A stretch of 63,509 nucleotides of DNA from an uncultured Clostridia bacterium (GTDB lineage Bacteria; Bacillota; Clostridia; Christensenellales; CAG-138): positions 1 to 63,509 of the forward strand of contig CAMVNO010000010.1 in NCBI GenBank assembly GCA_947168855.1, written 5' to 3'. Numbering within the stretch: position 1 is the first letter of the stretch; every line of letters begins with the position of its first letter. Both the position numbers and the translations under genes were made by a program. This document shows positions 1 to 63,509 of the stretch, in pieces. The notes beneath the pieces were generated by a model that worked only from the letters and a program-made list of their open reading frames with translations, had not been told where the DNA came from and did no database searches.

Positions 1-196
1 GCGGGACAGCTTCGTTAGTATATCGCAGCTCCTTCCGTTTGTCAACACCTTTTTTTCAACTTTTTGAATCTTTTTTTCTCAAAGTTTTTTCCGGCATCTT
101 TCCCCTCCGGAGCCCGAACGCCGCTTATATTACTCCTTCCTCTCTCAATTGTCAATACTTTTTTCGACGAATTTCACAATATATTTTAGCGTGCAT
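1..196. other. Gene-free, T-rich left edge
   Basis: I see no credible gene here. The plus strand is rich in T-runs and low in coding character. The open frame at 39-398 has an Arg-rich, compositionally skewed translation and no ribosome site. The upstream neighbour lies outside the window. Confidence 0.5.
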
Positions 197-228
197 AAAA
201 AACAGGAAGCGGACCTTGATCCGCTTCC
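197..228 (-). terminator. Rho-independent terminator of the cotH-VTC-DUF4956 operon
   Basis: On the minus strand a 9-bp stem (GGAAGCGGA / TCCGCTTCC, arms 220-228 and 205-213) with a 6-nt loop is followed by TG and a run of six T. It lies 19 bases past the stop codon of the last gene of the operon. Confidence 0.85.
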
Positions 229-246
229 CGATTGCCGTTTGTTTGC

Positions 247-909
247 TTAGGAAATCATGTCGCCCTGGTGCGCGATCAGGGTTGCGTCGTAGACGCCGTC
301 GACGCGCAGGAACTTGTCGACGAAGCCGGTCTCGCTGGAGCGGACGCGAAGCTCAACCGCAAGCTCGATGCCCTCGCGCTGGACGGTCTTGGACTTGACG
401 CGCGCGTACGGGATCTGCGCGACCATGGAGCGTACCTGCTTGCTTGCGCGTTCCTCATAGTGCAGGATCAGCAGATACGGCAGCGACGCCTTCTTCTTGG
501 ACGAAGCCACCAGCAGCATGAACACGCCGATCAGGATCGCGCCGATGATCGCTGCAAGATAGAAGCCCGCGCCGAGCACGATACCTTCCGCAATCGCCCA
601 GAACATGAACACGGTGTCGATCGGATCCTTGATCGCGGTACGGAAACGCACGATGGACAGCGCGCCGACCATACCGAGGGACAGCTTGACGTTGTTCGAC
701 ATGATCAGAATGACCATCGTCGTGACCATCGTCAGCATGACAAGGCTCATGTTGAAGGTCTTGGAATAGATGACGCCGGAGAACGTCAGCCGGTAGATCA
801 GGTAAACGAACAGACCGATCACAAACGCCAGAATCACGGTGACGAGCAGCGGCAGGACCTGGTTGGTTGAGAAATTGAAGATTTCCCGCAAAGTAGTTGA
901 TAAATCCAT
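247..909 (-). CDS. DUF4956 family membrane protein
   Basis: A 220-residue protein with about four membrane segments in the N-terminal half (roughly 17-40, 55-70, 100-115, 117-135) and a soluble C-terminal domain of about 80 residues. The motif SLGMVGALSIVRFRTAIKDP near residues 78-97 is typical of DUF4956. The ATG at 909 is preferred over an upstream TTG because GGAGG sits 5 bases before it. It is the last gene after the VTC-domain gene (32-base gap). DUF4956 genes often sit beside VTC-type polymerases. By analogy with eukaryotic VTC complexes, where a small membrane subunit accompanies the polymerase, it could be a membrane partner or channel for polyphosphate. That role is inference. Confidence 0.85.
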   Translation of the reverse strand: MDLSTTLREIFNFSTNQVLPLLVTVILAFVIGLFVYLIYRLTFSGVIYSKTFNMSLVMLTMVTTMVILIMSNNVKLSLGMVGALSIVRFRTAIKDPIDTVFMFWAIAEGIVLGAGFYLAAIIGAILIGVFMLLVASSKKKASLPYLLILHYEERASKQVRSMVAQIPYARVKSKTVQREGIELAVELRVRSSETGFVDKFLRVDGVYDATLIAHQGDMIS

Positions 910-941
910 ACTATCCTCCAAATGTTTTCTTTCTTATAAAA

Positions 942-1655
942 TCAGCAGTCGTATTGTCTGCAAAAGAGGTACTTACTTGCCGCCGTTTTCAGCGACGCAG
1001 GGAGCTGTACGAGCTCTGCTACATACGGATCGAGGTAGTTGTTGAACTTGACCTCGAGCACGCATTGTCCGATCAGCTCCGTTGCGGGATACGTGATCGC
1101 ATGCGGATTGAAAAGATCGGTTGAAAAATAGCCGGTGCGGATGTTCCGGTCGAGCGTGACGCGTACTTCCTCAAGCGGGAACACGAACGGCTCGCGATAA
1201 TAATCGACAAGCACTTTCGGTCTCAGGCCATCCGTGCGGAACGCGGCGTACGCTTCCTTTGCGAAGGAGCTGTTCAGATACAGAAGGAAGGTGTATTCCC
1301 CCGCGATCAGCGCTTCCGCCTGATTCCGCGTCAGCGACAGACTGTCCTTTTTGATGAACTGTCCGTTCTTGTGCTTGCGTTCCAACTTGATGACGCGATC
1401 GGAGAAATTATAGATGCGGATGCGCCACTTGTCACGGTACTGGACGCCCGCAACCTTCTCCTCCACCGCGGCGTCATAGGCGTCGTCAAAGTAGAGGCTT
1501 CGGATGTGATACCCGCCGCCGGTCTTTTGCGCGTACGGGTCCGGCTTCATCGCGGCGTTCAGCCGGATCGCCAGAAGCTCTGCGTCGGCGTCGGAAATCA
1601 CATATTTGAGTTCGTGCCGATAGCCCTTGGCGTTCGGCTTCAATTTCAGATTCAC
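942..1655 (-). CDS. VTC-domain polyphosphate polymerase-like protein
   Basis: A 237-residue VTC-domain protein of the triphosphate-tunnel superfamily; family members in eukaryotes make polyphosphate from ATP. Recognisable elements are RHELKYVI near the N-terminus, RSLYFDDAYDAA, DKWRIRIYNFSDRVIKLERK (tunnel Lys/Arg/Glu strands), and VLEVKFN with ASKYLFCRQY at the C-terminus. The GTG start at 1655 overlaps the cotH stop by 4 bases (GTGA) and has AGGTGGG upstream. A longer reading from 1796 would overlap cotH heavily and is unlikely. No membrane segment is present, so the enzyme should be cytoplasmic or associated with the DUF4956 protein encoded next. Polyphosphate synthesis is inferred from family. 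Confidence 0.85.
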   Translation of the reverse strand: MNLKLKPNAKGYRHELKYVISDADAELLAIRLNAAMKPDPYAQKTGGGYHIRSLYFDDAYDAAVEEKVAGVQYRDKWRIRIYNFSDRVIKLERKHKNGQFIKKDSLSLTRNQAEALIAGEYTFLLYLNSSFAKEAYAAFRTDGLRPKVLVDYYREPFVFPLEEVRVTLDRNIRTGYFSTDLFNPHAITYPATELIGQCVLEVKFNNYLDPYVAELVQLPASLKTAASKYLFCRQYDC

Positions 1656-4600
1656 GAGATCTTGCCCACCTTTCCGAACAGACGGATCATCTCGTCGTCG
1701 CTGAGACGATAATGCGTGTGCTCGTTGATGTAATGCTGGCAATAATACAGGTACCAGTCCTGATAATTCCTTGCGTACTGCCGGATCTTGTCGCAATGGC
1801 TGTTCCAGCCCTTGGTGGACAGATCGTGATACGGTCTCCAGCGGACGAGGTCGTAGGTTTCCATCTCCTTGCGGATGTTCTCCTGCAGCTCGTCCACCTT
1901 TTTGAGGATCTTTTCCGGTGTGAACACTTCATTATAGAAATAGGCGCACCATTTCAAAAACAGCTTGACGAACTCGTTGTTCGACATCATGGATCTTCCG
2001 AGCACCGTCGAAAATCCCTTGCCTGCGCCGTGTCCCGCCGGATCGAAATATTTCCAGAAATAGTCGCGCCGGTAGCCGGTGGAGCTGGAAGCCTCCTGAT
2101 TCGGGTTATCGCCGTTCATCGCCCAGCAGTAGTCATACTGGATCCAGCGCCACTTGCTGTCCTTTTCGGACGAGCGCCACCACTTGATGTTGCCGGTGTC
2201 GGTATTGCCGATGATGATCTCAAACGCACAATACATCGCGAACTGATCGGCGTCGAGCCGCGCGCAAACGTAGTCGTAATCCGCCTCGTTCGACAGATCG
2301 CAGTGACGGTCCTCACAGAACTTGATCAGATCCTTATAGTCCTGCAGCCCATCGCCGCAGACCACGCACTGGTCGTTGTTGCCGTTCCACTTGAGGATGT
2401 CGAGCGAGTCCACATCCTGAACGCCGTAATGCTGCGCGATATAGAACTTGCTGATCTTCTCACGCAGATTGTACACGCCCCAGTACTGTCCGTTGATATA
2501 CACGATGCACTGGATAAATGCCTGGTTCGCGAGATCGACGTCTGCGTCGTCCAGCAAGCTCTGCACCAGCACGTCGCGGATGCGCGAAAGCGCCGCGTCC
2601 TGTCCCGATGCGCGGAGCACCAGAGACTTATAGGAATCCCACGGACGGTTCGCAAAGAACGCGTAATTGATGCGGCTGCTGCTCCCGAGCCCTTTTCTGG
2701 CGATCAGCGCAATGCCTCTCTGCGCAAGCTTGCGGGAGAACGCGCCGAACGTGCGGATATACAGATCGGTCTCATACAGGACCTCTTCGCCGCCCGGCGT
2801 GGTGTAGGTCATCGTTGCGGGCTTCTCCCACATGCGTCCGCGCATGTTGAAGTTGGCGTACTTGCCCATCGTTTCGTTTCTGCCGATCATCAGCTCGTCC
2901 GCCTCGCCCTTGCCGGTATAATCTTCGCCCTTGACGTAGATGCCGTACTTGGTGTCCCAAAGGTTCTCGGGCTCGGTGACGAGAAACACGATCGGCAGGT
3001 TGGTACTGTGCGCCTCGACCGTTTCTTCGTTTCCGATGATGACATATGTATAGGAACGAACGTCGCTCGGATACCGGCTGTTGTCGGATGAGAAGGTGCG
3101 CACGCGCAGCACCGTGTTTTCTTTGATCGCGATCGGTCCCGAAACGCGCGTGTCCGTTTCCGTCGGCGCGGTCGTCTTGACCGGATCGTTCTCCTTGCCG
3201 CAGGAAAGCGTGTATGTGGCGTAACAGCCCTCCGGCACGGAGATGTTCACCGTCTGAACGCCCTGATAGATCCCGCTGTGCGTATCGGCAGTCGCCGCCT
3301 CGCAGTAGATCCCGCGTCCGCCGGCGTCGTTTGCCGCGCCTTCGGTGGGCTTGTCAAACAGTTTCCAGGCGCCGGTCGCATCGCGTCCGTAGGACACGCA
3401 GGAATGCGACGCCGGAACGATCACGCGGTCGATCAGCTTGCCTTCCGCATCGTACAGCAGAAGCGTTTCTCCTTCCGCCGCGAGATCGAAATTCAGCTGA
3501 AGCTGTTTCTGTTCCGCGGTTACGTCCTTTTCGGACTGACCTTCTCTGGGCAGACTGCCTTCCATCTGCAGGACGAGATATCCTTTTCCGGCGATACTCG
3601 TTCCGTCAGGAAAAACCCATTTCCTCGGTTTTCGTTCGTTGTCCGTAACGGAAAACCCGGAGAGATTGATCGGTGCGTCGGATTTGTTGTACAGCTCGAT
3701 CCAGCTGCCGAGATCGCCGTCGTACGGGCGGTCGCTGTTCGTGCTGCTCGACCTTGCGTAGGTCACATGATATCCGTCGATGAGGATCTCGTTGAAGGAG
3801 ATATCATGCACGCCCATCGGTCCGTTTTCCTTTTCCTCGAAGAGCATGCGCCCGTTCATCGTGTTGTCGTAGCCGGGCGTGGGCTTGTCCGAGTTTTCAA
3901 ACGCCGCATTCGGATCGAACGAGTTGTTCGTATAGATCTTTGCGTAGGAGCAGTTCTTCTGCTGCGGTCCGAAATCAATGAGATCAACGATCAGGTCGGC
4001 GTTTGTCGTGAAGACGAGCGTTTCGCCGCCCTGTGAGGACAGACCGAAATCAAAGCTGTATACGTCCGCCATCGGTTTTTCGGTATGGTACAGCACCAGA
4101 TAGGAATATGCTTCGATTTTTGTTCCCTGCGGGAAGGTAAATTTCTTCGGTCTTGTGACGTCGTCGGAGAGACTGAACCCGGACAGGTCAAACGCCGTGC
4201 TTCCGGAATTGTACAGTTCGATCCAGTCGCAGTAGGTGCCGTCGGGCGCTTTGTGCGCGGTTCCGTTCGACGCCATGAACTCGGTCACGCGGACCGGGCA
4301 ATCCGTCGTTTCCGCAATGGCGGTTTCGGAATCCGCCTGCCTCGACGCGTTGTACGCGTTCCACCCTTCTTCCGTGTTCGGATAGCCGGGCGTCGGTTTC
4401 ATGATCGTCCAGGCGCCGTCGTCGCTGTACGCAAACGCGTTTCCGCCGACGGCAACCGTTTCGCCGCCGATCTCATCCCCGACGCCGTACGCGTTCGAGC
4501 TGCCCTTCTGCCCCGCATAGAAGCCGGACAGATCGACCGTTACGATCGCCGTGCCGGACGGATCGACGAAGCGCAGAACGTCGTTTTTCGAGAGGGCAAA

Positions 4601-5038
4601 ATCGGTCACGATGATCTTCTTTTCAGTGCCGTCGTCCCCTTTGATCTTCAGGTATCCGTTGCCGTTGGTCGGATCATCCTTCATGCACCAGACGACCAGG
4701 TACTCATGCGCATGGATGATCGACTCGCTCGGGAACATCCAGATCGAGATCTCGTCGTCGGTCAGGCCGTAGCCGAACAGGTCGATGTCGCTGTCGCTCT
4801 TGTTGTACAGCTCAATATAATCGCTGTACGTGCCGAGCGGATCGCGCACGGTCTGCTTGTTGCTGATAAGGATCTCGCTGACGATCACGTCGGACTTGCT
4901 CTGTGAGTTTGCCGCCGTAGTGCCGCCGCACCTGCTGGTGCCGCAGCTGATCGCCGCCGAGATCGCAATAATGATCGCAAGCAGAATCGCCAGCGCGATT
5001 GCGAGAATAGCCCGTTTTTGTTTTTGTTTATTGTTCAT
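1652..5038 (-). CDS. CotH kinase family protein with three lamin-tail domains
   Basis: A 1128-residue exported or membrane-anchored protein. The order is: N-terminal hydrophobic segment (about 10-31) with a following Cys; three lamin-tail domains (about 48-150, 245-375, 409-540), each with the WIELYNKS / DLSGFSLSDD pattern; a chitobiase-like beta domain (about 575-665); and a CotH kinase domain (about 672-1060). The CotH catalytic elements are visible as GNTDTGNIKWWR (about 947) and QYDYCW (about 969), resembling catalytic and metal-binding loops. CotH proteins in Bacillus spores are atypical protein kinases of coat proteins; many bacterial homologues are secreted. Its position upstream of the VTC and DUF4956 genes suggests a linked phosphate or polyphosphate function at the surface (inference). 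ATG start with GAGG 7 bases upstream. Confidence 0.88.
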   Translation of the reverse strand: MNNKQKQKRAILAIALAILLAIIIAISAAISCGTSRCGGTTAANSQSKSDVIVSEILISNKQTVRDPLGTYSDYIELYNKSDSDIDLFGYGLTDDEISIWMFPSESIIHAHEYLVVWCMKDDPTNGNGYLKIKGDDGTEKKIIVTDFALSKNDVLRFVDPSGTAIVTVDLSGFYAGQKGSSNAYGVGDEIGGETVAVGGNAFAYSDDGAWTIMKPTPGYPNTEEGWNAYNASRQADSETAIAETTDCPVRVTEFMASNGTAHKAPDGTYCDWIELYNSGSTAFDLSGFSLSDDVTRPKKFTFPQGTKIEAYSYLVLYHTEKPMADVYSFDFGLSSQGGETLVFTTNADLIVDLIDFGPQQKNCSYAKIYTNNSFDPNAAFENSDKPTPGYDNTMNGRMLFEEKENGPMGVHDISFNEILIDGYHVTYARSSSTNSDRPYDGDLGSWIELYNKSDAPINLSGFSVTDNERKPRKWVFPDGTSIAGKGYLVLQMEGSLPREGQSEKDVTAEQKQLQLNFDLAAEGETLLLYDAEGKLIDRVIVPASHSCVSYGRDATGAWKLFDKPTEGAANDAGGRGIYCEAATADTHSGIYQGVQTVNISVPEGCYATYTLSCGKENDPVKTTAPTETDTRVSGPIAIKENTVLRVRTFSSDNSRYPSDVRSYTYVIIGNEETVEAHSTNLPIVFLVTEPENLWDTKYGIYVKGEDYTGKGEADELMIGRNETMGKYANFNMRGRMWEKPATMTYTTPGGEEVLYETDLYIRTFGAFSRKLAQRGIALIARKGLGSSSRINYAFFANRPWDSYKSLVLRASGQDAALSRIRDVLVQSLLDDADVDLANQAFIQCIVYINGQYWGVYNLREKISKFYIAQHYGVQDVDSLDILKWNGNNDQCVVCGDGLQDYKDLIKFCEDRHCDLSNEADYDYVCARLDADQFAMYCAFEIIIGNTDTGNIKWWRSSEKDSKWRWIQYDYCWAMNGDNPNQEASSSTGYRRDYFWKYFDPAGHGAGKGFSTVLGRSMMSNNEFVKLFLKWCAYFYNEVFTPEKILKKVDELQENIRKEMETYDLVRWRPYHDLSTKGWNSHCDKIRQYARNYQDWYLYYCQHYINEHTHYRLSDDEMIRLFGKVGKIS

Positions 5039-5077
5039 ATCCGTTCCTCGTATTGCTTTCCATTCTGCAACGATTTT

Positions 5078-5105
5078 ATCATATCACATTTTTCGCCGTC
5101 CGCAA
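5078..5105 (-). promoter_or_regulatory. Putative sigma-A promoter for cotH operon
   Basis: Minus strand -35 TTGCGG (5100-5105), 16-base spacer, -10 TATGAT (5078-5083), about 40 bases before the cotH ATG. The 110-base gap to cca holds nothing else I can identify. Confidence 0.6.
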
Positions 5106-5148
5106 GGCAGAACGCGAATTATTCACAAAAACCATACAGAAATGTTGC

Positions 5149-6483
5149 TTACAGACAGTCGTGCATGCGCTTCAGGAGCGCGCTGCGCTCGTTCTCTTCC
5201 GGATGCACGGCGCACCGTAAAAGCAGCGCATGCTTGATCTTTCCGACGCGTTCGCCTGCTTTTATGCCGAGCTCGCGCATGATGTCCTCGCCCGTGACTT
5301 TGAGCTCGCTTTCCGAAAACGGCGCGTGCTCCCGCTGCATCTGTTCATAGACCCTGCGCCAGTGTTCCGCAACGAACGCCGTTTTGTATCCGCTGCCGCG
5401 GACGTCCGCCTCGCGGATCATGATCAGATCCTGCGTCCGCTCCCTGCCGAAGCCCGCAAAGCGCCTGCGGAGCGTCTCGTCCGACGCTTCATCCCGAAGA
5501 TCGAACATGTGCAGGCGAATCGCTCCGCAGACCCGGTCGATCAGCGCGGTCGGATACCGGAGACGTTCGAGCATCGTCCGCGCGATCTCCGCGCCGTACA
5601 CATCGTGCGCGTAAAGCTTTCCGTCGCGTTTGAGCGCTTCGGGCTTGCCTGCGTCGTGCAGAAGTCCGATCAGCCGCATGCCGAGCTCGTCCGGCGTCTG
5701 CTCGCAGGTGCGGAACAAATGCGTCAGAACGTCGTATCGGTGGTAGTCCTTTCGCTGCGTCATGCCGTCGCAGGGAACAAGCTCGGGCAGCAGATACGGC
5801 AGCGCGCCGATCTCTTTCAGCATTGCAAGCGCTTCGTACACGCGCGGTCCCAAAAGGATGCGGTCGAGTTCCTGCCGCTTGCGCTCCCACGCGACGTCTT
5901 TGAGCAGCGCGGCGTTCGCTTTTGCGGCTTCCCATGTTCCGGGGTCGACCGAAAAGTCCAGCGCCGCCGCAAACCGCACGAGCCGCAGGATCCGCAGCCC
6001 GTCGTCGCGCAGGATCACGGACGGATCCGCCGTTGTGGTGCGCAGCACGCGGCGTCTGATATCGTCGAGTCCGCCGGTCGGATCGAGGATCGTCCCGTCC
6101 GAAACGGATTCATACAGCGCGTTGACCGAAAAATCCCGGCGAAACGCGTCCGTTTCCAGCGAATCGGAAAAGCGGACCGCATCGGGCTTGTGCGCGCCGC
6201 CCGCGCCGTAGGATTCGGTGCGGAAGGTCGTATGCTCGTAATCGACGCCGTCGACGGTGACGAGCACCGTGCCGAGCGTCCGCTGCACGATTTTCGCCTC
6301 GACGCCGAGCGCATGCGCACGTTCGAGCAGTTCCTCCGGTCTTGCCTTGCTTGCAAGATCAACGTCGTGCACCGTCCGCCCCAGAAGCGAATCGCGCACG
6401 CAGCCGCCGACCGCATAGAGCTTTACCCCGTCCCCCGAAAGGGCTTCGGCAAAGGCTTTGAGCGCAGTCGGCAGCTTCAGCAT
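5149..6483 (-). CDS. cca: CCA tRNA nucleotidyltransferase with HD domain
   Basis: A 444-residue enzyme that adds or repairs the 3' CCA end of tRNA. It begins with the nucleotidyltransferase head: YAVGGCVRDSLLGR, then a DVD metal-binding pair. RRDFSVNALYES (about 120) and RILRLVRFAAALDF (about 163-176) are the nucleotide-selection and head-neck elements. A C-terminal HD phosphohydrolase-like domain carries HDAGKP (about 275) and a second HD pair near 290. This architecture is the common Bacillota CCA form. It starts 3 bases after the gyrA stop with only a weak ribosome site, so translation is probably coupled to gyrA. CCA-adding and poly(A)-polymerase paralogues are similar; with tRNA-Asn here encoding its own CCA, a repair role is plausible. 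Confidence 0.9.
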   Translation of the reverse strand: MLKLPTALKAFAEALSGDGVKLYAVGGCVRDSLLGRTVHDVDLASKARPEELLERAHALGVEAKIVQRTLGTVLVTVDGVDYEHTTFRTESYGAGGAHKPDAVRFSDSLETDAFRRDFSVNALYESVSDGTILDPTGGLDDIRRRVLRTTTADPSVILRDDGLRILRLVRFAAALDFSVDPGTWEAAKANAALLKDVAWERKRQELDRILLGPRVYEALAMLKEIGALPYLLPELVPCDGMTQRKDYHRYDVLTHLFRTCEQTPDELGMRLIGLLHDAGKPEALKRDGKLYAHDVYGAEIARTMLERLRYPTALIDRVCGAIRLHMFDLRDEASDETLRRRFAGFGRERTQDLIMIREADVRGSGYKTAFVAEHWRRVYEQMQREHAPFSESELKVTGEDIMRELGIKAGERVGKIKHALLLRCAVHPEENERSALLKRMHDCL

Positions 6484-6486
6484 GGT

Positions 6487-9000
6487 TTATTCTTCTCCCT
6501 CGGGTTTGTCGGCAGCCGTTTCCGGCGCGGCGGGCGCTTCGCCCTCCTCCTCGTCCGGAACGACCTCCTGATGCGGCAGCAGCGCGACGCTCGCGATCTT
6601 CGTGTCGCCGTCAAGCGACATCAGCCGCACGCCCTGCGTATTTCTGCCGATGATCGAGATCTGATCGACCGGCATACGCATGATCACGCCGTCGTCGCGC
6701 ACGAGCAGCAGGTCCTCGTCCTCGGTCGTCATTCTGAGGCATGCAAGTCCGCCGGTCTTCTCGGTCGCCTTCATGGCAAGGATGCCCTTGCCGCCGCGGC
6801 CCTGCACCGTGAACTGGCTCTCCTCGGTGCGCTTGCCGAGACCCTTTTCGGTGACGGTCAGCACAAGTCCGCCCGGCTGGACCAGGATCATGTCCATAAC
6901 GACGTCGCCCTTGTCCAGCTTGATTGAGCGGACGCCCATGCCGCCTCTGCCGGTGGCGCGGACGTCGCTTTCGCGGAAGCGGATGCACTTGCCGTTGCGC
7001 GATGCGATGATGAATTCATGCTCGCCGTTGCTCATCTCCACGGAGATCAGCTCGTCGCCCTCGCGCACCGTCTGCAGCACGAGACCGCCCTTGCGAATAT
7101 TCATGCATTCCGAGATGCGCGTCTTCTTGATGAGACCTTCCCGTGTCGCCGTGACAAGGTATCCCGTCTCCTCGACCTCGCGCGGGACGATGAACATTGC
7201 CGTGACCTTTTCGCCGGTACGGAGCTGCAGGAGGTTCACCACCGGAATGCCCTTCGAGGTGCGGCTCGCTTCGGGGATCGCGTAGCACTTGATGCGGAAT
7301 ACGCGTCCGAAGTTTGTGAAGAACATGATCGGCGCATGCGTGCTCGAAACCAGCACACGCTCGACATAATCCTCATCCTTCGTCGCCTGTCCCTTGACGC
7401 CCTTGCCGCCGCGGTTCTGCGCGCGGAAGGTCTCGGACGGAGTGCGCTTGATGTAGCCGAAATGCGTCATGGTGACCGCCATCTCCTCTTCCTGGATGAT
7501 GTCGTCGAGGTCGATGTCGTCTAGCGCCTGTGTGATTTCGGTGCGGCGCGGGTCCGCAAGACGCGCCTTGACGTCCAGCGCCTCGTCCTTGACGACCTCG
7601 AGAAGCTTATGCTCGTCAGAGAGGATCGTGCGTAAATATGCAACGCGCTCACGAAGCTGTCTGTCCTCCTCCAGAAGGCGCTCGCGTTCGAGACCGGTCA
7701 GACGCTGCAGACGCATGTCGAGGATCGCCTGCGCCTGGCGTTCGGAGAACCCGAATTTGGCGCACAGACCGTCTTTAGCAGTCTGTCCGTTCGGCGACGC
7801 CTTGATGAGCGCAATGATCTCGTCGATCACGTCGAGCGCGCGCAGAAGACCGTCCAGAATGTGCAGACGCTCCTCGGCGCGGTTGAGGTCGAAACGCGTT
7901 CTGCGCGTGACGACGTCCTTCTGATGCTGGAGATAGTAATACAGGATCTCCTTGAGGTTCAGGATCTTCGGCTCGCCGTCGACCAGCGCGAGGTTGATGA
8001 CGCCGAACGTGTCCTGCAGCTGCGTGTGCTTATAAAGATTGTTCAGAACGACGTTTGCGTTGACGTCCTTCTTGAGCTCGATGACGATGTGCGTGCCGTT
8101 GCGGTCCGTTTCGTCGCGCAGATCCGAAATGCCTTCGATGCGCTTTTCGTGCACGAGATCCGCAATGCTCTCCACGAGCCGGGCCTTGTTGACCTGATAC
8201 GGGATCTCGGTCACGATGATGCGGCTGCGGTTCTGACTGAGCTGTTCGATCTCGGTCTTTGCGCGGACGATCAGCTTGCCTCTGCCGGTGCGGTACGCCT
8301 GCGCGATGCCGGATCGACCGAGGATCGTTGCGCCGGTCGGAAAGTCAGGACCGGGGATGTACTGCATCAGCTCGTCCACCGTGATCTCCGGATTGTCGAT
8401 CAGCGCGACCAGACCGTCGATCGTTTCGCCGAGGTTGTGCGGCGGCATGTTCGTCGCCATGCCGACTGCGATGCCGTTTGAACCGTTGACCAGAAGGTTC
8501 GGGAAGCGCGCAGGCAGCACCGTCGGCTCCTGCTGCGTGCCGTCGAAGTTCGGCTGGAAATCGACCGTGTCCTTGTCGATGTCGCGCATCATTTCCATTG
8601 CCATCTTAGAAAGACGCGCTTCGGTGTAACGCATTGCCGCCGCGCCGTCGCCGTCGGCGGAGCCGAAATTGCCCTGCCCCTCAACGAGCGGGTAGCGCGT
8701 GTTGAAGTCCTGCGCCAGACGCACCATCGCGTCGTACACGGACGCGTCGCCGTGCGGATGGTATTTACCCATGCAGTCGCCGACGATACGCGCGCTCTTA
8801 CGGGTCGGCTTATCCGGCGTGACGCCGAGCTCTTCCATCGAGTGCATGATGCGGCGGTGCACCGGCTTCATGCCGTCGCGCACGTCGGGGAGCGCGCGGC
8901 TCGTGATGACCGACATTGCGTACGCGATGAAGCTCTTCTGCATCTCGCGTTCCAGATTGATCGGCCGGATGCGGCCGTTGTTGGTTGCTGTATCGCTCAT
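6487..9000 (-). CDS. gyrA: DNA gyrase subunit A
   Basis: An 837-residue breakage-reunion subunit of the type II topoisomerase that introduces negative supercoils. The catalytic Tyr sits in MRYTEARLS (about 125). The GyrA-box [10 protein letters not shown] (about 529) marks it as gyrase rather than ParC and is followed by the six-bladed DNA-wrapping domain. The C-terminus ends in an acidic tail rich in Glu and Ala. In the quinolone-determining region the sequence is GDASVYD: the position equivalent to E. coli Ser83 is Ala. It lies 12 bases after gyrB and is followed at once by cca. Confidence 0.97.
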
Positions 9001-9012
9001 AGTCTTACCTCA

Positions 9013-10959
<1,947 letters not shown>

Positions 10960-11191
10960 CTAATGCATTCTCCTATCGTCGCGGTCTGTTGAAAAGGATT
11001 TCAACAGACCGATATTTACAGTACCGCCTATCGCACTTCGTGCGACCGGGCGGCGGTCCTGCAAGGTGTAAAATTCGCCGCACATGTCGCCGAATTTTAC
11101 GGATTGATGCTTCGTTCTTCCCTTGCAGTTTGCGTGCGCGCGTCTACAACGCGCCTGTGCTTCTTGCCATCTGGGGCTTCGTTTGGAAAAG
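10960..11191 (-). promoter_or_regulatory. Structured leader between remB and gyrB
   Basis: This 232-base gap carries at least four perfect inverted repeats: 10983-10994/10999-11010 (12 bp, GGTCTGTTGAAA arm), 11031-11036/11040-11045 (TCGCAC arm, TTC loop, inside a weaker CCGCC/GGCGG stem), 11069-11077/11091-11099 (TAAAATTCG arm), and 11138-11143/11149-11154 (GCGCGT arm). I find no convincing -35/-10 pair and no T-run after the hairpins, so it is not a standard terminator. It may be an RNA leader or an mRNA-processing region controlling gyrB. Confidence 0.5.
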
Positions 11192-11440
11192 TCACGGCAT
11201 TGTTGTGTCGATTCTTTCCCGCAAAGTTTCCACCGCCGTTGCGGCAGCGTAAACGTAAGTCGTGCCCTCCCACGAGCAGATCACGTACGCCTTCGGGCGG
11301 CCGTAGGACGGATAATAATGCCCCGCCTCCGCGCAGTCGCGGATGATGCGTTCCGTCTCCGCCGTGGCTTTGTCCGCCGGCTGGATCGCAATCACGTCCT
11401 TGGTCGGCACAAAGCGGTTTTCTCCGATATGCAGAAGCAT
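11192..11440 (-). CDS. remB: Extracellular matrix regulator RemB-like (DUF370)
   Basis: An 82-residue DUF370 protein beginning MLLHIGENRFVPTKDVIAI, the typical RemA/RemB N-terminus. RemA-type proteins are small DNA-binding regulators of matrix and osmotic genes in Bacillus; remB (yaaB) sits between recF and gyrB there, exactly as here. The ATG overlaps the recF stop in TAATG, so the two are translationally coupled. Function is assigned by family and synteny; direct DNA binding by RemB is less well supported than for RemA. Confidence 0.85.
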   Translation of the reverse strand: MLLHIGENRFVPTKDVIAIQPADKATAETERIIRDCAEAGHYYPSYGRPKAYVICSWEGTTYVYAAATAVETLRERIDTTMP

Positions 11441-12534
11441 TATTCCTCCACCACCCTTCCGTTCGACACGCGGTACACCTGCATGCTGAGCGCGCCGGCT
11501 TTTACGAATTCCTCGAGATGCGTGCAGGTCACAAACGTCTGGCAGTCCGAAACGACCTCCAGCAGCCTTGCCTGCCGCTCCGCGTCGAGCTCCGAAAACA
11601 CGTCGTCCAAAAGCAGCACCGGTCGTTCGCCGCGGACCCTTCTGACGAGGTCGATCTCGGAAAGCTTCAGGGAGAGCGCCGCCGTGCGCTGCTGCCCCTG
11701 CGAGCCGTAAACGCGCAGATCGCGTCCGTTCAGCAGTAAACCCAGATCGTCCCGATGCGGTCCGACCGAGGTGAACCCGCGGAATACGTCGCGCTCGAGC
11801 CGTTCGCCGAGCTGCACCGTCAGCGTTTCGCGCATCGTGTCGTAATCCTGCACCGGGATCGTCGGCTCGTAGACCGTTTCCAGAAGCTCTTTCGTGCCGC
11901 TCATCTTCGCGTGGAGCGTGTGCGCGTTTTGCGAAAGCTCCTCAATGAACGCCGCGCGGTTCTGCATGATCGCTGCGCCGAGCTTACTGAGCTGCTCGTC
12001 CCACAGCTCGACCATTTCGTACGGTACGGGATCTTCCTTCAGCAGCAGATTGCGGCTTTTCAGCGCCTGATTGTACTGCTGCAGCGTGTAGTAGTACGAC
12101 GGTCTGAGCTGCGATAGCTCCATATCGAGGAACCGCCGCCGCTCCTGCGGTCCGTCCTTGACCAGCGCAAGGTCCTCCGGCGAGAACATGACCACGTTCA
12201 GACAGCCCATGAGCTCGCCCGAGCGGGAAAGCGGCGCTTCGTCGAGATATACCCGTTTCCGTTCCCCGCGGATGAGCTCGATGCGGATCGAGCGCGAGCC
12301 GCCGCGCGTTTCGAGAGAAAGCGCAACGCTGCCGTCCGTCATCCCGTCCATCACAAGCTCCGTGTCGTGCGGCGTGCGGTGGCTTCTTCCCAGCGCGCAC
12401 AGAAAGATCGACTCGAGCACGTTGGTCTTCCCCTCGGCGTTCAGTCCCGAAAGGATGTTGAGCCCCGGCTCCGGATACAGGGTAAGGTCCGTATAATTCC
12501 GGAATCTATGCAGTTCGAGTCCCTTGATCCGCAT
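11440..12534 (-). CDS. recF: DNA replication/repair protein RecF
   Basis: A 364-residue SMC-like ATPase that loads RecA at gapped DNA with RecO and RecR. It shows the N-terminal FRNY motif, the Walker A GLNAEGKTN (about 31-39), the signature GSQGQQRTAALSLKLSE, and the Walker B PVLLLDDVFSELD. The ATG at 12534 is chosen because GAGGAG lies upstream and the FRNY motif follows at the normal distance; a GTG at 12561 would add nine residues. First gene of recF-remB-gyrB-gyrA-cca. In many Bacillota dnaA-dnaN precede it; here an unrelated operon does. Confidence 0.95.
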   Translation of the reverse strand: MRIKGLELHRFRNYTDLTLYPEPGLNILSGLNAEGKTNVLESIFLCALGRSHRTPHDTELVMDGMTDGSVALSLETRGGSRSIRIELIRGERKRVYLDEAPLSRSGELMGCLNVVMFSPEDLALVKDGPQERRRFLDMELSQLRPSYYYTLQQYNQALKSRNLLLKEDPVPYEMVELWDEQLSKLGAAIMQNRAAFIEELSQNAHTLHAKMSGTKELLETVYEPTIPVQDYDTMRETLTVQLGERLERDVFRGFTSVGPHRDDLGLLLNGRDLRVYGSQGQQRTAALSLKLSEIDLVRRVRGERPVLLLDDVFSELDAERQARLLEVVSDCQTFVTCTHLEEFVKAGALSMQVYRVSNGRVVEE

Positions 12535-12564
12535 GGGTATATTCTCCTCACAATTTACCATATG

Positions 12565-12593
12565 ATTATAGCACAGACGCTCTGTTTTGTAAA
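12565..12593 (-). promoter_or_regulatory. Sigma-A promoter for recF operon
   Basis: Minus strand -35 TTTACA (12588-12593), 17-base spacer ending in TGC (extended -10), -10 TATAAT (12565-12570), about 30 bases before the recF ATG. Confidence 0.8.
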
Positions 12594-12671
12594 TATCAAT
12601 ATAGAAGAAAAAGCAAATCTTTTCATATATTTTACATCACGGATTCTATCGTTCCCGCCTTTCAGGGCACG

Positions 12672-12695
12672 AAAAAAGCCCGCCTTTCGGCGGGC
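12672..12695 (-). terminator. Rho-independent terminator after the E2-like acyltransferase gene
   Basis: Minus strand stem GCCCGCC/GGCGGGC with GAAA loop (12678-12684, 12689-12695) followed by six T. Confidence 0.9.
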
Positions 12696-12709
12696 GGGAA
12701 AGCGGTCGC

Positions 12710-13546
12710 TTACGGGATATCCTCCTCCACCTTTTCGGGCGGAACTTCGAGGAGCTCCGGATGCTTCAGGTAGTTGAAAAGCTTGCGGCTTGCGACGACG
12801 TACTGCGAGCCGGAGCAGACGCGCTCGTCCATGACGATCCCCATCGGAATGCATTTCTCGAACACGATCTCCCCCTTCTTCCGCTGCGGGACCTCATGCG
12901 GGATGCCCATCGCGATGATCATCGTCGTCGTGCCGAAATTGTACACATGATGATAGATCGCGTTCGTGCGGATGCTGGCAAGGTTCGTGATCGTCAGCGA
13001 GCAATGGAACGGGCTCGCGTCGATGATGCTCTTCGGAAGCAAGCCGAACTTGTCCATGAGCTTGAACACGCACACGCCGAAGCGGCAGAGTCCCGGAACC
13101 TTCAGAAGCTTGCGGATCAGATCGTCGGTCGAATTCGTATCGCCCTTCTCGCGGTTTTCCGTCACGTACTGATCGAGCGTTTTGTGCACGTCGTCAATCG
13201 TGAACTCCGGTCTGAAATGCATCTTGTTCATCGTGCCCTCGGTTTCGCCGGGCTTTAGGACCACCATGCCGACCGCGATCTCGTTTCTGGCATAGATCGT
13301 CTTGTTCACGACGAAGCGGTTGATGATCGGATACTCCGCAACCGTGCGCACGTATGCCGCAAGCACCAGCCCGAGGTGGGAATACACCTTCCCCTCGGCG
13401 CGCTTTTTGTTCAGGTACGCCTGCATCGGCTCGACCGGAACGTCGATCTCCATCATGTTCATGGAATCGCAGCGCTGATCCATGATGTGCGCCGCGACCT
13501 GATACATCGGCTGCGCGGTCTTGACGCGTCTCCCGTCTTTTCTCAT
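12710..13546 (-). CDS. 2-oxo acid dehydrogenase E2-like acyltransferase domain protein
   Basis: A 278-residue stand-alone protein of the CoA-dependent acyltransferase (CAT/E2) fold, with no lipoyl or peripheral-subunit-binding domain. Family hallmarks include the N-terminal stretch leading to SHLGLVLAAYVRTVAEYP, the FHCSLTITNLASI segment, and a C-terminal segment where the E2 active motif HRxxDG would lie; here it reads DERVCSG (about 243). The catalytic His and Asp are therefore not obvious. Start ATG at 13546 overlaps the transporter stop by 4 bases (ATGA) and has GAGGGAG upstream. It may be an acyltransferase with altered chemistry or a non-catalytic relative; the substrate is unknown. Third gene of an acetyltransferase-transporter-acyltransferase operon. 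Confidence 0.7.
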   Translation of the reverse strand: MRKDGRRVKTAQPMYQVAAHIMDQRCDSMNMMEIDVPVEPMQAYLNKKRAEGKVYSHLGLVLAAYVRTVAEYPIINRFVVNKTIYARNEIAVGMVVLKPGETEGTMNKMHFRPEFTIDDVHKTLDQYVTENREKGDTNSTDDLIRKLLKVPGLCRFGVCVFKLMDKFGLLPKSIIDASPFHCSLTITNLASIRTNAIYHHVYNFGTTTMIIAMGIPHEVPQRKKGEIVFEKCIPMGIVMDERVCSGSQYVVASRKLFNYLKHPELLEVPPEKVEEDIP

Positions 13547-14496
13547 TTTGTTTCTCCCTCTGTTGAATGGATTGGTTTTTCTATGGTGTCTGACTCGCCC
13601 TTCCTTGCAAACTTCTGCACGCCGTAGATCCCGACAAGGATCACAACGCAGAATACGGCGGAAAGCCAGGAAAACGGCTCCTTGAGGATCAGCGCGCCCG
13701 CGATCACGGACACCGCGGTCGTCAGGTTCGCATATACGGTCGAGCGCGTCACCGTCATATACGTCGCCATATAGGACAGCAAAAAGTAACTCACGACCGA
13801 ACAGCACACCGCAAGGAACAGCACCGGCAGCAGGAACCGCAAATCGCCCATCGGCGCAAAGAAGGCGCCGAGATCGAAATGCGTCCGGATGAGCGCGATC
13901 GGCGTAAAGCACACCGCGCCCATGCCGATCATCAGGTACGTGCGCTCGAACGGCGTAAACTCTGCGGACAGTCCGCGATCGAGGATCCCGTACGCCGCGG
14001 CGGAAACCACCGCAACGACCAGCCCCGCAACGCCGATCCAGTCCAGTTTGCCGCTCGAATGCGTCAGAAGCCCGATGCCGATGACGCCGCCGACCGACAG
14101 GAAGCTGAACAGGATCTGTCCGACCGTCGGCTTTTCATGCAGAAACGGGATCGCCGCAAAGATCGCCACGATCGGGATCACCGCGATCATCACGCCCGAA
14201 AAGATCGTCGTCGAATGGATGACGCCGAGCTCCTCGCCGATGAAATACACCACCGGCTCCATGAGCCCCATGAACAGCGGTAAATGGATCCGCTTCCATT
14301 TGCCGCGGAAGTCGATCTTCACCACGCCGAACAGAAGCAGCAGATTCATGATCGCAAACGCGATCAGAAACCGGTGACTGAGCAGCAGGAACATATCGGC
14401 AACGCCGAGCGCCGATTTCGTGCCGAGAAAGCTGAAGCCCCAGAAAACATGGCTGATCACAGCCGCCAAAAAGAGTGTAATTTCTTTCTTTCTCAT
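13543..14496 (-). CDS. DMT/EamA family transporter
   Basis: A 317-residue polytopic membrane protein with about ten hydrophobic segments arranged as two five-helix EamA repeats. The first begins ALFLAAV-like after MRKKEIT; the second repeat begins near LDWIGVAGLVVAV. Such transporters export or import small metabolites; the substrate cannot be read from the sequence. The ATG at 14496 is chosen because the first helix starts directly after it; a longer frame from 14697 would overlap the acetyltransferase gene. The spacing to the preceding stop is 8 bases, so it is co-transcribed. Confidence 0.85.
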   Translation of the reverse strand: MRKKEITLFLAAVISHVFWGFSFLGTKSALGVADMFLLLSHRFLIAFAIMNLLLLFGVVKIDFRGKWKRIHLPLFMGLMEPVVYFIGEELGVIHSTTIFSGVMIAVIPIVAIFAAIPFLHEKPTVGQILFSFLSVGGVIGIGLLTHSSGKLDWIGVAGLVVAVVSAAAYGILDRGLSAEFTPFERTYLMIGMGAVCFTPIALIRTHFDLGAFFAPMGDLRFLLPVLFLAVCCSVVSYFLLSYMATYMTVTRSTVYANLTTAVSVIAGALILKEPFSWLSAVFCVVILVGIYGVQKFARKGESDTIEKPIHSTEGETK

Positions 14497-14504
14497 AACC
14501 CCGG

Positions 14505-14975
14505 TCAGTCTATCCGATACTCCAGAACCGTTTTGCGCGCGGTAAGCCCCATCTTTTGATAGAACGCGAGCGCGTTCACGTTGTCGTTCCAGACGTTCAG
14601 CGTGATCCAGTCGAAGCCGTTGTCCTTCGCAAACGCCTTCACATGCGCAAAAAGCCGCTGTCCGACGCCGCCGCGGCGCTCCTGCTCGTCCACGCACAGA
14701 TCGTCGATGAACAGCTCCCTGCGCCCGACGACGGTGCCGCTGTCTTCGATCTCATGCACAAAGCAGATCGCATAGCCGACCGCCCGGTCGGTTTCGTCCG
14801 TTTCCACGAACAGCACGCAGTCCGGATCCTCCAGGAGCTTCAATACGCCCGCTTCGGAATACTTCTGCGTGCCGCTCCGGTACATATCGGGACGCACGGC
14901 GGCGTGCACTTCCAGCACCTGCCTTAAAAGCGCGGAGATGCGCGGCGCGTCCTTGGGTTCTGCTCTGCGGATCAT
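14505..14975 (-). CDS. GNAT family N-acetyltransferase
   Basis: A 156-residue GNAT protein. It begins MIRRAEPKDAPRISALLRQVLEVHA, has the acetyl-CoA binding segment LCVDEQERRGGVGQRLFAHV (Q/RxxGxG/A-type loop), and ends with the ALAFYQKMG motif typical of the family. The ATG at 14975 has AAAGGAG 5 bases upstream. Substrate unknown; the fold is used on proteins, amino acids and antibiotics. It is the first gene of a three-gene operon, and its upstream region is the mini-hairpin array. Confidence 0.85.
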   Translation of the reverse strand: MIRRAEPKDAPRISALLRQVLEVHAAVRPDMYRSGTQKYSEAGVLKLLEDPDCVLFVETDETDRAVGYAICFVHEIEDSGTVVGRRELFIDDLCVDEQERRGGVGQRLFAHVKAFAKDNGFDWITLNVWNDNVNALAFYQKMGLTARKTVLEYRID

Positions 14976-14990
14976 ATTGGCTCCTTTCAT

Positions 14991-15171
14991 GCGGTTATAC
15001 CGCAATTCATGTGCGCAGCACAATTCATGCAGCTTCGCTGCAATTCACGGCGCAGCCGATTCATGCAGCCGTGCTGCAATTCATCCCTGTGTTTCGGAAT
15101 GAATTGTCCTTCGGACATGAATTGACCTGTCGGTCATGAATTGCCTGTCGGCATGAATCGACCTTGCGGTC
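14991..15171. repeat. Array of ten mini-hairpins with constant 7-base spacers
   Basis: Between typA and the acetyltransferase gene lie ten short, perfectly paired hairpins in tandem (stems 3-5 bp, loops 3-4 bases; the transition unit is irregular). Left units: 14991-15003 (GCGGT stem), 15011-15021, 15029-15041, 15048-15058, 15065-15077. Their spacer is AATTCAT, in one case shortened. A transition unit spans about 15079-15104. Right units: 15106-15116, 15124-15135, 15143-15152, 15160-15171, with spacer ATGAATT, the reverse complement of the left spacer. Stem sequences differ from unit to unit but pairing is kept. No ORF crosses it and no T-run follows. Function unknown. Confidence 0.85.
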
Positions 15172-15177
15172 ATTGCA

Positions 15178-16998
15178 TTATTCCTTCATCATCCTTGCCG
15201 CAAGCTTCATGCGCTGTTCCTTCGAAAGAATGCGCTTGCGCATGCGGATGCTCTTCGGCGTGATCTCGACCAGCTCGTCGTCCGCGATGAACTCGAGGCA
15301 TTGTTCGAGCGTGAACAGCGTCGGCGGCGTGAGCCGCAGCGCTTCGTCGCTGCCCGCTGCGCGCATGTTGGTGACGTGCTTCTTCTTGCAGACGTTGACC
15401 ACGATGTCGTCCGCGCGCGCGCATTCGCCCACGATCTCGCCCTCATAGACCGGAACGCCCGGTCCGATGAACATCCTGCCGCGATCCTGGGCGTAGAACA
15501 GCCCGTAGGAGCAGGAATCGCCCGTTTCGTGCGCGACGAGGCTTCCCGTCTTGCGCTCGGCAATATCGCCCTTATAGGGCTCGTAGCCGTAAAAGATATG
15601 GTTCATAACGCCGTTGCCGCGCGTGTCGGTCATTAGCTCCGAACGGTACCCCATCAGTCCGCGCGCCGGGATCAGGAACTTCAGGCGCGTGCCGGTGTCG
15701 CCGAGCGTCGTCATGTCGGTCATTTCCGCCTTGCGCATGCCGAGCTTTTCCATGACCGCGCCGACGTATTCCTGCGGCACGTCGATGGTGAGCTCCTCGA
15801 TCGGCTCGGTCACAACGCCGTTTTCGTCCTTGTGCAGAATGACCTTCGGACGCGACACCGCGAACTCATAGCCCTGACGGCGCATCTGCTCGATCAGGAT
15901 CGAAAGATGCAGCTCGCCTCTGCCGCTGACGCGGAACGTGTCGGTGGATTCGGTCTCCTCGACGCGCATGGACACGTTCGTTTTGACCTCGTTGAACAGC
16001 CGTTCGCGGAGATTGCGGCTCGTCACATACTTGCCTTCCTTGCCGGCAAACGGGCTGTCGTTGACCATAAACATCATGGAGACGGTCGGCTCGTCGATCT
16101 TGACGAACGGCATGGGCTCGACGCAAGCAGGATCGCACGCGGTCTCGCCGACGTTCAGATCCTCCACGCCCGCGACGCAGACGATGTCGCCCGCATACGC
16201 TTCCTCGACCTCGACGCGCTGTAAGCCCTCGAAGTTATAGAGCCGCGTGATCTTCGTGTCGCGGCGGCGGTTCTCCTGTCCGCCGCACAGCGTGATGACC
16301 TGTCCGCGCTTTGCCACGCCGCGCTCGATTCTGCCGATGCCGATCTTGCCCACATAATCGTCGTAGTCGATCGTCGAGAACAGGATCTGCAGCGGCGCGT
16401 CGGTGTCCGTTGCGGGAGACGGGATCTCCTTGAGAATCGTATCGAAGACCGCCTGCATGTTGTTCTCCATCTGATCCGGCTCGTAGCCCGACATGTTGTT
16501 GCGCGCGGAGGCGTACACGATCGGGAAATCGAGCTGCTCGTCCGTTGCGCCGAGCTCGATGAAAAGCTCCAAGGCTTCGTCCACGACCTCGTAGGGACGC
16601 GCTTCCGGACGGTCGACCTTGTTCACCACGACGACCGCCTTCTTGTTGAGCTCCAGCGCTTTGCGGAGCACAAACCGCGTCTGCGGCATGCAGCCCTCGA
16701 ACGCGTCAATGAGAAGCAGAACGCCGTCCACCATCTGCAGGATGCGCTCGACCTCGCCGCCGAAGTCCGCGTGACCCGGCGTGTCGACGATATTGATGCG
16801 CGTGTCGCCGTAGGTGACCGCGGTGTTTTTGGACAGGATCGTGATGCCGCGCTCGCGCTCGAGATCGCCGCTGTCCATGATGCGCTCGGTCCCCTGCTCG
16901 CTGCGCCGCAGCGCGCCCGCGTCCTTCAAAAGCTGATCGACCAGCGTCGTCTTGCCGTGGTCGACGTGTGCGATGATCGCTACATTGCGAATATTCAT
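15178..16998 (-). CDS. typA: Translational GTPase TypA/BipA
   Basis: A 606-residue ribosome-associated GTPase of the EF-G family, involved in stress, cold growth and 50S assembly. G1 is AHVDHGKTT (about 10-18), the DTPGHADF G3 motif is present, G4 is NKVDR; domain V and the BipA-specific C-terminal domain end in MRKRILSKEQR. Length is normal. The ATG has GAGGAG upstream. It is transcribed alone from a consensus promoter, and the mini-hairpin array begins right after its stop. Confidence 0.97.
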   Translation of the reverse strand: MNIRNVAIIAHVDHGKTTLVDQLLKDAGALRRSEQGTERIMDSGDLERERGITILSKNTAVTYGDTRINIVDTPGHADFGGEVERILQMVDGVLLLIDAFEGCMPQTRFVLRKALELNKKAVVVVNKVDRPEARPYEVVDEALELFIELGATDEQLDFPIVYASARNNMSGYEPDQMENNMQAVFDTILKEIPSPATDTDAPLQILFSTIDYDDYVGKIGIGRIERGVAKRGQVITLCGGQENRRRDTKITRLYNFEGLQRVEVEEAYAGDIVCVAGVEDLNVGETACDPACVEPMPFVKIDEPTVSMMFMVNDSPFAGKEGKYVTSRNLRERLFNEVKTNVSMRVEETESTDTFRVSGRGELHLSILIEQMRRQGYEFAVSRPKVILHKDENGVVTEPIEELTIDVPQEYVGAVMEKLGMRKAEMTDMTTLGDTGTRLKFLIPARGLMGYRSELMTDTRGNGVMNHIFYGYEPYKGDIAERKTGSLVAHETGDSCSYGLFYAQDRGRMFIGPGVPVYEGEIVGECARADDIVVNVCKKKHVTNMRAAGSDEALRLTPPTLFTLEQCLEFIADDELVEITPKSIRMRKRILSKEQRMKLAARMMKE

Positions 16999-17054
16999 AA
17001 AAGCTCCTCTTTTCTTCGGATTGTCTGTAATTCTCTCAAAAAAACAACCGGAAT

Positions 17055-17083
17055 ATTATACTACGCATTTCACACAGATGCAA
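17055..17083 (-). promoter_or_regulatory. Sigma-A promoter for typA
   Basis: Minus strand -35 TTGCAT (17078-17083), 17-base spacer, perfect -10 TATAAT (17055-17060), about 57 bases before the typA ATG. Confidence 0.85.
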
Positions 17084-17094
17084 GTTTTTCCCGC

Positions 17095-17118
17095 AAAAAA
17101 ATGCGCCCGAAGGCGCAT
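17095..17118 (-). terminator. Rho-independent terminator of the SpoIID-domain gene
   Basis: Minus strand stem ATGCGCC/GGCGCAT with TTCG loop (17101-17107, 17112-17118) and at least six T after it. Confidence 0.9.
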
Positions 17119-17133
17119 GAAATCATGAATCCG

Positions 17134-19227
17134 TTATGATTCCAGACCGACGACATGCCGCAGGATACCCGCAGCATCCGAGGCGTCCACGGTGCCGTCC
17201 CCGTAATAGTCCGCCGCAAGCAGGTTCCGATCCGTAATCGGATCCCGTTTCACCAGGAATCGCAGGATCAGCGATGCGTCGGCGGCGGTCACATCGCCCG
17301 AGCCGTTGACGTCGCCCCGCAAAACCGCAGGCGCATCGGCGCCGAGCGTGATATAGTTCTTGTAGATAAATGCGCCCTGTCCCGTTGCGCGGTCCATGAT
17401 AAAGTACCAGTTCCCGGACTGATAGTAAACATAGACCTTGTCGCCCTTGTTCAGCACCCCGCATTTGTCAAAGTCGGTCGAGGGTCCGCGCCGCAGATTG
17501 GAACGGTCGGCATTGCATACGCCCTCCCAACGCGGCTTCGGCGCGCGTTCAAAATAGCTGACGTAATCGCCGTACACATAACCCGTCTTGCCGCTTTCTT
17601 CGTCAAACGCCTTGAGCCAGCTTCCGCTTTTGCCGGTGACCGCAAGGATCGTTCCGCGTTTCAGGGTCCGGATCGTCGCATAGGAGGTCGACGGACCCTT
17701 GCGCAAGCGCAGGGTAGCCGACGTCACGATCACGTCATAGCCGGACGATGCCGGTGCGGGCGTCGCCGTCGGCTTCGCGGTGGGCGCCGCGGTCGGAGCT
17801 GCGGTCGGCTTCGCCGTGGGCGTCGCGGTCGAATCTGCCGTGGGCGTCGCGGTCGGATCTGCCGTGGGCTTTGCCGTCGGCGTCGCGGAAGGAGCTGCCG
17901 TCGGGGTTGCGATCGGCTGCGGATCGTCGCCGTCTTCATAGGTAAAGTCGAAGTCCGCGGTCGATTCGATCGCATTGCCGTCCGCGTCAAAGAGCGTGGC
18001 GCCGCGGTAATAGAATTTCAGCACATCCACATAGGAATAGCCCTTCTTGACCATCTGCGCCGCGCCGCGATGCGAAAGCCCCGCGCGGTGTCCGCTCGAA
18101 ACACCCCACACAAGCCTCCATTCCCGTTCGGCGGTGCGCACGGCAAAGCAGACAGCGCCCGCCGCGCCGGACGCCGCCGCGGTCCTGACCTCGCCGGGCG
18201 TGCAGGAAAACGAGACCTGCCGCTGCGTGCCGTCGCCGTCTTTGACCGTCAGCGTCCAGTCGTACCGTTTCTGCGGCGCGAGTGTGCTCGGATAACGCGC
18301 GGTGCCGGAGGGCTTGTTCGGATCGTAAATGCCGACAAGCGCGTCGACCGAAACGATCTCCGCCGCCCCCGCTTTGCCGAGCAGGAAGGAATACAGCTTC
18401 GAATTCATCTTTTCCGGCTCCGCTCCGTCGACCGTCAGAACGACATTTTTAGTCGATCCCAAAAGGTCGAACGGGTCGTATCCGAACCAGTATGCGCCGT
18501 CGTTTCCGGTGCCGCCCCAGCGAATGCGCGGCGTGATCGCCTGTCCGCCGTTGGCGGTGCTGTAATAGGTTTTCACGGTCTTTCCGCGATAACGCAGGGT
18601 CTGCGTCCAAACGGCGTCGACCGCGGCGATCGTGTTCCGATCTCCCGCCACATAGCCGTAATACAGCTGTGAGCTCGTGGTGTCGTACACGTCGAAATAC
18701 TTGCTCTTTCTCGCCTCGACCTCGGCAAGCGCAAAGCCCTTGGCGCAGATCGCCTCCGTTTTCAGCAGTTCGGGATCCGACGAGTCGGACATCTCGCCGC
18801 TGACCGCGCCGTAGAGGTAATGATGCATATCCACATAGTTGATCAGCCGCAGCGTGCCGTTGTCGTTGTAAAACACGAAATCGCCGTAATACGTCAGCTT
18901 CCCGTGTCTCGGATTGTTGAATTGCAGCACCGTGGCGGCGGATGTGCCGACGCGCGTCAGACGGACCGACGCGGACGACGTCTGCAGAACCCCTGCGGAC
19001 GAATGGGATACCGTGATCTTCCCGTTGTCGATGGCTGCCGTCACGGTCCCGCCGGAGATTTTTTTGCCGCCCACGGCGTATTTCCCGACAAGCTGTACCG
19101 TCAGGGTATCCGCACCGTTCGTGGACAGAAGCACGCGTACGATCGTTTCTTCCTCCGTCGCCGACGCCGACCGGATCGAGACCGGCAGCATGCACAGGCA
19201 GAGCAGCAGACACAGCAGACGTTTCAT
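17134..19227 (-). CDS. Exported SpoIID/LytB-domain protein with SH3 and dockerin domains
   Basis: A 697-residue secreted protein. A signal peptide (about 1-23, ending SASA) precedes a SpoIID-type peptidoglycan-remodelling domain (about 90-410; landmarks LINYVDMHHYLYGAVSGEM, ETEAIC-like KTEAICAKGFALAE, YYSTANGG, and HRGAAQMVKKGYSY). In SpoIID this domain is a lytic transglycosylase acting on denuded glycan. Next come a Thr/Pro/Ala linker (about 442-494), two bacterial SH3 domains (about 497-630), and a C-terminal type I dockerin (RGDVNGSGDVTAADASLILR, then DYYGDGTVDASDAAGILR). The dockerin should bind a cohesin elsewhere. ATG start with AAAGGAGG upstream. A cell-wall role is likely, not proven to be in sporulation. 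Confidence 0.9.
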   Translation of the reverse strand: MKRLLCLLLCLCMLPVSIRSASATEEETIVRVLLSTNGADTLTVQLVGKYAVGGKKISGGTVTAAIDNGKITVSHSSAGVLQTSSASVRLTRVGTSAATVLQFNNPRHGKLTYYGDFVFYNDNGTLRLINYVDMHHYLYGAVSGEMSDSSDPELLKTEAICAKGFALAEVEARKSKYFDVYDTTSSQLYYGYVAGDRNTIAAVDAVWTQTLRYRGKTVKTYYSTANGGQAITPRIRWGGTGNDGAYWFGYDPFDLLGSTKNVVLTVDGAEPEKMNSKLYSFLLGKAGAAEIVSVDALVGIYDPNKPSGTARYPSTLAPQKRYDWTLTVKDGDGTQRQVSFSCTPGEVRTAAASGAAGAVCFAVRTAEREWRLVWGVSSGHRAGLSHRGAAQMVKKGYSYVDVLKFYYRGATLFDADGNAIESTADFDFTYEDGDDPQPIATPTAAPSATPTAKPTADPTATPTADSTATPTAKPTAAPTAAPTAKPTATPAPASSGYDVIVTSATLRLRKGPSTSYATIRTLKRGTILAVTGKSGSWLKAFDEESGKTGYVYGDYVSYFERAPKPRWEGVCNADRSNLRRGPSTDFDKCGVLNKGDKVYVYYQSGNWYFIMDRATGQGAFIYKNYITLGADAPAVLRGDVNGSGDVTAADASLILRFLVKRDPITDRNLLAADYYGDGTVDASDAAGILRHVVGLES

Positions 19228-19280
19228 GTACGCGTCCTCCTTTCCTTCGTTTGTACAGTTTCTTTATATCACAGCTCCGT

Positions 19281-19308
19281 AAAAAAACAAACGCCGCCCG
19301 GCGTTTGT
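19281..19308 (-). terminator. Rho-independent terminator of the FAD-dehydrogenase gene
   Basis: Minus strand stem ACAAACGCC/GGCGTTTGT with GGGC loop (19287-19295, 19300-19308) and a seven-T tail. It lies between the flavoprotein stop and the SpoIID-domain gene. Confidence 0.9.
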
Positions 19309-19357
19309 TGAAACTTTTTTTACAAGTATGACGAATCTATTTTGCAATTCCGGCAAA

Positions 19358-20974
19358 TTATGGAAGCGGCGCGTAGATGCGCATGACGGCTTCCGCCGCT
19401 TTTCGCCCGTCGACCGCTGCGCTGACGATGCCGCCGGCATAGCCCGCGCCTTCGCCGATCGGATACAGTCCTTTATGCGATACGGATTCCATTGCGGCGT
19501 CGCGCAGAATGCGCAGCGGCGAAGACGTCCGGCTTTCGACCGCCGTCAGTACGGCGTCCTCCATGTCGTAGCCTTTGAGCTGACGTCCGAACGCCCTGAG
19601 TCCGTCGCGGATCCCCGCCGTCACAAAGTCCGGCAGACAGTCCGAGAGCTTTGTATACCGCACGCCGGGCCGGTATGTCGGTTCCACCGACTGCGAAGGT
19701 CCCGAGACCTCCCCGCGCAGAAACGCGCCGACCGTGGACGCGGGCGCCGTTCCGTCGCCGCCGCCCGAAAGGAACGCATCGCGCTCGAGCCGGTCCAGAT
19801 ACCGGAGCCCGTCCAGAGGATGCGGACCGAAATCCTCCGGCGTGATCTGCACGACGACCGCCGCGTTGGCGTTTTTCCCGTCGCGCGCAAAGTTGCTCAT
19901 GCCGTTGACCACGACCTGTTCCGGACCGCTCGCGCTTGCAACGACCTGTCCGCCGGGGCACATGCAAAACGTATAGACGCCGCGTTCACCGCTCCGTGCG
20001 GTCAGGCGATATTCCGCCGCGCCGAGCCGCGGATGGCTTGCCATCGGTCCGTACTGACTTGCGTTGATCAGGCTTTGCGGATGCTCGGCGCGCACGCCGA
20101 TCGCAAACGCTTTCGGCGCCATGACGACGCCTTTCTCAAAGAGCATCCGCGCGGTATCGCGTGCGCCGTGCCCGATCGCAAGCAGCAAGGCTGCGCAGGG
20201 TTCCCATGTTTCGCGGTCTCCCTCCCGCACCTGTACTTCGCAGATCGCGCCGTCGCGCATGCGGAAGTCCGTCAGCTTTGCGGAGAATCGCACCTCCCCG
20301 CCCGCCTTTTCGATTCGCGTTCGCAGGTTTTTCACCACGGTCCGGAGCCGGTCCGTTCCGATATGCGGTTTTGCAAGATACGCGATCTCCTCCGGCGCGC
20401 CGGAAGCAATCAGATCGCGCAGCACGCCGTCGATGTGCGGATCGCGGATGCGGGTGGTCAGCTTTCCGTCCGAAAACGTCCCCGCGCCGCCCTCGCCGAA
20501 GGCGACGTTGCTGTCCGGATCCGGGTTCTTTCCCCTTCCGGACCAGTACGTTTCCACATCCTTGACGCGTTCCTCGATCGGGCGTCCGCGCTCGATCACA
20601 AGCGGGCGATATCCGTTTTCGGCAAGCGTCAGCGCCGCAAACAGTCCGGCAGGTCCCAGCCCCGCCACAATGATCCGTCCCTGCGGCTGCTTTGTGCCGA
20701 AGGCAGGCGTTTCCTCTGCGGTTTCATTGACCGGCTCGGCTTTCAGGCGAGGATCTTTGAGAACGCGCTTTGCAGCCGCGTCGCTGAGCGTCAGCTCCGC
20801 GTGGATGCAGTAGAAGATGTCCTGTTTTTTGCGCGCGTCAAGCGCTTGCCGCACGATACGCACCCGAATGAGCGCGTCCTTCGGAATCCCGAGCTTTTTA
20901 CAGCACGAAGCGGCGAACGATTCGTCCGTCGCGTCGAGCTCTTTTCTTAAGTTTTGCAAATAGACCGTTCTCAT
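19358..20974 (-). CDS. NAD(P)/FAD-dependent oxidoreductase (COG2509-like)
   Basis: A 538-residue flavoprotein of the uncharacterised FAD-dependent dehydrogenase family. An N-terminal region of about 95 residues precedes the Rossmann FAD motif (AGLGPAGLFAALTLAENG, then an acidic strand end ERGR). Further landmarks are FGEGGAGTFSDGKLTTR, the segment CMCPGGQVVASASG, and a C-terminal PIGEGAGYAGGI FAD-closing motif followed by DGRKAAEAV. Such proteins are found beside cell-envelope or nucleotide genes in Clostridia; the substrate is unknown. It follows cdaR by 10 bases and is therefore probably in the cdaA-cdaR transcript. Confidence 0.85.
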   Translation of the reverse strand: MRTVYLQNLRKELDATDESFAASCCKKLGIPKDALIRVRIVRQALDARKKQDIFYCIHAELTLSDAAAKRVLKDPRLKAEPVNETAEETPAFGTKQPQGRIIVAGLGPAGLFAALTLAENGYRPLVIERGRPIEERVKDVETYWSGRGKNPDPDSNVAFGEGGAGTFSDGKLTTRIRDPHIDGVLRDLIASGAPEEIAYLAKPHIGTDRLRTVVKNLRTRIEKAGGEVRFSAKLTDFRMRDGAICEVQVREGDRETWEPCAALLLAIGHGARDTARMLFEKGVVMAPKAFAIGVRAEHPQSLINASQYGPMASHPRLGAAEYRLTARSGERGVYTFCMCPGGQVVASASGPEQVVVNGMSNFARDGKNANAAVVVQITPEDFGPHPLDGLRYLDRLERDAFLSGGGDGTAPASTVGAFLRGEVSGPSQSVEPTYRPGVRYTKLSDCLPDFVTAGIRDGLRAFGRQLKGYDMEDAVLTAVESRTSSPLRILRDAAMESVSHKGLYPIGEGAGYAGGIVSAAVDGRKAAEAVMRIYAPLP

Positions 20975-20984
20975 GCAGATCGGC

Positions 20985-22430
20985 TTATCCGTTTGTTTCC
21001 GTCTCCGTGCTGTTCAGAACGACCTCAACCGTATTGCTTACAAGCTCAATCTGGTAGGTCTCGCCGTTCTTTGTGACGTATGTGATCCGGATCGCCGGCT
21101 CGTCTTCATTGTCCGTTTCCCTGACAAGGTAGCTTTCCGCATACAGATCAACGCCCTTGAACAAAAGCTTGAACGGGAGGTTTTGCTTGCCCTGCCCGCA
21201 GCGGGCAAGATCGACCGATGCCGTCAGCCAATCCGGGTTGAACGCATTCATCGCATCGACAAGTCCCGAAACCCTGACCTTGATCGTTTCGGTCTTTTCC
21301 GCGAGCTTCATCCCGTTGTCCGGGTTGGAATACTTGACCTGGATCTCATATTCCGCGCCGTCGACCGTGCGTTTTTTCGTGGCGACCACAACGTTCACCG
21401 AATCCCGCTCCATCGTTATGTCGGCGTCTTCGGGGTACAGAAGCTCCGCTTTCACCGCCGTTCTGCCTTCCTGAGACTCCGGATAGATCAGCTCCGTTTC
21501 GATCTCCGTAACCTTGGCAAGCTCGGAAGCGTCGCCGTAAATACGGACCGTGTCTGTTTCTCCGCGTTTGATCTCGCAGATATATTCATAGACGTCTGTG
21601 TCGATCTGCTCTTCGGAGATGCTCAGCTTGATCGGAACCTCCTTATACCGGCGGATCACGATATCCTCTACATTCACCACGACCCCGTCCGTCGCATTTG
21701 AAACGATGACCTCACCGCTTGCGTCCCTGAACGTGACGGGAAGAATCCTCGAGAAGGTTCCCGTCACCTTGGACAGATCGTCATTGTCAAACGAAGACAG
21801 GTCAATCGTGACCTCGGCGCCGGAGATCCTGTCGATATCGGATTTCAAACCCGTGATCTGCGAAACGGTGACCTTCTTCGGCGGAATGCATTCGAAATAC
21901 TCCGGAAGCGTGTCGTTCATTTTCACAATGGCAGGAAGGCTTCCTTCAAGCTGCACGGACGCCGTCATGCGCTCGCTGACCTTGACCCGTTCGATCGTGA
22001 CCTTTGCCCGCTCCGTCGACGTGTTCTTCAGCACGCCGTATTCCGGGATCGAAGTCATGATGCCGACCTCGACCGTTTTGCGGTCCGGATCCTGGTCGGA
22101 AATCGTAATGCTTCCGAGATCCACATAGCACCGTACGCGCGAAGCATCCAGCATGCTGTGCATATCGATTCCGGCTTCGACATTGACGTCGACCGTCGAC
22201 GGACTGATCTCAACGACTTCCCAGCCTTTTCCCTTCAATCTGCTTTCGTTCTGATAATCAATGCTGACGTCCGTTACCCGCTTGACGTATTTCGGCTTTT
22301 CTTCGGAAAGCACATAGCCCCAAAGCAGCAGTGCAAACACCAGCGCGGCGATCTTGATCGGAATATTCTTGGTAAAGACGCTCTTGAAAAACTGTCCGAG
22401 CGCGGAGAAAAACTTTTGCCGTTTTGTCAT
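20985..22430 (-). CDS. cdaR: CdaA regulatory protein CdaR (YbbR domains)
   Basis: A 481-residue protein with one N-terminal membrane helix (about 22-40) and an extracellular part made of repeated YbbR domains (four by eye, each beginning with a V.V..E or similar strand). YbbR/CdaR proteins bind the membrane c-di-AMP cyclase CdaA and modulate it. The ATG at 22430 sits 1 base after the cdaA stop, with GGAGGC upstream. The usual third gene glmM is not next; a flavoprotein gene follows instead. Confidence 0.88.
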   Translation of the reverse strand: MTKRQKFFSALGQFFKSVFTKNIPIKIAALVFALLLWGYVLSEEKPKYVKRVTDVSIDYQNESRLKGKGWEVVEISPSTVDVNVEAGIDMHSMLDASRVRCYVDLGSITISDQDPDRKTVEVGIMTSIPEYGVLKNTSTERAKVTIERVKVSERMTASVQLEGSLPAIVKMNDTLPEYFECIPPKKVTVSQITGLKSDIDRISGAEVTIDLSSFDNDDLSKVTGTFSRILPVTFRDASGEVIVSNATDGVVVNVEDIVIRRYKEVPIKLSISEEQIDTDVYEYICEIKRGETDTVRIYGDASELAKVTEIETELIYPESQEGRTAVKAELLYPEDADITMERDSVNVVVATKKRTVDGAEYEIQVKYSNPDNGMKLAEKTETIKVRVSGLVDAMNAFNPDWLTASVDLARCGQGKQNLPFKLLFKGVDLYAESYLVRETDNEDEPAIRITYVTKNGETYQIELVSNTVEVVLNSTETETNG

Positions 22431-22431
22431 G

Positions 22432-23298
22432 TTATGCCTCCGCCCCCCTTTTCTTTCTCTTCCACGGGAGCACAAATCCCGTGTCGTCTTTCAAAAGCAG
22501 GCTTTCAAGCTGATCGTTCAGCGCTTTCTCATCGAGGAATCGAATCAGCTTGCCTTCGTGCGCAACGGAGATCGCGCCGGTTTCCTCTGAAACGACGATG
22601 ACCACGCAGTCCGACGCGGAAGAAACCCCCAGCGCGGCGCGATGACGCGTCCCGAGCTCACGCGCGACCTTGGTGTCGTCGGACAGCGGCAAAAGGCAGC
22701 TTGCGGCAACCACGGTCGTTCCGCGCACCACGACTGCGCCGTCGTGCAGCGGCGTGTTCGGTTCAAAAATGTTCTCGATCAGCGCGCCGGAGATCTCCGC
22801 GTTCAGCGGAATTCCCGTTGCGGCAATGTCGCCGAGACCGGAGCGGCGTTCAAACACGATCAGCGCGCCGACGCGGCGCTTTGCAAGATGCAGGATCGAA
22901 CGTTTCAGGTCCATGACGACCCGTCTGGAATCGGTCTCGCTTGCGCCGCCGAACAGTTTGGTCAGCCGGTTCGTGCCGATACGGCTCAGCATCCGTCTGA
23001 TCTCCGGTGTGAAAAGAATGAACAGAATGATGAAAATGGAACCGCCGGCAAGCGTGCTGTTCAGCACCCAGTAGATCGTCCACAAATTGAGCAGGCGCGC
23101 CAAAACGGAGAACACGAACAAAAGTCCGATTCCCTTCATGACCTGAAACGCGCGCGTTTCCTTTGTCCACTCCAGAATTTTATACAGGAAGATGGTTATA
23201 ATCAGCACGTCGAAGACAAAGCTTGCAAGACCGCTCGGGGTCTTGATCGCGCTGAAGATGGTTTGGAATATCGTAATCAGATCCAACTTCCCGATCAC
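22432..23298 (-). CDS. cdaA: Diadenylate cyclase CdaA
   Basis: A 288-residue membrane-bound c-di-AMP synthase. About three N-terminal membrane helices (roughly 15-100) precede the DAC domain. Both catalytic motifs are present: DGA in TPLHDGAVVVRG (about 186) and RHR in GTRHRAALG (about 219). c-di-AMP controls potassium and osmolyte uptake and cell-wall homeostasis. It is the first gene of cdaA-cdaR-flavoprotein, with a promoter embedded in a dyad. Length is normal for the family. Confidence 0.95.
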   Translation of the reverse strand: MIGKLDLITIFQTIFSAIKTPSGLASFVFDVLIITIFLYKILEWTKETRAFQVMKGIGLLFVFSVLARLLNLWTIYWVLNSTLAGGSIFIILFILFTPEIRRMLSRIGTNRLTKLFGGASETDSRRVVMDLKRSILHLAKRRVGALIVFERRSGLGDIAATGIPLNAEISGALIENIFEPNTPLHDGAVVVRGTTVVAASCLLPLSDDTKVARELGTRHRAALGVSSASDCVVIVVSEETGAISVAHEGKLIRFLDEKALNDQLESLLLKDDTGFVLPWKRKKRGAEA

Positions 23299-23347
23299 CT
23301 CTCTCTCATGCGTCCGCAGATGCGTCGCAGAATACTATGACAATCAT

Positions 23348-23377
23348 ATTATACCATCAATGTGTCATAATTGTCAC
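23348..23377 (-). promoter_or_regulatory. cdaA promoter within a TGACAAT...ATTGTCA dyad
   Basis: Minus strand -10 TATAAT (23348-23353) with a -35-like GTGACA (23372-23377), 18-base spacer. A near-perfect inverted repeat (TGACAATTAT / ATGATTGTCA, 9 of 10 pairs) brackets the spacer and -10. Such placement suits a repressor operator, but no regulator is identified. Confidence 0.6.
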
Positions 23378-23384
23378 GCAATTA

Positions 23385-24965
23385 TTACAAATTCCGGCGA
23401 ATTTGTTCCGCGTTTTTCATCAGGTGCAGATAGACCGCCGCCGCCGCGCAGAGAACCGCCGCCGCAATCGCCGGCGTAAGCCAATGCAGCCCGCTGAGCA
23501 GCGCCGGAAGCACGGAAACGGCAACGAGTCCAAGCCCGCTCAGCAGCATCACGAGCACCGAACCGCTTTGCTTTACGACCTCCGTGTCCGATTTCCAGGT
23601 AAGCCGCGGCATGCAGGCATTGACATACAGCCCGAACACCGTCGTAAACAGCAGCGCGGCGATCGGCATGAGTACGACCCCCAAAAGATCCGCCGCCGTC
23701 AAAAAAGACCGGAAAGAAACCGTCAGCAGCACGATTGCAAGCAGCAGCGACGGACCGACGAGAAGCAGATTCATCAGAAGCTTGGCGCGAAGCCACAGCT
23801 TTGCGGAGACCGGCAGGGTCTTTGCGATCCAGATCCCCTTTCCCTCCATCGAAATCGCGCAGGACGTCGTCGGCGAGATCGTCGCGCAGAAGATCAGTAC
23901 GCCGGTCAGCGCCGCGGAAGCGTACGCCTCCACGGACATCTGCTTCAGCAGAACGGAAAGCGTCCCCGAAAACGCCGCTCCCGCAATGCCGAGCACGGCG
24001 ATCAGGATCGAGCCGATGATCGTATTGACCACCCACGCCGTGCTGTTGAAAAACCGCTTGCGTTCGATCCGGAACAGCGCCTGCAGCGCGCCGCTTCTTC
24101 TGAGCGATCCGAGCCGGTAGTTCTTCACATGATATCCGGCGGTCAGCCGGTCGTGCAGCGGCAGAAACGTCCGGTTCAGAATCAGAACAAAGAGCGCGCA
24201 CAGCGCCGCAGACCCGATGATAAACAGCGCCGCATGAGAAAAGCTGCCCGTCGCGCCCTTTGCAAACCACAGCGCCGGCGGATAGATCCTTGACGTGACC
24301 GAAACGGCTTCTCCCAGCGCATGGATAAAGCGGCTGCTCAGCTGCGGAAACATATACGCGAAGATGATGAACCCCATCAGAAGGATCATCTTGATCGCCG
24401 ATGTGATCCCCTTCTTATACTTGCTGCGGGCAAACGCCGCGGAAAGCAGCAGATCCGCGCCGCTTCCGATCACGACCGGAACGACCGGCAGAAGCAGCAG
24501 CATCACGGGAAACACCGGATAGAACCACCATGCCGGCGCGCACAGGATCGCGTAGATCACGCCGCACGGCACAAGATAGGCGGCGCAGTACAGCGCCTCC
24601 ACCGAATACAGCGCGAAAAACCGCGCGAGCACGATCAGCGGGATCGGAATCGGCATCCCCATCAGCGTGTCGAAATCCGCAAAGCCGGACAGCGTCGCCC
24701 CGCCCTGCGCAAACGCCATCGCAAGCGCGAAAATGCTCGCCATCGTTGCGATCATCAGAAACGGGACCGCGGGATCCACGCCCGTCGAGATCATCTGATA
24801 GGAGGTTATGGCGGACATGCCGCCGTACACCACGACGATGAGACCGATTGCAACGACGCCCATGACGGCGTTCCTGCGCTCTCTGGCGTCCCTGGAATAC
24901 CGGATCACCGGGAAACGGAAAATGCTGTTCAGATACAGCTTGATCAGCGTTCGGAAGCTCTTCAT
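23385..24965 (-). CDS. ABC-2 type exporter permease
   Basis: A 526-residue membrane protein with about twelve hydrophobic segments, related to large ABC exporter permeases paired with CcmA/EcsA-like ATPases. Landmarks include VLARFFALYSVEALYCAAYLVP and MEGKGIWIAKTLPVSAKLWLRAKLL, the latter typical of this permease group. The start overlaps the ATPase stop by 4 bases (ATGA), so subunits are translated together. Substrate unknown. An 8-bp inverted repeat (23387-23394/23399-23406) covers the stop codon but lacks a T-tail. Confidence 0.8.
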   Translation of the reverse strand: MKSFRTLIKLYLNSIFRFPVIRYSRDARERRNAVMGVVAIGLIVVVYGGMSAITSYQMISTGVDPAVPFLMIATMASIFALAMAFAQGGATLSGFADFDTLMGMPIPIPLIVLARFFALYSVEALYCAAYLVPCGVIYAILCAPAWWFYPVFPVMLLLLPVVPVVIGSGADLLLSAAFARSKYKKGITSAIKMILLMGFIIFAYMFPQLSSRFIHALGEAVSVTSRIYPPALWFAKGATGSFSHAALFIIGSAALCALFVLILNRTFLPLHDRLTAGYHVKNYRLGSLRRSGALQALFRIERKRFFNSTAWVVNTIIGSILIAVLGIAGAAFSGTLSVLLKQMSVEAYASAALTGVLIFCATISPTTSCAISMEGKGIWIAKTLPVSAKLWLRAKLLMNLLLVGPSLLLAIVLLTVSFRSFLTAADLLGVVLMPIAALLFTTVFGLYVNACMPRLTWKSDTEVVKQSGSVLVMLLSGLGLVAVSVLPALLSGLHWLTPAIAAAVLCAAAAVYLHLMKNAEQIRRNL

Positions 24966-25672
24966 TCGTCCGACAGCTCCAAAAAGAGTTCTTCGAGGGA
25001 ATTGTCGCCGCGCACCTCATCCATCGGTCCCGCCTTAACGAGCTTGCCGTTTTTGATGATCGCGATCTTGTTGCAGAGCTTCTCCGCAACCTCCAGCACA
25101 TGCGTGCTGAAAAAGATCGCGCAGCCGTTTTCGCACAGCTCGTGCATGATGCTCTTCAGCGTGTGCGCCGCCTTCGGGTCCAGCCCCACAAACGGCTCGT
25201 CGAGCATCAGCAGCTTCGGACGCTGAATGAGCGCGCCGATCAGCGCCAGCTTCTGGCACATGCCGTGCGAATACGAGCCCACGAGATCGCCGAGCTTGGA
25301 TTCGATCTCGAACGCCGCAGCGTACTGCTGAATGCGTTCGCGGCGCGTCTCTTCGTCGATGCCGTAGATATCGCAAAGGAAATTCAGGTATCCCTCCCCG
25401 GTCAGAAACGTGTACAGATCGGGATTGTCCGGGATATAGCGCATGATGCGCTTCGCCGACATCGGATCCTTCCGGATGTCGATGCCGTCGATCAGGATCT
25501 CTCCGGCGTCAAACGGCAGAATGCCCGAAATGCAGCGCAGCGTCGTCGTCTTGCCCGCGCCGTTGTGTCCGATGAAGCCGTAAATGTCGCCCGCCTCAAC
25601 GGTCAGCGACAAATCGTCGACCGCGCGCGGTCCGTTTCCGTAGGATTTGATCAGGTTCCGGATCTCAAGCAT
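24962..25672 (-). CDS. ABC transporter ATP-binding protein
   Basis: A 236-residue ATPase. Walker A is GHNGAGKTTTLR (about 35-46), Walker B LLMLDEPFVGLD, H-loop FSTHVLE. The signature motif reads YSHGMCQK in place of LSGGQ, a form common in the ABC-2 exporter ATPases. It sits 3 bases after yhbY and overlaps the permease gene, forming the downstream end of the trxB-nth-obg-yhbY transcript. Confidence 0.9.
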   Translation of the reverse strand: MLEIRNLIKSYGNGPRAVDDLSLTVEAGDIYGFIGHNGAGKTTTLRCISGILPFDAGEILIDGIDIRKDPMSAKRIMRYIPDNPDLYTFLTGEGYLNFLCDIYGIDEETRRERIQQYAAAFEIESKLGDLVGSYSHGMCQKLALIGALIQRPKLLMLDEPFVGLDPKAAHTLKSIMHELCENGCAIFFSTHVLEVAEKLCNKIAIIKNGKLVKAGPMDEVRGDNSLEELFLELSDE

Positions 25673-25675
25673 GGA

Positions 25676-25945
25676 TTATTCCTCTTCCTTTTTGCGATAC
25701 AGCACGAGCTTCCGCCCGATGCACTGGATGATTTCGGCGCCTGTCGCTTCCGCAAGCTGCCCGGCGGCTTCCCTGGCGGAAAGCTCGCTCGTTTCGAGCA
25801 CGGAGAGCTTGATGAGCTCGCGCTTTTTGAGCGCGGCGTCGACCGCCTCAATGAGCGGTTCCGTGATGTTGTCCTTGCCGATCTGAAAGATCGCGGTAAG
25901 CTGGTTCGCCTGTTTTCTGAATTCTGCACGTTCTTTGCCTGTCAT
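25676..25945 (-). CDS. yhbY: YhbY family RNA-binding protein
   Basis: An 89-residue CRM-domain protein associated with 50S ribosome assembly. It has the N-terminal LRK-like helix (FRKQANQLTAIFQIGKDNIT), with the IGK(D/N) loop, the KKRELIKLSVLE strand, and the IIQCIGRKLVLYR C-terminal strand. It lies 15 bases after obg, a common arrangement in Bacillota. Confidence 0.9.
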   Translation of the reverse strand: MTGKERAEFRKQANQLTAIFQIGKDNITEPLIEAVDAALKKRELIKLSVLETSELSAREAAGQLAEATGAEIIQCIGRKLVLYRKKEEE

Positions 25946-25960
25946 ATACCTTGTCCTTTC

Positions 25961-27232
25961 TTAATCCGTAAAATCAAATTCCCATTCGCCGAGGCGGATC
26001 GTGTCGCCGTCTTTGGCTCCCATTTCGCGAAGCGCGGAGATGATGCCCGTCTTGATCAGCAGCTGCTGGAAACGGCGCATCGAAACGTCGTCCTCCGGAT
26101 CGGTCGTGTCGAGGATCCGCTCGACGTCGCCGCCCTCGACCACGAATACGCCCGCGTCGTCGCGGTGCACCGTGAAGCCCTTTTCATACTGCGCGCCGAC
26201 GAGCAGCTCGGTCTCGTCGTAAACCCGCACCGGCGGGAGCGCGTCGAGCATCTGTACGATGCGATCGAGCATCGGACCGAAGCCCTCGGTCGTCGCCGCG
26301 GATACCGCGAACACCGGAACGCCCTGCGGCTCCAGCGCCGCTCTGATCCGCTCAAAGTTCTCCTCCGCGCCCGGAATGTCCATCTTGTTGCATGCCACGA
26401 TCTGCGGCAGGCCCGCAAGCGCGTCGGAGAATTTCGACAGCTCCGCGTTGATCTTTTCGTAATCGTCCAGCGGATCTCTGAGCTCGCTGCCGGACGCGTC
26501 CAGCACGTGCACGAGGATGCGCGTGCGCTCGATGTGCCGTAAAAAGTCGTGTCCGAGCCCCGCGCCCTCCGCGGCGCCCTCGATCAGCCCCGGGATGTCC
26601 GCCATCACAAACGAGCGGTCATAGCGCGTCGCCACGCCGAGGTTCGGCGTCAGCGTCGTGAAATGGTACGCCGCGATCTTCGGCTTCGCACTGGTCAGCA
26701 CGGACAGGATCGTGGACTTGCCGACCGACGGCAGTCCGATGATGCCGACGTCCGCGATCGTCTTGAGCTCCAGCTCGACGGTCCGTTCCTCGGTCTTGAT
26801 CCCGTTCTGCGCAAAGCGCGGCGCCTGCTTGGTCGCCGTGGCAAAGCGCGCGTTGCCCTTGCCTCCCCTGCCGCCGTACAGTACGATGCGCTGTTTTCCG
26901 GGCTCGCTCATATCCGCGACGATGCTGCCGGTCTCGACGTCGCGCACGATCGTGCCGACCGGCACCTTGATCAGAAGGTCCTCGCCGTTTTTGCCCGCCA
27001 TGAGCTCCGCCCTGCCCTGCTCGCCGTCCTGCGCGCGAAAATGCCGGTAGCGCTTGAAATCGAGCAGCGTGGACGCCTGCGGATCCGCGACGAACACAAT
27101 GTTGCCGCCCCTGCCGCCGTCGCCGCCGGAGGGTCCGCCCTTCATGACGTATTTTTCGCGGTGGAACGACGCGCAGCCGTCGCCGCCGTTTCCCGCCTTG
27201 ATATGGATCGTCGCTTTATCAATGAACTGCAT
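25961..27232 (-). CDS. obg: GTPase ObgE/CgtA
   Basis: A 423-residue ribosome-assembly and stress GTPase. The N-terminal Gly-rich Obg fold (GGPSGGDGGRGGNIVF) is followed by the G domain (G1 GLPSVGKSTIL about 165; DIPGLIEGAAEGAGLG; NKMD) and a C-terminal OCT domain (YEKGFTVHRDDAGVFVVEGG to the end). The ATG overlaps the nth gene by 14 bases and has AGGAGATT upstream. Normal Bacillota architecture. Confidence 0.96.
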   Translation of the reverse strand: MQFIDKATIHIKAGNGGDGCASFHREKYVMKGGPSGGDGGRGGNIVFVADPQASTLLDFKRYRHFRAQDGEQGRAELMAGKNGEDLLIKVPVGTIVRDVETGSIVADMSEPGKQRIVLYGGRGGKGNARFATATKQAPRFAQNGIKTEERTVELELKTIADVGIIGLPSVGKSTILSVLTSAKPKIAAYHFTTLTPNLGVATRYDRSFVMADIPGLIEGAAEGAGLGHDFLRHIERTRILVHVLDASGSELRDPLDDYEKINAELSKFSDALAGLPQIVACNKMDIPGAEENFERIRAALEPQGVPVFAVSAATTEGFGPMLDRIVQMLDALPPVRVYDETELLVGAQYEKGFTVHRDDAGVFVVEGGDVERILDTTDPEDDVSMRRFQQLLIKTGIISALREMGAKDGDTIRLGEWEFDFTD

Positions 27233-27848
27233 GTTCGCAAATCTCCTTTAAGGGGCAGTCAGGACACTTCGGGCGCTGCGCCGCGCAGACCTGTCTGCCG
27301 TGATAGATCAGCCAATGGTGCGCGTCGCCCCAATCCTGTTCGGGGATATGCGCCATCAGCTGCTGTTCGGTTTTCTCCACGTTCTTTGCCTCGGTCAGTC
27401 CGATGCGGTTTGCCACGCGGAACACGTGCGTATCGACCGCGATCGCCGGGACCCTGAACGCGTTGGACAGCACGACGTTCGCCGTCTTTCTGCCGACGCC
27501 GGGAAGCTTGGTGAGCTCCTCGCGCGTTTCGGGGACCTTTCCGCCGTATTGTTCGAGAAGGATCCGGCTCATTTCGAGGATGTGCTCGCCCTTCATGCGG
27601 TAGAACCCGCAGCTCTTGATATACGGTTCGAGCGTTTCAAAATCCATCGCGGCGAACGCTTCCGGCGTGTTGTATTTCGGAAACAGCACGTCCGTGCATT
27701 TGTTCACCTGCTTGTCCGTGCATTGCGCGGAGAGCATCGTCGCGACCAGAAGCTCGAACGGCGAGGAAAAATGCAGCGCCGGTTTCGCGTCCGGATAGGT
27801 CTTTTTCAGGATGTCGAGCGCCTCGGCCCGTTGTGCTTCACTTAACAC
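27219..27848 (-). CDS. nth: Endonuclease III
   Basis: A 209-residue base-excision DNA glycosylase/AP lyase for oxidised pyrimidines. The helix-hairpin-helix LPGVGRKTANVVL holds the catalytic Lys (about 120), the catalytic Asp is in AVDTHVFR (about 138), and four Cys (188, 195, 198, 204; C-x6-C-x2-C-x5-C) bind the [4Fe-4S] cluster. The GTG at 27848 is chosen because GGAGG lies 7 bases upstream and the family N-terminus follows; it overlaps trxB by 11 bases. An earlier start at 27893 would add an Arg-rich leader without support. Confidence 0.93.
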   Translation of the reverse strand: MLSEAQRAEALDILKKTYPDAKPALHFSSPFELLVATMLSAQCTDKQVNKCTDVLFPKYNTPEAFAAMDFETLEPYIKSCGFYRMKGEHILEMSRILLEQYGGKVPETREELTKLPGVGRKTANVVLSNAFRVPAIAVDTHVFRVANRIGLTEAKNVEKTEQQLMAHIPEQDWGDAHHWLIYHGRQVCAAQRPKCPDCPLKEICEHAVH

Positions 27849-28749
27849 GGCTTGCCTCCAATGCACAGGTTGCGGCGATCGCGCCGTCCGCACACGCGGT
27901 CACGACCTGCCGAAGCGGGGTATTTCGCACATCGCCCGCTGCGAAAACGCCGGGGATGCTCGTCTGCATTTTTTCATCGGTGATCACGCTGCCGTTTTCC
28001 GCAAGCGCGACCTGATCGCGGAACAGCTCGGTGCGCGGCGCCACGCCGACCGCCACGAACGCGCCGTCGGTCGAAAGCTCGGAGCTCTCGCCGGTCACGC
28101 GGTTTCTGAGCCGGATCCCGGACAGCCTGTCTTCGCCGAGAAACGCCTCCGGAACGCTGTTCCAGATGAATCCGATGTTTTCGGTCTTCAGCGCCGCGTC
28201 GGCTAAAATCGCGCTTGCGCGGAGCGCGTCGCGCCGGTGCACGACATAGACCTGTTTGCAGAGCTTGGCAAGATACAGCGCGTCGGAGATTGCCGTATCG
28301 CCGCCGCCGATGACCGTTGCCGTGCGGTTCTTATAGAACGCGCCGTCGCAGGTCGCGCAATAGCTCACGCCGTGCCCGGTCAGCTCCTTTTCGCCGGGGA
28401 TGCCGAGCGTTTTCGGGGAAGCGCCGGTTGCAAGGATCACGGTCTTCGCTTCGATGCGCGCGCCGTTGAACAGGAAATGCTTCGGGTCCTCGTCGAGCGC
28501 AAGCTCCGTCACCGCGCCGTATTCGATCTTCAGCCCGAACGCCGTCGCATGCTCCTCAAACCGCGCCGCCAGCGCATACCCGTCCGGTCCGTCGGAAATG
28601 CCCGGGTAATTGTCGATCCGGTGCGTTTTCACGATCTGTCCGCCTGCGAACATTTCTTCATAAACGCAGACGTTCGCGCCGCCGCGCACGGCATACAGCC
28701 CCGCCGCAAGTCCCGCGGGACCGCCGCCGATGATTGCGATATCCAGCAT
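27838..28749 (-). CDS. trxB: Thioredoxin reductase
   Basis: A 303-residue NADPH-dependent flavoprotein. FAD motif IIGGGPAGLAAGLYAVRGG at the N-terminus, the redox disulphide CATC (about 133) in GVSYCATCDGAFY, NADPH motif VIGGGDTAISDALYLA, and the FAD-closing GVFAAGDVRNTPLRQVVTA. The ATG at 28749 has GAGGAG upstream; an upstream start at 28779 is less likely. First gene of a six-gene transcript including nth, obg, yhbY and the ABC exporter. Confidence 0.95.
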   Translation of the reverse strand: MLDIAIIGGGPAGLAAGLYAVRGGANVCVYEEMFAGGQIVKTHRIDNYPGISDGPDGYALAARFEEHATAFGLKIEYGAVTELALDEDPKHFLFNGARIEAKTVILATGASPKTLGIPGEKELTGHGVSYCATCDGAFYKNRTATVIGGGDTAISDALYLAKLCKQVYVVHRRDALRASAILADAALKTENIGFIWNSVPEAFLGEDRLSGIRLRNRVTGESSELSTDGAFVAVGVAPRTELFRDQVALAENGSVITDEKMQTSIPGVFAAGDVRNTPLRQVVTACADGAIAATCALEASRVK

Positions 28750-28785
28750 GATCTTCTCCTCGTTTCCGTAAAATCTCACAGATAC

Positions 28786-28814
28786 AGTATACCGATATTC
28801 CGTCCCGCGGTCAA
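28786..28814 (-). promoter_or_regulatory. Sigma-A promoter for the trxB operon
   Basis: Minus strand -35 TTGACC (28809-28814), 17-base spacer, -10 TATACT (28786-28791), 37 bases before the trxB ATG. Confidence 0.85.
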
Positions 28815-28875
28815 GCGAAACCGCCCGACAAAGCCGCCGTTCTTCCGTAAGTTTTCAACAAGTTTTCAAATACGC

Positions 28876-28902
28876 AAAAATGCCGCCGCTTGCGCGACGG
28901 CA
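28876..28902 (-). terminator. Terminator after the small membrane protein gene
   Basis: Minus strand stem TGCCGTCGC/GCGGCGGCA (one G-T pair) with GCAA loop (28894-28902, 28881-28889) and a five-T tail. A-runs on both sides make it bidirectional in principle. Confidence 0.85.
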
Positions 28903-28915
28903 CAAAAAGACGTGC

Positions 28916-29146
28916 TTACCGTTTTTTGTTTTTTGCGGAGCGGACCGTGCAGATCTGCAGGATGATCGCCGCCGCAAGTCCGATGACCGGAAGCGGCAGG
29001 AAAAGATACCCCTTCACGAACAGGCTGTCCTCCGTCTGTTCCTGCGGCAGGATCCCGAACTGCGCGAGAGCAAGTACCGCAAGGTAGATGAGCGCCGTAA
29101 AAAGTGCGATCAATGCAACAACGGTGAGAATGGTTTTACGTTTCAT
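28916..29146 (-). CDS. Small two-helix membrane protein
   Basis: A 76-residue protein with a short basic N-terminus, a first hydrophobic segment (about 6-31), a short acidic loop containing Glu-Gln-Thr-Glu-Asp, a second hydrophobic segment (about 47-67), and a basic tail. I do not recognise a family. It has GGAGGGAC upstream and lies 16 bases after the phosphodiester glycosidase gene, so it is likely in the same transcript and may assist that membrane protein. Confidence 0.75.
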   Translation of the reverse strand: MKRKTILTVVALIALFTALIYLAVLALAQFGILPQEQTEDSLFVKGYLFLPLPVIGLAAAIILQICTVRSAKNKKR

Positions 29147-29162
29147 AGCCCTGTCCCTCCTG

Positions 29163-30554
29163 TCAGTCCACGAGCGCGATGATATCGCCGATCACGCGCA
29201 CATTGTGTCCGAAAAGCCGATTGTTCCAGTACATGCTGATCGATCTGCCGCCGTCCAGATTATACGCCGCCTTCATGCCGAGCGACGCGCAAATCGACGA
29301 CAGCTCGGAAAGCGTCAGACCCGCCGCCTTGCCGCTGCCGGTGTTTTTGTTGTTGATGTCGATCTGCGAATAACTGCCGAGGACGCTGATAAACGCGTAG
29401 TGTCCGGGTTCATAGTAGCCGAATGCCGAGCGCGGATTGGGCTCGACCAGCGTGGAGTTGAACGTCGTCTTCGCGTTTCCGTCCGCATCGAGAAGCGTCG
29501 GTCCGAAATAGAAGGAATGATACGGCTCGTCCGCAATGATCTCGTTGTTGTCGATCTTGTCCTTTTTACAGTCGAAGCAGCGTACCGTGCCGTCCCGATA
29601 GATGACGCAGAGGTCGGAATACTTGCACGGATTGCTGCGGATCAGCATGCCGTTTCTTATGATCAGACCCTTGCCGTTCGCATTGTTCGCAAAGTAGTCG
29701 GAGCTGATCGCAATCAGCACCGGGCTGTTTTCCACAAACTTGCTCATCAGCTTTGCGTTGCCCTGGTCGTTTTCATACCGGGTCGTCAGCTTTTCGATGT
29801 CGCGTACGTACAGCTCGGCGATCTGATACTCCTGCTTGCCCTTCTGATAATGATACAGCTCGAACGCGGATTTCTGCCCGGCGTAGGTATAGATCAGCGT
29901 GCGCACGGTGCCGTCCGCAAGCGTTTCGCTCGTGTTCGGTTCGGTGATCACGGGCTCGCCTTCGGAGAACTTTTCTTTGTACTTGTCACCGAGAAGCCCC
30001 GGGATCGGCGTCGGCTCCGGCGTCGGCGCTTCGGTCGGTTCCGGCGTGGGCGTCTCCGGCGCGGGCGTTTCGCCCGGCGCCGCGGTCTTCTGCTCAGGCG
30101 TGGGTTCCGCAGTCGGTTCCGGCGTCGGCGCTTCGGTCGGCTCAGCCGTCGGTACGCGCGTTGCGATCGCGACCGGCGCGCTCTCTTTGGGTCTCAGCCA
30201 TTTCACCCAGCCGAACGCGCGCGCGTTGACCGTCATCGCAAACGTGCCCGCAAGCACGATGTCGATCACAAGAATCCAGATCAGGCGTTTCTTTTGGAGG
30301 CGTTTTGCTTTCACGCCGCCCGCTGCATACAGAAGCAGATAAAAAAGCGCCGTCAGCAGCATCAGGATCGGGATCACCACGTGCAGGTATTTCGTCAGGA
30401 AAAACTCCGAACGTACAACGAAGCTAAACCCCGGGTTGAAGTGATCCAGAATAAAGAATACAATATAGTTTGCGGAAAGGATCGCCGTCAGATTCGCAAG
30501 AATCATCGCGATCGCGCGAAGCGCCGGATAGCGCGGTTCCCCGTTTTTGTTCAT
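29163..30554 (-). CDS. Membrane-anchored phosphodiester glycosidase (NAGPA/DUF2233) family protein
   Basis: A 463-residue protein. Three to four N-terminal membrane helices (about 12-125) are followed by a Thr/Pro/Glu linker (about 130-185), then an extracellular phosphodiester-glycosidase domain ending in NLDGGRSISMYW and NVRVIGDIIALVD. Relatives remove GlcNAc from phosphodiester-linked sugars or occur in exopolysaccharide clusters, so a role in modifying wall polymers is reasonable. The ATG at 30554 is chosen: GGGAG is 6 bases upstream, and the alternative GTG at 30617 falls inside the -10 box. Confidence 0.82.
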   Translation of the reverse strand: MNKNGEPRYPALRAIAMILANLTAILSANYIVFFILDHFNPGFSFVVRSEFFLTKYLHVVIPILMLLTALFYLLLYAAGGVKAKRLQKKRLIWILVIDIVLAGTFAMTVNARAFGWVKWLRPKESAPVAIATRVPTAEPTEAPTPEPTAEPTPEQKTAAPGETPAPETPTPEPTEAPTPEPTPIPGLLGDKYKEKFSEGEPVITEPNTSETLADGTVRTLIYTYAGQKSAFELYHYQKGKQEYQIAELYVRDIEKLTTRYENDQGNAKLMSKFVENSPVLIAISSDYFANNANGKGLIIRNGMLIRSNPCKYSDLCVIYRDGTVRCFDCKKDKIDNNEIIADEPYHSFYFGPTLLDADGNAKTTFNSTLVEPNPRSAFGYYEPGHYAFISVLGSYSQIDINNKNTGSGKAAGLTLSELSSICASLGMKAAYNLDGGRSISMYWNNRLFGHNVRVIGDIIALVD

Positions 30555-30615
30555 TTCATGCTCCCATCTATAGTCTTCCGGGCGTTTGCCCGGATGATTG
30601 GTTTCAATCTTGAGC

Positions 30616-30644
30616 ACTATACCATATCATCCGCCCGTTTTCAA
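30616..30644 (-). promoter_or_regulatory. Sigma-A promoter for the phosphodiester glycosidase gene
   Basis: Minus strand -35 TTGAAA (30639-30644), 17-base spacer, -10 TATAGT (30616-30621). It begins directly downstream of the transglutaminase gene and rules out the GTG at 30617 as start codon. Confidence 0.85.
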
Positions 30645-30662
30645 GTCCTCAGACCAAAAACG

Positions 30663-32870
30663 TCAGATCAGATACAGCACCCACCGAAGGATGAATCGCA
30701 GCGCCGGCTTGTCCGCGTACAGTGTCTGCTGCACCGTATGTACGCGTTTCAGAAGCGTTCGGTGTTCCGTCTTCATCGTATGGTTTGAAAAAGCGGCTTC
30801 CGTCGCCCATTCCCCGGCGTCCGGATCCTTCTCTGCGCCGAATCGTTCCAGCCGGCGAAGATACTGCGCCATATCCGGGATCGAACGTCTGACGTCCGGA
30901 TCGCGGAAACGCAGGTCCCGCCTCCTTCGGATCAGCGATCCCGTTCCGACCCAGAGAAGCGGTATGAGCGGAATCAGGATCCACCATGCGCCCGCGCGTG
31001 CTTTCACGCTCTGCGCGCCGCCGTTTTCCGATCCTTCTTTTCCCGTCTGCGGCGCCGGCGTATGGGCGGGAACGTCCGGAACGGTCGTCGTCCGCGGCGT
31101 CGGGACCGGTGTTTCCTGCAAAGTCGCGGACGGCACAGCCGTGGGGATCGGCGTCGGGACCGGCGTCGGGACCGGCGTCGGCGCGGTCGTCCCCTGCCCG
31201 CCGCTCGGCTTTTCGGATTCGATGCTTCCGTCGCCGTAACGTCCCGGCGTGCTCTCGATCGGCACCCAGCCGACGCCGAGGATATACACCTCGGTCCATG
31301 CGTGCTCGTCGTTCTTTGTGATGATCAGACCCTCGCCGCTCATTTCCGCGGGGATCTCGGCATAGTAGCCGATCGTGTATCGCGCGGGATATCCGAGCGC
31401 CTGCAGAAGCGCAGTCGTCGCGCTTGCGAAATGGACGCAGTAGCCCTTGCGGTTTTCGGTCAGGAAATAGAGCACAAAATCCTTTCCTCCCGGCACGTCG
31501 CCCGGCGTCAGCGTATACTCTGCCGAACCGCGCACAAACGCCGCGACCGTTCTCGCCGTCTCCAGCGCGTCCTGCCCGCGCGTGATCCCCGCTGCTTTCA
31601 GTATGTCCAGAAGCGCATCTTTTTGTGCGCCGTCCTGCATCGTATATTGCTTCAGCGCAAAGGAATCGTAATACGCGCGTTCTTCCTCCGTCACGCGGTC
31701 CGCCTTGATCGCAAAGCGCGATTTGTATCGCCATGCGTAATCTCTCCAGCCGCCCGCGCGGACCGAGGACTCGTCCGCCGCCGGCAGGCTCAGCTTTTCC
31801 TCCGGATCGGTCGAAACAGGCTCGTCCGTCCATGCATACGGAGTGACCCGCTCGCCGGAGACGGAACCGTAGATCCACATGACCGCGTCCGTGTTTTCCT
31901 GACGCATGCCGAGCGCCGCCATGGAGTTCCATTCGCCGCGATACGCGTCGGCTGACTGCCAGCGATTGTTTTTGTACGCGCCGTAGGAGTGCGTTCTCAG
32001 AAGATACGTGCCGTTTCGCGCATAGACGGTAAACAGCTCCGTATCGTCCTCTTTGCGCTCTCCCTCGTCGGAAAGCCTGAAATCATGCGGACTTTTCGTG
32101 CCGAACCACGACATCGCCGTATCCGCGACCGGTCCGAATCGTTCGGAAAAGAACGCTTTGCGTTTCTCCGCCGAAATCGGAACGAAGCCGCTTTGCGGAA
32201 AAGCCGCGATCACAAGCAGAGCGAGCGCAAGCAGCGCCGGCGCGAGAACTGCGGCAAACGGACCGCGCGTCGCGGAATCGCCCTTTCTGAGACCGTTCCC
32301 GAGCAGCGCGCATCCGAAATACACGGTCAGAAGCACCATGGTCCAGAGCGCGGGCGGACGGTTCGTGTATACAAGGCTGACCAGCAGCATCGGAAGCGGA
32401 ATGAGCAGCGGCAGCAGCGCCAGCCGGCTGCGGATCAATGAAAATGCCAGCATAAAGCCGAAAAATGCCGCGACGAGCATCAGGAAGAGCGAAATGCAAA
32501 TGTCCGGCTCCCGGATCGGCGCAGCCGCTTCCTCCAGCGCTTCCAGATCGAACAGCCCGGAAAAGCCCTTCGGCAGTTCCGTCAGCAGCCGGTACGCAAA
32601 CGCGGTCGCTCCGTCGCCGACGCTCTTCATGCGGAACACAACAAGCATGATCACGCACGTCAGAAAGAGCGCGCCGAAGCCGAAGCCGTATTTCGGAATG
32701 TTCATCCAGAGCGACAGCAGCAGCGCGGCGAAAACGCAGAACAGGATCAGCGGGGTCTTCGCAAAGCCGATCTGATACGCCGTCGTCACGGCGCAGACAC
32801 AGGCGATCATGCCGCATGCGACCGGCACGGCGTCCCCGAGGCTTCTCAGCACGACGTCCGTACGTTTCAT
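30663..32870 (-). CDS. Transglutaminase-like membrane protein (TgpA-type)
   Basis: A 735-residue protein with about six N-terminal membrane helices (to about 230), an extracellular transglutaminase/cysteine-protease core with Cys in GYCVHFAS (about 477), His in EHAWTEVYI (about 523) and the third residue in PIESTPGRYG (Glu in place of Asp), a Thr/Pro linker (about 560-600), another helix (about 637), and a cytoplasmic tail of DUF4129 type. Start overlaps the DUF58 gene stop by 4 bases. MoxR-DUF58-transglutaminase operons are widespread; the substrate is unknown, a surface-protein processing or cross-linking role is inferred. Confidence 0.87.
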   Translation of the reverse strand: MKRTDVVLRSLGDAVPVACGMIACVCAVTTAYQIGFAKTPLILFCVFAALLLSLWMNIPKYGFGFGALFLTCVIMLVVFRMKSVGDGATAFAYRLLTELPKGFSGLFDLEALEEAAAPIREPDICISLFLMLVAAFFGFMLAFSLIRSRLALLPLLIPLPMLLVSLVYTNRPPALWTMVLLTVYFGCALLGNGLRKGDSATRGPFAAVLAPALLALALLVIAAFPQSGFVPISAEKRKAFFSERFGPVADTAMSWFGTKSPHDFRLSDEGERKEDDTELFTVYARNGTYLLRTHSYGAYKNNRWQSADAYRGEWNSMAALGMRQENTDAVMWIYGSVSGERVTPYAWTDEPVSTDPEEKLSLPAADESSVRAGGWRDYAWRYKSRFAIKADRVTEEERAYYDSFALKQYTMQDGAQKDALLDILKAAGITRGQDALETARTVAAFVRGSAEYTLTPGDVPGGKDFVLYFLTENRKGYCVHFASATTALLQALGYPARYTIGYYAEIPAEMSGEGLIITKNDEHAWTEVYILGVGWVPIESTPGRYGDGSIESEKPSGGQGTTAPTPVPTPVPTPIPTAVPSATLQETPVPTPRTTTVPDVPAHTPAPQTGKEGSENGGAQSVKARAGAWWILIPLIPLLWVGTGSLIRRRRDLRFRDPDVRRSIPDMAQYLRRLERFGAEKDPDAGEWATEAAFSNHTMKTEHRTLLKRVHTVQQTLYADKPALRFILRWVLYLI

Positions 32871-33820
32871 GCGCGCACCCCCTTCTGCGGTTCGATCCGG
32901 CAGACGAGCGTGTCGGTCCCGCCGACCACGGGCTGTGCTTTTTCATCCCGAACGGGCTCGGACAGCAGCGATTTCAAAAACCGCGTAAAATCGCCTTCCC
33001 CGCCGATGTGCGCGGTGCGCAGCCCGTACCGAATCCGATACGGAATGTTTTGTCCGATCAGCAGATCGGAAAGGAAGCGAAGCTGTTCCAGCACGCTCTG
33101 CTGCGCGGGATAATCCGCAAGGAGGTCTATCGAAAGAACGACCTTCTTGCGCAGCAGCTCCTGCGGCTCCCGCACGATCGGCGCATCCATTTTTTCGGTC
33201 AGTTTCCAGTGGATCAGATTCACGGCGTCGCCTTCGCGGTACGGACGCAGCTCATGCTCCTCGGAGAACCCGATCGGCTTCGGCTTCTGAATGCATTCGG
33301 AATCCTCCAGAAGCGTCGGCATCGGCACGGGCTGTTCCGCGTTCGGCATAACCGTCAGCGTCACGCTGCCGCTTCTTTTGATCGGGATCGCAAAAAGCCC
33401 GAGATAGTCGCATGCGCGCGCCGAACGGATGCGGTATGAAAGCGTTCCGAGCCGGTCGGTTTCGGGCGTGAAGATCTGTTCGCATTTGCGCGTTCCGTGG
33501 ATCCGTATTTTGACCCGCGTGCCGGCGGTATTGAGAAACAGGTTGCGGTGTTCGACCGTGATCCGGTAGTGATCCGGCGGCAGAAAAAAGCGGCAGCCCA
33601 CCGTGAGCCGGACCTTGCAGGAGCGCCCGCGCTGCACATCGGCGCCGCCGGACAGCTCCGCGCGCGAGGTCAGGATCGCCGGAAGGCTCAAAAGAAGGGA
33701 AAGGATCGGTAAAAACAGCAAAAACAGCAGTATGTACTGCGTTACATACTGCCCATAGGCAAGATGCAGCACGGCTGCCGCAAGCAGCGCCGCGCCGTAT
33801 GTCGCTCTCCGGACGATCAT
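32867..33820 (-). CDS. DUF58 domain protein
   Basis: A 317-residue protein: two N-terminal membrane helices (about 8-46), a beta-rich region, then the DUF58 core with the DF/VREYQPGD-like element appearing as ELRPYREGDAVNLIHWKLTEK (about 200) and a vWA-like C-terminal half. The ATG at 33820 overlaps the moxR stop by 4 bases. DUF58 proteins with MoxR AAA ATPases form a chaperone-like pair that acts on membrane or exported partners (family knowledge); the transglutaminase encoded next is the likely partner. Confidence 0.87.
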   Translation of the reverse strand: MIVRRATYGAALLAAAVLHLAYGQYVTQYILLFLLFLPILSLLLSLPAILTSRAELSGGADVQRGRSCKVRLTVGCRFFLPPDHYRITVEHRNLFLNTAGTRVKIRIHGTRKCEQIFTPETDRLGTLSYRIRSARACDYLGLFAIPIKRSGSVTLTVMPNAEQPVPMPTLLEDSECIQKPKPIGFSEEHELRPYREGDAVNLIHWKLTEKMDAPIVREPQELLRKKVVLSIDLLADYPAQQSVLEQLRFLSDLLIGQNIPYRIRYGLRTAHIGGEGDFTRFLKSLLSEPVRDEKAQPVVGGTDTLVCRIEPQKGVRA

Positions 33821-34749
33821 CCCCGCACGGCCGGCGGCGCCGTATGCGCCAAAATGTCGTTCAGGATCGTCTCCGCGCTCTCTCCGGACGCCTTTGCCTC
33901 GGGCGTCAGGATCAGCCGGTGCGTGATCGTTGCCGGATAGATCAGCTTCACGTCGTTCGGGATCACATAGTCGCGCCCCTGCACCCACGCCGCCGCCTTC
34001 GCCATTGAAACGACCGCCAGCGATGCGCGCGGGCTTGCACCCTGCAGAACGGACGAATGCGTGCGCGTTGCGTTCGAGAGCCGGATCACATAGTCCATGA
34101 TCTTTTTGTCGACAAAGGTGTTGTCGATCGAAACGCGGATCCGCTTCAGCCCTTCGCTGTCCGCGATGCAGCGTACATTGTCGAGGGGATTTCCCGCCTG
34201 CTTGCGGTTCAAAAGATCCAGTTCGTCGCTCGGGCGCGGATAGCCGAGCGTCAGGCGCACCATGAAGCGGTCGAGCTGCGAATCCGGCAAAAGCTGCGTT
34301 CCGCTGGCGCCGACCGGGTTCTGCGTGGCGATGACCACAAACGGATCCGGAACCGGATGTGTGACGCCGTCGACGGTCACGTTGCCCTCCTCCATCGCTT
34401 CCAGCAGCGCGGACTGCGTACGGCTCGTCGCGCGGTTCAGCTCGTCCGCAAGGAAGAGATTGCAAAGGATCGCGCCGGGTTTATAGGTCATCTGTCCGCT
34501 TTCGCGGTCATACAGGGAAAAGCCGACGATATCGCTCGGCAGAACGTCGGGCGTAAACTGGATGCGGTGGTATTCCAGCCCGAGCGCTTTTGAGAAAGCA
34601 AGCGCCATCGTCGTCTTGCCGACGCCGGGAATGTCCTCCAAAAGGATATGCCCGCGCGCAAGGATCGCCAGAAGCGCCATGATCAGCACATTGTCCTTGC
34701 CGACGACGGCTTTTTTCAATTCGTCCAGTATGGATTTCGGGTCGTTCAT
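33817..34749 (-). CDS. MoxR family AAA+ ATPase
   Basis: A 310-residue ATPase with Walker A IPGVGKTTMA (about 38-48), the family element FTPDVLPSDIVGFSLYD, Walker B FLADELNRA, sensor 1 ATQNPVG, and LPDSQLDRFMVR. MoxR proteins remodel partners carrying vWA domains. It is the first gene of the moxR-DUF58-transglutaminase operon with its own promoter. Confidence 0.93.
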   Translation of the reverse strand: MNDPKSILDELKKAVVGKDNVLIMALLAILARGHILLEDIPGVGKTTMALAFSKALGLEYHRIQFTPDVLPSDIVGFSLYDRESGQMTYKPGAILCNLFLADELNRATSRTQSALLEAMEEGNVTVDGVTHPVPDPFVVIATQNPVGASGTQLLPDSQLDRFMVRLTLGYPRPSDELDLLNRKQAGNPLDNVRCIADSEGLKRIRVSIDNTFVDKKIMDYVIRLSNATRTHSSVLQGASPRASLAVVSMAKAAAWVQGRDYVIPNDVKLIYPATITHRLILTPEAKASGESAETILNDILAHTAPPAVRG

Positions 34750-34796
34750 CGGTCTTCTTCCCCCACGATTGATAGATGCATCGATTTTATGTTGTC

Positions 34797-34805
34797 ATTA
34801 TATCA
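34797..34805 (-). promoter_or_regulatory. Extended -10 promoter for moxR operon
   Basis: Minus strand TGATATAAT (TGn + perfect -10, 34797-34805), 47 bases before the moxR ATG. No good -35 is seen at 17 bases, consistent with extended -10 dependence. Confidence 0.6.
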
Positions 34806-34898
34806 CATATTTGCGTCCAAAATGTATCTAAACTGTAATATTATTCCGATTTATCGCGATACGGCGGCTGTTCGAAAAAAAGCGTGATCGCCTGCACG

Positions 34899-34943
34899 AA
34901 AAAAAGAGCCGTTAAGAAACCCGGGCGGGTACCTTAACGGCTC
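34899..34943 (-). terminator. Strong terminator of glgP
   Basis: Minus strand 11-bp stem GAGCCGTTAAG/CTTAACGGCTC (34933-34943, 34906-34916), 16-base loop, and seven T (34899-34905). Confidence 0.95.
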
Positions 34944-34956
34944 CTGTGTGCGATGG

Positions 34957-37326
34957 TTACCAGAGACGGATGCCGTCGTGATGCGGCAGCTCTTTGATGT
35001 GCCAGATCTCATCCGCATACTGGCGGATCGTGCGGTCCGAAGAGAACTTGCCCGCGCTTGCCGTATTGACGATGCACTTTCTTGCGAACGCGCGGCTGTC
35101 TTTATAATCGTTGAGCGCATCCAGCTTGCGGTCGATGTACGGCAAAAGCTCCTGCAGCACGAAATAGTAATCCGGCTTCTGCCAGTCGTTGCCGAACAGC
35201 AGCGAGCGGTGCAGATCGGTGAACACGCCGGTGCCGTTGTCGGAGAACGTGCCGTCGATCAGCGCGTCGACCACGCGGCGCACCCGCGGCTCATAGTCGT
35301 AGATCGCCTTCGGGTTGTAGTGCGGACGCAGCGCGTTGAGATCGTCGACGCTGTAGCCGAACACGTAGTTGTTCTCCTCGCCGGCCTCCTGCACGATCTC
35401 GACGTTCGCACCGTCGAATGTGCCGAGGGTCACGGCGCCGTTGAGCATCAGCTTCATGTTGCCGGTGCCGCTTGCTTCGGTTCCCGCAGGCGAGATCTGC
35501 TCGGAGATATCCGCCGCCGGAATGATGTGCTCGGCATAGGAGCAGTTATAGTTGTGCACGAAGACCACGCGCATCAGGTCCTTCATATCGGGATCGTTGT
35601 TGATCTTGTTCGCGATCTCGTTGATAAACTTGATGACCGCCTTTGCGCGAAGGTATCCGGGCGCCGCCTTCGCGCCGAAAATGAACGCCGTCGGCGTGAA
35701 GTCCTTGATGCGTCCGTCCTTGATCCCGTAATAGAGATCGAGGATCGCGAACGCGTTCAGAAGCTGCCGTTTGTATTCGTGCATGCGCTTGACCTGCACG
35801 TCGAAGCAGAACGATTCGGGAAGATCCACGCCCTCGCGCTCCAGAATCAGCTTGCGGAGCTGACGCTTCTTCTCACGCTTGACCTCGATGAATTCATCGA
35901 CGTCCGCGTCGCTCATGTATGCCTTGAGTCCCTTGAGCTGTTCGAGATCGGTGATCCAGCCGCCGCCGATGCGCTCGGTGATGTACTTCGAGAGCTCCGG
36001 ATTGCACAGTCCCAGCCAGCGGCGCTGCGTGATGCCGTTCGTCTTGTTCTGGAAGCGTTCCGGATAGACCTGATACCAGATCTTCAGAACGTCGTCCTTG
36101 AGGATCTGCGTATGGATCTCCGCCACGCCGTTTACATAGCTCGAGACGTATACGGCAAGGTTTGCCATGCGGATGATGTTGTTCGATACGATCGCGTACG
36201 GTTCGCAGTCCATCCCCTTCGCCATGATCTCGCCGCACAGCTTGGTGTTGATGCGCCAGATGATGTCGTAGATCTCCGGAAGCAGATCGCGGAACAGATT
36301 GACGTCCCATTTCTCAAGCGCTTCCTGCATGACCGTATGATTCGTGTAGGAGAAGGTCTTCTGTGCGATCGAGAACGCTTCGTCGAAGCTGAGCCCTTCG
36401 AGCATCAGCAGACGGATCAGCTCCGGAATGGAAACCGTGGGATGCGTGTCGTTGAGCTGGATCGAAACGAGCTCGCAGAACTCCCGGATCGGACGGTTCT
36501 CACGCTTGAAGCGGAACAGCAGGTCCTGCAGCGAAGCCGAGGACAGGAAATACTGCTGCTTGAGCCTCAGCCGCTTGCCCGCGGTGGTCGTGTCGTTCGG
36601 ATACAGCACGCGCGTGATATCCTCGACCGCGTTCTTTTCGAGCACGGCAACGGCGTATTCCTGGTTGTTGAACTTCTGGAAATCAAAGTCCTCCACCGCT
36701 TCGCTCTGCCAGAGGCGGAGCGTGCCGATGTTGTCGGTGTGATATCCGATGATCGGCATGTCGTACGGCACGGCACGCACGGTCTGATCGGAGAAATGCA
36801 CGAGGACCTCATGCGTGTCGCGGCGGCGGCTCCACGGATCGCCGAAGCGCTGCCAGTCGTCTGCGCTCTCGGTCTGGAAGCCGTTCGTGAAGGTCTGCTT
36901 GAAGAGACCGTACTTATAGCGGATGCCGTATCCGTCGAGCGGCAGGTTCATCGTTGCGGCGGAATCCAGGAAGCATGCGGCAAGACGGCCCAGACCGCCG
37001 TTGCCGAGCGCCGCGTCCTCGATATCCTCAAACGCCGCGAGATCCAGTCCGCGTTCCTCAAACGCCTGCCTGACCTCGTCAAGAATGCCGAGCGCGAACA
37101 GGTTGTTGTAAACCATGCGCCCGACAAGGTACTCCGCCGAGAAATAGTAGGTGGCTCTGGTACGCTCATGCGCGTGACGGCTTTCATACCACGGATCGGC
37201 AATCGCCGCCATCACAACCGACGCAAGCGCGGCATGGAGCTGATGCACCGTCGCTTCCTTCAGGGAGACCTGCGCGTCGCGTTTCAGAACGAGTTCAATC
37301 TGCTGCATAATCGTTTTTGTATCCAT
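34957..37326 (-). CDS. glgP: Glycogen/alpha-glucan phosphorylase
   Basis: A 789-residue GT35 phosphorylase that releases glucose-1-phosphate from glycogen or maltodextrin. The PLP lysine lies in EASGTGNMKLMLNG (about 625), the family signature continues to GTFDGANVEI, and RMHEYKRQLLN (about 520) and the N-terminal YYFSAEYLVGR segment are present. Length is typical. It stands alone between a consensus promoter and a strong terminator, with no other glycogen genes in the window. Confidence 0.96.
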   Translation of the reverse strand: MDTKTIMQQIELVLKRDAQVSLKEATVHQLHAALASVVMAAIADPWYESRHAHERTRATYYFSAEYLVGRMVYNNLFALGILDEVRQAFEERGLDLAAFEDIEDAALGNGGLGRLAACFLDSAATMNLPLDGYGIRYKYGLFKQTFTNGFQTESADDWQRFGDPWSRRRDTHEVLVHFSDQTVRAVPYDMPIIGYHTDNIGTLRLWQSEAVEDFDFQKFNNQEYAVAVLEKNAVEDITRVLYPNDTTTAGKRLRLKQQYFLSSASLQDLLFRFKRENRPIREFCELVSIQLNDTHPTVSIPELIRLLMLEGLSFDEAFSIAQKTFSYTNHTVMQEALEKWDVNLFRDLLPEIYDIIWRINTKLCGEIMAKGMDCEPYAIVSNNIIRMANLAVYVSSYVNGVAEIHTQILKDDVLKIWYQVYPERFQNKTNGITQRRWLGLCNPELSKYITERIGGGWITDLEQLKGLKAYMSDADVDEFIEVKREKKRQLRKLILEREGVDLPESFCFDVQVKRMHEYKRQLLNAFAILDLYYGIKDGRIKDFTPTAFIFGAKAAPGYLRAKAVIKFINEIANKINNDPDMKDLMRVVFVHNYNCSYAEHIIPAADISEQISPAGTEASGTGNMKLMLNGAVTLGTFDGANVEIVQEAGEENNYVFGYSVDDLNALRPHYNPKAIYDYEPRVRRVVDALIDGTFSDNGTGVFTDLHRSLLFGNDWQKPDYYFVLQELLPYIDRKLDALNDYKDSRAFARKCIVNTASAGKFSSDRTIRQYADEIWHIKELPHHDGIRLW

Positions 37327-37356
37327 ATTCCTGTCCCCATTCGTTTCTTTGAGTGC

Positions 37357-37385
37357 ATTATATCATATTTTTTCTTATGATGCAA
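37357..37385 (-). promoter_or_regulatory. Sigma-A promoter for glgP
   Basis: Minus strand -35 TTGCAT (37380-37385), 17-base spacer ending TGA (extended), -10 TATAAT (37357-37362). The -35 overlaps the T-run of the preceding terminator. Confidence 0.85.
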
Positions 37386-37408
37386 AAAAACCGGCAGATT
37401 TTCTGCCG
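37384..37408 (-). terminator. Terminator of the NlpC/P60 gene
   Basis: Minus strand stem CGGCAGA/TCTGCCG with AAA loop (37402-37408, 37392-37398), then G and seven T. A T-run also follows on the plus strand. Confidence 0.9.
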
Positions 37409-37437
37409 ATTTTTTGTAAAAAATGCGTAAAGACCGA

Positions 37438-38790
37438 TCAACCCCAGGGACGTCTGGCGTTGACGAAGTATTTTTTCCAGTAGTTGGTGGACACGGAGCG
37501 CTTTACGACCTTGCCGCTGGAGCTCGAAGCGTCGATCATCATGCCGCTGCCGATATAGATCCCGCAATGGCTGACGCGATCGGATTTATCGCTCTTGAAG
37601 AACAGCAGATCGCCCTTCTGGATCTCGCTGAGGCTTGTGATATTCTTCCACTTCCTCACCTTGGAGAATCCGTTGGCGTCCAGACGGCTGGTGCTGACGC
37701 CCGCTTCTTTCAGGCAGTAATACACGAATCCCGAGCAGTCGAAGGAGTTCGGTCCCTTATCGCCGAGAATGTAATCGCAGCCGATCTTGGAATGCGCCAC
37801 CTTGATCATCTTGTCCAGCCTCGAATCCTTCTTCGGCGTCGGCGTGGTCTTCGGCGTCGCTTTCGGCGTCGTCTTCGGCGTCGTCTTCGGCGTCGTCTTG
37901 GATGAGCTCTTGGAGGAAGGCTTCGGCGTGGTCTTGCTCGTCGCCTTGCTCGTTGCCTTCGGCGTGATCTTCGATTCTTCTTTCTGCTTTGCTTCCAGCG
38001 ATTTTGACGTCTTCGCGTCCTCGCCGAACAGCCTTTCCAGCGTCTTTTCACCGGCTTTTCCGTCCGCAGACAGCCCGTTGCGCTTCTGGAATTCCTTCAC
38101 GGCCTCGACGGTCTTTTCGCCGTATACGCTGTCCACATCGTCCGCGTTGAGATAGCCGAGGTCGACGAGCTGCTCCTGCAGCATCTTGACGTCACGTCCC
38201 TCTGCGCCTTCCAGCAGCATATAGCGCTGCGCCTCGCTGCTGAACAGAAGCGACTGCGTCTGCTCTCCGGCAACGCCGTCCTGTTTGAGCCCGTGCTGCC
38301 GCTGGAACAGCAAAACCGCATATTCAGTGGAATTGCCGAAATAATCGGTCGGCTCCTCGATCTCGAGGTATCCGAGCTCCATCAGCCGTCCCTGCAGCTC
38401 TGCAACGTCTTCTCCCTTGTCGTGCTTTTTCAGCGCCGTGTAGGAGCCGCTCTGCGTGTCGCCCGGCGTGTTCGTCTCGACGTTTTCCTCAGAAGGATCA
38501 TCCGTCTCCTCCGGGTCCGTCAGGTCCTCCGGATCGATCGGCTCCGGATCCATGATCCGCTCCGCCTGCGGCGCGCGCAGCAATGCCGGAAGCTCCGCCG
38601 TCGTTGCTTCCGAAACGCTCCGCGCCTCTTTTGCGCCCGCACACGAAGAGATCCCGATGATGATCGCAATCACGATCAGCAGCACGGAGATACTGAAAAT
38701 CAGCAGCGTAAGGATCGTGCGTTTCTGTGCGACGCTCAGGCTGCTCCAGTTTCGAATGATGTAAGGAATCGTCAGTTTTTGCTTTTCCAT
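37438..38790 (-). CDS. NlpC/P60 peptidoglycan endopeptidase with two peptidoglycan-binding domains
   Basis: A 450-residue membrane-anchored hydrolase. One helix (about 25-48) is followed by an acidic linker, two PG_binding_1 domains (about 118-175 and 185-250; LQGRLMELGYL and LQEQLVDLGYL), a Thr/Pro/Lys linker (about 265-325), and an NlpC/P60 domain with Cys in FDCSGFVYYC (about 352) and His in SHCGIYIG (about 407). The enzyme would cleave peptide stems of peptidoglycan. The only promoter places transcription start at or next to the ATG. Confidence 0.92.
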   Translation of the reverse strand: MEKQKLTIPYIIRNWSSLSVAQKRTILTLLIFSISVLLIVIAIIIGISSCAGAKEARSVSEATTAELPALLRAPQAERIMDPEPIDPEDLTDPEETDDPSEENVETNTPGDTQSGSYTALKKHDKGEDVAELQGRLMELGYLEIEEPTDYFGNSTEYAVLLFQRQHGLKQDGVAGEQTQSLLFSSEAQRYMLLEGAEGRDVKMLQEQLVDLGYLNADDVDSVYGEKTVEAVKEFQKRNGLSADGKAGEKTLERLFGEDAKTSKSLEAKQKEESKITPKATSKATSKTTPKPSSKSSSKTTPKTTPKTTPKATPKTTPTPKKDSRLDKMIKVAHSKIGCDYILGDKGPNSFDCSGFVYYCLKEAGVSTSRLDANGFSKVRKWKNITSLSEIQKGDLLFFKSDKSDRVSHCGIYIGSGMMIDASSSSGKVVKRSVSTNYWKKYFVNARRPWG

Positions 38791-38796
38791 ACCGAA

Positions 38797-38825
38797 AGTG
38801 TATCGCTCTTTGCAGAATTACGCAA
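38797..38825 (-). promoter_or_regulatory. NlpC/P60 gene promoter, predicted leaderless
   Basis: Minus strand -35 TTGCGT (38820-38825), 17-base spacer, -10 TACACT (38797-38802), and only six bases to the ATG at 38790. The expected start point coincides with the start codon, and there is no ribosome site. Confidence 0.6.
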
Positions 38826-38882
38826 GCATAAAATTCCGATGTTTAACAAAATTTCATATCTATTTTGCATTTCTGTTGCATC

Positions 38883-41414
38883 TCACGGCTTCGCCGTCTG
38901 CCGTTCGTACCAGTAGGTCACGATCCGTTCGATCGCAAGCGCGCCGGAGCTTCCGGACAACCCGTTCGGAATGAACACAACGATCGCGATCTCGGGGTCC
39001 TCACGCGGCGTGACCGCCGCAAACCAGCAGGTGTTCTCGAGGTCGATGTTATTGGTTGCGGCGGTCTGCGCCGTACCGGTTTTGCCGCTGATCCGTTCGA
39101 GGTATCCCTTGTGCGCAAACGCCATCGAAAAAACGGAGGAAGCCGTGCCGCCGTCCTCCGGCGAGACCACGCCCTTCATGCCCTCTGCGATCGCGTCCCA
39201 GAACACGTCCGGCGCAAAGATGGAATCGACGGCTTCTGGCTCGTTTTTCCGGTACACCGTGCCGTCCGCCGCGTCGATCTCCTTGAGCAGCGTGGTGCGC
39301 CAGGCCGTGCCGCGGTTGGCGATCGTCGAAACATACCGCGCGATGGAGATCGGGGTCACCAGCATAACGCCCTGTCCGATCCCGGTCTGAATCGTATAGG
39401 TCGGCTTCCACCGAAGCTCCTCAAGCCATGTCGAGATCGAGACGATCCAGTTCGTGTGCGCGTAGGATACGCCGACCGGAATGTTCATCTCCTCCTTGAG
39501 GATCTCACGGATCTCCGCGCCGCGCTCGCGCTGTTCGCCGTCCATCAGCCGCAAAAGCCGGTCGGCGCACGTTCTGAGCTTCGCATCCGGGATGTCCGTT
39601 TTCCGCTGGTCCCGGATCGAACGCAGCAGGTTGTAGATGTTGTTGTAGATCAGCCGCGGCAGCGAGGAGGTCTGCTCCGAAAGCGATTTCTCGCAGTCAT
39701 AGCGCGCCTTCTGTCCGCCGATCTGCACGGTAAGCTCGCCGGGCAGCTCAATGCCGGTCGTGCCCTGCATGCCCAGCTTGCCCGCCCAGTAATTCAACCG
39801 TTCGATCCCGACGCGGTCGGCAATCGTGTAGAAGAAATAGTTGCACGAAACGGTCAGCGCGCGCGACAGCGTCAGGTTCGCGTGCTTTGCGGTGTTTGTG
39901 ATCCAGCAGCTCGGCGCGTTCTGTTCGACCTTTGTGGTCGGGTCGTCGACAAAGTAATAGTACGGCGAATGGTCCGAGATCGTCTCGGTCGTCGTGAGCT
40001 TGCCCTCCATCAGTCCCGCAAACCCCGTCGCCATCTTGAACACGGAGCCGGACGCCGTGCGAATGCCGATCGCGCGGTTCAGCGTCGGCTGATTGCTCTT
40101 TGCGCCGAACAATTGCTCGTATTCCGTCTCGTCGATGCCGTCGGTAAACATGTTCGGATCATAGTCCGGATACGACGCCAGCGCAAGGATCTCGCCGGTC
40201 TTTACGTTCATGACGATGACCGCGCCGGTCTCGGCGAGCTTGATGTTTTCCACATGCCCGCCGCTCAGCTTCTCGTATTTTTTGCGGTCCGATTCGATCC
40301 GTTCTTCCTGGATCCTTCGCGTTTCCGCAATGTTCTCCAGAAGCGCTTCCTCGCATGCCTTCTGCAGCCCGATGTCTATGGTCAGCTGCACGTTCATGCC
40401 GTCGGTCGGCTGCGTGGAATCCAGCACCTCCACGATCGCGCCGCGCTTGTTTTTCAGGATCCGCGTCGTGCCGAGCCGCCCGTAAAGATGCGGCGTGAGG
40501 TATGCCTCCATCGTCTTTTCCACACCCGCTACGCCCACGAGATCGTTGTAGGAATAGCCGAGGTCCAGCATGCTGTCCGTTTCCTTTCCGTTCGGATCAA
40601 ACTGCCGGAAATCCTCATACGAATAGCCGATGGAGGTCATGTCCTTTGTGACCTGCTTGGAAAGATACCCGATGATGTGCGAAGCGGTATGCCCGTACGG
40701 ATATACGCGGCGGCTGCTCTTTTCGGTCAGAATGCCGGTCAGCCGGTCGCTTGCCATATCGAGCTCCGTCACGACCGCCAGCGAAACGTCGTACGCGATG
40801 CGGACGCCTTCGAACGCGCGATAGCTGTTCATGACCGCTTCCTGCCGGATCGACATGATCTTCTTGGCCTCGTCGAACGGCATATTGTCCGGAATGCACC
40901 AGGACGCGCGCAGGATGCGGTACGCCTCCTCCGCGGAAAGATCCGGATTGCTGAAATTGCACGCGTCGACAAAGTTCCGCTTGCGCGAAGCGGCAACGGA
41001 CGGATCCGACGTGCGGAAATCGTAAACGAACGTGCCGTCGGACAGCATGTTGATGTAAAACGTGTCGATTGTCTTTCCGCCGCCCTCTTCGATGATGCGG
41101 ATCGCTTCCATCAGCGAATTGGTGTAGCGCGCGCTGTCGACGGGCGTGCGGTTAGAAGGGTCGCGATAGAAAAGGACGTTGTAGGTCGTTTCGTCATAGG
41201 CGAGCACGGCGCCGTTTCGATCGGTGATCATCCCGCGGCTGCCGGACTGGTATGTGGTGACCTCGGTCGTCTGCTGGACCGCCGCCGAATACGCCTCCGT
41301 CTCGCGGATGGCGAGCTTGTCCAGAAAGATCAGCAGCACGCCGAGCATCACGGCAAAGATGCCGATGAGCATCCAGATTCGCGTATTCAGTTTTCCCTTT
41401 TCACCGCGTTTCAT
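38883..41414 (-). CDS. mrdA: Penicillin-binding protein 2 (elongation transpeptidase)
   Basis: An 843-residue class B PBP. One membrane helix (about 14-34), the N-terminal dimerisation domain with RGMITDRNGAVLA, and a transpeptidase domain with SxxK in SGSVFKM (about 456), SxN as SCN (about 523), and KTG in ISGKTGTAQT (about 775). It is longer than typical PBP2: an insertion of about 110 residues (about 560-670) between SxN and KTG contains a Cys and many charged residues. The start overlaps mreD by 4 bases; the mreC-mreD-mrdA order supports the elongasome role. Confidence 0.92.
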   Translation of the reverse strand: MKRGEKGKLNTRIWMLIGIFAVMLGVLLIFLDKLAIRETEAYSAAVQQTTEVTTYQSGSRGMITDRNGAVLAYDETTYNVLFYRDPSNRTPVDSARYTNSLMEAIRIIEEGGGKTIDTFYINMLSDGTFVYDFRTSDPSVAASRKRNFVDACNFSNPDLSAEEAYRILRASWCIPDNMPFDEAKKIMSIRQEAVMNSYRAFEGVRIAYDVSLAVVTELDMASDRLTGILTEKSSRRVYPYGHTASHIIGYLSKQVTKDMTSIGYSYEDFRQFDPNGKETDSMLDLGYSYNDLVGVAGVEKTMEAYLTPHLYGRLGTTRILKNKRGAIVEVLDSTQPTDGMNVQLTIDIGLQKACEEALLENIAETRRIQEERIESDRKKYEKLSGGHVENIKLAETGAVIVMNVKTGEILALASYPDYDPNMFTDGIDETEYEQLFGAKSNQPTLNRAIGIRTASGSVFKMATGFAGLMEGKLTTTETISDHSPYYYFVDDPTTKVEQNAPSCWITNTAKHANLTLSRALTVSCNYFFYTIADRVGIERLNYWAGKLGMQGTTGIELPGELTVQIGGQKARYDCEKSLSEQTSSLPRLIYNNIYNLLRSIRDQRKTDIPDAKLRTCADRLLRLMDGEQRERGAEIREILKEEMNIPVGVSYAHTNWIVSISTWLEELRWKPTYTIQTGIGQGVMLVTPISIARYVSTIANRGTAWRTTLLKEIDAADGTVYRKNEPEAVDSIFAPDVFWDAIAEGMKGVVSPEDGGTASSVFSMAFAHKGYLERISGKTGTAQTAATNNIDLENTCWFAAVTPREDPEIAIVVFIPNGLSGSSGALAIERIVTYWYERQTAKP

Positions 41415-41899
41415 TTGCGAAAGGATCTGCCTTTCTCTCTGCTGCGGAGCATCGCCGCCAGAGGATACACGAGAAGCGCTTCGAGCACGAGCGAGGGAAG
41501 CGCCGCGCGCAAAAGCCGGTATGCGTCAAACTGCGCGCCGATCGCAAGCGAGAAGAGGAAGATCATCGTCTCCGCCGCCAGCGCTGCGACCAGCGCAAAA
41601 AGGATCAGAAGCGCGCGCCGCTGTCCGTTTTTTTTCACGAATCCGTACATGATCGCGACCGCGGTAAGATATGCCGCCGCCGAAAACCCGATATACGGAT
41701 TGCAGAACAGGTCCGTAAAAAGCCCGCCGAAAAACGCGGTCAGCATGCCGTCCTGCACCTTCATTTCCGCCGTTGCCGCGAGCGCAAGGCTCATCGTGAA
41801 CAGCGGTCGGATCCCGTTCTGCGAAAGCGCGGGAAGCACGAACGCGTCCAGGAAGAATGCGGCGAGCGCCGCAAGTATCAACAGGATCCGCCGTTTCAT
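41411..41899 (-). CDS. mreD: Rod shape-determining protein MreD
   Basis: A 162-residue protein with five or six hydrophobic segments, including the family-like stretch LALAATAEMKVQDGMLTAFFGGLFTDLFCNPYIG. MreD links MreC and PBP2/RodA in the elongasome. It overlaps mreC and mrdA by 4 bases at each end. Identification rests on length, topology and position. Confidence 0.88.
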   Translation of the reverse strand: MKRRILLILAALAAFFLDAFVLPALSQNGIRPLFTMSLALAATAEMKVQDGMLTAFFGGLFTDLFCNPYIGFSAAAYLTAVAIMYGFVKKNGQRRALLILFALVAALAAETMIFLFSLAIGAQFDAYRLLRAALPSLVLEALLVYPLAAMLRSREKGRSFRK

Positions 41900-42729
41900 C
41901 CGATCGCCTCATCCACGCCTGCCACGATCAGCGCTTCCTCAAGATGCAGAAAATCAATGTCCATCGAAACGATCGCGTCATAGCTGCCCTTGCCCTCCTC
42001 GTTGACGGCAATGACAGTGCCGACGTAAATGCCCTTCGGGAAGACCCCGCCGATCCCGCTTGTCCGGATCGTGTCGCCGACGCGGATGTCCGCCTTGCCG
42101 GGCAGATAGTACAGAAGGGTCCCGATCCGCTCGCCGTCCTCGAGATACAGCCCGCCGAGCATGCCCTCGTCGCGCGTGCGCTGCACCATGACGCTGATGC
42201 GCATCTTTTCATCGCACATCGTCTTGACCCGGCACCAGTTCGGACCGACCTCCGAGACGCGCCCGACCACGCCGTGCGGCGTGATGACCGCCATTTTTTC
42301 GGTCACGCCGTTTCGCGAGCCCGCGTTCAGCATGATCGTGTCGATATAGGGATTGCTGTCCCGTCCGATGACCGACGCGGTCACGAAATGCAGATTCGGA
42401 TTTGTTTCAACGTAGTTCAAAAGCTCCGTCAGCCGCGCGTTCTCCTTTTCGGTCTCGTCCAGAAGCGCAAGCTGCTGCTGCTGCAGAAGAACCGCCTCGC
42501 GGAGCCGTTCGTTTTCCTCCTGCACGGCGGACGGCGTGAATATGCGGATAAAGAATCCCCCGACCTTCTGCTGCGCGGTATGCAAAAAAGCCGCGACGGG
42601 CGAAATCGCCGTGCGGAACAGCCCGTCCTCCGTGCCCCTGCCGTTTGCGGTAAACGCAGCAAGGACGATCAGAAGGACGATCGCCGTCAAAGCAATCCAC
42701 ATCGGTCTCGAATTCCAAAGCTTCCGCAT
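41896..42729 (-). CDS. mreC: Rod shape-determining protein MreC
   Basis: A 277-residue protein: an N-terminal helix (about 9-31), a coiled coil (about 60-105), and a beta-rich periplasm-side domain with VIGRDSNPYIDTIMLNAGSRNGV and the conserved GVVGRVSEVGPNW and GGVFPKGIYVGTV stretches. MreC activates PBP2. The ATG at 42729 has GGAGGCAG upstream. mreB is not in the window. Confidence 0.94.
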   Translation of the reverse strand: MRKLWNSRPMWIALTAIVLLIVLAAFTANGRGTEDGLFRTAISPVAAFLHTAQQKVGGFFIRIFTPSAVQEENERLREAVLLQQQQLALLDETEKENARLTELLNYVETNPNLHFVTASVIGRDSNPYIDTIMLNAGSRNGVTEKMAVITPHGVVGRVSEVGPNWCRVKTMCDEKMRISVMVQRTRDEGMLGGLYLEDGERIGTLLYYLPGKADIRVGDTIRTSGIGGVFPKGIYVGTVIAVNEEGKGSYDAIVSMDIDFLHLEEALIVAGVDEAIG

Positions 42730-42759
42730 ATCTGCCTCCGGTATACCTTTACAACATAC

Positions 42760-42783
42760 AGTATACCACATCGCACGCGTGCG
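42760..42783 (-). promoter_or_regulatory. mreC promoter with adjacent 12-bp palindrome
   Basis: Minus strand extended -10 TGGTATACT (-10 at 42760-42765) lies about 30 bases before the mreC ATG. A perfect palindrome CGCACGCGTGCG (42772-42783) occupies the spacer region and could bind a regulator. No good -35 is visible. Confidence 0.5.
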
Positions 42784-42810
42784 GAAGGTGAACAAACGGT
42801 TAATTCGTGT

Positions 42811-42975
42811 TTATTCGCGCAGCAGCATCCAGCCCGCCGCCAGCAGCGAAACGATCCCGATGATCAGAAAGACCCACCACGGCACACAGTAGAACACAAG
42901 CGCCGTCGCCGCGGCGCAGATCGAAACCAGCATCAGCCGCCTCGCCCTGCACTTTCGTTCGCATTTCCTTCGCAT
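42811..42975 (-). CDS. 54-residue membrane protein
   Basis: The minus strand encodes 54 residues from ATG 42975 to TAA 42811: a highly basic, Cys-containing N-terminus (MRRKCERKCRARR) and two closely spaced hydrophobic segments (LMLVSICAAATALVFYCV and FLIIGIVSLLAAGWMLL) around a Pro-Trp-Trp turn, ending LRE. GAGGAGG lies 7 bases upstream of the ATG, which strongly supports translation. It precedes mreC by 81 bases with mreC's own promoter between. I recall similar short membrane proteins in Clostridia but no function. Confidence 0.75.
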   Translation of the reverse strand: MRRKCERKCRARRLMLVSICAAATALVFYCVPWWVFLIIGIVSLLAAGWMLLRE

Positions 42976-43091
42976 ACGCCTTCCTCCTCTTTTTCTGTAT
43001 CATACGCGAAATATGCCGGAACTGTGACGGTTTCCGGCGGCGGGAGCGATCCGTTTCCGCACCGCGGCGGAACGCCGCACGACGATTCGGA

Positions 43092-43105
43092 ATACGATAT
43101 CGTAT
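43092..43105. promoter_or_regulatory. 14-bp perfect palindrome upstream of the ABC pair
   Basis: ATACGATATCGTAT is a perfect 14-bp palindrome 22 bases before the ATPase start codon and just ahead of its AAGGAG ribosome site. It overlaps the likely -10/start region and is a candidate operator for the plus-strand transporter operon. Confidence 0.45.
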
Positions 43106-43127
43106 CATTGCAGTAAGGAGATCGGGT

Positions 43128-43874
43128 ATGCAATCCGAATTGATACAGCTTTCTGACGTTTCGCACAGCTTTCATACGGTCGCAGGCGAAACGATTGCCA
43201 TACAGAATCTTGATCTGACCGTATACGAAGGCGAGTTCTTAGCGATCGTCGGTCCGTCCGGCTGCGGCAAAACGACCGTGCTTTCGCTGATCATGGGGCT
43301 TTTGTCCCCCACCGCTGGCAGCGTTCGATTCTCGCGCGAAAAGCTGCGGCTCGGCTACATGCTGCAGCGCGACCATCTTCTGGACCATCGCACCGTGGAG
43401 AAGAACGTGCTTCTGGGGCTCGAGGTGCAGCATCGGCTGACGGAAGAGAGCAAGGCGCGCGCGTTCGCGCTTCTGGACACCTACGGACTCGGCGAGTTCC
43501 GCACCTATAAGCCGCAGCAGCTTTCCGGCGGCATGCGGCAGAAGGTCGCGCTGATCCGCACCCTCGCGCTCGAGCCGGACGTGCTCCTTTTAGACGAGCC
43601 GTTCTCCGCGCTCGACTATCAGACGCGACTGAAGCTGAGTGACGAGGTTTACCGCATCATCCGCAGTGAGCATAAAAGCGCGATCCTCGTCACGCACGAC
43701 ATTTCGGAAGCCGTCTCGATGGCGGACCGCGTCGCGGTCTTTTCCGCACGCCCCGCCGGGCTCAGGGAGCTGATCGACATCGGATTTTCCGCCGATATGC
43801 CGCCGCTCGAACGGCGCAGCCGACCGGAATTCCACGACTATTTCGACCGGATCTGGAAGGAGCTGCAGTCATGA
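43128..43874 (+). CDS. NitT/TauT-type ABC transporter ATP-binding protein
   Basis: A 248-residue ATPase of the nitrate/sulfonate/thiamine-precursor importer class. Walker A GPSGCGKTTVLS (about 43-54), signature LSGGMRQKVALIRTL, Walker B VLLLDEPFSALD, H-loop LVTHDISEAV. ATG at 43128 has AAGGAG upstream. One of the few plus-strand genes. It overlaps the permease gene by 4 bases. Confidence 0.9.
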   Translation: MQSELIQLSDVSHSFHTVAGETIAIQNLDLTVYEGEFLAIVGPSGCGKTTVLSLIMGLLSPTAGSVRFSREKLRLGYMLQRDHLLDHRTVEKNVLLGLEVQHRLTEESKARAFALLDTYGLGEFRTYKPQQLSGGMRQKVALIRTLALEPDVLLLDEPFSALDYQTRLKLSDEVYRIIRSEHKSAILVTHDISEAVSMADRVAVFSARPAGLRELIDIGFSADMPPLERRSRPEFHDYFDRIWKELQS

Positions 43875-44668
43875 TAAACACCGCCGTTTCCAAAGCGCAT
43901 GCGAACTATCTTCTGCGCATCCGCCGCGATGCGCGTCTCGTCGTCATCGCCCGGATCGCCGTGCTTCTCGGGTTTCTGCTTCTCTGGGAGCTCGGCGCGG
44001 ACCTTCGGTGGTTCGATCCGTTCATCCTCTCCTCGCCTTCACGCGTGATACAGACGATCGCCCGGCTCTACGCGGACGGCTCCCTCTGGACGCACATCGG
44101 CGCAACGCTCTTTGAAACCGTGCTCGGCTTCCTGCTCGGCACGCTGCTCGGCGCGCTCATGGCGGTGCTCCTGTGGTGGATGCCGAAGCTGAACCGTGTA
44201 TTGGACCCGTATCTTGTCGTGCTCAACGCGCTTCCGAAGATCGCCCTCGGACCGGTGCTCATCGTCTGGATCGGCGCGGGGACCGCTTCGATCGTGGTCA
44301 TGGGCGTGCTCGTTTCGCTGGTCGTAACGACCGTGACGGTCTTAAACGGCTTTCTCGCCGCAACCGATGAAAAGCAGCTTCTCATGCGCACGCTCGGCGC
44401 TTCAAAGCTGCAGATCTTTACCAAGGTGGTGCTGCCCGCGGGGATCCCCGATCTCATCTCGGCGCTGAAAATCTCGGTCGGCATGAGCTGGGTCGGCGTG
44501 ATCGTCGGCGAATACCTCGTCAGCAAGGCGGGTCTCGGCTACCTGATCGTGTACGGCGGGCAGGTCTTCAAGCTCGATCTCGTCATGGCGTCGGTCACGG
44601 TTTTGTGCATCCTCGCCGCGCTGATGTACTATGCCGTCGCCTTTCTCGAGAAAAAGGTCCGCCGATAA
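43871..44668 (+). CDS. NitT/TauT-type ABC transporter permease
   Basis: A 265-residue permease with about six membrane segments and the EAA-loop region RTLGASKLQIFTKVVLPAGIPDLISALK. It resembles SsuC/TauC/ThiX permeases. No solute-binding protein lies next to it: a divergent small membrane gene is upstream and an opposing gene is downstream. Substrate therefore open (sulfonate, nitrate, pyrimidine precursor or another). Confidence 0.9.
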   Translation: MINTAVSKAHANYLLRIRRDARLVVIARIAVLLGFLLLWELGADLRWFDPFILSSPSRVIQTIARLYADGSLWTHIGATLFETVLGFLLGTLLGALMAVLLWWMPKLNRVLDPYLVVLNALPKIALGPVLIVWIGAGTASIVVMGVLVSLVVTTVTVLNGFLAATDEKQLLMRTLGASKLQIFTKVVLPAGIPDLISALKISVGMSWVGVIVGEYLVSKAGLGYLIVYGGQVFKLDLVMASVTVLCILAALMYYAVAFLEKKVRR

Positions 44669-44692
44669 AAAAAGGACCGCGCAAAGCGGTCC
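44667..44692 (-). terminator. Terminator of the PIG-L family gene
   Basis: Minus strand stem GGACCGC/GCGGTCC with 5-base loop (44686-44692, 44674-44680) and seven T (44667-44673). It begins within the end of the convergent permease gene. Confidence 0.9.
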
Positions 44693-44710
44693 CGAACAGA
44701 GGGATTTCGG

Positions 44711-46183
44711 TCATTTCCCGTTGGAAATACGCCGTTTCTTCCACACATATGCGGCAGCGCCGACGGCGATCGCCGCTGCGACGGTGATCACACCGATCAA
44801 AATCAGCGGCAGCGGATCCTTTTTGGGCGTCTGCGGTTCCGGCACAGGCGTCTGAGGCGCCTCGGTCGGCACGAATTCGGATTCGGGTTCCGGCGCAGGC
44901 TCTTCGGTCGGTTCCGGTGTCGGTTCCTCGGTGGGCTCCGGCGTCGGTTCCTCGGTGGGTTCCGGCGTCGGTTCCTCGGTCGGCTCCGGCGTGGGCGGCG
45001 GTTCGTAGCCGGCAAACAGCGTTTCGTCGATGTTGTCAAAGATATCGTCTCCGACCGGCACGACGCCCTCCGCCATGCCGAAACGGTTGAACGCGTAACT
45101 GTCGTCGTCCTCGGTGACCCTGAACCGGTACTGCTGCTGCGATTCGTGCATCTTGTATGCCGCGCGCGCGACCTCAAACGCCGTTTCACCGCCGAACGCG
45201 GACAGCGGCGTATGCGAATCGACCGTGATCGGATTCTCCTGATAGAGGTGCAAAAACAGCTTCTGCACCTGCCAGGTTCCGTAAAGCTGCGCCGATTCCG
45301 GATCGTAGGTCGCATCCGCGGCAAGCCGGAACGCCTCGCGCGAAGCTTTGGATACGAACACATGCTGCCAGTGTCCGTACTCGCCGTTTTCATCCTGCGC
45401 AAAGACGACGAGCGGTCTGTACCTGCGGTAGATGCGAACGATGTTCTGAAGCAGATCCTCATACTTGAACTTTGCCCGCTTCTCCTTCGTCGCGTTCTCC
45501 ACAACGTCCTTCATGCCGAGAAAGATCGGATAGCAGCGGATCCCCATTCGCCATGCACAGTTTTCCGCTTCGCGGATGCGCAGGTACCGCTGCGTCGTCA
45601 CATACACGACAGTGCCCACATACCCCTGCTCCGCGCCGTAGGTCGGCGGAATGCTGCCGAGGAAGAGCACATCGTCGTCCATGTGCGTGGAAAGAAGAAG
45701 ATAATCGAGATGATCCGGCGTCGGTTCCCAGTCGTGATACGGCTCCGGCAGCTCGCCCGGACCGTACACCTCGCAGGTCTGGATCTGCATTCCTTCCCCG
45801 CCCGCCTGCACGACTGCCTTGCGCGCATCCGGCAGGAGCGTCGTGAACGTTTCGTAGAACACCGGGAGCGCATCCTCGACGAGAAGCGTGCCGTCCGCGC
45901 CGTACTGCAGGATATGTACGTCGTTCGGCAGGACCTTCCATCTCAGGCACAGACGTGCGCCTTCAAACGCCTCCTTCCACGTCATCGAGAAGGAATCGTT
46001 CGGTTCAAAGATCTGATAATGATCCGAATCCCGCAGGATGCGGCTTGCCGCATAGCGGTATTCCCCGAAATCAAAGGTGTACCTGTCCGTCTCTTTTTTC
46101 GCTTTCTCCGTGTCCGCGTGCGCGGGTACTGCCGCCGGCAGGAGAAGCAGCATGCAAATGATCAAAATAAAAATCCGTTTCAT
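44711..46183 (-). CDS. Exported PIG-L family deacetylase with C-terminal membrane anchor
   Basis: A 490-residue protein. Signal peptide (about 1-25, ending AHA), a beta-rich N-terminal region, then a GlcNAc-PI de-N-acetylase-like domain from about 158, with the zinc motif HPDDE-like STHMDDDVLFLG (about 163-174) and a later His pair in YGHWQHVF. A Thr/Pro/Glu linker of near-identical repeats (about 394-444) leads to a final helix (about 456-478) and basic tail. Relatives remove acetyl groups from amino sugars or mycothiol/bacillithiol precursors; export suggests a wall or glycan substrate. Start at 46183 fits the signal peptide; a longer frame to 46570 is not credible. Confidence 0.82.
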   Translation of the reverse strand: MKRIFILIICMLLLLPAAVPAHADTEKAKKETDRYTFDFGEYRYAASRILRDSDHYQIFEPNDSFSMTWKEAFEGARLCLRWKVLPNDVHILQYGADGTLLVEDALPVFYETFTTLLPDARKAVVQAGGEGMQIQTCEVYGPGELPEPYHDWEPTPDHLDYLLLSTHMDDDVLFLGSIPPTYGAEQGYVGTVVYVTTQRYLRIREAENCAWRMGIRCYPIFLGMKDVVENATKEKRAKFKYEDLLQNIVRIYRRYRPLVVFAQDENGEYGHWQHVFVSKASREAFRLAADATYDPESAQLYGTWQVQKLFLHLYQENPITVDSHTPLSAFGGETAFEVARAAYKMHESQQQYRFRVTEDDDSYAFNRFGMAEGVVPVGDDIFDNIDETLFAGYEPPPTPEPTEEPTPEPTEEPTPEPTEEPTPEPTEEPAPEPESEFVPTEAPQTPVPEPQTPKKDPLPLILIGVITVAAAIAVGAAAYVWKKRRISNGK

Positions 46184-46190
46184 GCGGTAC

Positions 46191-46196
46191 AGTGTA
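46191..46196 (-). promoter_or_regulatory. Possible -10 element for PIG-L gene
   Basis: Minus strand TACACT seven bases before the ATG, with a poor -35 (TTTTCC, 46214-46219). No ribosome site precedes the ATG. If real, the transcript would be nearly leaderless. Confidence 0.35.
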
Positions 46197-46247
46197 TCAC
46201 ACTTTTTTCTCCCGGAAAAGACTTTTTTCGAAAAAAACCGCAGAGAA

Positions 46248-46273
46248 AAACGGTCCGCAGAAGCAGACCGTTT
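46248..46273 (-). terminator. Terminator of the ssnA-ygfK-xdh operon
   Basis: Minus strand stem AAACGGTC/GACCGTTT (46266-46273, 46248-46255) followed by more T. It lies about 130 bases past the xdh stop; a second GC-rich hairpin around 46350-46382 has no T-run. The rest of this 220-base gap holds no gene I can support. Confidence 0.7.
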
Positions 46274-46403
46274 CAAAAGCGCCGGGCCCCGGAGGAACAG
46301 ACTTGCTCCGACCGTTTGCCCGTCATTCTTTCCGCCGGATGCAGGCGCTGCGGCACCGTCTCTGCGTGTGCCCCGCAGCGCTTTTCGGACTGTCCGGCTC
46401 TCT

Positions 46404-48968
46404 CTATTTCTTCCGGCTGTACGGCGTGTCCGGAAGCGGCAGCACCGTGCGGAAGACGCCGTCGCGGTTAAAATACGCGTTCTGTACCGCGGGCGCGGTC
46501 GGGATCGTGCAGATCTCGCCGATGCCCTTCGCGCCGCAGGCAAGCCCGTCTTTGGTCGCCTTCTCCACAAGGATCGCCTGCACCTCCGGCGTTTTGTCCG
46601 CGCGGAACAGCCCCAAAGTGCCGTATTTTGCGGTGGGTTTGCCGTCCTTTAAGGGGAAATCCTCCGTCAGCGCGTAGCCTAAGCCCATCACGACGCCGCC
46701 CTCGATCTGTCCCTCGGCGGACCGCGGATTGACCGCCACGCCGAGATCGTGGATCGCCGTCACGCGCTTTACCGTGCCGTCGTCGTTCAGCTCGACCACA
46801 TGCGTCGCGTAGCCGTACGCGATGTGCGAAACCGGATTCGGCTTGTCGCTGCCGAGCTTATCCGTGACGCCCGTGTACTCGCCGAGGAACGAACGTCCCT
46901 CCAGCGCGTCCCACGAGCCTTCTTTTTCGAGCGCTTCTCTGATCTGCTTTGCGGCGCGGACGACCGCCTCGCCGGTGAACAGCGTCTGCCGCGACGCTGT
47001 GGTGTTGCCCGCGTCCGGCGCAAGCGCAGTGTCGGGCGTGCAGTAATGCACGCGTTCGTGCGGAATCTTAAGAATCTCCGCCGCCATCTGCGTCTGCACG
47101 GTTCCCATGCCCTGCCCGATGCACGCCGCGGACGAATGCAGGTATACCTCGCCGCCCTTCACCTCGATGCGGCAGCGTCCGGTGTCCGGTATGCCGACGC
47201 CGAGCCCCGCGTTTTTCATGGCGCAGGCGACGCCCGCCTTCGGATCGCGTTCGAGGATCGGACGCGCGGCGTCGAGCGTTTCAACGAGCGCAGTCGTTTC
47301 GTCGGCGATCTGCCCGTTCGGCAGCACCTGCCCGGGGCGGATCGCGTTGCGGTAGCGGATCTCGAACGCCGAGATCCCCACCAGCTTTGCAAGCTCGTTC
47401 AGGTTGCATTCGGTGGCAAAGCAGCTCTGCGTGACGCCGAACCCGCGGAACGCGCCCGCCGGCGGATTGTTCGTATAGATCGCCTTGCCGTCGATGTCGA
47501 TGTTCTGATAGTTATAGGGTCCCGCGGCATGCGTGCACGCGCGCTGCAGCACCGGTCCGCCGAGCGAAGCGTACGCGCCGGTGTCACTTACCAGCGTCGC
47601 CTTCATGCCGGTCAGAATTCCGTTTTCGTCGCAGGCGGTGGTGAACTCCATTTCCATTGCGTGGCGCTTCGGATGGATAAGAAGGCTCTCGGCGCGCGAG
47701 AACGCGACCTTGACGGGGCGGTTCGTGTGCCATGCCAGAAGCGCCGCGTGGTGCTGTACGCTCATATCCTCCTTGCCGCCGAAGCCGCCGCCGACCATCA
47801 TTGCGGTCACGCGGACCCTGTCCTGCGGCAGCCCCAGCATCTGCGCGCATTCCTTGCGCGTCTGATAGATGCCCTGATCGCCGGAAAAGATGCGCACGCC
47901 GTCGCCCTCGCGGTACGCCACGGCGCACTCGGGTTCCAGAAACGCGTGGTCCGTCGGCGGCGTGGAATAGCGATGCGTCACGACATACTTGCTGTTTCGG
48001 ATCGCCTCGTCGGCGTTGCCGCGCACAAGGTGTTCGTGCGAAAGCACGTTCGTGCCGTTCGACGCGTGGACCAGGATCTCGTCTTTGAGACCGTCCGTCA
48101 TGTTCAGCACGGGCGGAAGCTCCTCGTATTCGACCCGGACCATCGCCGCCGCCGCGCGCGCCTGTTCCCCGGTCTCCGCCGCGACCAAAGCGATCGCGTC
48201 GCCTAAGAAGTGCGTGATCGAGCCTTCCGGGATCATCACGTCGTAGTCCTGCTTCAAATGCCCGATCTTGACCGTGCCGGGGATGTCCTTTGCCGTCAGT
48301 ACGCATACCACGCCGGGTGCCGCCTTTGCCGCGCTCGTGTCGATCGAAAGCACCCTTGCACGCGGATAGTCGCTGCGCTTTGCCGTGCCGTACAGCATTC
48401 CGTCGAGATAGAGATCGTCGGCGTATTTCGCGTCGCCGAGCGCCTTGCCCGGCGCGTCCACGCGGTCGAGGTTTTCGCCCACGACGCCTTTCAACACGCG
48501 CCTCGGAACCTCCCCGCCCTCGCGGAACGTCTTTGCCGCTAGCAGGATCGCTTCCTCGATCTTTTTATACCCGGTGCAGCGGCAGATGTTCATGCGGATC
48601 GCGTTCTTGACGTCCGCAATCGTCGGGTCCGGATTCCGGTCCAATAGCCCCTTTGCCGCCATCACCATGCCGGGCGTACAGAAGCCGCACTGGACCGCGC
48701 CCGCTTCGGTGAACGCGTACGCATAGACTTCGCGCTCGCGCGGGGTCAGCCCCTCGCAGGTGATGATCTGCTTCCCCTCCATGCGGTCGGTCTGCTGCAC
48801 GCAGGCTTTCGTCGCCTTGCCGTCGATCAGCACGGTGCACGTGCCGCACGCGCCCTCCGAGCAGCCGTTTTTGACGCTCGTGAGATGCAGATCGTCCCGC
48901 AGGAAGCGGATCAGTTTTTTGTTTTCGGGGCAGGTCACAGCCCGTCCGTTGACCGTAAAGGTCGCCAT
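46404..48968 (-). CDS. Selenium-dependent-type xanthine dehydrogenase (molybdopterin hydroxylase, FeS-Mo fusion)
   Basis: An 854-residue fusion. The N-terminal 2Fe-2S ferredoxin domain has NGCSEGACGTCTVL plus a fourth Cys; a second 2Fe-2S domain has QCGFCTPGM and MNICRCTGY (to about 155). The molybdopterin part (from about 165) has GGGFGGKEDM (about 396), AFRGFGV, and the C-terminal GAKGIGEI with the likely catalytic Glu (about 813). Length and fusion match the Se-dependent XDH family in which a labile selenium ligand is needed. No FAD (XdhB) subunit is encoded nearby; YgfK may be the electron partner. Substrate probably a purine or other N-heterocycle (inference). Confidence 0.88.
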   Translation of the reverse strand: MATFTVNGRAVTCPENKKLIRFLRDDLHLTSVKNGCSEGACGTCTVLIDGKATKACVQQTDRMEGKQIITCEGLTPREREVYAYAFTEAGAVQCGFCTPGMVMAAKGLLDRNPDPTIADVKNAIRMNICRCTGYKKIEEAILLAAKTFREGGEVPRRVLKGVVGENLDRVDAPGKALGDAKYADDLYLDGMLYGTAKRSDYPRARVLSIDTSAAKAAPGVVCVLTAKDIPGTVKIGHLKQDYDVMIPEGSITHFLGDAIALVAAETGEQARAAAAMVRVEYEELPPVLNMTDGLKDEILVHASNGTNVLSHEHLVRGNADEAIRNSKYVVTHRYSTPPTDHAFLEPECAVAYREGDGVRIFSGDQGIYQTRKECAQMLGLPQDRVRVTAMMVGGGFGGKEDMSVQHHAALLAWHTNRPVKVAFSRAESLLIHPKRHAMEMEFTTACDENGILTGMKATLVSDTGAYASLGGPVLQRACTHAAGPYNYQNIDIDGKAIYTNNPPAGAFRGFGVTQSCFATECNLNELAKLVGISAFEIRYRNAIRPGQVLPNGQIADETTALVETLDAARPILERDPKAGVACAMKNAGLGVGIPDTGRCRIEVKGGEVYLHSSAACIGQGMGTVQTQMAAEILKIPHERVHYCTPDTALAPDAGNTTASRQTLFTGEAVVRAAKQIREALEKEGSWDALEGRSFLGEYTGVTDKLGSDKPNPVSHIAYGYATHVVELNDDGTVKRVTAIHDLGVAVNPRSAEGQIEGGVVMGLGYALTEDFPLKDGKPTAKYGTLGLFRADKTPEVQAILVEKATKDGLACGAKGIGEICTIPTAPAVQNAYFNRDGVFRTVLPLPDTPYSRKK

Positions 48969-48987
48969 AAGCCTCTCCTTTCGGCGT

Positions 48988-51963
48988 TCAGCCGATCAAG
49001 TAGTGGTAATCTTTGAGAACCGTTTCGATCAGCGCCTTCGCGTCCGGATCGATCGGATCGCGGTCGAGATCGACCGTTTTCACTTCGTCAAGACGCAGCT
49101 TCACAACGCGGTCATTGAGCGGCAGGAAGCCCCTGTTTTCGGAGCCCGTAAATTCGGCTTCGGTCGCAAACAGCGTGAACTTCTCCTTGTACGGTTTCGA
49201 ATCGTACGGGCAGAACACGAGGCAGTTGCCGCACTCGTTGCACATCTTATCGACGTGCAGGATCTGCGGCTTCGCCTTGCCGGGCACGCGGATCGCGACG
49301 TTCGCGCGGTTCGGGCACACCTGCACGCAGCATTCGCACACCGTTCCGCAGTTCAGACAGCGCTCGCGCTCCTTTTCCGCCTGCTCGTAATCCTTCAATA
49401 TGCCCTGCTTTGCAAAACACGCTTCTTCGGTCGTCTGCGCGGCTTCGGGGATCGCGTACGCATATGTGCCGACGATCGCGTCCGCAACGGTACGCGCGTC
49501 AGCAATGCCCTCCACGACGGTCGCGGGTCCGCGGCTTGCGTCGCCGATCACATAGACATGCTCGCGGGACGTCTTAAGGTTCGCGTCGGCGATCACCCTG
49601 CCGCGCGCGTCGAGCGCGACGCCGTTTTCCGTGAAGATCGCGGTCTCGACCTTTTCACCGACCGCCGCGATCAGCGTGTCGCAGGGCAGCTTCGCCTGTT
49701 CGCCGGTTTCGACAGGGCTGCGTCTGCCGGATGCATCCGGCTCGCCGAGCCGCATCACATTGCACAGAAGCTGTCCGTTTTCGAGCGCGACCGGCGCTAA
49801 AAGCTCGCAGAAGCGCACGCCGTCCTCCTTCGCAAGCTGCAATTCCTCCTCGTCCGCGGGCATCTGCTTTGCCGTGCGGCGGTAGACGAGCCGCACGGTT
49901 TTGACGCCCTTTTCGCGCTTCGCGGCGCGCGCGGCGTCCATGGCGGTATTGCCGCCGCCGATGACGATCACGTTTTCGCCCATCGGCTGAAGTGTGCCCG
50001 CCTTGCTCTCCTCGAGGAAGCGGATGACGTTCATCGCCTCGCCTGCTGCAAGGCGCATCTTCCCTTCCGCCCACGCGCCGATCGCATAGACGACGTCGGA
50101 GAAGCCTTCCGAAAACAGCGCGTCCGCCTTCGGCGCAGGCGTGTTCGTGCGGATCTCGACGCCCATTGCGCGAAGGATCGTTTCGTCGTTGTCGATCGCT
50201 TCCGAACCGATACGGAATTCCGGAATGACGTACCGCACGACGCCGCCGAGCTTTTCCCGCTTTTCAAACAGCGTCACGGACGCGCCCTGCCGCGCAAGGA
50301 AGAACGCCGCCGCGAGCCCAGCGGGACCGCCGCCGATCACGGCGACCTTTTTGCCGTTCGGCTCTGCGGGTTTGAGGCTTTTGAGAAGCGCATCCAGTCC
50401 GTTTTCCGCCGCGGTGCGCTTTGCCCTGCGGATGCGGATCGACTCCTCGTAAAAGTGTCTCGTGCACTTGTCCGCGCAGCGGTGCGGGCAGATCGTGCCG
50501 GTGATGAACGGCAGCGGATTCTTTTCGACGATGAGCTTCAAAGCCCCGTCATAGTCTCCCTTGCCGACAAGCTCGATATACTGCGGGATATCCTGACGGA
50601 TCGGACAGCCGTGCGTGCAGGGCGCGGTGAAGCAGTCGAACAGTGGAACCTTGTCTTTGAGCTTGCGTTCCGGCTGCGGCTTTTGGGGCTTTGTGTTGCG
50701 CACGGATGCGCGCGCCTGTTTACTTAACAGCGCTATGGCGCCGACCTTCACGCCCGTGAACGGCTCATACGGAAGCGCGTCGCAGATCGTTCCGAGCTGT
50801 GTAAGCCGCTGATACCCGCCGGGCTTTAAGATCGTCGTGGCAAGCGTGATCGGCCAGATGCCGGCTTTGAAGAGTTCCGCGATGTTGAACGCGTCGACGC
50901 CGCCCGAGAACGACAGCCGGAGCTTGCCGTCAAATTCCTCGCTCATGCGTTTCGCCATCTCGATCGTTAAGGGATAGAGCGAGCGCCCGGACATGTACAT
51001 TTCGCTGCTCGGAAGCTCGCCGCGCGTGACGTCGACCGGGAAGGTGTTGCTGAGCTTGAGCCCGAAGGTCACGCCGTTTTCCGCCGCAAGCGCAAGCAGC
51101 CGTCTGAACATCGGCACCGCGTCCCGATACTGCAGGTCCTCGTTGAAATGGTGCTCGTCGAACGCAACGTAGTCGAAGCCGAGCTCGTCGAGCGTTTTGC
51201 GCGCGTAGGCGTAGCCCAGAATCGTCGGGTTGCATTTCACGAACGTGTTCAGCTTCTTGGTGTCGATGAGATACCCCGCGATCCGCTCGATCTCCTGCGG
51301 CGGGCAGCCGTGGAGCGTGGACAGCGTGATCGAGGTGCACACATGCGGATCGATCGAGGCAAGATAGCGTTCGTCGATATGCTCGAACCGGTCGAGGTTT
51401 GCCCGCGTCCAGTCCATACACTCCGCCCAGATCGCGGTACGGCTTGCGTCCTTGAGCCCTTCGATGAACGCGTCGATCTTCGGAGACGTGATGCCCGCAA
51501 AATCGTAGCCGACGCTCATATTGAAGATGAATCCGTTCGGATCGCCCCAGCCGAATTTCTTGGTGAACAGCTTGAGCATGAACCATGCCTTGACGTACTC
51601 AGTAAGCGCCTGCGGCACGGTGAGCTCGGTGGACCATTCGCAGTTGTAGCACTCGTCCTTCGCCACGATGCAGGGCTTGCCGATGCAGGCGGCAAGCTCG
51701 TCGCCGTCCATGATCTGCACGGTCTTGAGCTCAAAGAAGCGCGCGCCGGCATAGTACGCGGCAAGAATGTTCTGCGTGAGCTGCGTATTCGGACCCGCGG
51801 CGGGACCGAACGGCGTTTCCATCGTCTCGCCGAAGATCGAAAGCAGCTTGCCCGGCACGGGTTTATAGGGGCGCTTTACCCCGAACACGCTGCCGGTTTT
51901 GTATTCAGATAGGACCCATTCGACGAGCTCGCGGAACGGGATCGGCGTCATTCGATCGGACAT
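48988..51963 (-). CDS. ygfK: YgfK-type putative selenate reductase / flavoprotein FeS oxidoreductase
   Basis: A 991-residue multidomain protein. The N-terminus resembles dihydroorotate/dihydropyrimidine dehydrogenase barrels (about 1-440). A Cys-rich linker (CFTAPCTHGCPIRQ, about 444) and a glutamate-synthase-like FAD/NADPH module follow (VAVIGGGPAGLAAAF about 544; VIVIGGGNTAMDAA). The C-terminus holds ferredoxin-type clusters (CLNCGTVCECCVQVC about 870; CNECGNCLVFC about 908). The family was named for selenate reduction, but its conserved place beside SsnA and a Mo hydroxylase suggests a role in purine catabolism. It lies 12 bases after ssnA and 19 before xdh. Confidence 0.9.
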   Translation of the reverse strand: MSDRMTPIPFRELVEWVLSEYKTGSVFGVKRPYKPVPGKLLSIFGETMETPFGPAAGPNTQLTQNILAAYYAGARFFELKTVQIMDGDELAACIGKPCIVAKDECYNCEWSTELTVPQALTEYVKAWFMLKLFTKKFGWGDPNGFIFNMSVGYDFAGITSPKIDAFIEGLKDASRTAIWAECMDWTRANLDRFEHIDERYLASIDPHVCTSITLSTLHGCPPQEIERIAGYLIDTKKLNTFVKCNPTILGYAYARKTLDELGFDYVAFDEHHFNEDLQYRDAVPMFRRLLALAAENGVTFGLKLSNTFPVDVTRGELPSSEMYMSGRSLYPLTIEMAKRMSEEFDGKLRLSFSGGVDAFNIAELFKAGIWPITLATTILKPGGYQRLTQLGTICDALPYEPFTGVKVGAIALLSKQARASVRNTKPQKPQPERKLKDKVPLFDCFTAPCTHGCPIRQDIPQYIELVGKGDYDGALKLIVEKNPLPFITGTICPHRCADKCTRHFYEESIRIRRAKRTAAENGLDALLKSLKPAEPNGKKVAVIGGGPAGLAAAFFLARQGASVTLFEKREKLGGVVRYVIPEFRIGSEAIDNDETILRAMGVEIRTNTPAPKADALFSEGFSDVVYAIGAWAEGKMRLAAGEAMNVIRFLEESKAGTLQPMGENVIVIGGGNTAMDAARAAKREKGVKTVRLVYRRTAKQMPADEEELQLAKEDGVRFCELLAPVALENGQLLCNVMRLGEPDASGRRSPVETGEQAKLPCDTLIAAVGEKVETAIFTENGVALDARGRVIADANLKTSREHVYVIGDASRGPATVVEGIADARTVADAIVGTYAYAIPEAAQTTEEACFAKQGILKDYEQAEKERERCLNCGTVCECCVQVCPNRANVAIRVPGKAKPQILHVDKMCNECGNCLVFCPYDSKPYKEKFTLFATEAEFTGSENRGFLPLNDRVVKLRLDEVKTVDLDRDPIDPDAKALIETVLKDYHYLIG

Positions 51964-51975
51964 AGTGACCTCCTT

Positions 51976-53304
51976 TTACGCGTTCACCGCCGCCCAGAGC
52001 TTCTTTGCGCTCTCGCGGCACTTTGCCATGAGTTCCTTCTCATCGCAAACCAACAGTTCGCGATCCTTCATCAGCACTTTGCCGTTGCACATCGTGGTCA
52101 CGACGGATCTGCCGTTCATGCCGAAGAGGATGTGCGAGTTTGCGTTGTTCCCGTCCATCGGCGTCAGCGGATCGTAATCCGTCACGATGATATCCGCGTA
52201 CGCGCCGGGCTTCAGAACGCCCAAAGGCGCGTTGAAATACCGCCCCGCGATCGCCGCGTTGCCGTTGAACAGCATATCCGGGATCTCGCCCCACGCGACC
52301 GTCGGATCGCACAGGTGGTGCTTGTGGATGATGTTGCCGACCTTGTAGCTTTCGAGCATGTCGTTCGTGTAGCCGTCGGTGCCGAGACCCAAGAGAAGCC
52401 CGAGCTTTTTCATGTGGATGACCGGACCGCAGCCCACCGCGTTGCCCATGTTGGATTCCGGATTGTGCACGACCGCGGTGTCCGTCGCCTTCAATAGCTC
52501 CATCTCCGCCTTGTTGATGTGTACGCAGTGGATCGCAAGCGTTTTATTGCCGAGGATGCCTGCGTCATAGAATCGGTTGATGATGCGCTTGCCGTACTTA
52601 TTGAGAGAGTCCTGCAGATCCCCCGGTCCCTCGGCGCAATGGACGTGGAAGCCCGCTTCCTTTCCGCCGTGCTCAAGGCAGTCCTCGAGCGTTTTGTCGG
52701 AGAGCGTGAACGCCGCGTGCAGACCCATCATGCCCTTGACCATATCGCTGTCGTCCGCCGCCGCCTTTTGGATGAAGCGCTCGTTTTCGAGGATCGACTG
52801 CATGCGCTTTTCCTCGCCGTCGCGATCACTTACCTCATAGCAGAGCGAGGTACGCACGCCGAATTCCCTTGCGGCTTCATGGATCTCGTCCAAAGAGCCG
52901 GGAATGTCGAAAAAGCTTGCGTGATGATCGAATACGGTCGTCACGCCGTTTTTGATGCAGTCGGCGTAGACCGCCTTTGCGGAGAGGAGATCGTTCTCCT
53001 TGGTGAGACAGCGGTCGATCTTCCACCACATGCCCTCCAGGATGTCGTTGAAATTATGCGGGTTGTAGCCGCGGATCGAAAGCCCTCTTGCAAACGCGCT
53101 GTAGATGTGGTTATGCATGTTGATAAGCCCCGGCATGATCACGCCGCCGTTTGCGTCGATCCACTCCGCGTCCGGATACTTTGCCCGAAGCGCCGCCGTT
53201 TCGCCGACCTCCTTCACATAGCGTCCCTCGACCGCGACCGCGCCGTTTTCAAAGAACTCCGCGCCGTTTCTCGTCAGCAGTCTGCCGTTTCCGATCAGGA
53301 TCAT
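51976..53304 (-). CDS. ssnA: SsnA family amidohydrolase
   Basis: A 442-residue metal-dependent hydrolase of the TRZ/ATZ/SsnA group, named a putative selenium-metabolism protein from its genomic partners. The metal motif GLINMHNHIYSAF (His-x-His near 63-65) and the later HVHCAEG and LAIHCVHINKAE (His) and LGLGTDGYTND (Asp) segments complete the site. Similar enzymes remove amino groups from guanine, cytosine or chloro-triazines. The ATG at 53304 has GGGAG upstream and matches the family length. First gene of ssnA-ygfK-xdh. Confidence 0.9.
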   Translation of the reverse strand: MILIGNGRLLTRNGAEFFENGAVAVEGRYVKEVGETAALRAKYPDAEWIDANGGVIMPGLINMHNHIYSAFARGLSIRGYNPHNFNDILEGMWWKIDRCLTKENDLLSAKAVYADCIKNGVTTVFDHHASFFDIPGSLDEIHEAAREFGVRTSLCYEVSDRDGEEKRMQSILENERFIQKAAADDSDMVKGMMGLHAAFTLSDKTLEDCLEHGGKEAGFHVHCAEGPGDLQDSLNKYGKRIINRFYDAGILGNKTLAIHCVHINKAEMELLKATDTAVVHNPESNMGNAVGCGPVIHMKKLGLLLGLGTDGYTNDMLESYKVGNIIHKHHLCDPTVAWGEIPDMLFNGNAAIAGRYFNAPLGVLKPGAYADIIVTDYDPLTPMDGNNANSHILFGMNGRSVVTTMCNGKVLMKDRELLVCDEKELMAKCRESAKKLWAAVNA

Positions 53305-53340
53305 AAAGCCACACTCCCTCAATGTAATATTTATGAATAT

Positions 53341-53369
53341 ATTATACATGATATTGCATGGAATGGCAA
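53341..53369 (-). promoter_or_regulatory. Sigma-A promoter for ssnA operon
   Basis: Minus strand -35 TTGCCA (53364-53369), 17-base spacer, perfect -10 TATAAT (53341-53346), 37 bases before the ssnA ATG. Confidence 0.85.
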
Positions 53370-53502
53370 GCCGTTTCGGAACGCGGTTTTTTGCGTCCGT
53401 TCCGCTTCCGGTCCTCCCGCAGCGGCGTCGGAATTCCGGGAAAAAAATCCGAAGAAGTTCACAGGAAAAAAAGAGGATTTCGCCGTTTTCTGTCGTATTA
53501 TT

Positions 53503-53614
53503 TAATAAACCTGTTTATTAAGAAACTTATTTATATAATAAACCTGTTTATTAAGAAACCTGTTTATTAAAACTTATATATAAGAAACCTGTTTATTAAG
53601 AAACCTGTTTATTC
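53503..53614. repeat. Seven-unit AT-rich direct repeat, core AAACCTGTTTATT
   Basis: Five perfect copies of the 13-mer at 53507-53519, 53540-53552, 53556-53568, 53585-53597 and 53601-53613, plus two degenerate copies at about 53523 and 53570 (AAACTTAT core). Intervals between perfect copies are 33, 16, 29 and 16 bases, so the true period is close to 16. The flank AATAAAC...GTTTATT makes the first two perfect units imperfect palindromes. It lies 46 bases before the thrC -35. Confidence 0.9.
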
Positions 53615-53659
53615 AAACCGGCGGGAGGCTTTTGCCCCGCCGGTGAACAAAGAAGGATG

Positions 53660-53688
53660 TTGCAAAGAACCCCGCTTCGGTGTATGAT
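53660..53688 (+). promoter_or_regulatory. Sigma-A promoter for thrC
   Basis: -35 TTGCAA (53660-53665), 17-base spacer, -10 TATGAT (53683-53688), 28 bases before the thrC ATG. Confidence 0.8.
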
Positions 53689-53716
53689 GAAAGGAGAATC
53701 GAAAAGGAGCGAACCC

Positions 53717-54952
53717 ATGAGACGCGTATACGGTTACCGCTGCACCCTGTGCGGCAAGGAATACCCCTACGGACCGGAGCTTATGACCTGCCCTGCCTGC
53801 GGCGAAAAGGGCATCCTCGATATTCTGTTCGACTACGACGAGGTCAAAAAGGAACTGAACCGCGACACGCTGAAAGCCGATCGCGACAACAGCATGTGGC
53901 GCTACCGGGCGCTGATGCCTTTAAAAGGCGAGGGCTTATCGAAATTCCTTCGCATCGGCTGGACGCCGCTGTATGAAAGCCTGCGGCTCGGCGACGAGCT
54001 GGGCTTAAAAAAGCTTTTCATCAAGGACGACGGCATCAATCCGACCGCATCCTTAAAGGACCGCGCAAGCGGCGTGGCGGTCGCAAAGGCGATCGAGCTG
54101 GGCTATGACACGATCTGCTGCTCCTCCACCGGAAACGCGGCTTCCTCCTGCGCGGGCAACGCGGCGCGGATGGGATTGAAAACCGTCATCTTCGTGCCGG
54201 AGCGCGCGCCGAAGGGCAAGGTTGCGCAGCTTTTGATCTTCGGGGCGAACGTCATCTCCGTGAAGGGCGACTACCGGCAGACCTTTGAGCTATCGAAAGC
54301 CGCGATCGAAAAATGGGGCTTCTACAACCGCAACGCGGGCATCAATCCGATCCTGACCGAAGGCAAAAAGACCGTCGCGCTGGAGATCGCGGAACAATTG
54401 AACTGGGAACCCACCGACTGGGTGGCGGTGTCCGTCGGCGACGGCTGCACGATCGGCGGCGTCTACAACGGCTTCCGTGACCTCTTTGAAATGGGCATGC
54501 TCGACCGCATCCCGAAGATCCTGGGCGTGCAGTCCACCGGCTGCTGCCCGTTTGTGGACGCGGCGAACAACGACCGCGACCTCATGCCGACGCCCGAAAA
54601 CACGCTGGCGGATTCGATCGCCGTGGGCGTGCCGAGAAATCCCCGTAAGGCGCTGCGCGCCGTAAAGAACAGCGGCGGAAGCTGGATCGCCGTGACCGAC
54701 GACGAGATTCTTGCCGCGATGCGGCTCCTCGGAAGAACCGAGGGCGTGTTCGGCGAGCCCGCGGGCGTGACCGCCACGGCAGGCGTCGTAAGAGCCGTCA
54801 GAGAAGGCTTGATCCGCCCGGATGAGACCGTCACGGTCATCTCCACCGGCAGCGGCTTAAAGGACGTGAACAACGCGCTGAAGGCCGCAGGAGAGCCGTT
54901 CCTGTGCGAGCCGGACATCCATGCGCTCGAAGCAAGCGGACGGATTCGATAG
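53717..54952 (+). CDS. thrC: Threonine synthase-like PLP enzyme with zinc ribbon
   Basis: A 411-residue fold-type II PLP enzyme that forms threonine from phosphohomoserine, or a paralogue. It starts with a zinc-ribbon (CTLCGKEYPYGPELMTCPACG), has the PLP lysine in TASLKDRASG (about 113), the Gly-rich phosphate loop SSTGNAASSC, and the C-terminal ISTGSGLKDV. ATG at 53717 has AAAAGGAG upstream. The final 139 bases (54814-54952) are repeated 830 bases downstream, so this C-terminus may have been supplied by an inserted element. Its divergent pairing with ssnA leaves open a role in the purine cluster. Confidence 0.85.
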   Translation: MRRVYGYRCTLCGKEYPYGPELMTCPACGEKGILDILFDYDEVKKELNRDTLKADRDNSMWRYRALMPLKGEGLSKFLRIGWTPLYESLRLGDELGLKKLFIKDDGINPTASLKDRASGVAVAKAIELGYDTICCSSTGNAASSCAGNAARMGLKTVIFVPERAPKGKVAQLLIFGANVISVKGDYRQTFELSKAAIEKWGFYNRNAGINPILTEGKKTVALEIAEQLNWEPTDWVAVSVGDGCTIGGVYNGFRDLFEMGMLDRIPKILGVQSTGCCPFVDAANNDRDLMPTPENTLADSIAVGVPRNPRKALRAVKNSGGSWIAVTDDEILAAMRLLGRTEGVFGEPAGVTATAGVVRAVREGLIRPDETVTVISTGSGLKDVNNALKAAGEPFLCEPDIHALEASGRIR

Positions 54953-54964
54953 TAGAAACATAGT

Positions 54965-54996
54965 AAAGGCGGATTCTCCATTGGGAATCCGCCTTT
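54965..54996 (+). terminator. Hairpin after thrC
   Basis: A 12-bp perfect stem AAAGGCGGATTC/GAATCCGCCTTT (54965-54976, 54985-54996) with an 8-base loop lies 12 bases after the thrC stop. Only three T follow within the stem end, so termination may be weak. Confidence 0.6.
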
Positions 54997-55073
54997 CGAT
55001 ACAAAGGTGCCATCTTGTTCCCACTCTCAAACAATTTTTATGTTAAACAAGTAGAAATGCGATTCCATAGATA

Positions 55074-55673
55074 CTACTTTTTCTTCTGTGCATAAAAAGG
55101 CATCCCAAGCAAGGTAGAAACAACATCATTATTTGGAACAGACAAAATAAAAGCATCTCTCAAATTAAGTGCTAAATCAGATGACAAATGCATTTCCTTC
55201 TTACACTCATCATCAGAAAGAGAAGTATTATAAACGCTCTTCTCTAGGAGAACATATATGGTCTGGGGATTAGAGCTAGAGTTAAGCTGCTGTTTCACAA
55301 TTGCATCAGCTAGTGTAACAGGATTTAATCGTATAGTTTTTATAAAAAAGATAATACACGATATACTTCCACAAATACAGGCTATCAAAATAAACCCCAT
55401 CATTTTTGATAGACGGAATGAGTCATTTGCACATGAATTGCCTGATTCAACATATATGGATAAATAGATTGTTAGAGGGATAAGAACCAATGCAATACCA
55501 AGGGAAATAAGTTGCATTGTCCGTTTTCGCTGTTTTAGGCAATTCATGCATATTGCTGCAGAAAATACATTTGTCAAGGTCTCCTGAATAGTATTTCCAT
55601 TTGTGATTACTTGTACTTCTGCAAAGAGATATTCATTTGCTTCGGAACTGCCACACTTAATGCAATTTGCCAT
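55074..55673 (-). CDS. AT-rich orphan: zinc-ribbon membrane protein
   Basis: A 199-residue protein unlike its neighbours in base composition (AT-rich codons in a GC-rich window). Two CxxC pairs at the N-terminus (CIKCG about 4-8; ICMNC about 41-45) suggest a zinc ribbon. Two hydrophobic segments follow (about 53-75 and 88-112), then a soluble domain with a cluster of acidic residues. I do not recognise a family. It has its own promoter and AGGAGG ribosome site, and sits inside the insert that duplicated the thrC end. Likely acquired by transfer. Confidence 0.8.
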   Translation of the reverse strand: MANCIKCGSSEANEYLFAEVQVITNGNTIQETLTNVFSAAICMNCLKQRKRTMQLISLGIALVLIPLTIYLSIYVESGNSCANDSFRLSKMMGFILIACICGSISCIIFFIKTIRLNPVTLADAIVKQQLNSSSNPQTIYVLLEKSVYNTSLSDDECKKEMHLSSDLALNLRDAFILSVPNNDVVSTLLGMPFYAQKKK

Positions 55674-55701
55674 ATTTACCTCCTATTTTGTATCTAATGA
55701 T

Positions 55702-55731
55702 AATATAGCACTCGACTTATTCAAATGTCAA
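55702..55731 (-). promoter_or_regulatory. Promoter of the AT-rich orphan gene
   Basis: Minus strand perfect -35 TTGACA (55726-55731), 18-base spacer, -10 TATATT (55702-55707), with AGGAGG before the ATG. Confidence 0.75.
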
Positions 55732-55781
55732 TCAATTCAAGGAGCAAGAGGCCAATTGAATCCCATTCAGAAAAGAGTCGC

Positions 55782-55920
55782 CCGCCCGGATGAGACCGTC
55801 ACGGTCATCTCCACCGGCAGCGGGTTAAAGGACGTGAACAACGCGCTGAAGGCCGCCGGCGAGCCGTTCCTGTGCGAACCGGACATCCATGCGCTCGAAG
55901 CAAGCGGCAGGATCAAATAA
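55782..55920 (+). pseudogene. Duplicated 3' end of thrC
   Basis: 139 bases matching 54814-54952 without gaps and with ten mismatches by my count (about 93% identity). All but one amino acid are unchanged (final Arg to Lys). It has no start or promoter of its own. A strong terminator follows its stop codon by 13 bases, which marks this copy as the original chromosomal end of thrC. Confidence 0.9.
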
Positions 55921-55933
55921 CGTCAAAACGCAC

Positions 55934-55962
55934 AGCCCCGCATTTTTTGCGGGGCTTTTTTT
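55934..55962 (+). terminator. Strong terminator after the thrC fragment
   Basis: Stem AGCCCCGC/GCGGGGCT (55934-55941, 55949-55956), 7-base loop, six T (55957-55962). Confidence 0.92.
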
Positions 55963-55969
55963 GCGCCGG

Positions 55970-55998
55970 TTGACGATGGCTGTCCGATTTGCTATAAT
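55970..55998 (+). promoter_or_regulatory. Sigma-A promoter for the SGNH lipoprotein
   Basis: -35 TTGACG (55970-55975), 17-base spacer, -10 TATAAT (55993-55998), 30 bases before the ATG. Confidence 0.9.
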
Positions 55999-56028
55999 AC
56001 GAGCAAATTCGACAACCCGGAGACCCTC

Positions 56029-56976
56029 ATGATTCGAAACGGTAAAATTCTCTGCGCCGCTGCCGCGCTCCTGCTGCTTGCAGGCTGCGGCGCCCCCGCG
56101 CAGCAGGTAAGCGAGATTCCCTCACAGGTCGTTTCACAGACGGAAGAAACGCCGTCCCCTGCTGTTGAAATGGATTCGATCCATGTGAAAACGTCCGACG
56201 CGCCGGCAGAAACGCTTCCCCCGACGCCCACCCCCTATATCACGCCCGAACCGACGCCCACCGTGACGCCCGAACCGACGCCCGAACCGATCACCGCTGC
56301 GCGGCTCGACTCCGGAGCGTTCGACGCCTACTTTGACGACGCGCTTCTGATCGGCGATTCGCTGACGGATATCCTTTCGGGCTACGTGCGCAAGCAGCGG
56401 CAGACGAACGAATCGTTCCTCGGCGCGGCAAAGGTGCTCGGCACCACCAGCATGAGCGTGAAGATCGCGAGCACGAACAAGGCAAGCTCGAACGGCATCT
56501 CGTTCCGGTATCGCGGGCACGCGGTCTCCATCACCGAATGCATCAACGCCTGCGAAGCAAAAAAGGTGTTTATCATGCTCGGCGTAAACGACATCGGGAC
56601 CCGTTCGTGGGATACGGTGCAGGAATACTACGCGACGCTGATCGACGTGATCCGTGAAAACTGCCCGGATACCGAGATCGTCATGCAGGGTGTCCTGCCC
56701 GTGACAAGCCGGTACACGAATGAACACAAGCTGAAGATCGACCGCTGGAACAGCTTCAATGAGATCCTTTCCGGGATCTGCACAGAGCACGGCGCCGTAT
56801 TCCTCGATTTCTCGAAGCAGTTCATGGACGAAAAAGGATACCTTGACAAAAAGCTGTCGAGCGACAATCTGTTCCACCTGAACGAAACGGGCGAAGCGAT
56901 CTGGATCCGCGCGCTGCGGCTCTACGCCGCGCGGCAGATGTCCCCGGACGCCGCGGTGCTTCTGCCGGAAGCGTGA
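56029..56976 (+). CDS. SGNH/GDSL family lipoprotein
   Basis: A 315-residue lipoprotein: signal peptide ending in lipobox LAGC (Cys 20), a Thr/Pro/Glu linker (about 60-85), then an SGNH hydrolase domain. Block I GDSL is LLIGDSLTD (Ser about 110), block III is the GVND-like LGVNDIGT, and block V is DNLFHLN (Asp/His about 280). Such surface SGNH enzymes are often O-acetylesterases or lipases acting on wall glycans. ATG with GGAG upstream. It stands alone between its own promoter and a terminator. Confidence 0.9.
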   Translation: MIRNGKILCAAAALLLLAGCGAPAQQVSEIPSQVVSQTEETPSPAVEMDSIHVKTSDAPAETLPPTPTPYITPEPTPTVTPEPTPEPITAARLDSGAFDAYFDDALLIGDSLTDILSGYVRKQRQTNESFLGAAKVLGTTSMSVKIASTNKASSNGISFRYRGHAVSITECINACEAKKVFIMLGVNDIGTRSWDTVQEYYATLIDVIRENCPDTEIVMQGVLPVTSRYTNEHKLKIDRWNSFNEILSGICTEHGAVFLDFSKQFMDEKGYLDKKLSSDNLFHLNETGEAIWIRALRLYAARQMSPDAAVLLPEA

Positions 56977-56996
56977 TCTTTTCCGAAAACAAAAAA

Positions 56997-57021
56997 GGAG
57001 ATGCGTTTGCATCTCCTTTTT
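56997..57021 (+). terminator. Bidirectional terminator between the SGNH gene and serA
   Basis: Stem GGAGATGC/GCATCTCC with GTTT loop (56997-57004, 57009-57016) and five T on the plus strand, with six A before it serving the minus-strand serA transcript. Confidence 0.92.
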
Positions 57022-57031
57022 CTTCGTTTGC

Positions 57032-57952
57032 TTACAGATTGAACTGCTTCGTGATGAGGTCGACGATCTCGGCGCCGATGCGCTTCTGCGCTTCGACGGT
57101 GGTCGCGCCGATGTGCGGCGTGCAGGAGACCATCGGATGGCTGTACAGCGCGTGGTTGTTCGCAGGCTCGACCGCCCAGACGTCCAGACCCGCCGCGCGG
57201 ACCTTGCCGGATTCGAGCGCCGCAAGAAGCGCGTCCTCGTCCACGTTCGTGCCGCGGCTCGTGTTGATGATGACGACGCCGTCCTTCATCTTCGCGATCG
57301 TTTCCGCGTTGATCAGCGCGCCGCCGTCGACTGCCGGCGCATGGACGCTGACGAAATCGGCTTCCTTCAAAAGCTCGTCCATCTCAACGTACGGAATGCC
57401 GAGTTCTTCCTCGATGCCCGGGATGTGGAAGATATCGTACGCGATGACCTTCATGCCGATCGCCTTCGCCATCTTGCCGAGCGCCTGACCGATTCTGCCG
57501 AAGCCCATGATGCCGAGCGTCTTGCCCTGGAGCTCGATGCCCTTTGCATAGGCTTTCTTTTCCCACTTGTCGTTGCGCATGGTGTAGCCCGCGATGGACA
57601 GGAAGCGCGCGCACGCAAACATGTGACCCATGGCGAGCTCCGCGACCGACTGGGAGGAGGCGCGCGGGGTGTTCTTCACGATCAGGCCCTTGCTCTCCGC
57701 ATACTTCACGTCGATGTTGTCCACGCCGACGCCGCCGCGGATGATCATCTTGAGCCGTCCTGCTTCGACTGCCGCGTCGATGATCGGCTCACGGACCTTC
57801 GTTGCCGAACGGACGACGATGACGTCGTAATTTGCAAGCTCTTTTTTGAGGTCTTCCGGCTCATAGAACTGGGAAACGACCTCGCAGCCCTTTGCTTCGA
57901 GCGCGGCGATCGCGCTCTTGTCCATACCGTCAGATGCCAGAATACGAATCAT
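57032..57952 (-). CDS. serA: D-3-phosphoglycerate dehydrogenase (short form)
   Basis: A 306-residue D-2-hydroxyacid dehydrogenase; first step of serine synthesis. NAD-binding GFGRIGQALGKMA, catalytic Arg region GVDNIDVKYAESKG, the INTSRGTNVDEDAL (Arg/Glu) and PHIGATT (His) motifs are present. No ACT or ASB domain follows, so it is the short form that lacks the usual serine feedback domain. The ATG at 57952 has AAGGAGG upstream. It lies 10 bases after serC; the serC-serA pairing secures the assignment over other hydroxyacid dehydrogenases. Confidence 0.93.
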   Translation of the reverse strand: MIRILASDGMDKSAIAALEAKGCEVVSQFYEPEDLKKELANYDVIVVRSATKVREPIIDAAVEAGRLKMIIRGGVGVDNIDVKYAESKGLIVKNTPRASSQSVAELAMGHMFACARFLSIAGYTMRNDKWEKKAYAKGIELQGKTLGIMGFGRIGQALGKMAKAIGMKVIAYDIFHIPGIEEELGIPYVEMDELLKEADFVSVHAPAVDGGALINAETIAKMKDGVVIINTSRGTNVDEDALLAALESGKVRAAGLDVWAVEPANNHALYSHPMVSCTPHIGATTVEAQKRIGAEIVDLITKQFNL

Positions 57953-57962
57953 AAATGCCTCC

Positions 57963-59051
57963 TTATGCGTTTTCCGCTTCGTACTTTTTGAGGAACTCGA
58001 CCAGCGCTTCCACGCCCTCTTTCGGCATGGCGTTGTAGATGGATGCGCGAAGGCCGCCGACGCTCTTGTGACCCTTGAGGTTGTCGAAGCCCGCCGCCTT
58101 GGTCGCCGCAACGACCGCCGCGTCCTTCTCCTTGTCGCCGGTGACGAACGGGATGTTCATGAGAGAGCGGTCCTTCTTCTCGACGGTGCCGTGGAACAGC
58201 TTGGAGGAATCGAGGAAGTCATACATGACCTTCGCCTTCTCCTCGTTGCGCTTTGCCATTGCCTCGAGACCGCCGGTCCTCAGCAGGTACTTAAAGACCT
58301 TGCCGCAGACGTAGATCGCCCAGCAGTTCGGCGTGTTGTACATGGAGCCGTTGTTTGCATGCGTGTCGAAGCGCAGGTAGACCGGCACTTTGGGATCGAT
58401 GTCCTCACGGATGAGGTCTTCGCGGATGATGACGATCGCGAGGCCCGCGGGACCGACGTTCTTCTGAACGCCGCCGTAAATGAGGCCGTAGTCGGACACA
58501 TTGCAGGGCTTCGAAAGGAACATCGAGCTCTGGTCGGAAACGAGGATCTTGCCCTTGGTGTTCGGAAGCTTCGGGTAGGTCGTGCCGTGGATCGTTTCGT
58601 TCTCGCAGATGTAGACGTAGTCCGCGTCGTCGTCGATCGGCAGGTCGGAGCAGTCCGGAATGTAGCTGTAGTTTCGGTCCTCGCTGGACGCGATGACGTT
58701 GACCTTGCCGTATTTCTTGGCTTCCGTCGCCGCCTTCTTGGACCAGTTGCCGGTGACAATGTAGTCGAACACGCCGTTCTTGCAGAGATTCAACGGGATC
58801 ATGGCAAACTCGAGCGTTGCGCCGCCCTGGATGAACAGGACCTTGTAGTTGTCCGGAATGCCCATCAGCGTGCGGAGGTCTGCCTCCGCCTCGTCGATGA
58901 TCTGCTGGAAGACCTTGCTGCGGTGCGACATCTCCATGACGCACATGCCGCTGCCGTGATAGTTCAGCATTTCGTCACGGATCTCTTCGAGCACCTCAAC
59001 GGGCATCGTGGCGGGACCTGCGGAGAAATTGTAAACGCGATCGTACTTCAT
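57963..59051 (-). CDS. serC: Phosphoserine aminotransferase
   Basis: A 362-residue class V aminotransferase. N-terminal YNFSAGPATMP, HRSKVFQ, the PLP lysine in YGGVQKNVGPAGL (about 195), and a C-terminal GHKSVGGLRASIYN segment are diagnostic. The ATG at 59051 is preferred to an ATG six bases upstream because AAAAGGAG is 7 bases from it. Provides phosphoserine for serine synthesis with serA. Confidence 0.95.
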   Translation of the reverse strand: MKYDRVYNFSAGPATMPVEVLEEIRDEMLNYHGSGMCVMEMSHRSKVFQQIIDEAEADLRTLMGIPDNYKVLFIQGGATLEFAMIPLNLCKNGVFDYIVTGNWSKKAATEAKKYGKVNVIASSEDRNYSYIPDCSDLPIDDDADYVYICENETIHGTTYPKLPNTKGKILVSDQSSMFLSKPCNVSDYGLIYGGVQKNVGPAGLAIVIIREDLIREDIDPKVPVYLRFDTHANNGSMYNTPNCWAIYVCGKVFKYLLRTGGLEAMAKRNEEKAKVMYDFLDSSKLFHGTVEKKDRSLMNIPFVTGDKEKDAAVVAATKAAGFDNLKGHKSVGGLRASIYNAMPKEGVEALVEFLKKYEAENA

Positions 59052-59102
59052 TTGCATACTCCTTTTTTATTCTTGGCAAAAATGCCATATTTTTACGATA
59101 TC

Positions 59103-59131
59103 ATTGTAGCCCATCCGCAAAAGAAAAGCAA
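59103..59131 (-). promoter_or_regulatory. Promoter for serC-serA
   Basis: Minus strand -35 TTGCTT (59126-59131), 17-base spacer, -10 TACAAT (59103-59108). The -35 lies inside the preceding terminator stem. A small TGGCA/TGCCA hairpin follows the start region. Confidence 0.65.
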
Positions 59132-59148
59132 CCGAAAAGGGTTGCTTT
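59125..59148 (-). terminator. Terminator of the Imm32-like gene
   Basis: Minus strand stem AAAGCAACC/GGTTGCTTT (59140-59148, 59125-59133) with a 6-base loop, followed by a T-rich tract broken by single C. Confidence 0.75.
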
Positions 59149-59182
59149 CATAAATATATTTTCCTGTCATGCCGTTCCGCCT

Positions 59183-59392
59183 TCATTCGATCCGTTCCAG
59201 AATGAGCTCAACAGAGCCGTCCTCGAGCGCGTTCCACGGATCCAGATGGATGTGGCTTCCCGCGGGCTCTCCGGCAAGCGCCTTCAGATGATTTGCAAGA
59301 GATAAAAGCCCCTCGCGGTTTGCGCGGATCACTGCCGCGCCGTTCTCGATGCGAACGTCGATGAAAAAGCCTTCCTCCCAGTTCAGGTCCAT
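59183..59392 (-). CDS. Imm32-like small protein
   Basis: A 69-residue protein with the pattern ENGAAVIRANREGLLSLAN, then GSHIHLDPWNALEDGSVEL and a final LILERI. This closely follows the Imm32 family as I know it (GLLSLA, GSHIH, LEDGS). Imm32 proteins are named as predicted immunity proteins for polymorphic toxins, but many are encoded alone, as here. GGGAG lies 8 bases upstream of the ATG. No toxin gene is adjacent, so a housekeeping or orphan-immunity role cannot be told apart. Confidence 0.7.
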   Translation of the reverse strand: MDLNWEEGFFIDVRIENGAAVIRANREGLLSLANHLKALAGEPAGSHIHLDPWNALEDGSVELILERIE

Positions 59393-59566
59393 GCGTGTAT
59401 CTCCCTTCGATAAGCGTCAGAAAACTCTTGTCGTTCCTTTAACCGCGGCGCGATCCGCGTATCCTGCGGCACAGCAGGACGGCGTAAACGACGAGCAGCG
59501 CGGCGTTCATCCGCTCTTCGGCGACATATGCTGCCCGGATACCGTCCGTATTGCTCTTCGCAATGC
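59393..59566. other. Intergenic region without supported genes
   Basis: About 170 bases between the DMT transporter terminator and the Imm32-like gene. A 23-codon minus-strand frame (59439-59510) has a hydrophobic stretch but no ribosome site and is not called. No promoter is evident. Confidence 0.5.
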
Positions 59567-59592
59567 AAAACCGCCGCCCGTTCGGGCAGCGG
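59567..59592 (-). terminator. Terminator of the second DMT transporter gene
   Basis: Minus strand stem CCGCTGCCC/GGGCGGCGG (59584-59592, 59571-59579; one G-T pair) with 4-base loop and four T. Confidence 0.85.
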
Positions 59593-59600
59593 CGAATATG

Positions 59601-60545
59601 CTATACGTCGAAGACGCCGAGGATCACAATGCCCGCGACGGCAAGCGCGATCGCGGCGTAGTGCTTCCACGAAAGCTTTTCCTTGAGGAAGATGCGGCTC
59701 CACAGCACCGACGCCGCGCAGTAGGCGGAGATGATCGCCGCCGAGAATCCGACGTGCGCCGTATCGCCGAGCGCATAGATATAGGCGAACTGCCCGGCGG
59801 TCTCGAATATGCCGCCGATCAGCTTTGCGCCGTCGTCCCTGACATGCAGTTTATCCCGCTTGATTCCGAGCACATAGATCGCCGCAACGACGCCGACCGC
59901 AAGCCACGTGAGCTCATACGCGACGTTTGCGACGCCTTCGTCGAGCACGCGCGGGAACACCGTATCGAGGAAGGTCCCCGTCGCCTCCTCGCGCAGCAGC
60001 ACGGAATCCACGAACGTGCCGGACGCGTCGATCAGGCAGTACAGGATCGGGAACAGCAGCGCGATCCAGCTCTTGTCATACTTGACCTTGCTGTTTTTCT
60101 GGCGCATCTCGCGCGCCATATCGCTTTCGGTGAGCTCCGCCGCGCCGAGCGCCACCACGCCGACTGCAACGCACGCAACGCCGATCCACTGCCAGGTGTT
60201 CGGCATTTCCTGCAGAAAGACGAAGCACAGGATCGCGGCGATCGCGCCGGACGAATTGCAGATCGGCGACGAGACCGACAGCTCGATATAGCGCAGTCCG
60301 ACGTAGCCGAGGATCATCGACAGCACATACAGCGCGCTTGCCGGCATATATGTCCAGATATCCTGAAGCGTGATCGTGACGCCGCCGAACAGCAGTTCAT
60401 ATCCCGCGTGCAGACCCATGACGAGACCGACCGCCATCGCCATCTTCCAATGGCTCAGCTTATCGTTCTGCTTCGATCCGATCTTGGAAAACAGATCCGA
60501 GCCGCTCCAGCAGAGCAGCGCGACAATCGACAGTATAAACCACAT
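59601..60545 (-). CDS. EamA/DMT family transporter
   Basis: A 314-residue membrane protein with about ten helices in two EamA repeats, beginning MWFILSIVALLCWSGSDLF and ending VAGIVILGVFDV. A charged cytoplasmic loop (about residues 138-160) divides the halves. Substrate unknown. It is followed by a terminator and begins only 52 bases after ricT, separated from it by the ricT terminator; I do not see a clear promoter. Confidence 0.85.
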   Translation of the reverse strand: MWFILSIVALLCWSGSDLFSKIGSKQNDKLSHWKMAMAVGLVMGLHAGYELLFGGVTITLQDIWTYMPASALYVLSMILGYVGLRYIELSVSSPICNSSGAIAAILCFVFLQEMPNTWQWIGVACVAVGVVALGAAELTESDMAREMRQKNSKVKYDKSWIALLFPILYCLIDASGTFVDSVLLREEATGTFLDTVFPRVLDEGVANVAYELTWLAVGVVAAIYVLGIKRDKLHVRDDGAKLIGGIFETAGQFAYIYALGDTAHVGFSAAIISAYCAASVLWSRIFLKEKLSWKHYAAIALAVAGIVILGVFDV

Positions 60546-60565
60546 AATCCCTTATCCTTTTCTTC

Positions 60566-60590
60566 AAAAAACGGCTTCCGAAAGAAGCCG
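60566..60590 (-). terminator. Terminator of holB-ricT
   Basis: Minus strand stem CGGCTTC/GAAGCCG (60584-60590, 60572-60578), 5-base loop, six T (60566-60571). Confidence 0.93.
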
Positions 60591-60597
60591 CTTAGCT

Positions 60598-61839
60598 TTA
60601 CGAATTCTTCTCAGGCGCTTTCGGCGCATTGTTCGGACGGCGGCGCGGACGGCGGCGGAACTGTTTCTTTTGCCCTTCCCCGCTGCCTTCCTGCTTCTGC
60701 GCGGGCTTCGGCTGCTCGTTGGGTTTCTGCGCCGGTTTTTGTTCCGGATTCTGCGCGGGCTTCGGCTGCTTCTGTGGATTCTGCTTCGGCTTCGCATCGT
60801 TCGGCTTTTGCTGCTTCTGTTCCGGCTTCGGCTGCTCATTCGGCTTCTGCGCGGGCTTCGGCTGCTCATTCGGCTTCTGCGTGGGCTTCGGCTGTTCCGC
60901 TCTGCGCGGGGTATTGCGCCCGTTTCTGCGATTGTTGTTCGCCGCTTCCCTGCGGAATTGCGCGTCCGCATCCTTCTCCTTCGCCGTCTCGGTCTTCTTT
61001 GCCGCAAGCGCCTCCTCGGGCAGCGGTTCACCGGGCGCGGAAAGATGCGTGTACGGATATTCGCGAACGTCGATCGAGCCGTCCTCCATCGTCAGCCGGA
61101 CCTTGGTGCGCTCGGTGATCGCGTTGTTCTCCACGACCACGCCGACGCCGTCGACCGTGTTGACTTCCTTTCCGGGCTTCGGCATCTGGCTTCTGATCGA
61201 TTCGTACGCGCTCTGCTCATACTGCAGGCAGCACATCAGTCGCCCGCAAAGCCCCGAGATCTTGGTGGGGCTTAAAGAAAGGCTCTGCTCCTTTGCCATC
61301 TTGATCGAGACCGGACGGAAATCGTCGAGGAACGATTTGCAGCACACGAGCCGTCCGCACGGACCGAGCCCGCCCAGCATCTTTGCCTCGTCGCGCACGC
61401 CGATCTGCCGGAGCTCGATCCTCGTTTTCAGCGCAAAGGCCAGGTCCTTGACCAGCTCCCGGAAATCCACGCGCTCATCCGCGGTGAAATAGAACACGAC
61501 CTTGCTGCCGTTAAACGTGTACTCCGCTTCCACGAGCTTCATATCGAGTCCGTGCGCCGCGATCTTTTCCTGACAGATCGCAAACGCGTCGGCTTCCTTT
61601 GCCTCATACTGCGCGCGCAGGCGCTTGTCCTCGTCCGTAGCGATGCGAACGACCGGTTTCAAAGGCGCAACGATTTCGCTTTCATCGACTTCCCTGGGAT
61701 CGCCCTGTACCTCGCCGTATTCCATCCCGCGCGCCGTTTCGACGATCACGCCGTCGTTTGCGCTGACCTGCAGATCGAGCGGGTCGAACCAGTAAATGCG
61801 TCCGCTGGTTTTGAATTTTACTCCGATAACTTTGACCAT
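60598..61839 (-). CDS. ricT: RicT/YaaT (PSP1-domain) with long basic repeat tail
   Basis: A 413-residue PSP1-domain protein. RicT (YaaT) with RicA and RicF forms an [4Fe-4S] complex that stimulates RNase Y cleavage and affects phosphorelay and competence in Bacillus. The Cys motif is visible as GGLGPCGRLVCCKSF and GLCGRLMCC (about 155-205). The core ends at about 275; a tail of about 135 residues is made of Gln/Lys/Pro repeats (QPKPAQKPNE-like) and Arg clusters near the C-terminus, likely an RNA-binding or disordered extension. Downstream of holB by 9 bases, the standard Bacillota order. Confidence 0.92.
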   Translation of the reverse strand: MVKVIGVKFKTSGRIYWFDPLDLQVSANDGVIVETARGMEYGEVQGDPREVDESEIVAPLKPVVRIATDEDKRLRAQYEAKEADAFAICQEKIAAHGLDMKLVEAEYTFNGSKVVFYFTADERVDFRELVKDLAFALKTRIELRQIGVRDEAKMLGGLGPCGRLVCCKSFLDDFRPVSIKMAKEQSLSLSPTKISGLCGRLMCCLQYEQSAYESIRSQMPKPGKEVNTVDGVGVVVENNAITERTKVRLTMEDGSIDVREYPYTHLSAPGEPLPEEALAAKKTETAKEKDADAQFRREAANNNRRNGRNTPRRAEQPKPTQKPNEQPKPAQKPNEQPKPEQKQQKPNDAKPKQNPQKQPKPAQNPEQKPAQKPNEQPKPAQKQEGSGEGQKKQFRRRPRRRPNNAPKAPEKNS

Positions 61840-61848
61840 ATTTTCCCC

Positions 61849-62781
61849 TTACGGTACTTTTGCCAGAATCCAGTCGATCGTCATGGCAGGGCTTGCCTTA
61901 TAGAAAAGCATCTCCTTTGCGTCGACCGCAATCTGTATCATACCCTGTATTTGTCCGATTGTAAAGATTGAATTGAAATTTGTTTCGATCTCGGCGCAAT
62001 CCGTGTTGCGCACATCCCGAACGCCGTTTTTCATGCGCAGCACGTCCGAAAGAACCGAGAGCAGAATGTCCAGAAACGCGTCAAGCGATTCGGCGCTGAC
62101 CTTCCGGGTCTTTTTCGGCGCGCCGTCCTCACCGCTCTCCGTTACCGTATCGGTACACAGCGCGGAAAGCGCCGCATACGGCTTGCTCTTGGTTCCGAAG
62201 CGCCGGATACACGCGATCGCCTCGCGCCGGAACGCAAGCGCGTCCTCCGAAAGAAACGCTTCCGCGCGCCCGGATACGCCGTCCGACAGCTTTGCCGCAA
62301 GCGCCGCCGTTTTCGGGTCCGCGCCCTTTGCAATCAGCCGGTCGCGGATCGTTTCCCACGGTTCCGTCTCCGTTCGCAGGATCATGCAGCGGGACAGGAT
62401 CGTCGGGCGAAACCCGGATTCCGCGCCGGTCAGCAGCAGCAGCGTGTCTTTCGGCGGCTCCTCCAAGGTTTTCAAAAGCACGTCCTGCGCCGCCTCGCTC
62501 ATGGTATGCGCGTCCGGGAACAGAATGCAATGCCGCCCGCGTTCGTACGCCTCCGCATTGATCACGGCAAGCGCGTCGCGCACCGTCCTGACCTGATAAT
62601 CCTCCGGCTCCAGATAAAACGGGCAGTTGCCCAGCGCCGCCGTATCGTCCGTATGCAATAAAAACCGCGCGGCGGCACGGCGGGCAAGCGACAGCGCATC
62701 GCCTTCCTTCGGTCCCGCAAAGAGGATCGCATGCGGCACTTCCCCGCGCTCGATCCGATCCAGCCAGTCATTTCGTTGCAT
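61849..62781 (-). CDS. holB: DNA polymerase III delta-prime subunit
   Basis: A 310-residue clamp-loader subunit. The N-terminal AAA+ module begins MQRNDWLDRIERGEVPHAILFAG and has a degenerate P-loop (GPKEGDALSLA), HCILFPDAHTMSEAAQ, and LEEPPKDTLLLLT; SRCMIL-like sensor region follows. The zinc-binding Cys set of many delta-prime and tau subunits is missing (only one Cys in the region). The ATG at 62781 has GGAGG upstream and overlaps the preceding gene by 14 bases. Neighbours support the call. Confidence 0.88.
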   Translation of the reverse strand: MQRNDWLDRIERGEVPHAILFAGPKEGDALSLARRAAARFLLHTDDTAALGNCPFYLEPEDYQVRTVRDALAVINAEAYERGRHCILFPDAHTMSEAAQDVLLKTLEEPPKDTLLLLTGAESGFRPTILSRCMILRTETEPWETIRDRLIAKGADPKTAALAAKLSDGVSGRAEAFLSEDALAFRREAIACIRRFGTKSKPYAALSALCTDTVTESGEDGAPKKTRKVSAESLDAFLDILLSVLSDVLRMKNGVRDVRNTDCAEIETNFNSIFTIGQIQGMIQIAVDAKEMLFYKASPAMTIDWILAKVP

Positions 62782-63262
62782 GCACAGCCTCCGAAAGCTT
62801 TCTTTCCAATGCGTCAGACGCATTCATACAGGCGACGCGCAGCTCACCGTTGCTCAGAAACCAGACCGCCGTCGCCTTTTCCCGCGCGCCGTGAAAGGTC
62901 CGTCGCTCCGGCCCGGCGTCGGTCTTTCGATACTTCCCGACCTCCGTCACCGCTTTCAGCGGCACGCAAAGGACCTGCTTCTGCTTTTTCCCGACGATCT
63001 CATAGATCCGAAGATCGGTGTCATACAGCTCGTACAGATAATCGACAAGCCGCACGCGATAGATCCAGTAGCCCGTTCCCAGCAGAATCGAGTACAGCCC
63101 GATCTGAACATACAGCTTGTTCACCCCGAAACGGCTTGCGAGAACATGCGACAGAAAAATGGCCGCAAATGTGCCGAGCAGCAGCAGAACATACAGCGCG
63201 CCGTCCGTTCGGATCAGCTTTCGCTTCGGCTCCGTGCGTTCCGTATGAATGATGTGCGGCAT
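62768..63262 (-). CDS. Two-helix membrane protein of unknown function
   Basis: A 164-residue protein: basic N-terminus, two hydrophobic segments (about 27-45 and 52-68), then a soluble domain with beta character (residues about 75-164). I do not recognise a family; pattern LYELYDTDLRIYEIVGKKQKQVL suggests a PH-like membrane domain. Start ATG 63262 has GGAG 6 bases upstream; an ATG at 63274 would be leaderless because the -10 box ends 6 bases before it. It is first in a transcript with holB and ricT. Confidence 0.72.
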   Translation of the reverse strand: MPHIIHTERTEPKRKLIRTDGALYVLLLLGTFAAIFLSHVLASRFGVNKLYVQIGLYSILLGTGYWIYRVRLVDYLYELYDTDLRIYEIVGKKQKQVLCVPLKAVTEVGKYRKTDAGPERRTFHGAREKATAVWFLSNGELRVACMNASDALERKLSEAVHATK

Positions 63263-63280
63263 CCTTCGCTCCATGCGGCT

Positions 63281-63309
63281 ATTGTACAACAAAAAAGCGG
63301 CTTCGTCAA
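63281..63309 (-). promoter_or_regulatory. Sigma-A promoter for the membrane protein-holB-ricT operon
   Basis: Minus strand -35 TTGACG (63304-63309), 17-base spacer, -10 TACAAT (63281-63286). Six bases separate the -10 from an ATG at 63274. Confidence 0.88.
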
Positions 63310-63389
63310 TCAAACCGCAAAATAGTAAGATATAATGAGATTTTAAGAGATTTTTATTTGTATTTACTTATATTATCCAATATTCGCCG

Positions 63390-63418
63390 TTGCGAAAAGA
63401 TAACCGTACTGTTATTAT
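63390..63418 (+). promoter_or_regulatory. Promoter of tRNA-Asn
   Basis: -35 TTGCGA (63390-63395), 17-base spacer, -10 TATTAT (63413-63418), expected start about 8 bases before the mature tRNA 5' end. Confidence 0.75.
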
Positions 63419-63432
63419 AACGCTTGCAGCAT

Positions 63433-63507
<75 letters not shown>

Positions 63508-63509
63508 TG

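Follow-up and report, generated by a model that had tools for sequence, protein, structure and literature searches.

The array of mini-hairpins downstream of typA in this uncultured Clostridia bacterium is real and is a member of a large, fast-changing family of repeats. The explanation favoured here, and considered somewhat probable, is that it represents a gene-less copy of a two-part repeat (an IVP gene of family PF05635 together with an array), which operates at the level of DNA and somewhat resembles REP/RAYT systems. The partner of the array is most likely a protein of the IVP type and the acting form is most likely DNA.

Architecture of the typA array

The window (the whole stretch of DNA analysed, 63,509 nt) contains an intergenic stretch at 14976-15177 between two co-directional genes on the minus strand. 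Within it, the array (14991-15171) is composed of nine perfect mini-hairpins and 7-nt spacers, the spacer inverting at an irregular centre:

15178-16998, minus strand: typA, bordering the array stretch
Start ATG inferred at 14975, minus strand: GNAT-type acetyltransferase gene, the other neighbour of the stretch
14991-15003, plus strand: mini-hairpin 1, GCGGT-TAT-ACCGC
15011-15021, plus strand: mini-hairpin 2, GTGC-GCA-GCAC
15029-15041, plus strand: mini-hairpin 3, GCAGC-TTC-GCTGC
15049-15057, plus strand: mini-hairpin 4, GGC-GCA-GCC
15065-15077, plus strand: mini-hairpin 5, GCAGC-CGT-GCTGC
15085-15098, no strand: irregular centre and spacer inversion point; the flanking spacers (15078-15084 and 15099-15105) pair across it
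15106-15116, minus strand: mini-hairpin 6, GTCC-GAA-GGAC
15124-15135, minus strand: mini-hairpin 7, GACC-GACA-GGTC
15143-15152, minus strand: mini-hairpin 8, GCC-GACA-GGC
15160-15171, minus strand: mini-hairpin 9, GACC-GCAA-GGTC
15004-15084, plus strand: five left spacers of 7 nt (starting at 15004, 15022, 15042, 15058 and 15078), AATTCAT three times, AATTCAC and GATTCAT
15099-15159, minus strand: four right spacers of 7 nt (starting at 15099, 15117, 15136 and 15153), ATGAATT three times and ATGAATC, i.e., the left spacer reversed

A preliminary description of this DNA had counted ten perfect units with a constant spacer. Nine perfect hairpins are indeed present where it placed them and the tenth unit is the irregular centre; the spacer does invert half-way but is only nearly constant (AATTCAT in three of the five left copies, ATGAATT in three of the four right ones). 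Its proposal that left spacers can pair with right ones agrees with the inverted-repeat pairs found, which are complementary. Likewise, the cis covariation it pointed out (stems that vary and keep pairing) holds in the typA array and far more strongly across loci. With hairpins counted at a stem of at least 4 and a loop of 3-4, the array holds 9 non-overlapping hairpins, whereas 1000 dinucleotide shuffles gave 1.8 on average and 6 at most. Folding z-scores are -3.85 for the plus strand as RNA, -6.56 for the minus strand as RNA and -4.94 for the plus strand as DNA. Six of the nine loops follow a GNA/GNNA rule, the exceptions being TAT, TTC and CGT. No PF05635 ORF lies within or adjoining the array, and the sole gathering-level Rfam match across the window is a tRNA at its far end.

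Elsewhere in the window, a 132-nt direct repeat with 95% identity occupies 54814-54945 and 55782-55913. It corresponds to the 3' end of the gene at 53657-54952, presumably threonine-synthase-like, and recurs beyond an AT-rich insert with a 199-aa ORF (55074-55673, minus strand). The arrangement at 54814-55913 resembles what the insertion of an element, with duplication of the gene end, would leave.

A dispersed family: distribution, covariation and turnover

The genome of the array (G000, 2.42 Mb) holds 98 spacer pairs, defined as two same-orientation spacers 8-22 nt apart, against 0 for a reversed-pattern control. A stricter pattern was found in 13 of 23 genus genomes (G000 included) and in none of 38 genomes from elsewhere in the family and order; class-wide, it occurred in 29 of 391 genomes and in none of the 18 same-order genomes outside the genus. 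A scan of GTDB genomes matched at least 119 stretches, whose titles point mostly to Clostridia MAGs from gut or rumen, and perfect hairpins fill 382 of 474 inter-spacer segments in the GTDB stretches among the matches listed. Seven GTDB stretches (Prevotella, Tychonema, a cyanobacterium, Burkholderiaceae and three others) are without hairpins and behave as chance matches. Among viral contigs, considered with a view to viral spread of the arrays, 11 stretches matched; hairpin units make up 8/10 at L428 and 5/5 at L437, but 0/7 at L427 and 2/9 at L430.

Covariation was assessed on a pool of 930 inter-spacer segments from eight genus genomes and the GTDB stretches listed, minus the 7 of 119 stretches without hairpins. 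Among the matches listed, 773 of the 930 segments (83%) are perfect hairpins, compared with 5.3% after base shuffling, and the pool comprises 519 different segments and 123 stems, with the outer G-C pair fixed in 853. Inner pairs are standard in 0.89-0.96 of cells for segment lengths of 9-16, against shuffled means of 0.43-0.53. For G000 alone the covariation sets are too small, and only the 11-nt set (n=10) is clearly above shuffles.

The loops have a polarity that follows the spacer. Read on the AATTCAT strand, the pooled segments among the matches listed contain triloops of the form GNA (299), TNC (12) and other (196), and tetraloops of the form GNNA (161), TNNC (1) and other (80); of these 460 GNA/GNNA loops, 447 are closed by a C-G pair. 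The same polarity holds for five other spacer types, with GNA/GNNA 66 times and TNC 3 times (other loops uncounted). DNA mini-hairpins whose loop is GNA or GNNA and that contain two or more G-C pairs are described in passages of PMC4686876 as extraordinarily stable and nuclease-resistant. A tandem G-A hairpin was also considered as a universal mark of the arrays and was dropped, as a strict test detected it in 5/33 arrays in sense and 1/33 in antisense orientation, with 1.2% for shuffled sequences.

Orthologous arrays differ by replacement of whole units, while pairing persists. In one ortholog set (L029, L160, L237 and L297, with flanks 89-93% identical), units are common to G000 and G012, and the stems of L160 and G003 are mostly different yet paired. 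L047 and L092 have only the first unit in common, and L027 and L169 share left units and differ in right ones. Imperfect units also exist, for example one in G003 (L237).

Two copy classes occur in G000. Class A arrays (the typA type) differ from one another in how many units they have and in which. Class B, of which eight near-identical copies lie at different loci, is a composite of about 300 bp. A large terminator-like hairpin is followed in it by ATGAATT units, then by a palindromic centre, TTTTCC-GGAAAA, and AATTCAT units lead from there to a second large hairpin; in a copy examined by pattern scan, one of the two end hairpins scored as terminator-like. Downstream of a gene that we take to be L19-like from the resemblance of its product's end to that ribosomal protein, G000 carries a class B copy and G008 an ordinary-looking terminator. 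Occupied and empty sites are likewise found downstream of typA. Among the 20 of 21 typA neighbourhoods displayed (G005 left out), the acetyltransferase ATG stands 0-3 nt past the typA stop in nine, four contain inserts (G000, G003, G006 and G010), three have another next gene and four another context. The G006 insert has the same build with the spacer ATATCGY, and it agrees with G000 in the last hairpin and in the ATGAAAGGAGC that comes after it. The suggestion of the preliminary description that the array is a mobile or amplifying element thus gains support from the 98 genome-wide pairs, the eight composite copies and the occupied and empty orthologous sites. It had named, as grounds against its view, a lack of arrays elsewhere and random loss of pairing; arrays occur in relatives and their pairing is kept. 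No target-site duplication or fixed target, as a MITE or an IS200/IS605 derivative would show, was recognised by eye in the flanks of the eight near-identical composite copies and several occupied/empty pairs, and no transposase linked to arrays was found in the array stretches read.

Several further features were seen around these sites. The typA-downstream site of G003 (L078) contains two inverted arrays of a 9-bp repeat (CGTGACAAA / TGTCACAAA), which share the inverted build and contain no mini-hairpins. At L056 (G000:C8, ~122.4-122.6 kb), an ATATCG-type array that is absent from the orthologous G013 locus (L304) abuts an AATTCAT array, and arrays seem to insert beside arrays, as here. At their far ends, class A arrays (e.g., L046, L047, L234 and L255) often run up against repeats of other kinds (TCATCCGCGAAAAGC..., CACCTCATCCG...), which gives intergenic mosaics. 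An imperfect unit that recurs, GGAGCGAAGCGAG or close to it, is found in class B copies (L042, L049, L058 and others), at L438 and in some gene-linked arrays.

PF05635 genes and competing explanations

Of 61 relatives, 19 have PF05635 genes, as do 90 of 291 class genomes, and four GTDB stretches (L126, L130, L142 and L147) have such a gene directly after the array, with TIGR02436 also matching at L126. By an array score that ignores spacer sequence (threshold 6), 29 of 93 PF05635 loci have an array upstream, or 25 of 89 without the four loci chosen through their arrays, compared with 2 of 89 downstream; most loci are array-less, 64 of the 93 scoring below 6 upstream. A score of at least 6 was reached by 17 of 40 PF05635 stretches, hand-picked for genome spread, and by none of 20 random stretches of the same genomes; in GC-rich DNA the score is less clean, with 4 of 31 control loci reaching 6, one of which is a true array. 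The upstream arrays are mostly two-halved and end about 80 nt or less before the start codon, and at L310, L320 (by eye) and L381 the halves flank the gene on both sides. In G163, an AATTCAT array lies upstream of an 85%-identical IVP that was located purely by protein similarity.

Spacer type and protein are also associated. On a tree of 91 IVP proteins, the spacer types (labels merged by hand) require 14 changes against 31.4 when shuffled, with none of 200 shuffles as low. GCTAAAT, with 9 proteins from seven host families, and AATTCAT, with 5 proteins (four of them found via their arrays), each form one group, and the CATCAT and GTTATA labels form no clades on this tree. The 21 top-scoring PF05635 proteins make up a separate array-less group, and among 20 such proteins searched, one locus (L342) lies inside 23S rRNA. 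Genomes with a given IVP type are mostly also rich in gene-less arrays of its spacer: nine genomes chosen for a GCTAAAT-type IVP contain 3-85 GCTAAAT pairs, against 0 in six of nine other genomes and 2, 3 and 10 in the remaining three. A tRNA or tmRNA gene is close to the array in 8 of 20 array-bearing loci, and no LSU rRNA match was obtained in 20 array-bearing IVP or AATTCAT loci. Nine array-linked IVPs share a motif around R39-S40-S43-I44-G45-A46-N47-E50; the PF05635 family motif is given as GxxRxxxSxxxNxxE in a portion of PMC3936711. Solved relatives are 2RLD (E 1.5e-42) and XCC0516, 2GSC (E 0.0021). In G000 itself, a truncated IVP frame is joined directly to a remnant of an ATGTG-type array downstream of a tRNA-like end (L325, G000:C1:134-256), a decayed gene-carrying element of another spacer type.

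The likeliest course of events is the following. On a strand exposed by replication or in transcription bubbles, each unit would fold into a stable, nuclease-resistant mini-hairpin of the form C-GNA-G or C-GNNA-G and would thereby present the spacer. In the gene-carrying form, with the array directly upstream of the IVP gene or on both sides of it, the IVP protein may bind the folded array by recognising its own spacer type, and it may help arrays, with or without the gene, to be copied into new intergenic places, where units would be gained, lost and swapped. The weakest points of this reading are the lack of an AATTCAT-type IVP in the genus, the opposite half-order and the failure to see any transposition footprint. 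AATTCAT arrays are abundant without a matching IVP (98 pairs in G000, 104 in G003, 149 in G021 and 68 in G198). A protein search of seven genus genomes found no AATTCAT-type IVP: G000, G012 and G021 gave no match, and G003, G006, G009 and G010 gave matches at 45-54% identity; the best IVP of G198 is 54% identical. The array-rich G012 and G021, both incomplete assemblies, have no PF05635 match at all. Furthermore, AATTCAT precedes ATGAATT in the typA array, and gene-linked and composite arrays have the reverse order; loss of the gene from such a copy would therefore not by itself yield the typA array.

An alternative, considered unlikely, places the function in RNA, with the hairpins acting in the typA-acetyltransferase transcript or in 5' leaders as an mRNA stabiliser, attenuator or protein-binding leader, which for IVP genes could be autoregulatory. 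Its attractions are the position of the typA array between co-directional genes, the better folding of the transcribed strand (z of -6.56 against -3.85), the leader position of IVP-linked arrays, the curation of one array type in Rfam as RNA, judged certainly RNA in passages of PMC2864571, and a slight tendency of ATGAATT-outward ends to lie beside a start codon (51/215 vs 43/271, p 0.037). Nevertheless, since loop polarity follows the spacer, the halves of an inverted array must differ when read on a single RNA, with GNA loops on one side and UNC loops on the other. In the pooled segments among the matches listed, GNRA loops (86) are only slightly commoner than GNYA loops (75), and single stem mismatches (29 G-T and 21 A-C) reveal no clear wobble preference, a weak argument as arrays may be transcribed either way. 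Array orientation also shows no clear relation to gene facing (p 0.69 with a crude gene call; antisense ORFs blur the result in one gene call used), and a gene-direction rule was discarded given this value and the weak start-codon adjacency. The RNA decay or processing barrier of the preliminary description consequently loses ground, the polarity tracking spacer orientation and not gene direction.

A neutral origin, to which little probability is given, would have the inverted repeats made and kept perfect by template switching at forks and by slippage, and spread by recombination with no dedicated protein. Tandem three-unit duplications (G012:C61:6112-6276), the change of entire units at once and the absence of reverse transcriptase and Y1 genes from several array-rich genomes are in its favour, but the conserved spacer, the fixed outer G-C pair and the strand-specific loop rule are unexpected from slippage alone, and one build recurs with several spacers before one protein family. 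It is very unlikely that a Y1 (HUH) transposase works on the arrays in trans and that the IVP link is only incidental. The arrays are intergenic, palindromic and high in copy number, and Y1_Tnp-related genes exist in 12 of 23 genus genomes, one beside an array (G003:C40); yet the RAYT-like genes of the 12 stretches read are surrounded by GTAGGG-tagged palindromes, with AATTCAT units only at G003:C40, and G012, G013, G016, G004 and G022 (incomplete assemblies) have arrays and no Y1 match. A reverse transcriptase acting in trans, considered because of the Avd link of PF05635 proteins, was set aside: RVT_1 is present in 3 of 23 genus genomes (G000, G006 and G009) and absent from the array-rich G003, G010, G012 and G021.

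The two-part repeat partnered by an IVP is the preferred explanation. A wider proposal, plausible though judged slightly improbable, is that Clostridia harbour a two-part selfish system in which each IVP type reads its own 7-nt spacer as displayed by arrays of extraordinarily stable DNA mini-hairpins, spreads gene-less arrays and renews their units fast enough for orthologous arrays to differ with pairing preserved, Gut-1 being half of an array of this sort. To our knowledge, no function is agreed for IVP and related four-helix-bundle proteins, which occur in intervening sequences of rRNA, close to cas genes and, in the form of Avd, in diversity-generating retroelements; a partner nucleic acid would make that function directly testable. 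Gut-1, an orphan RNA seen only in environmental sequence, can now be assigned to Clostridia MAGs as its hosts, to a neighbouring gene and to a larger family. Repeats would be evolving in an unusual way if their units are swapped whole and are still perfect hairpins, and DNA structure would be put to an unusual use in arrays of nuclease-resistant DNA mini-hairpins. Class B copies with terminator-like ends, one of which lies where a relative has a terminator of its own, suggest how such repeats could reshape transcription units.

Comparison with known systems

No description of AATTCAT-type arrays or of the IVP-array link came up in searches of the open-licence PMC literature; Gut-1 surfaced via Rfam and not through these searches, a sign of their limited reach. 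The statement of the preliminary description that the array matches no known repeat class needs correcting to the extent that one spacer type is Rfam Gut-1, the typA array itself remaining below gathering. That description also overlooked the GNA/GNNA loop rule, the other spacer types and the upstream PF05635 link, along with the Gut-1 identity. Plain terminator and REP readings of the typA array were rejected.

Gut-1 RNA (RF01706) has the same unit build as the arrays, with three mini-hairpins and a constant (G)UGAAAU linker. Its model matches one half of a TGAAAT-spacer array upstream of an IVP gene (L378) at 59.6 bits and the other half, on the other strand, at 48.3 bits; the array upstream of the IVP gene at L387 scores 53.3 bits and that near an IVP remnant at L324 58.3 bits. 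The typA array fits the build of tandem short hairpins and a constant linker, with another linker, and scores 13.7 bits (E 5.8), below the gathering value of 50. Passages of PMC2864571 describe Gut-1 as a noncoding RNA found in the human gut only and in environmental sequence only, without linkage to mRNAs, and make no mention there of inverted halves, spacer types, an IVP link or a DNA-level reading.

The arrays resemble REP/BIME sequences with their RAYT genes, which excerpts of PMC2817692, PMC3116915 and PMC3733652 portray as short intergenic high-copy palindromes in opposed orientations with a solitary presumed partner gene. They differ in having no REP tag, in stems that vary around a kept spacer and in a linked gene that encodes an IVP and not a Y1 transposase; the array family shows the opposed high-copy palindromes, and in the 12 Y1_Tnp stretches read no RAYT gene is flanked by the same repeat, AATTCAT units standing beside one Y1 gene only (G003:C40). 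G000 also contains a RAYT-like Y1 gene (20.6 bits, Pfam cut-off 23) among GTAGGG-tagged palindromes (L215, G000:C4:245329-245616), and these palindromes with the RAYT-like gene are apparently a separate REP/RAYT system of the genus.

CRISPR arrays, which consist of direct repeats of about 21-48 nt and unique non-palindromic spacers, are similar in the alternation of constant repeats with variable segments. Unlike them, the present arrays have a 7-nt repeat, palindromic variable segments of 7-18 nt and a half-way inversion, and a CRISPR reading was rejected because the 7-nt spacer and palindromic units do not fit. IVP genes have nevertheless been noted in cas loci (in a part of PMC3936711) and among CRISPR-adaptation associations (in a part of PMC10910872).

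The intervening sequence of Coxiella 23S rRNA, which passages of PMC4990558 present as a selfish element of small size whose ORF (S23/IVP) belongs to PF05635, is comparable to the gene-carrying arrays. In contrast to it, array-linked IVP copies lie outside rRNA, often beside tRNA or tmRNA; the typA array is not inside 23S rRNA and has no IVP ORF, whereas related gene-carrying arrays have the ORF. The family itself (PF05635, 23S_rRNA_IVP, four-helix-bundle) is related to Avd of diversity-generating retroelements, as stated in a section of PMC10053308.
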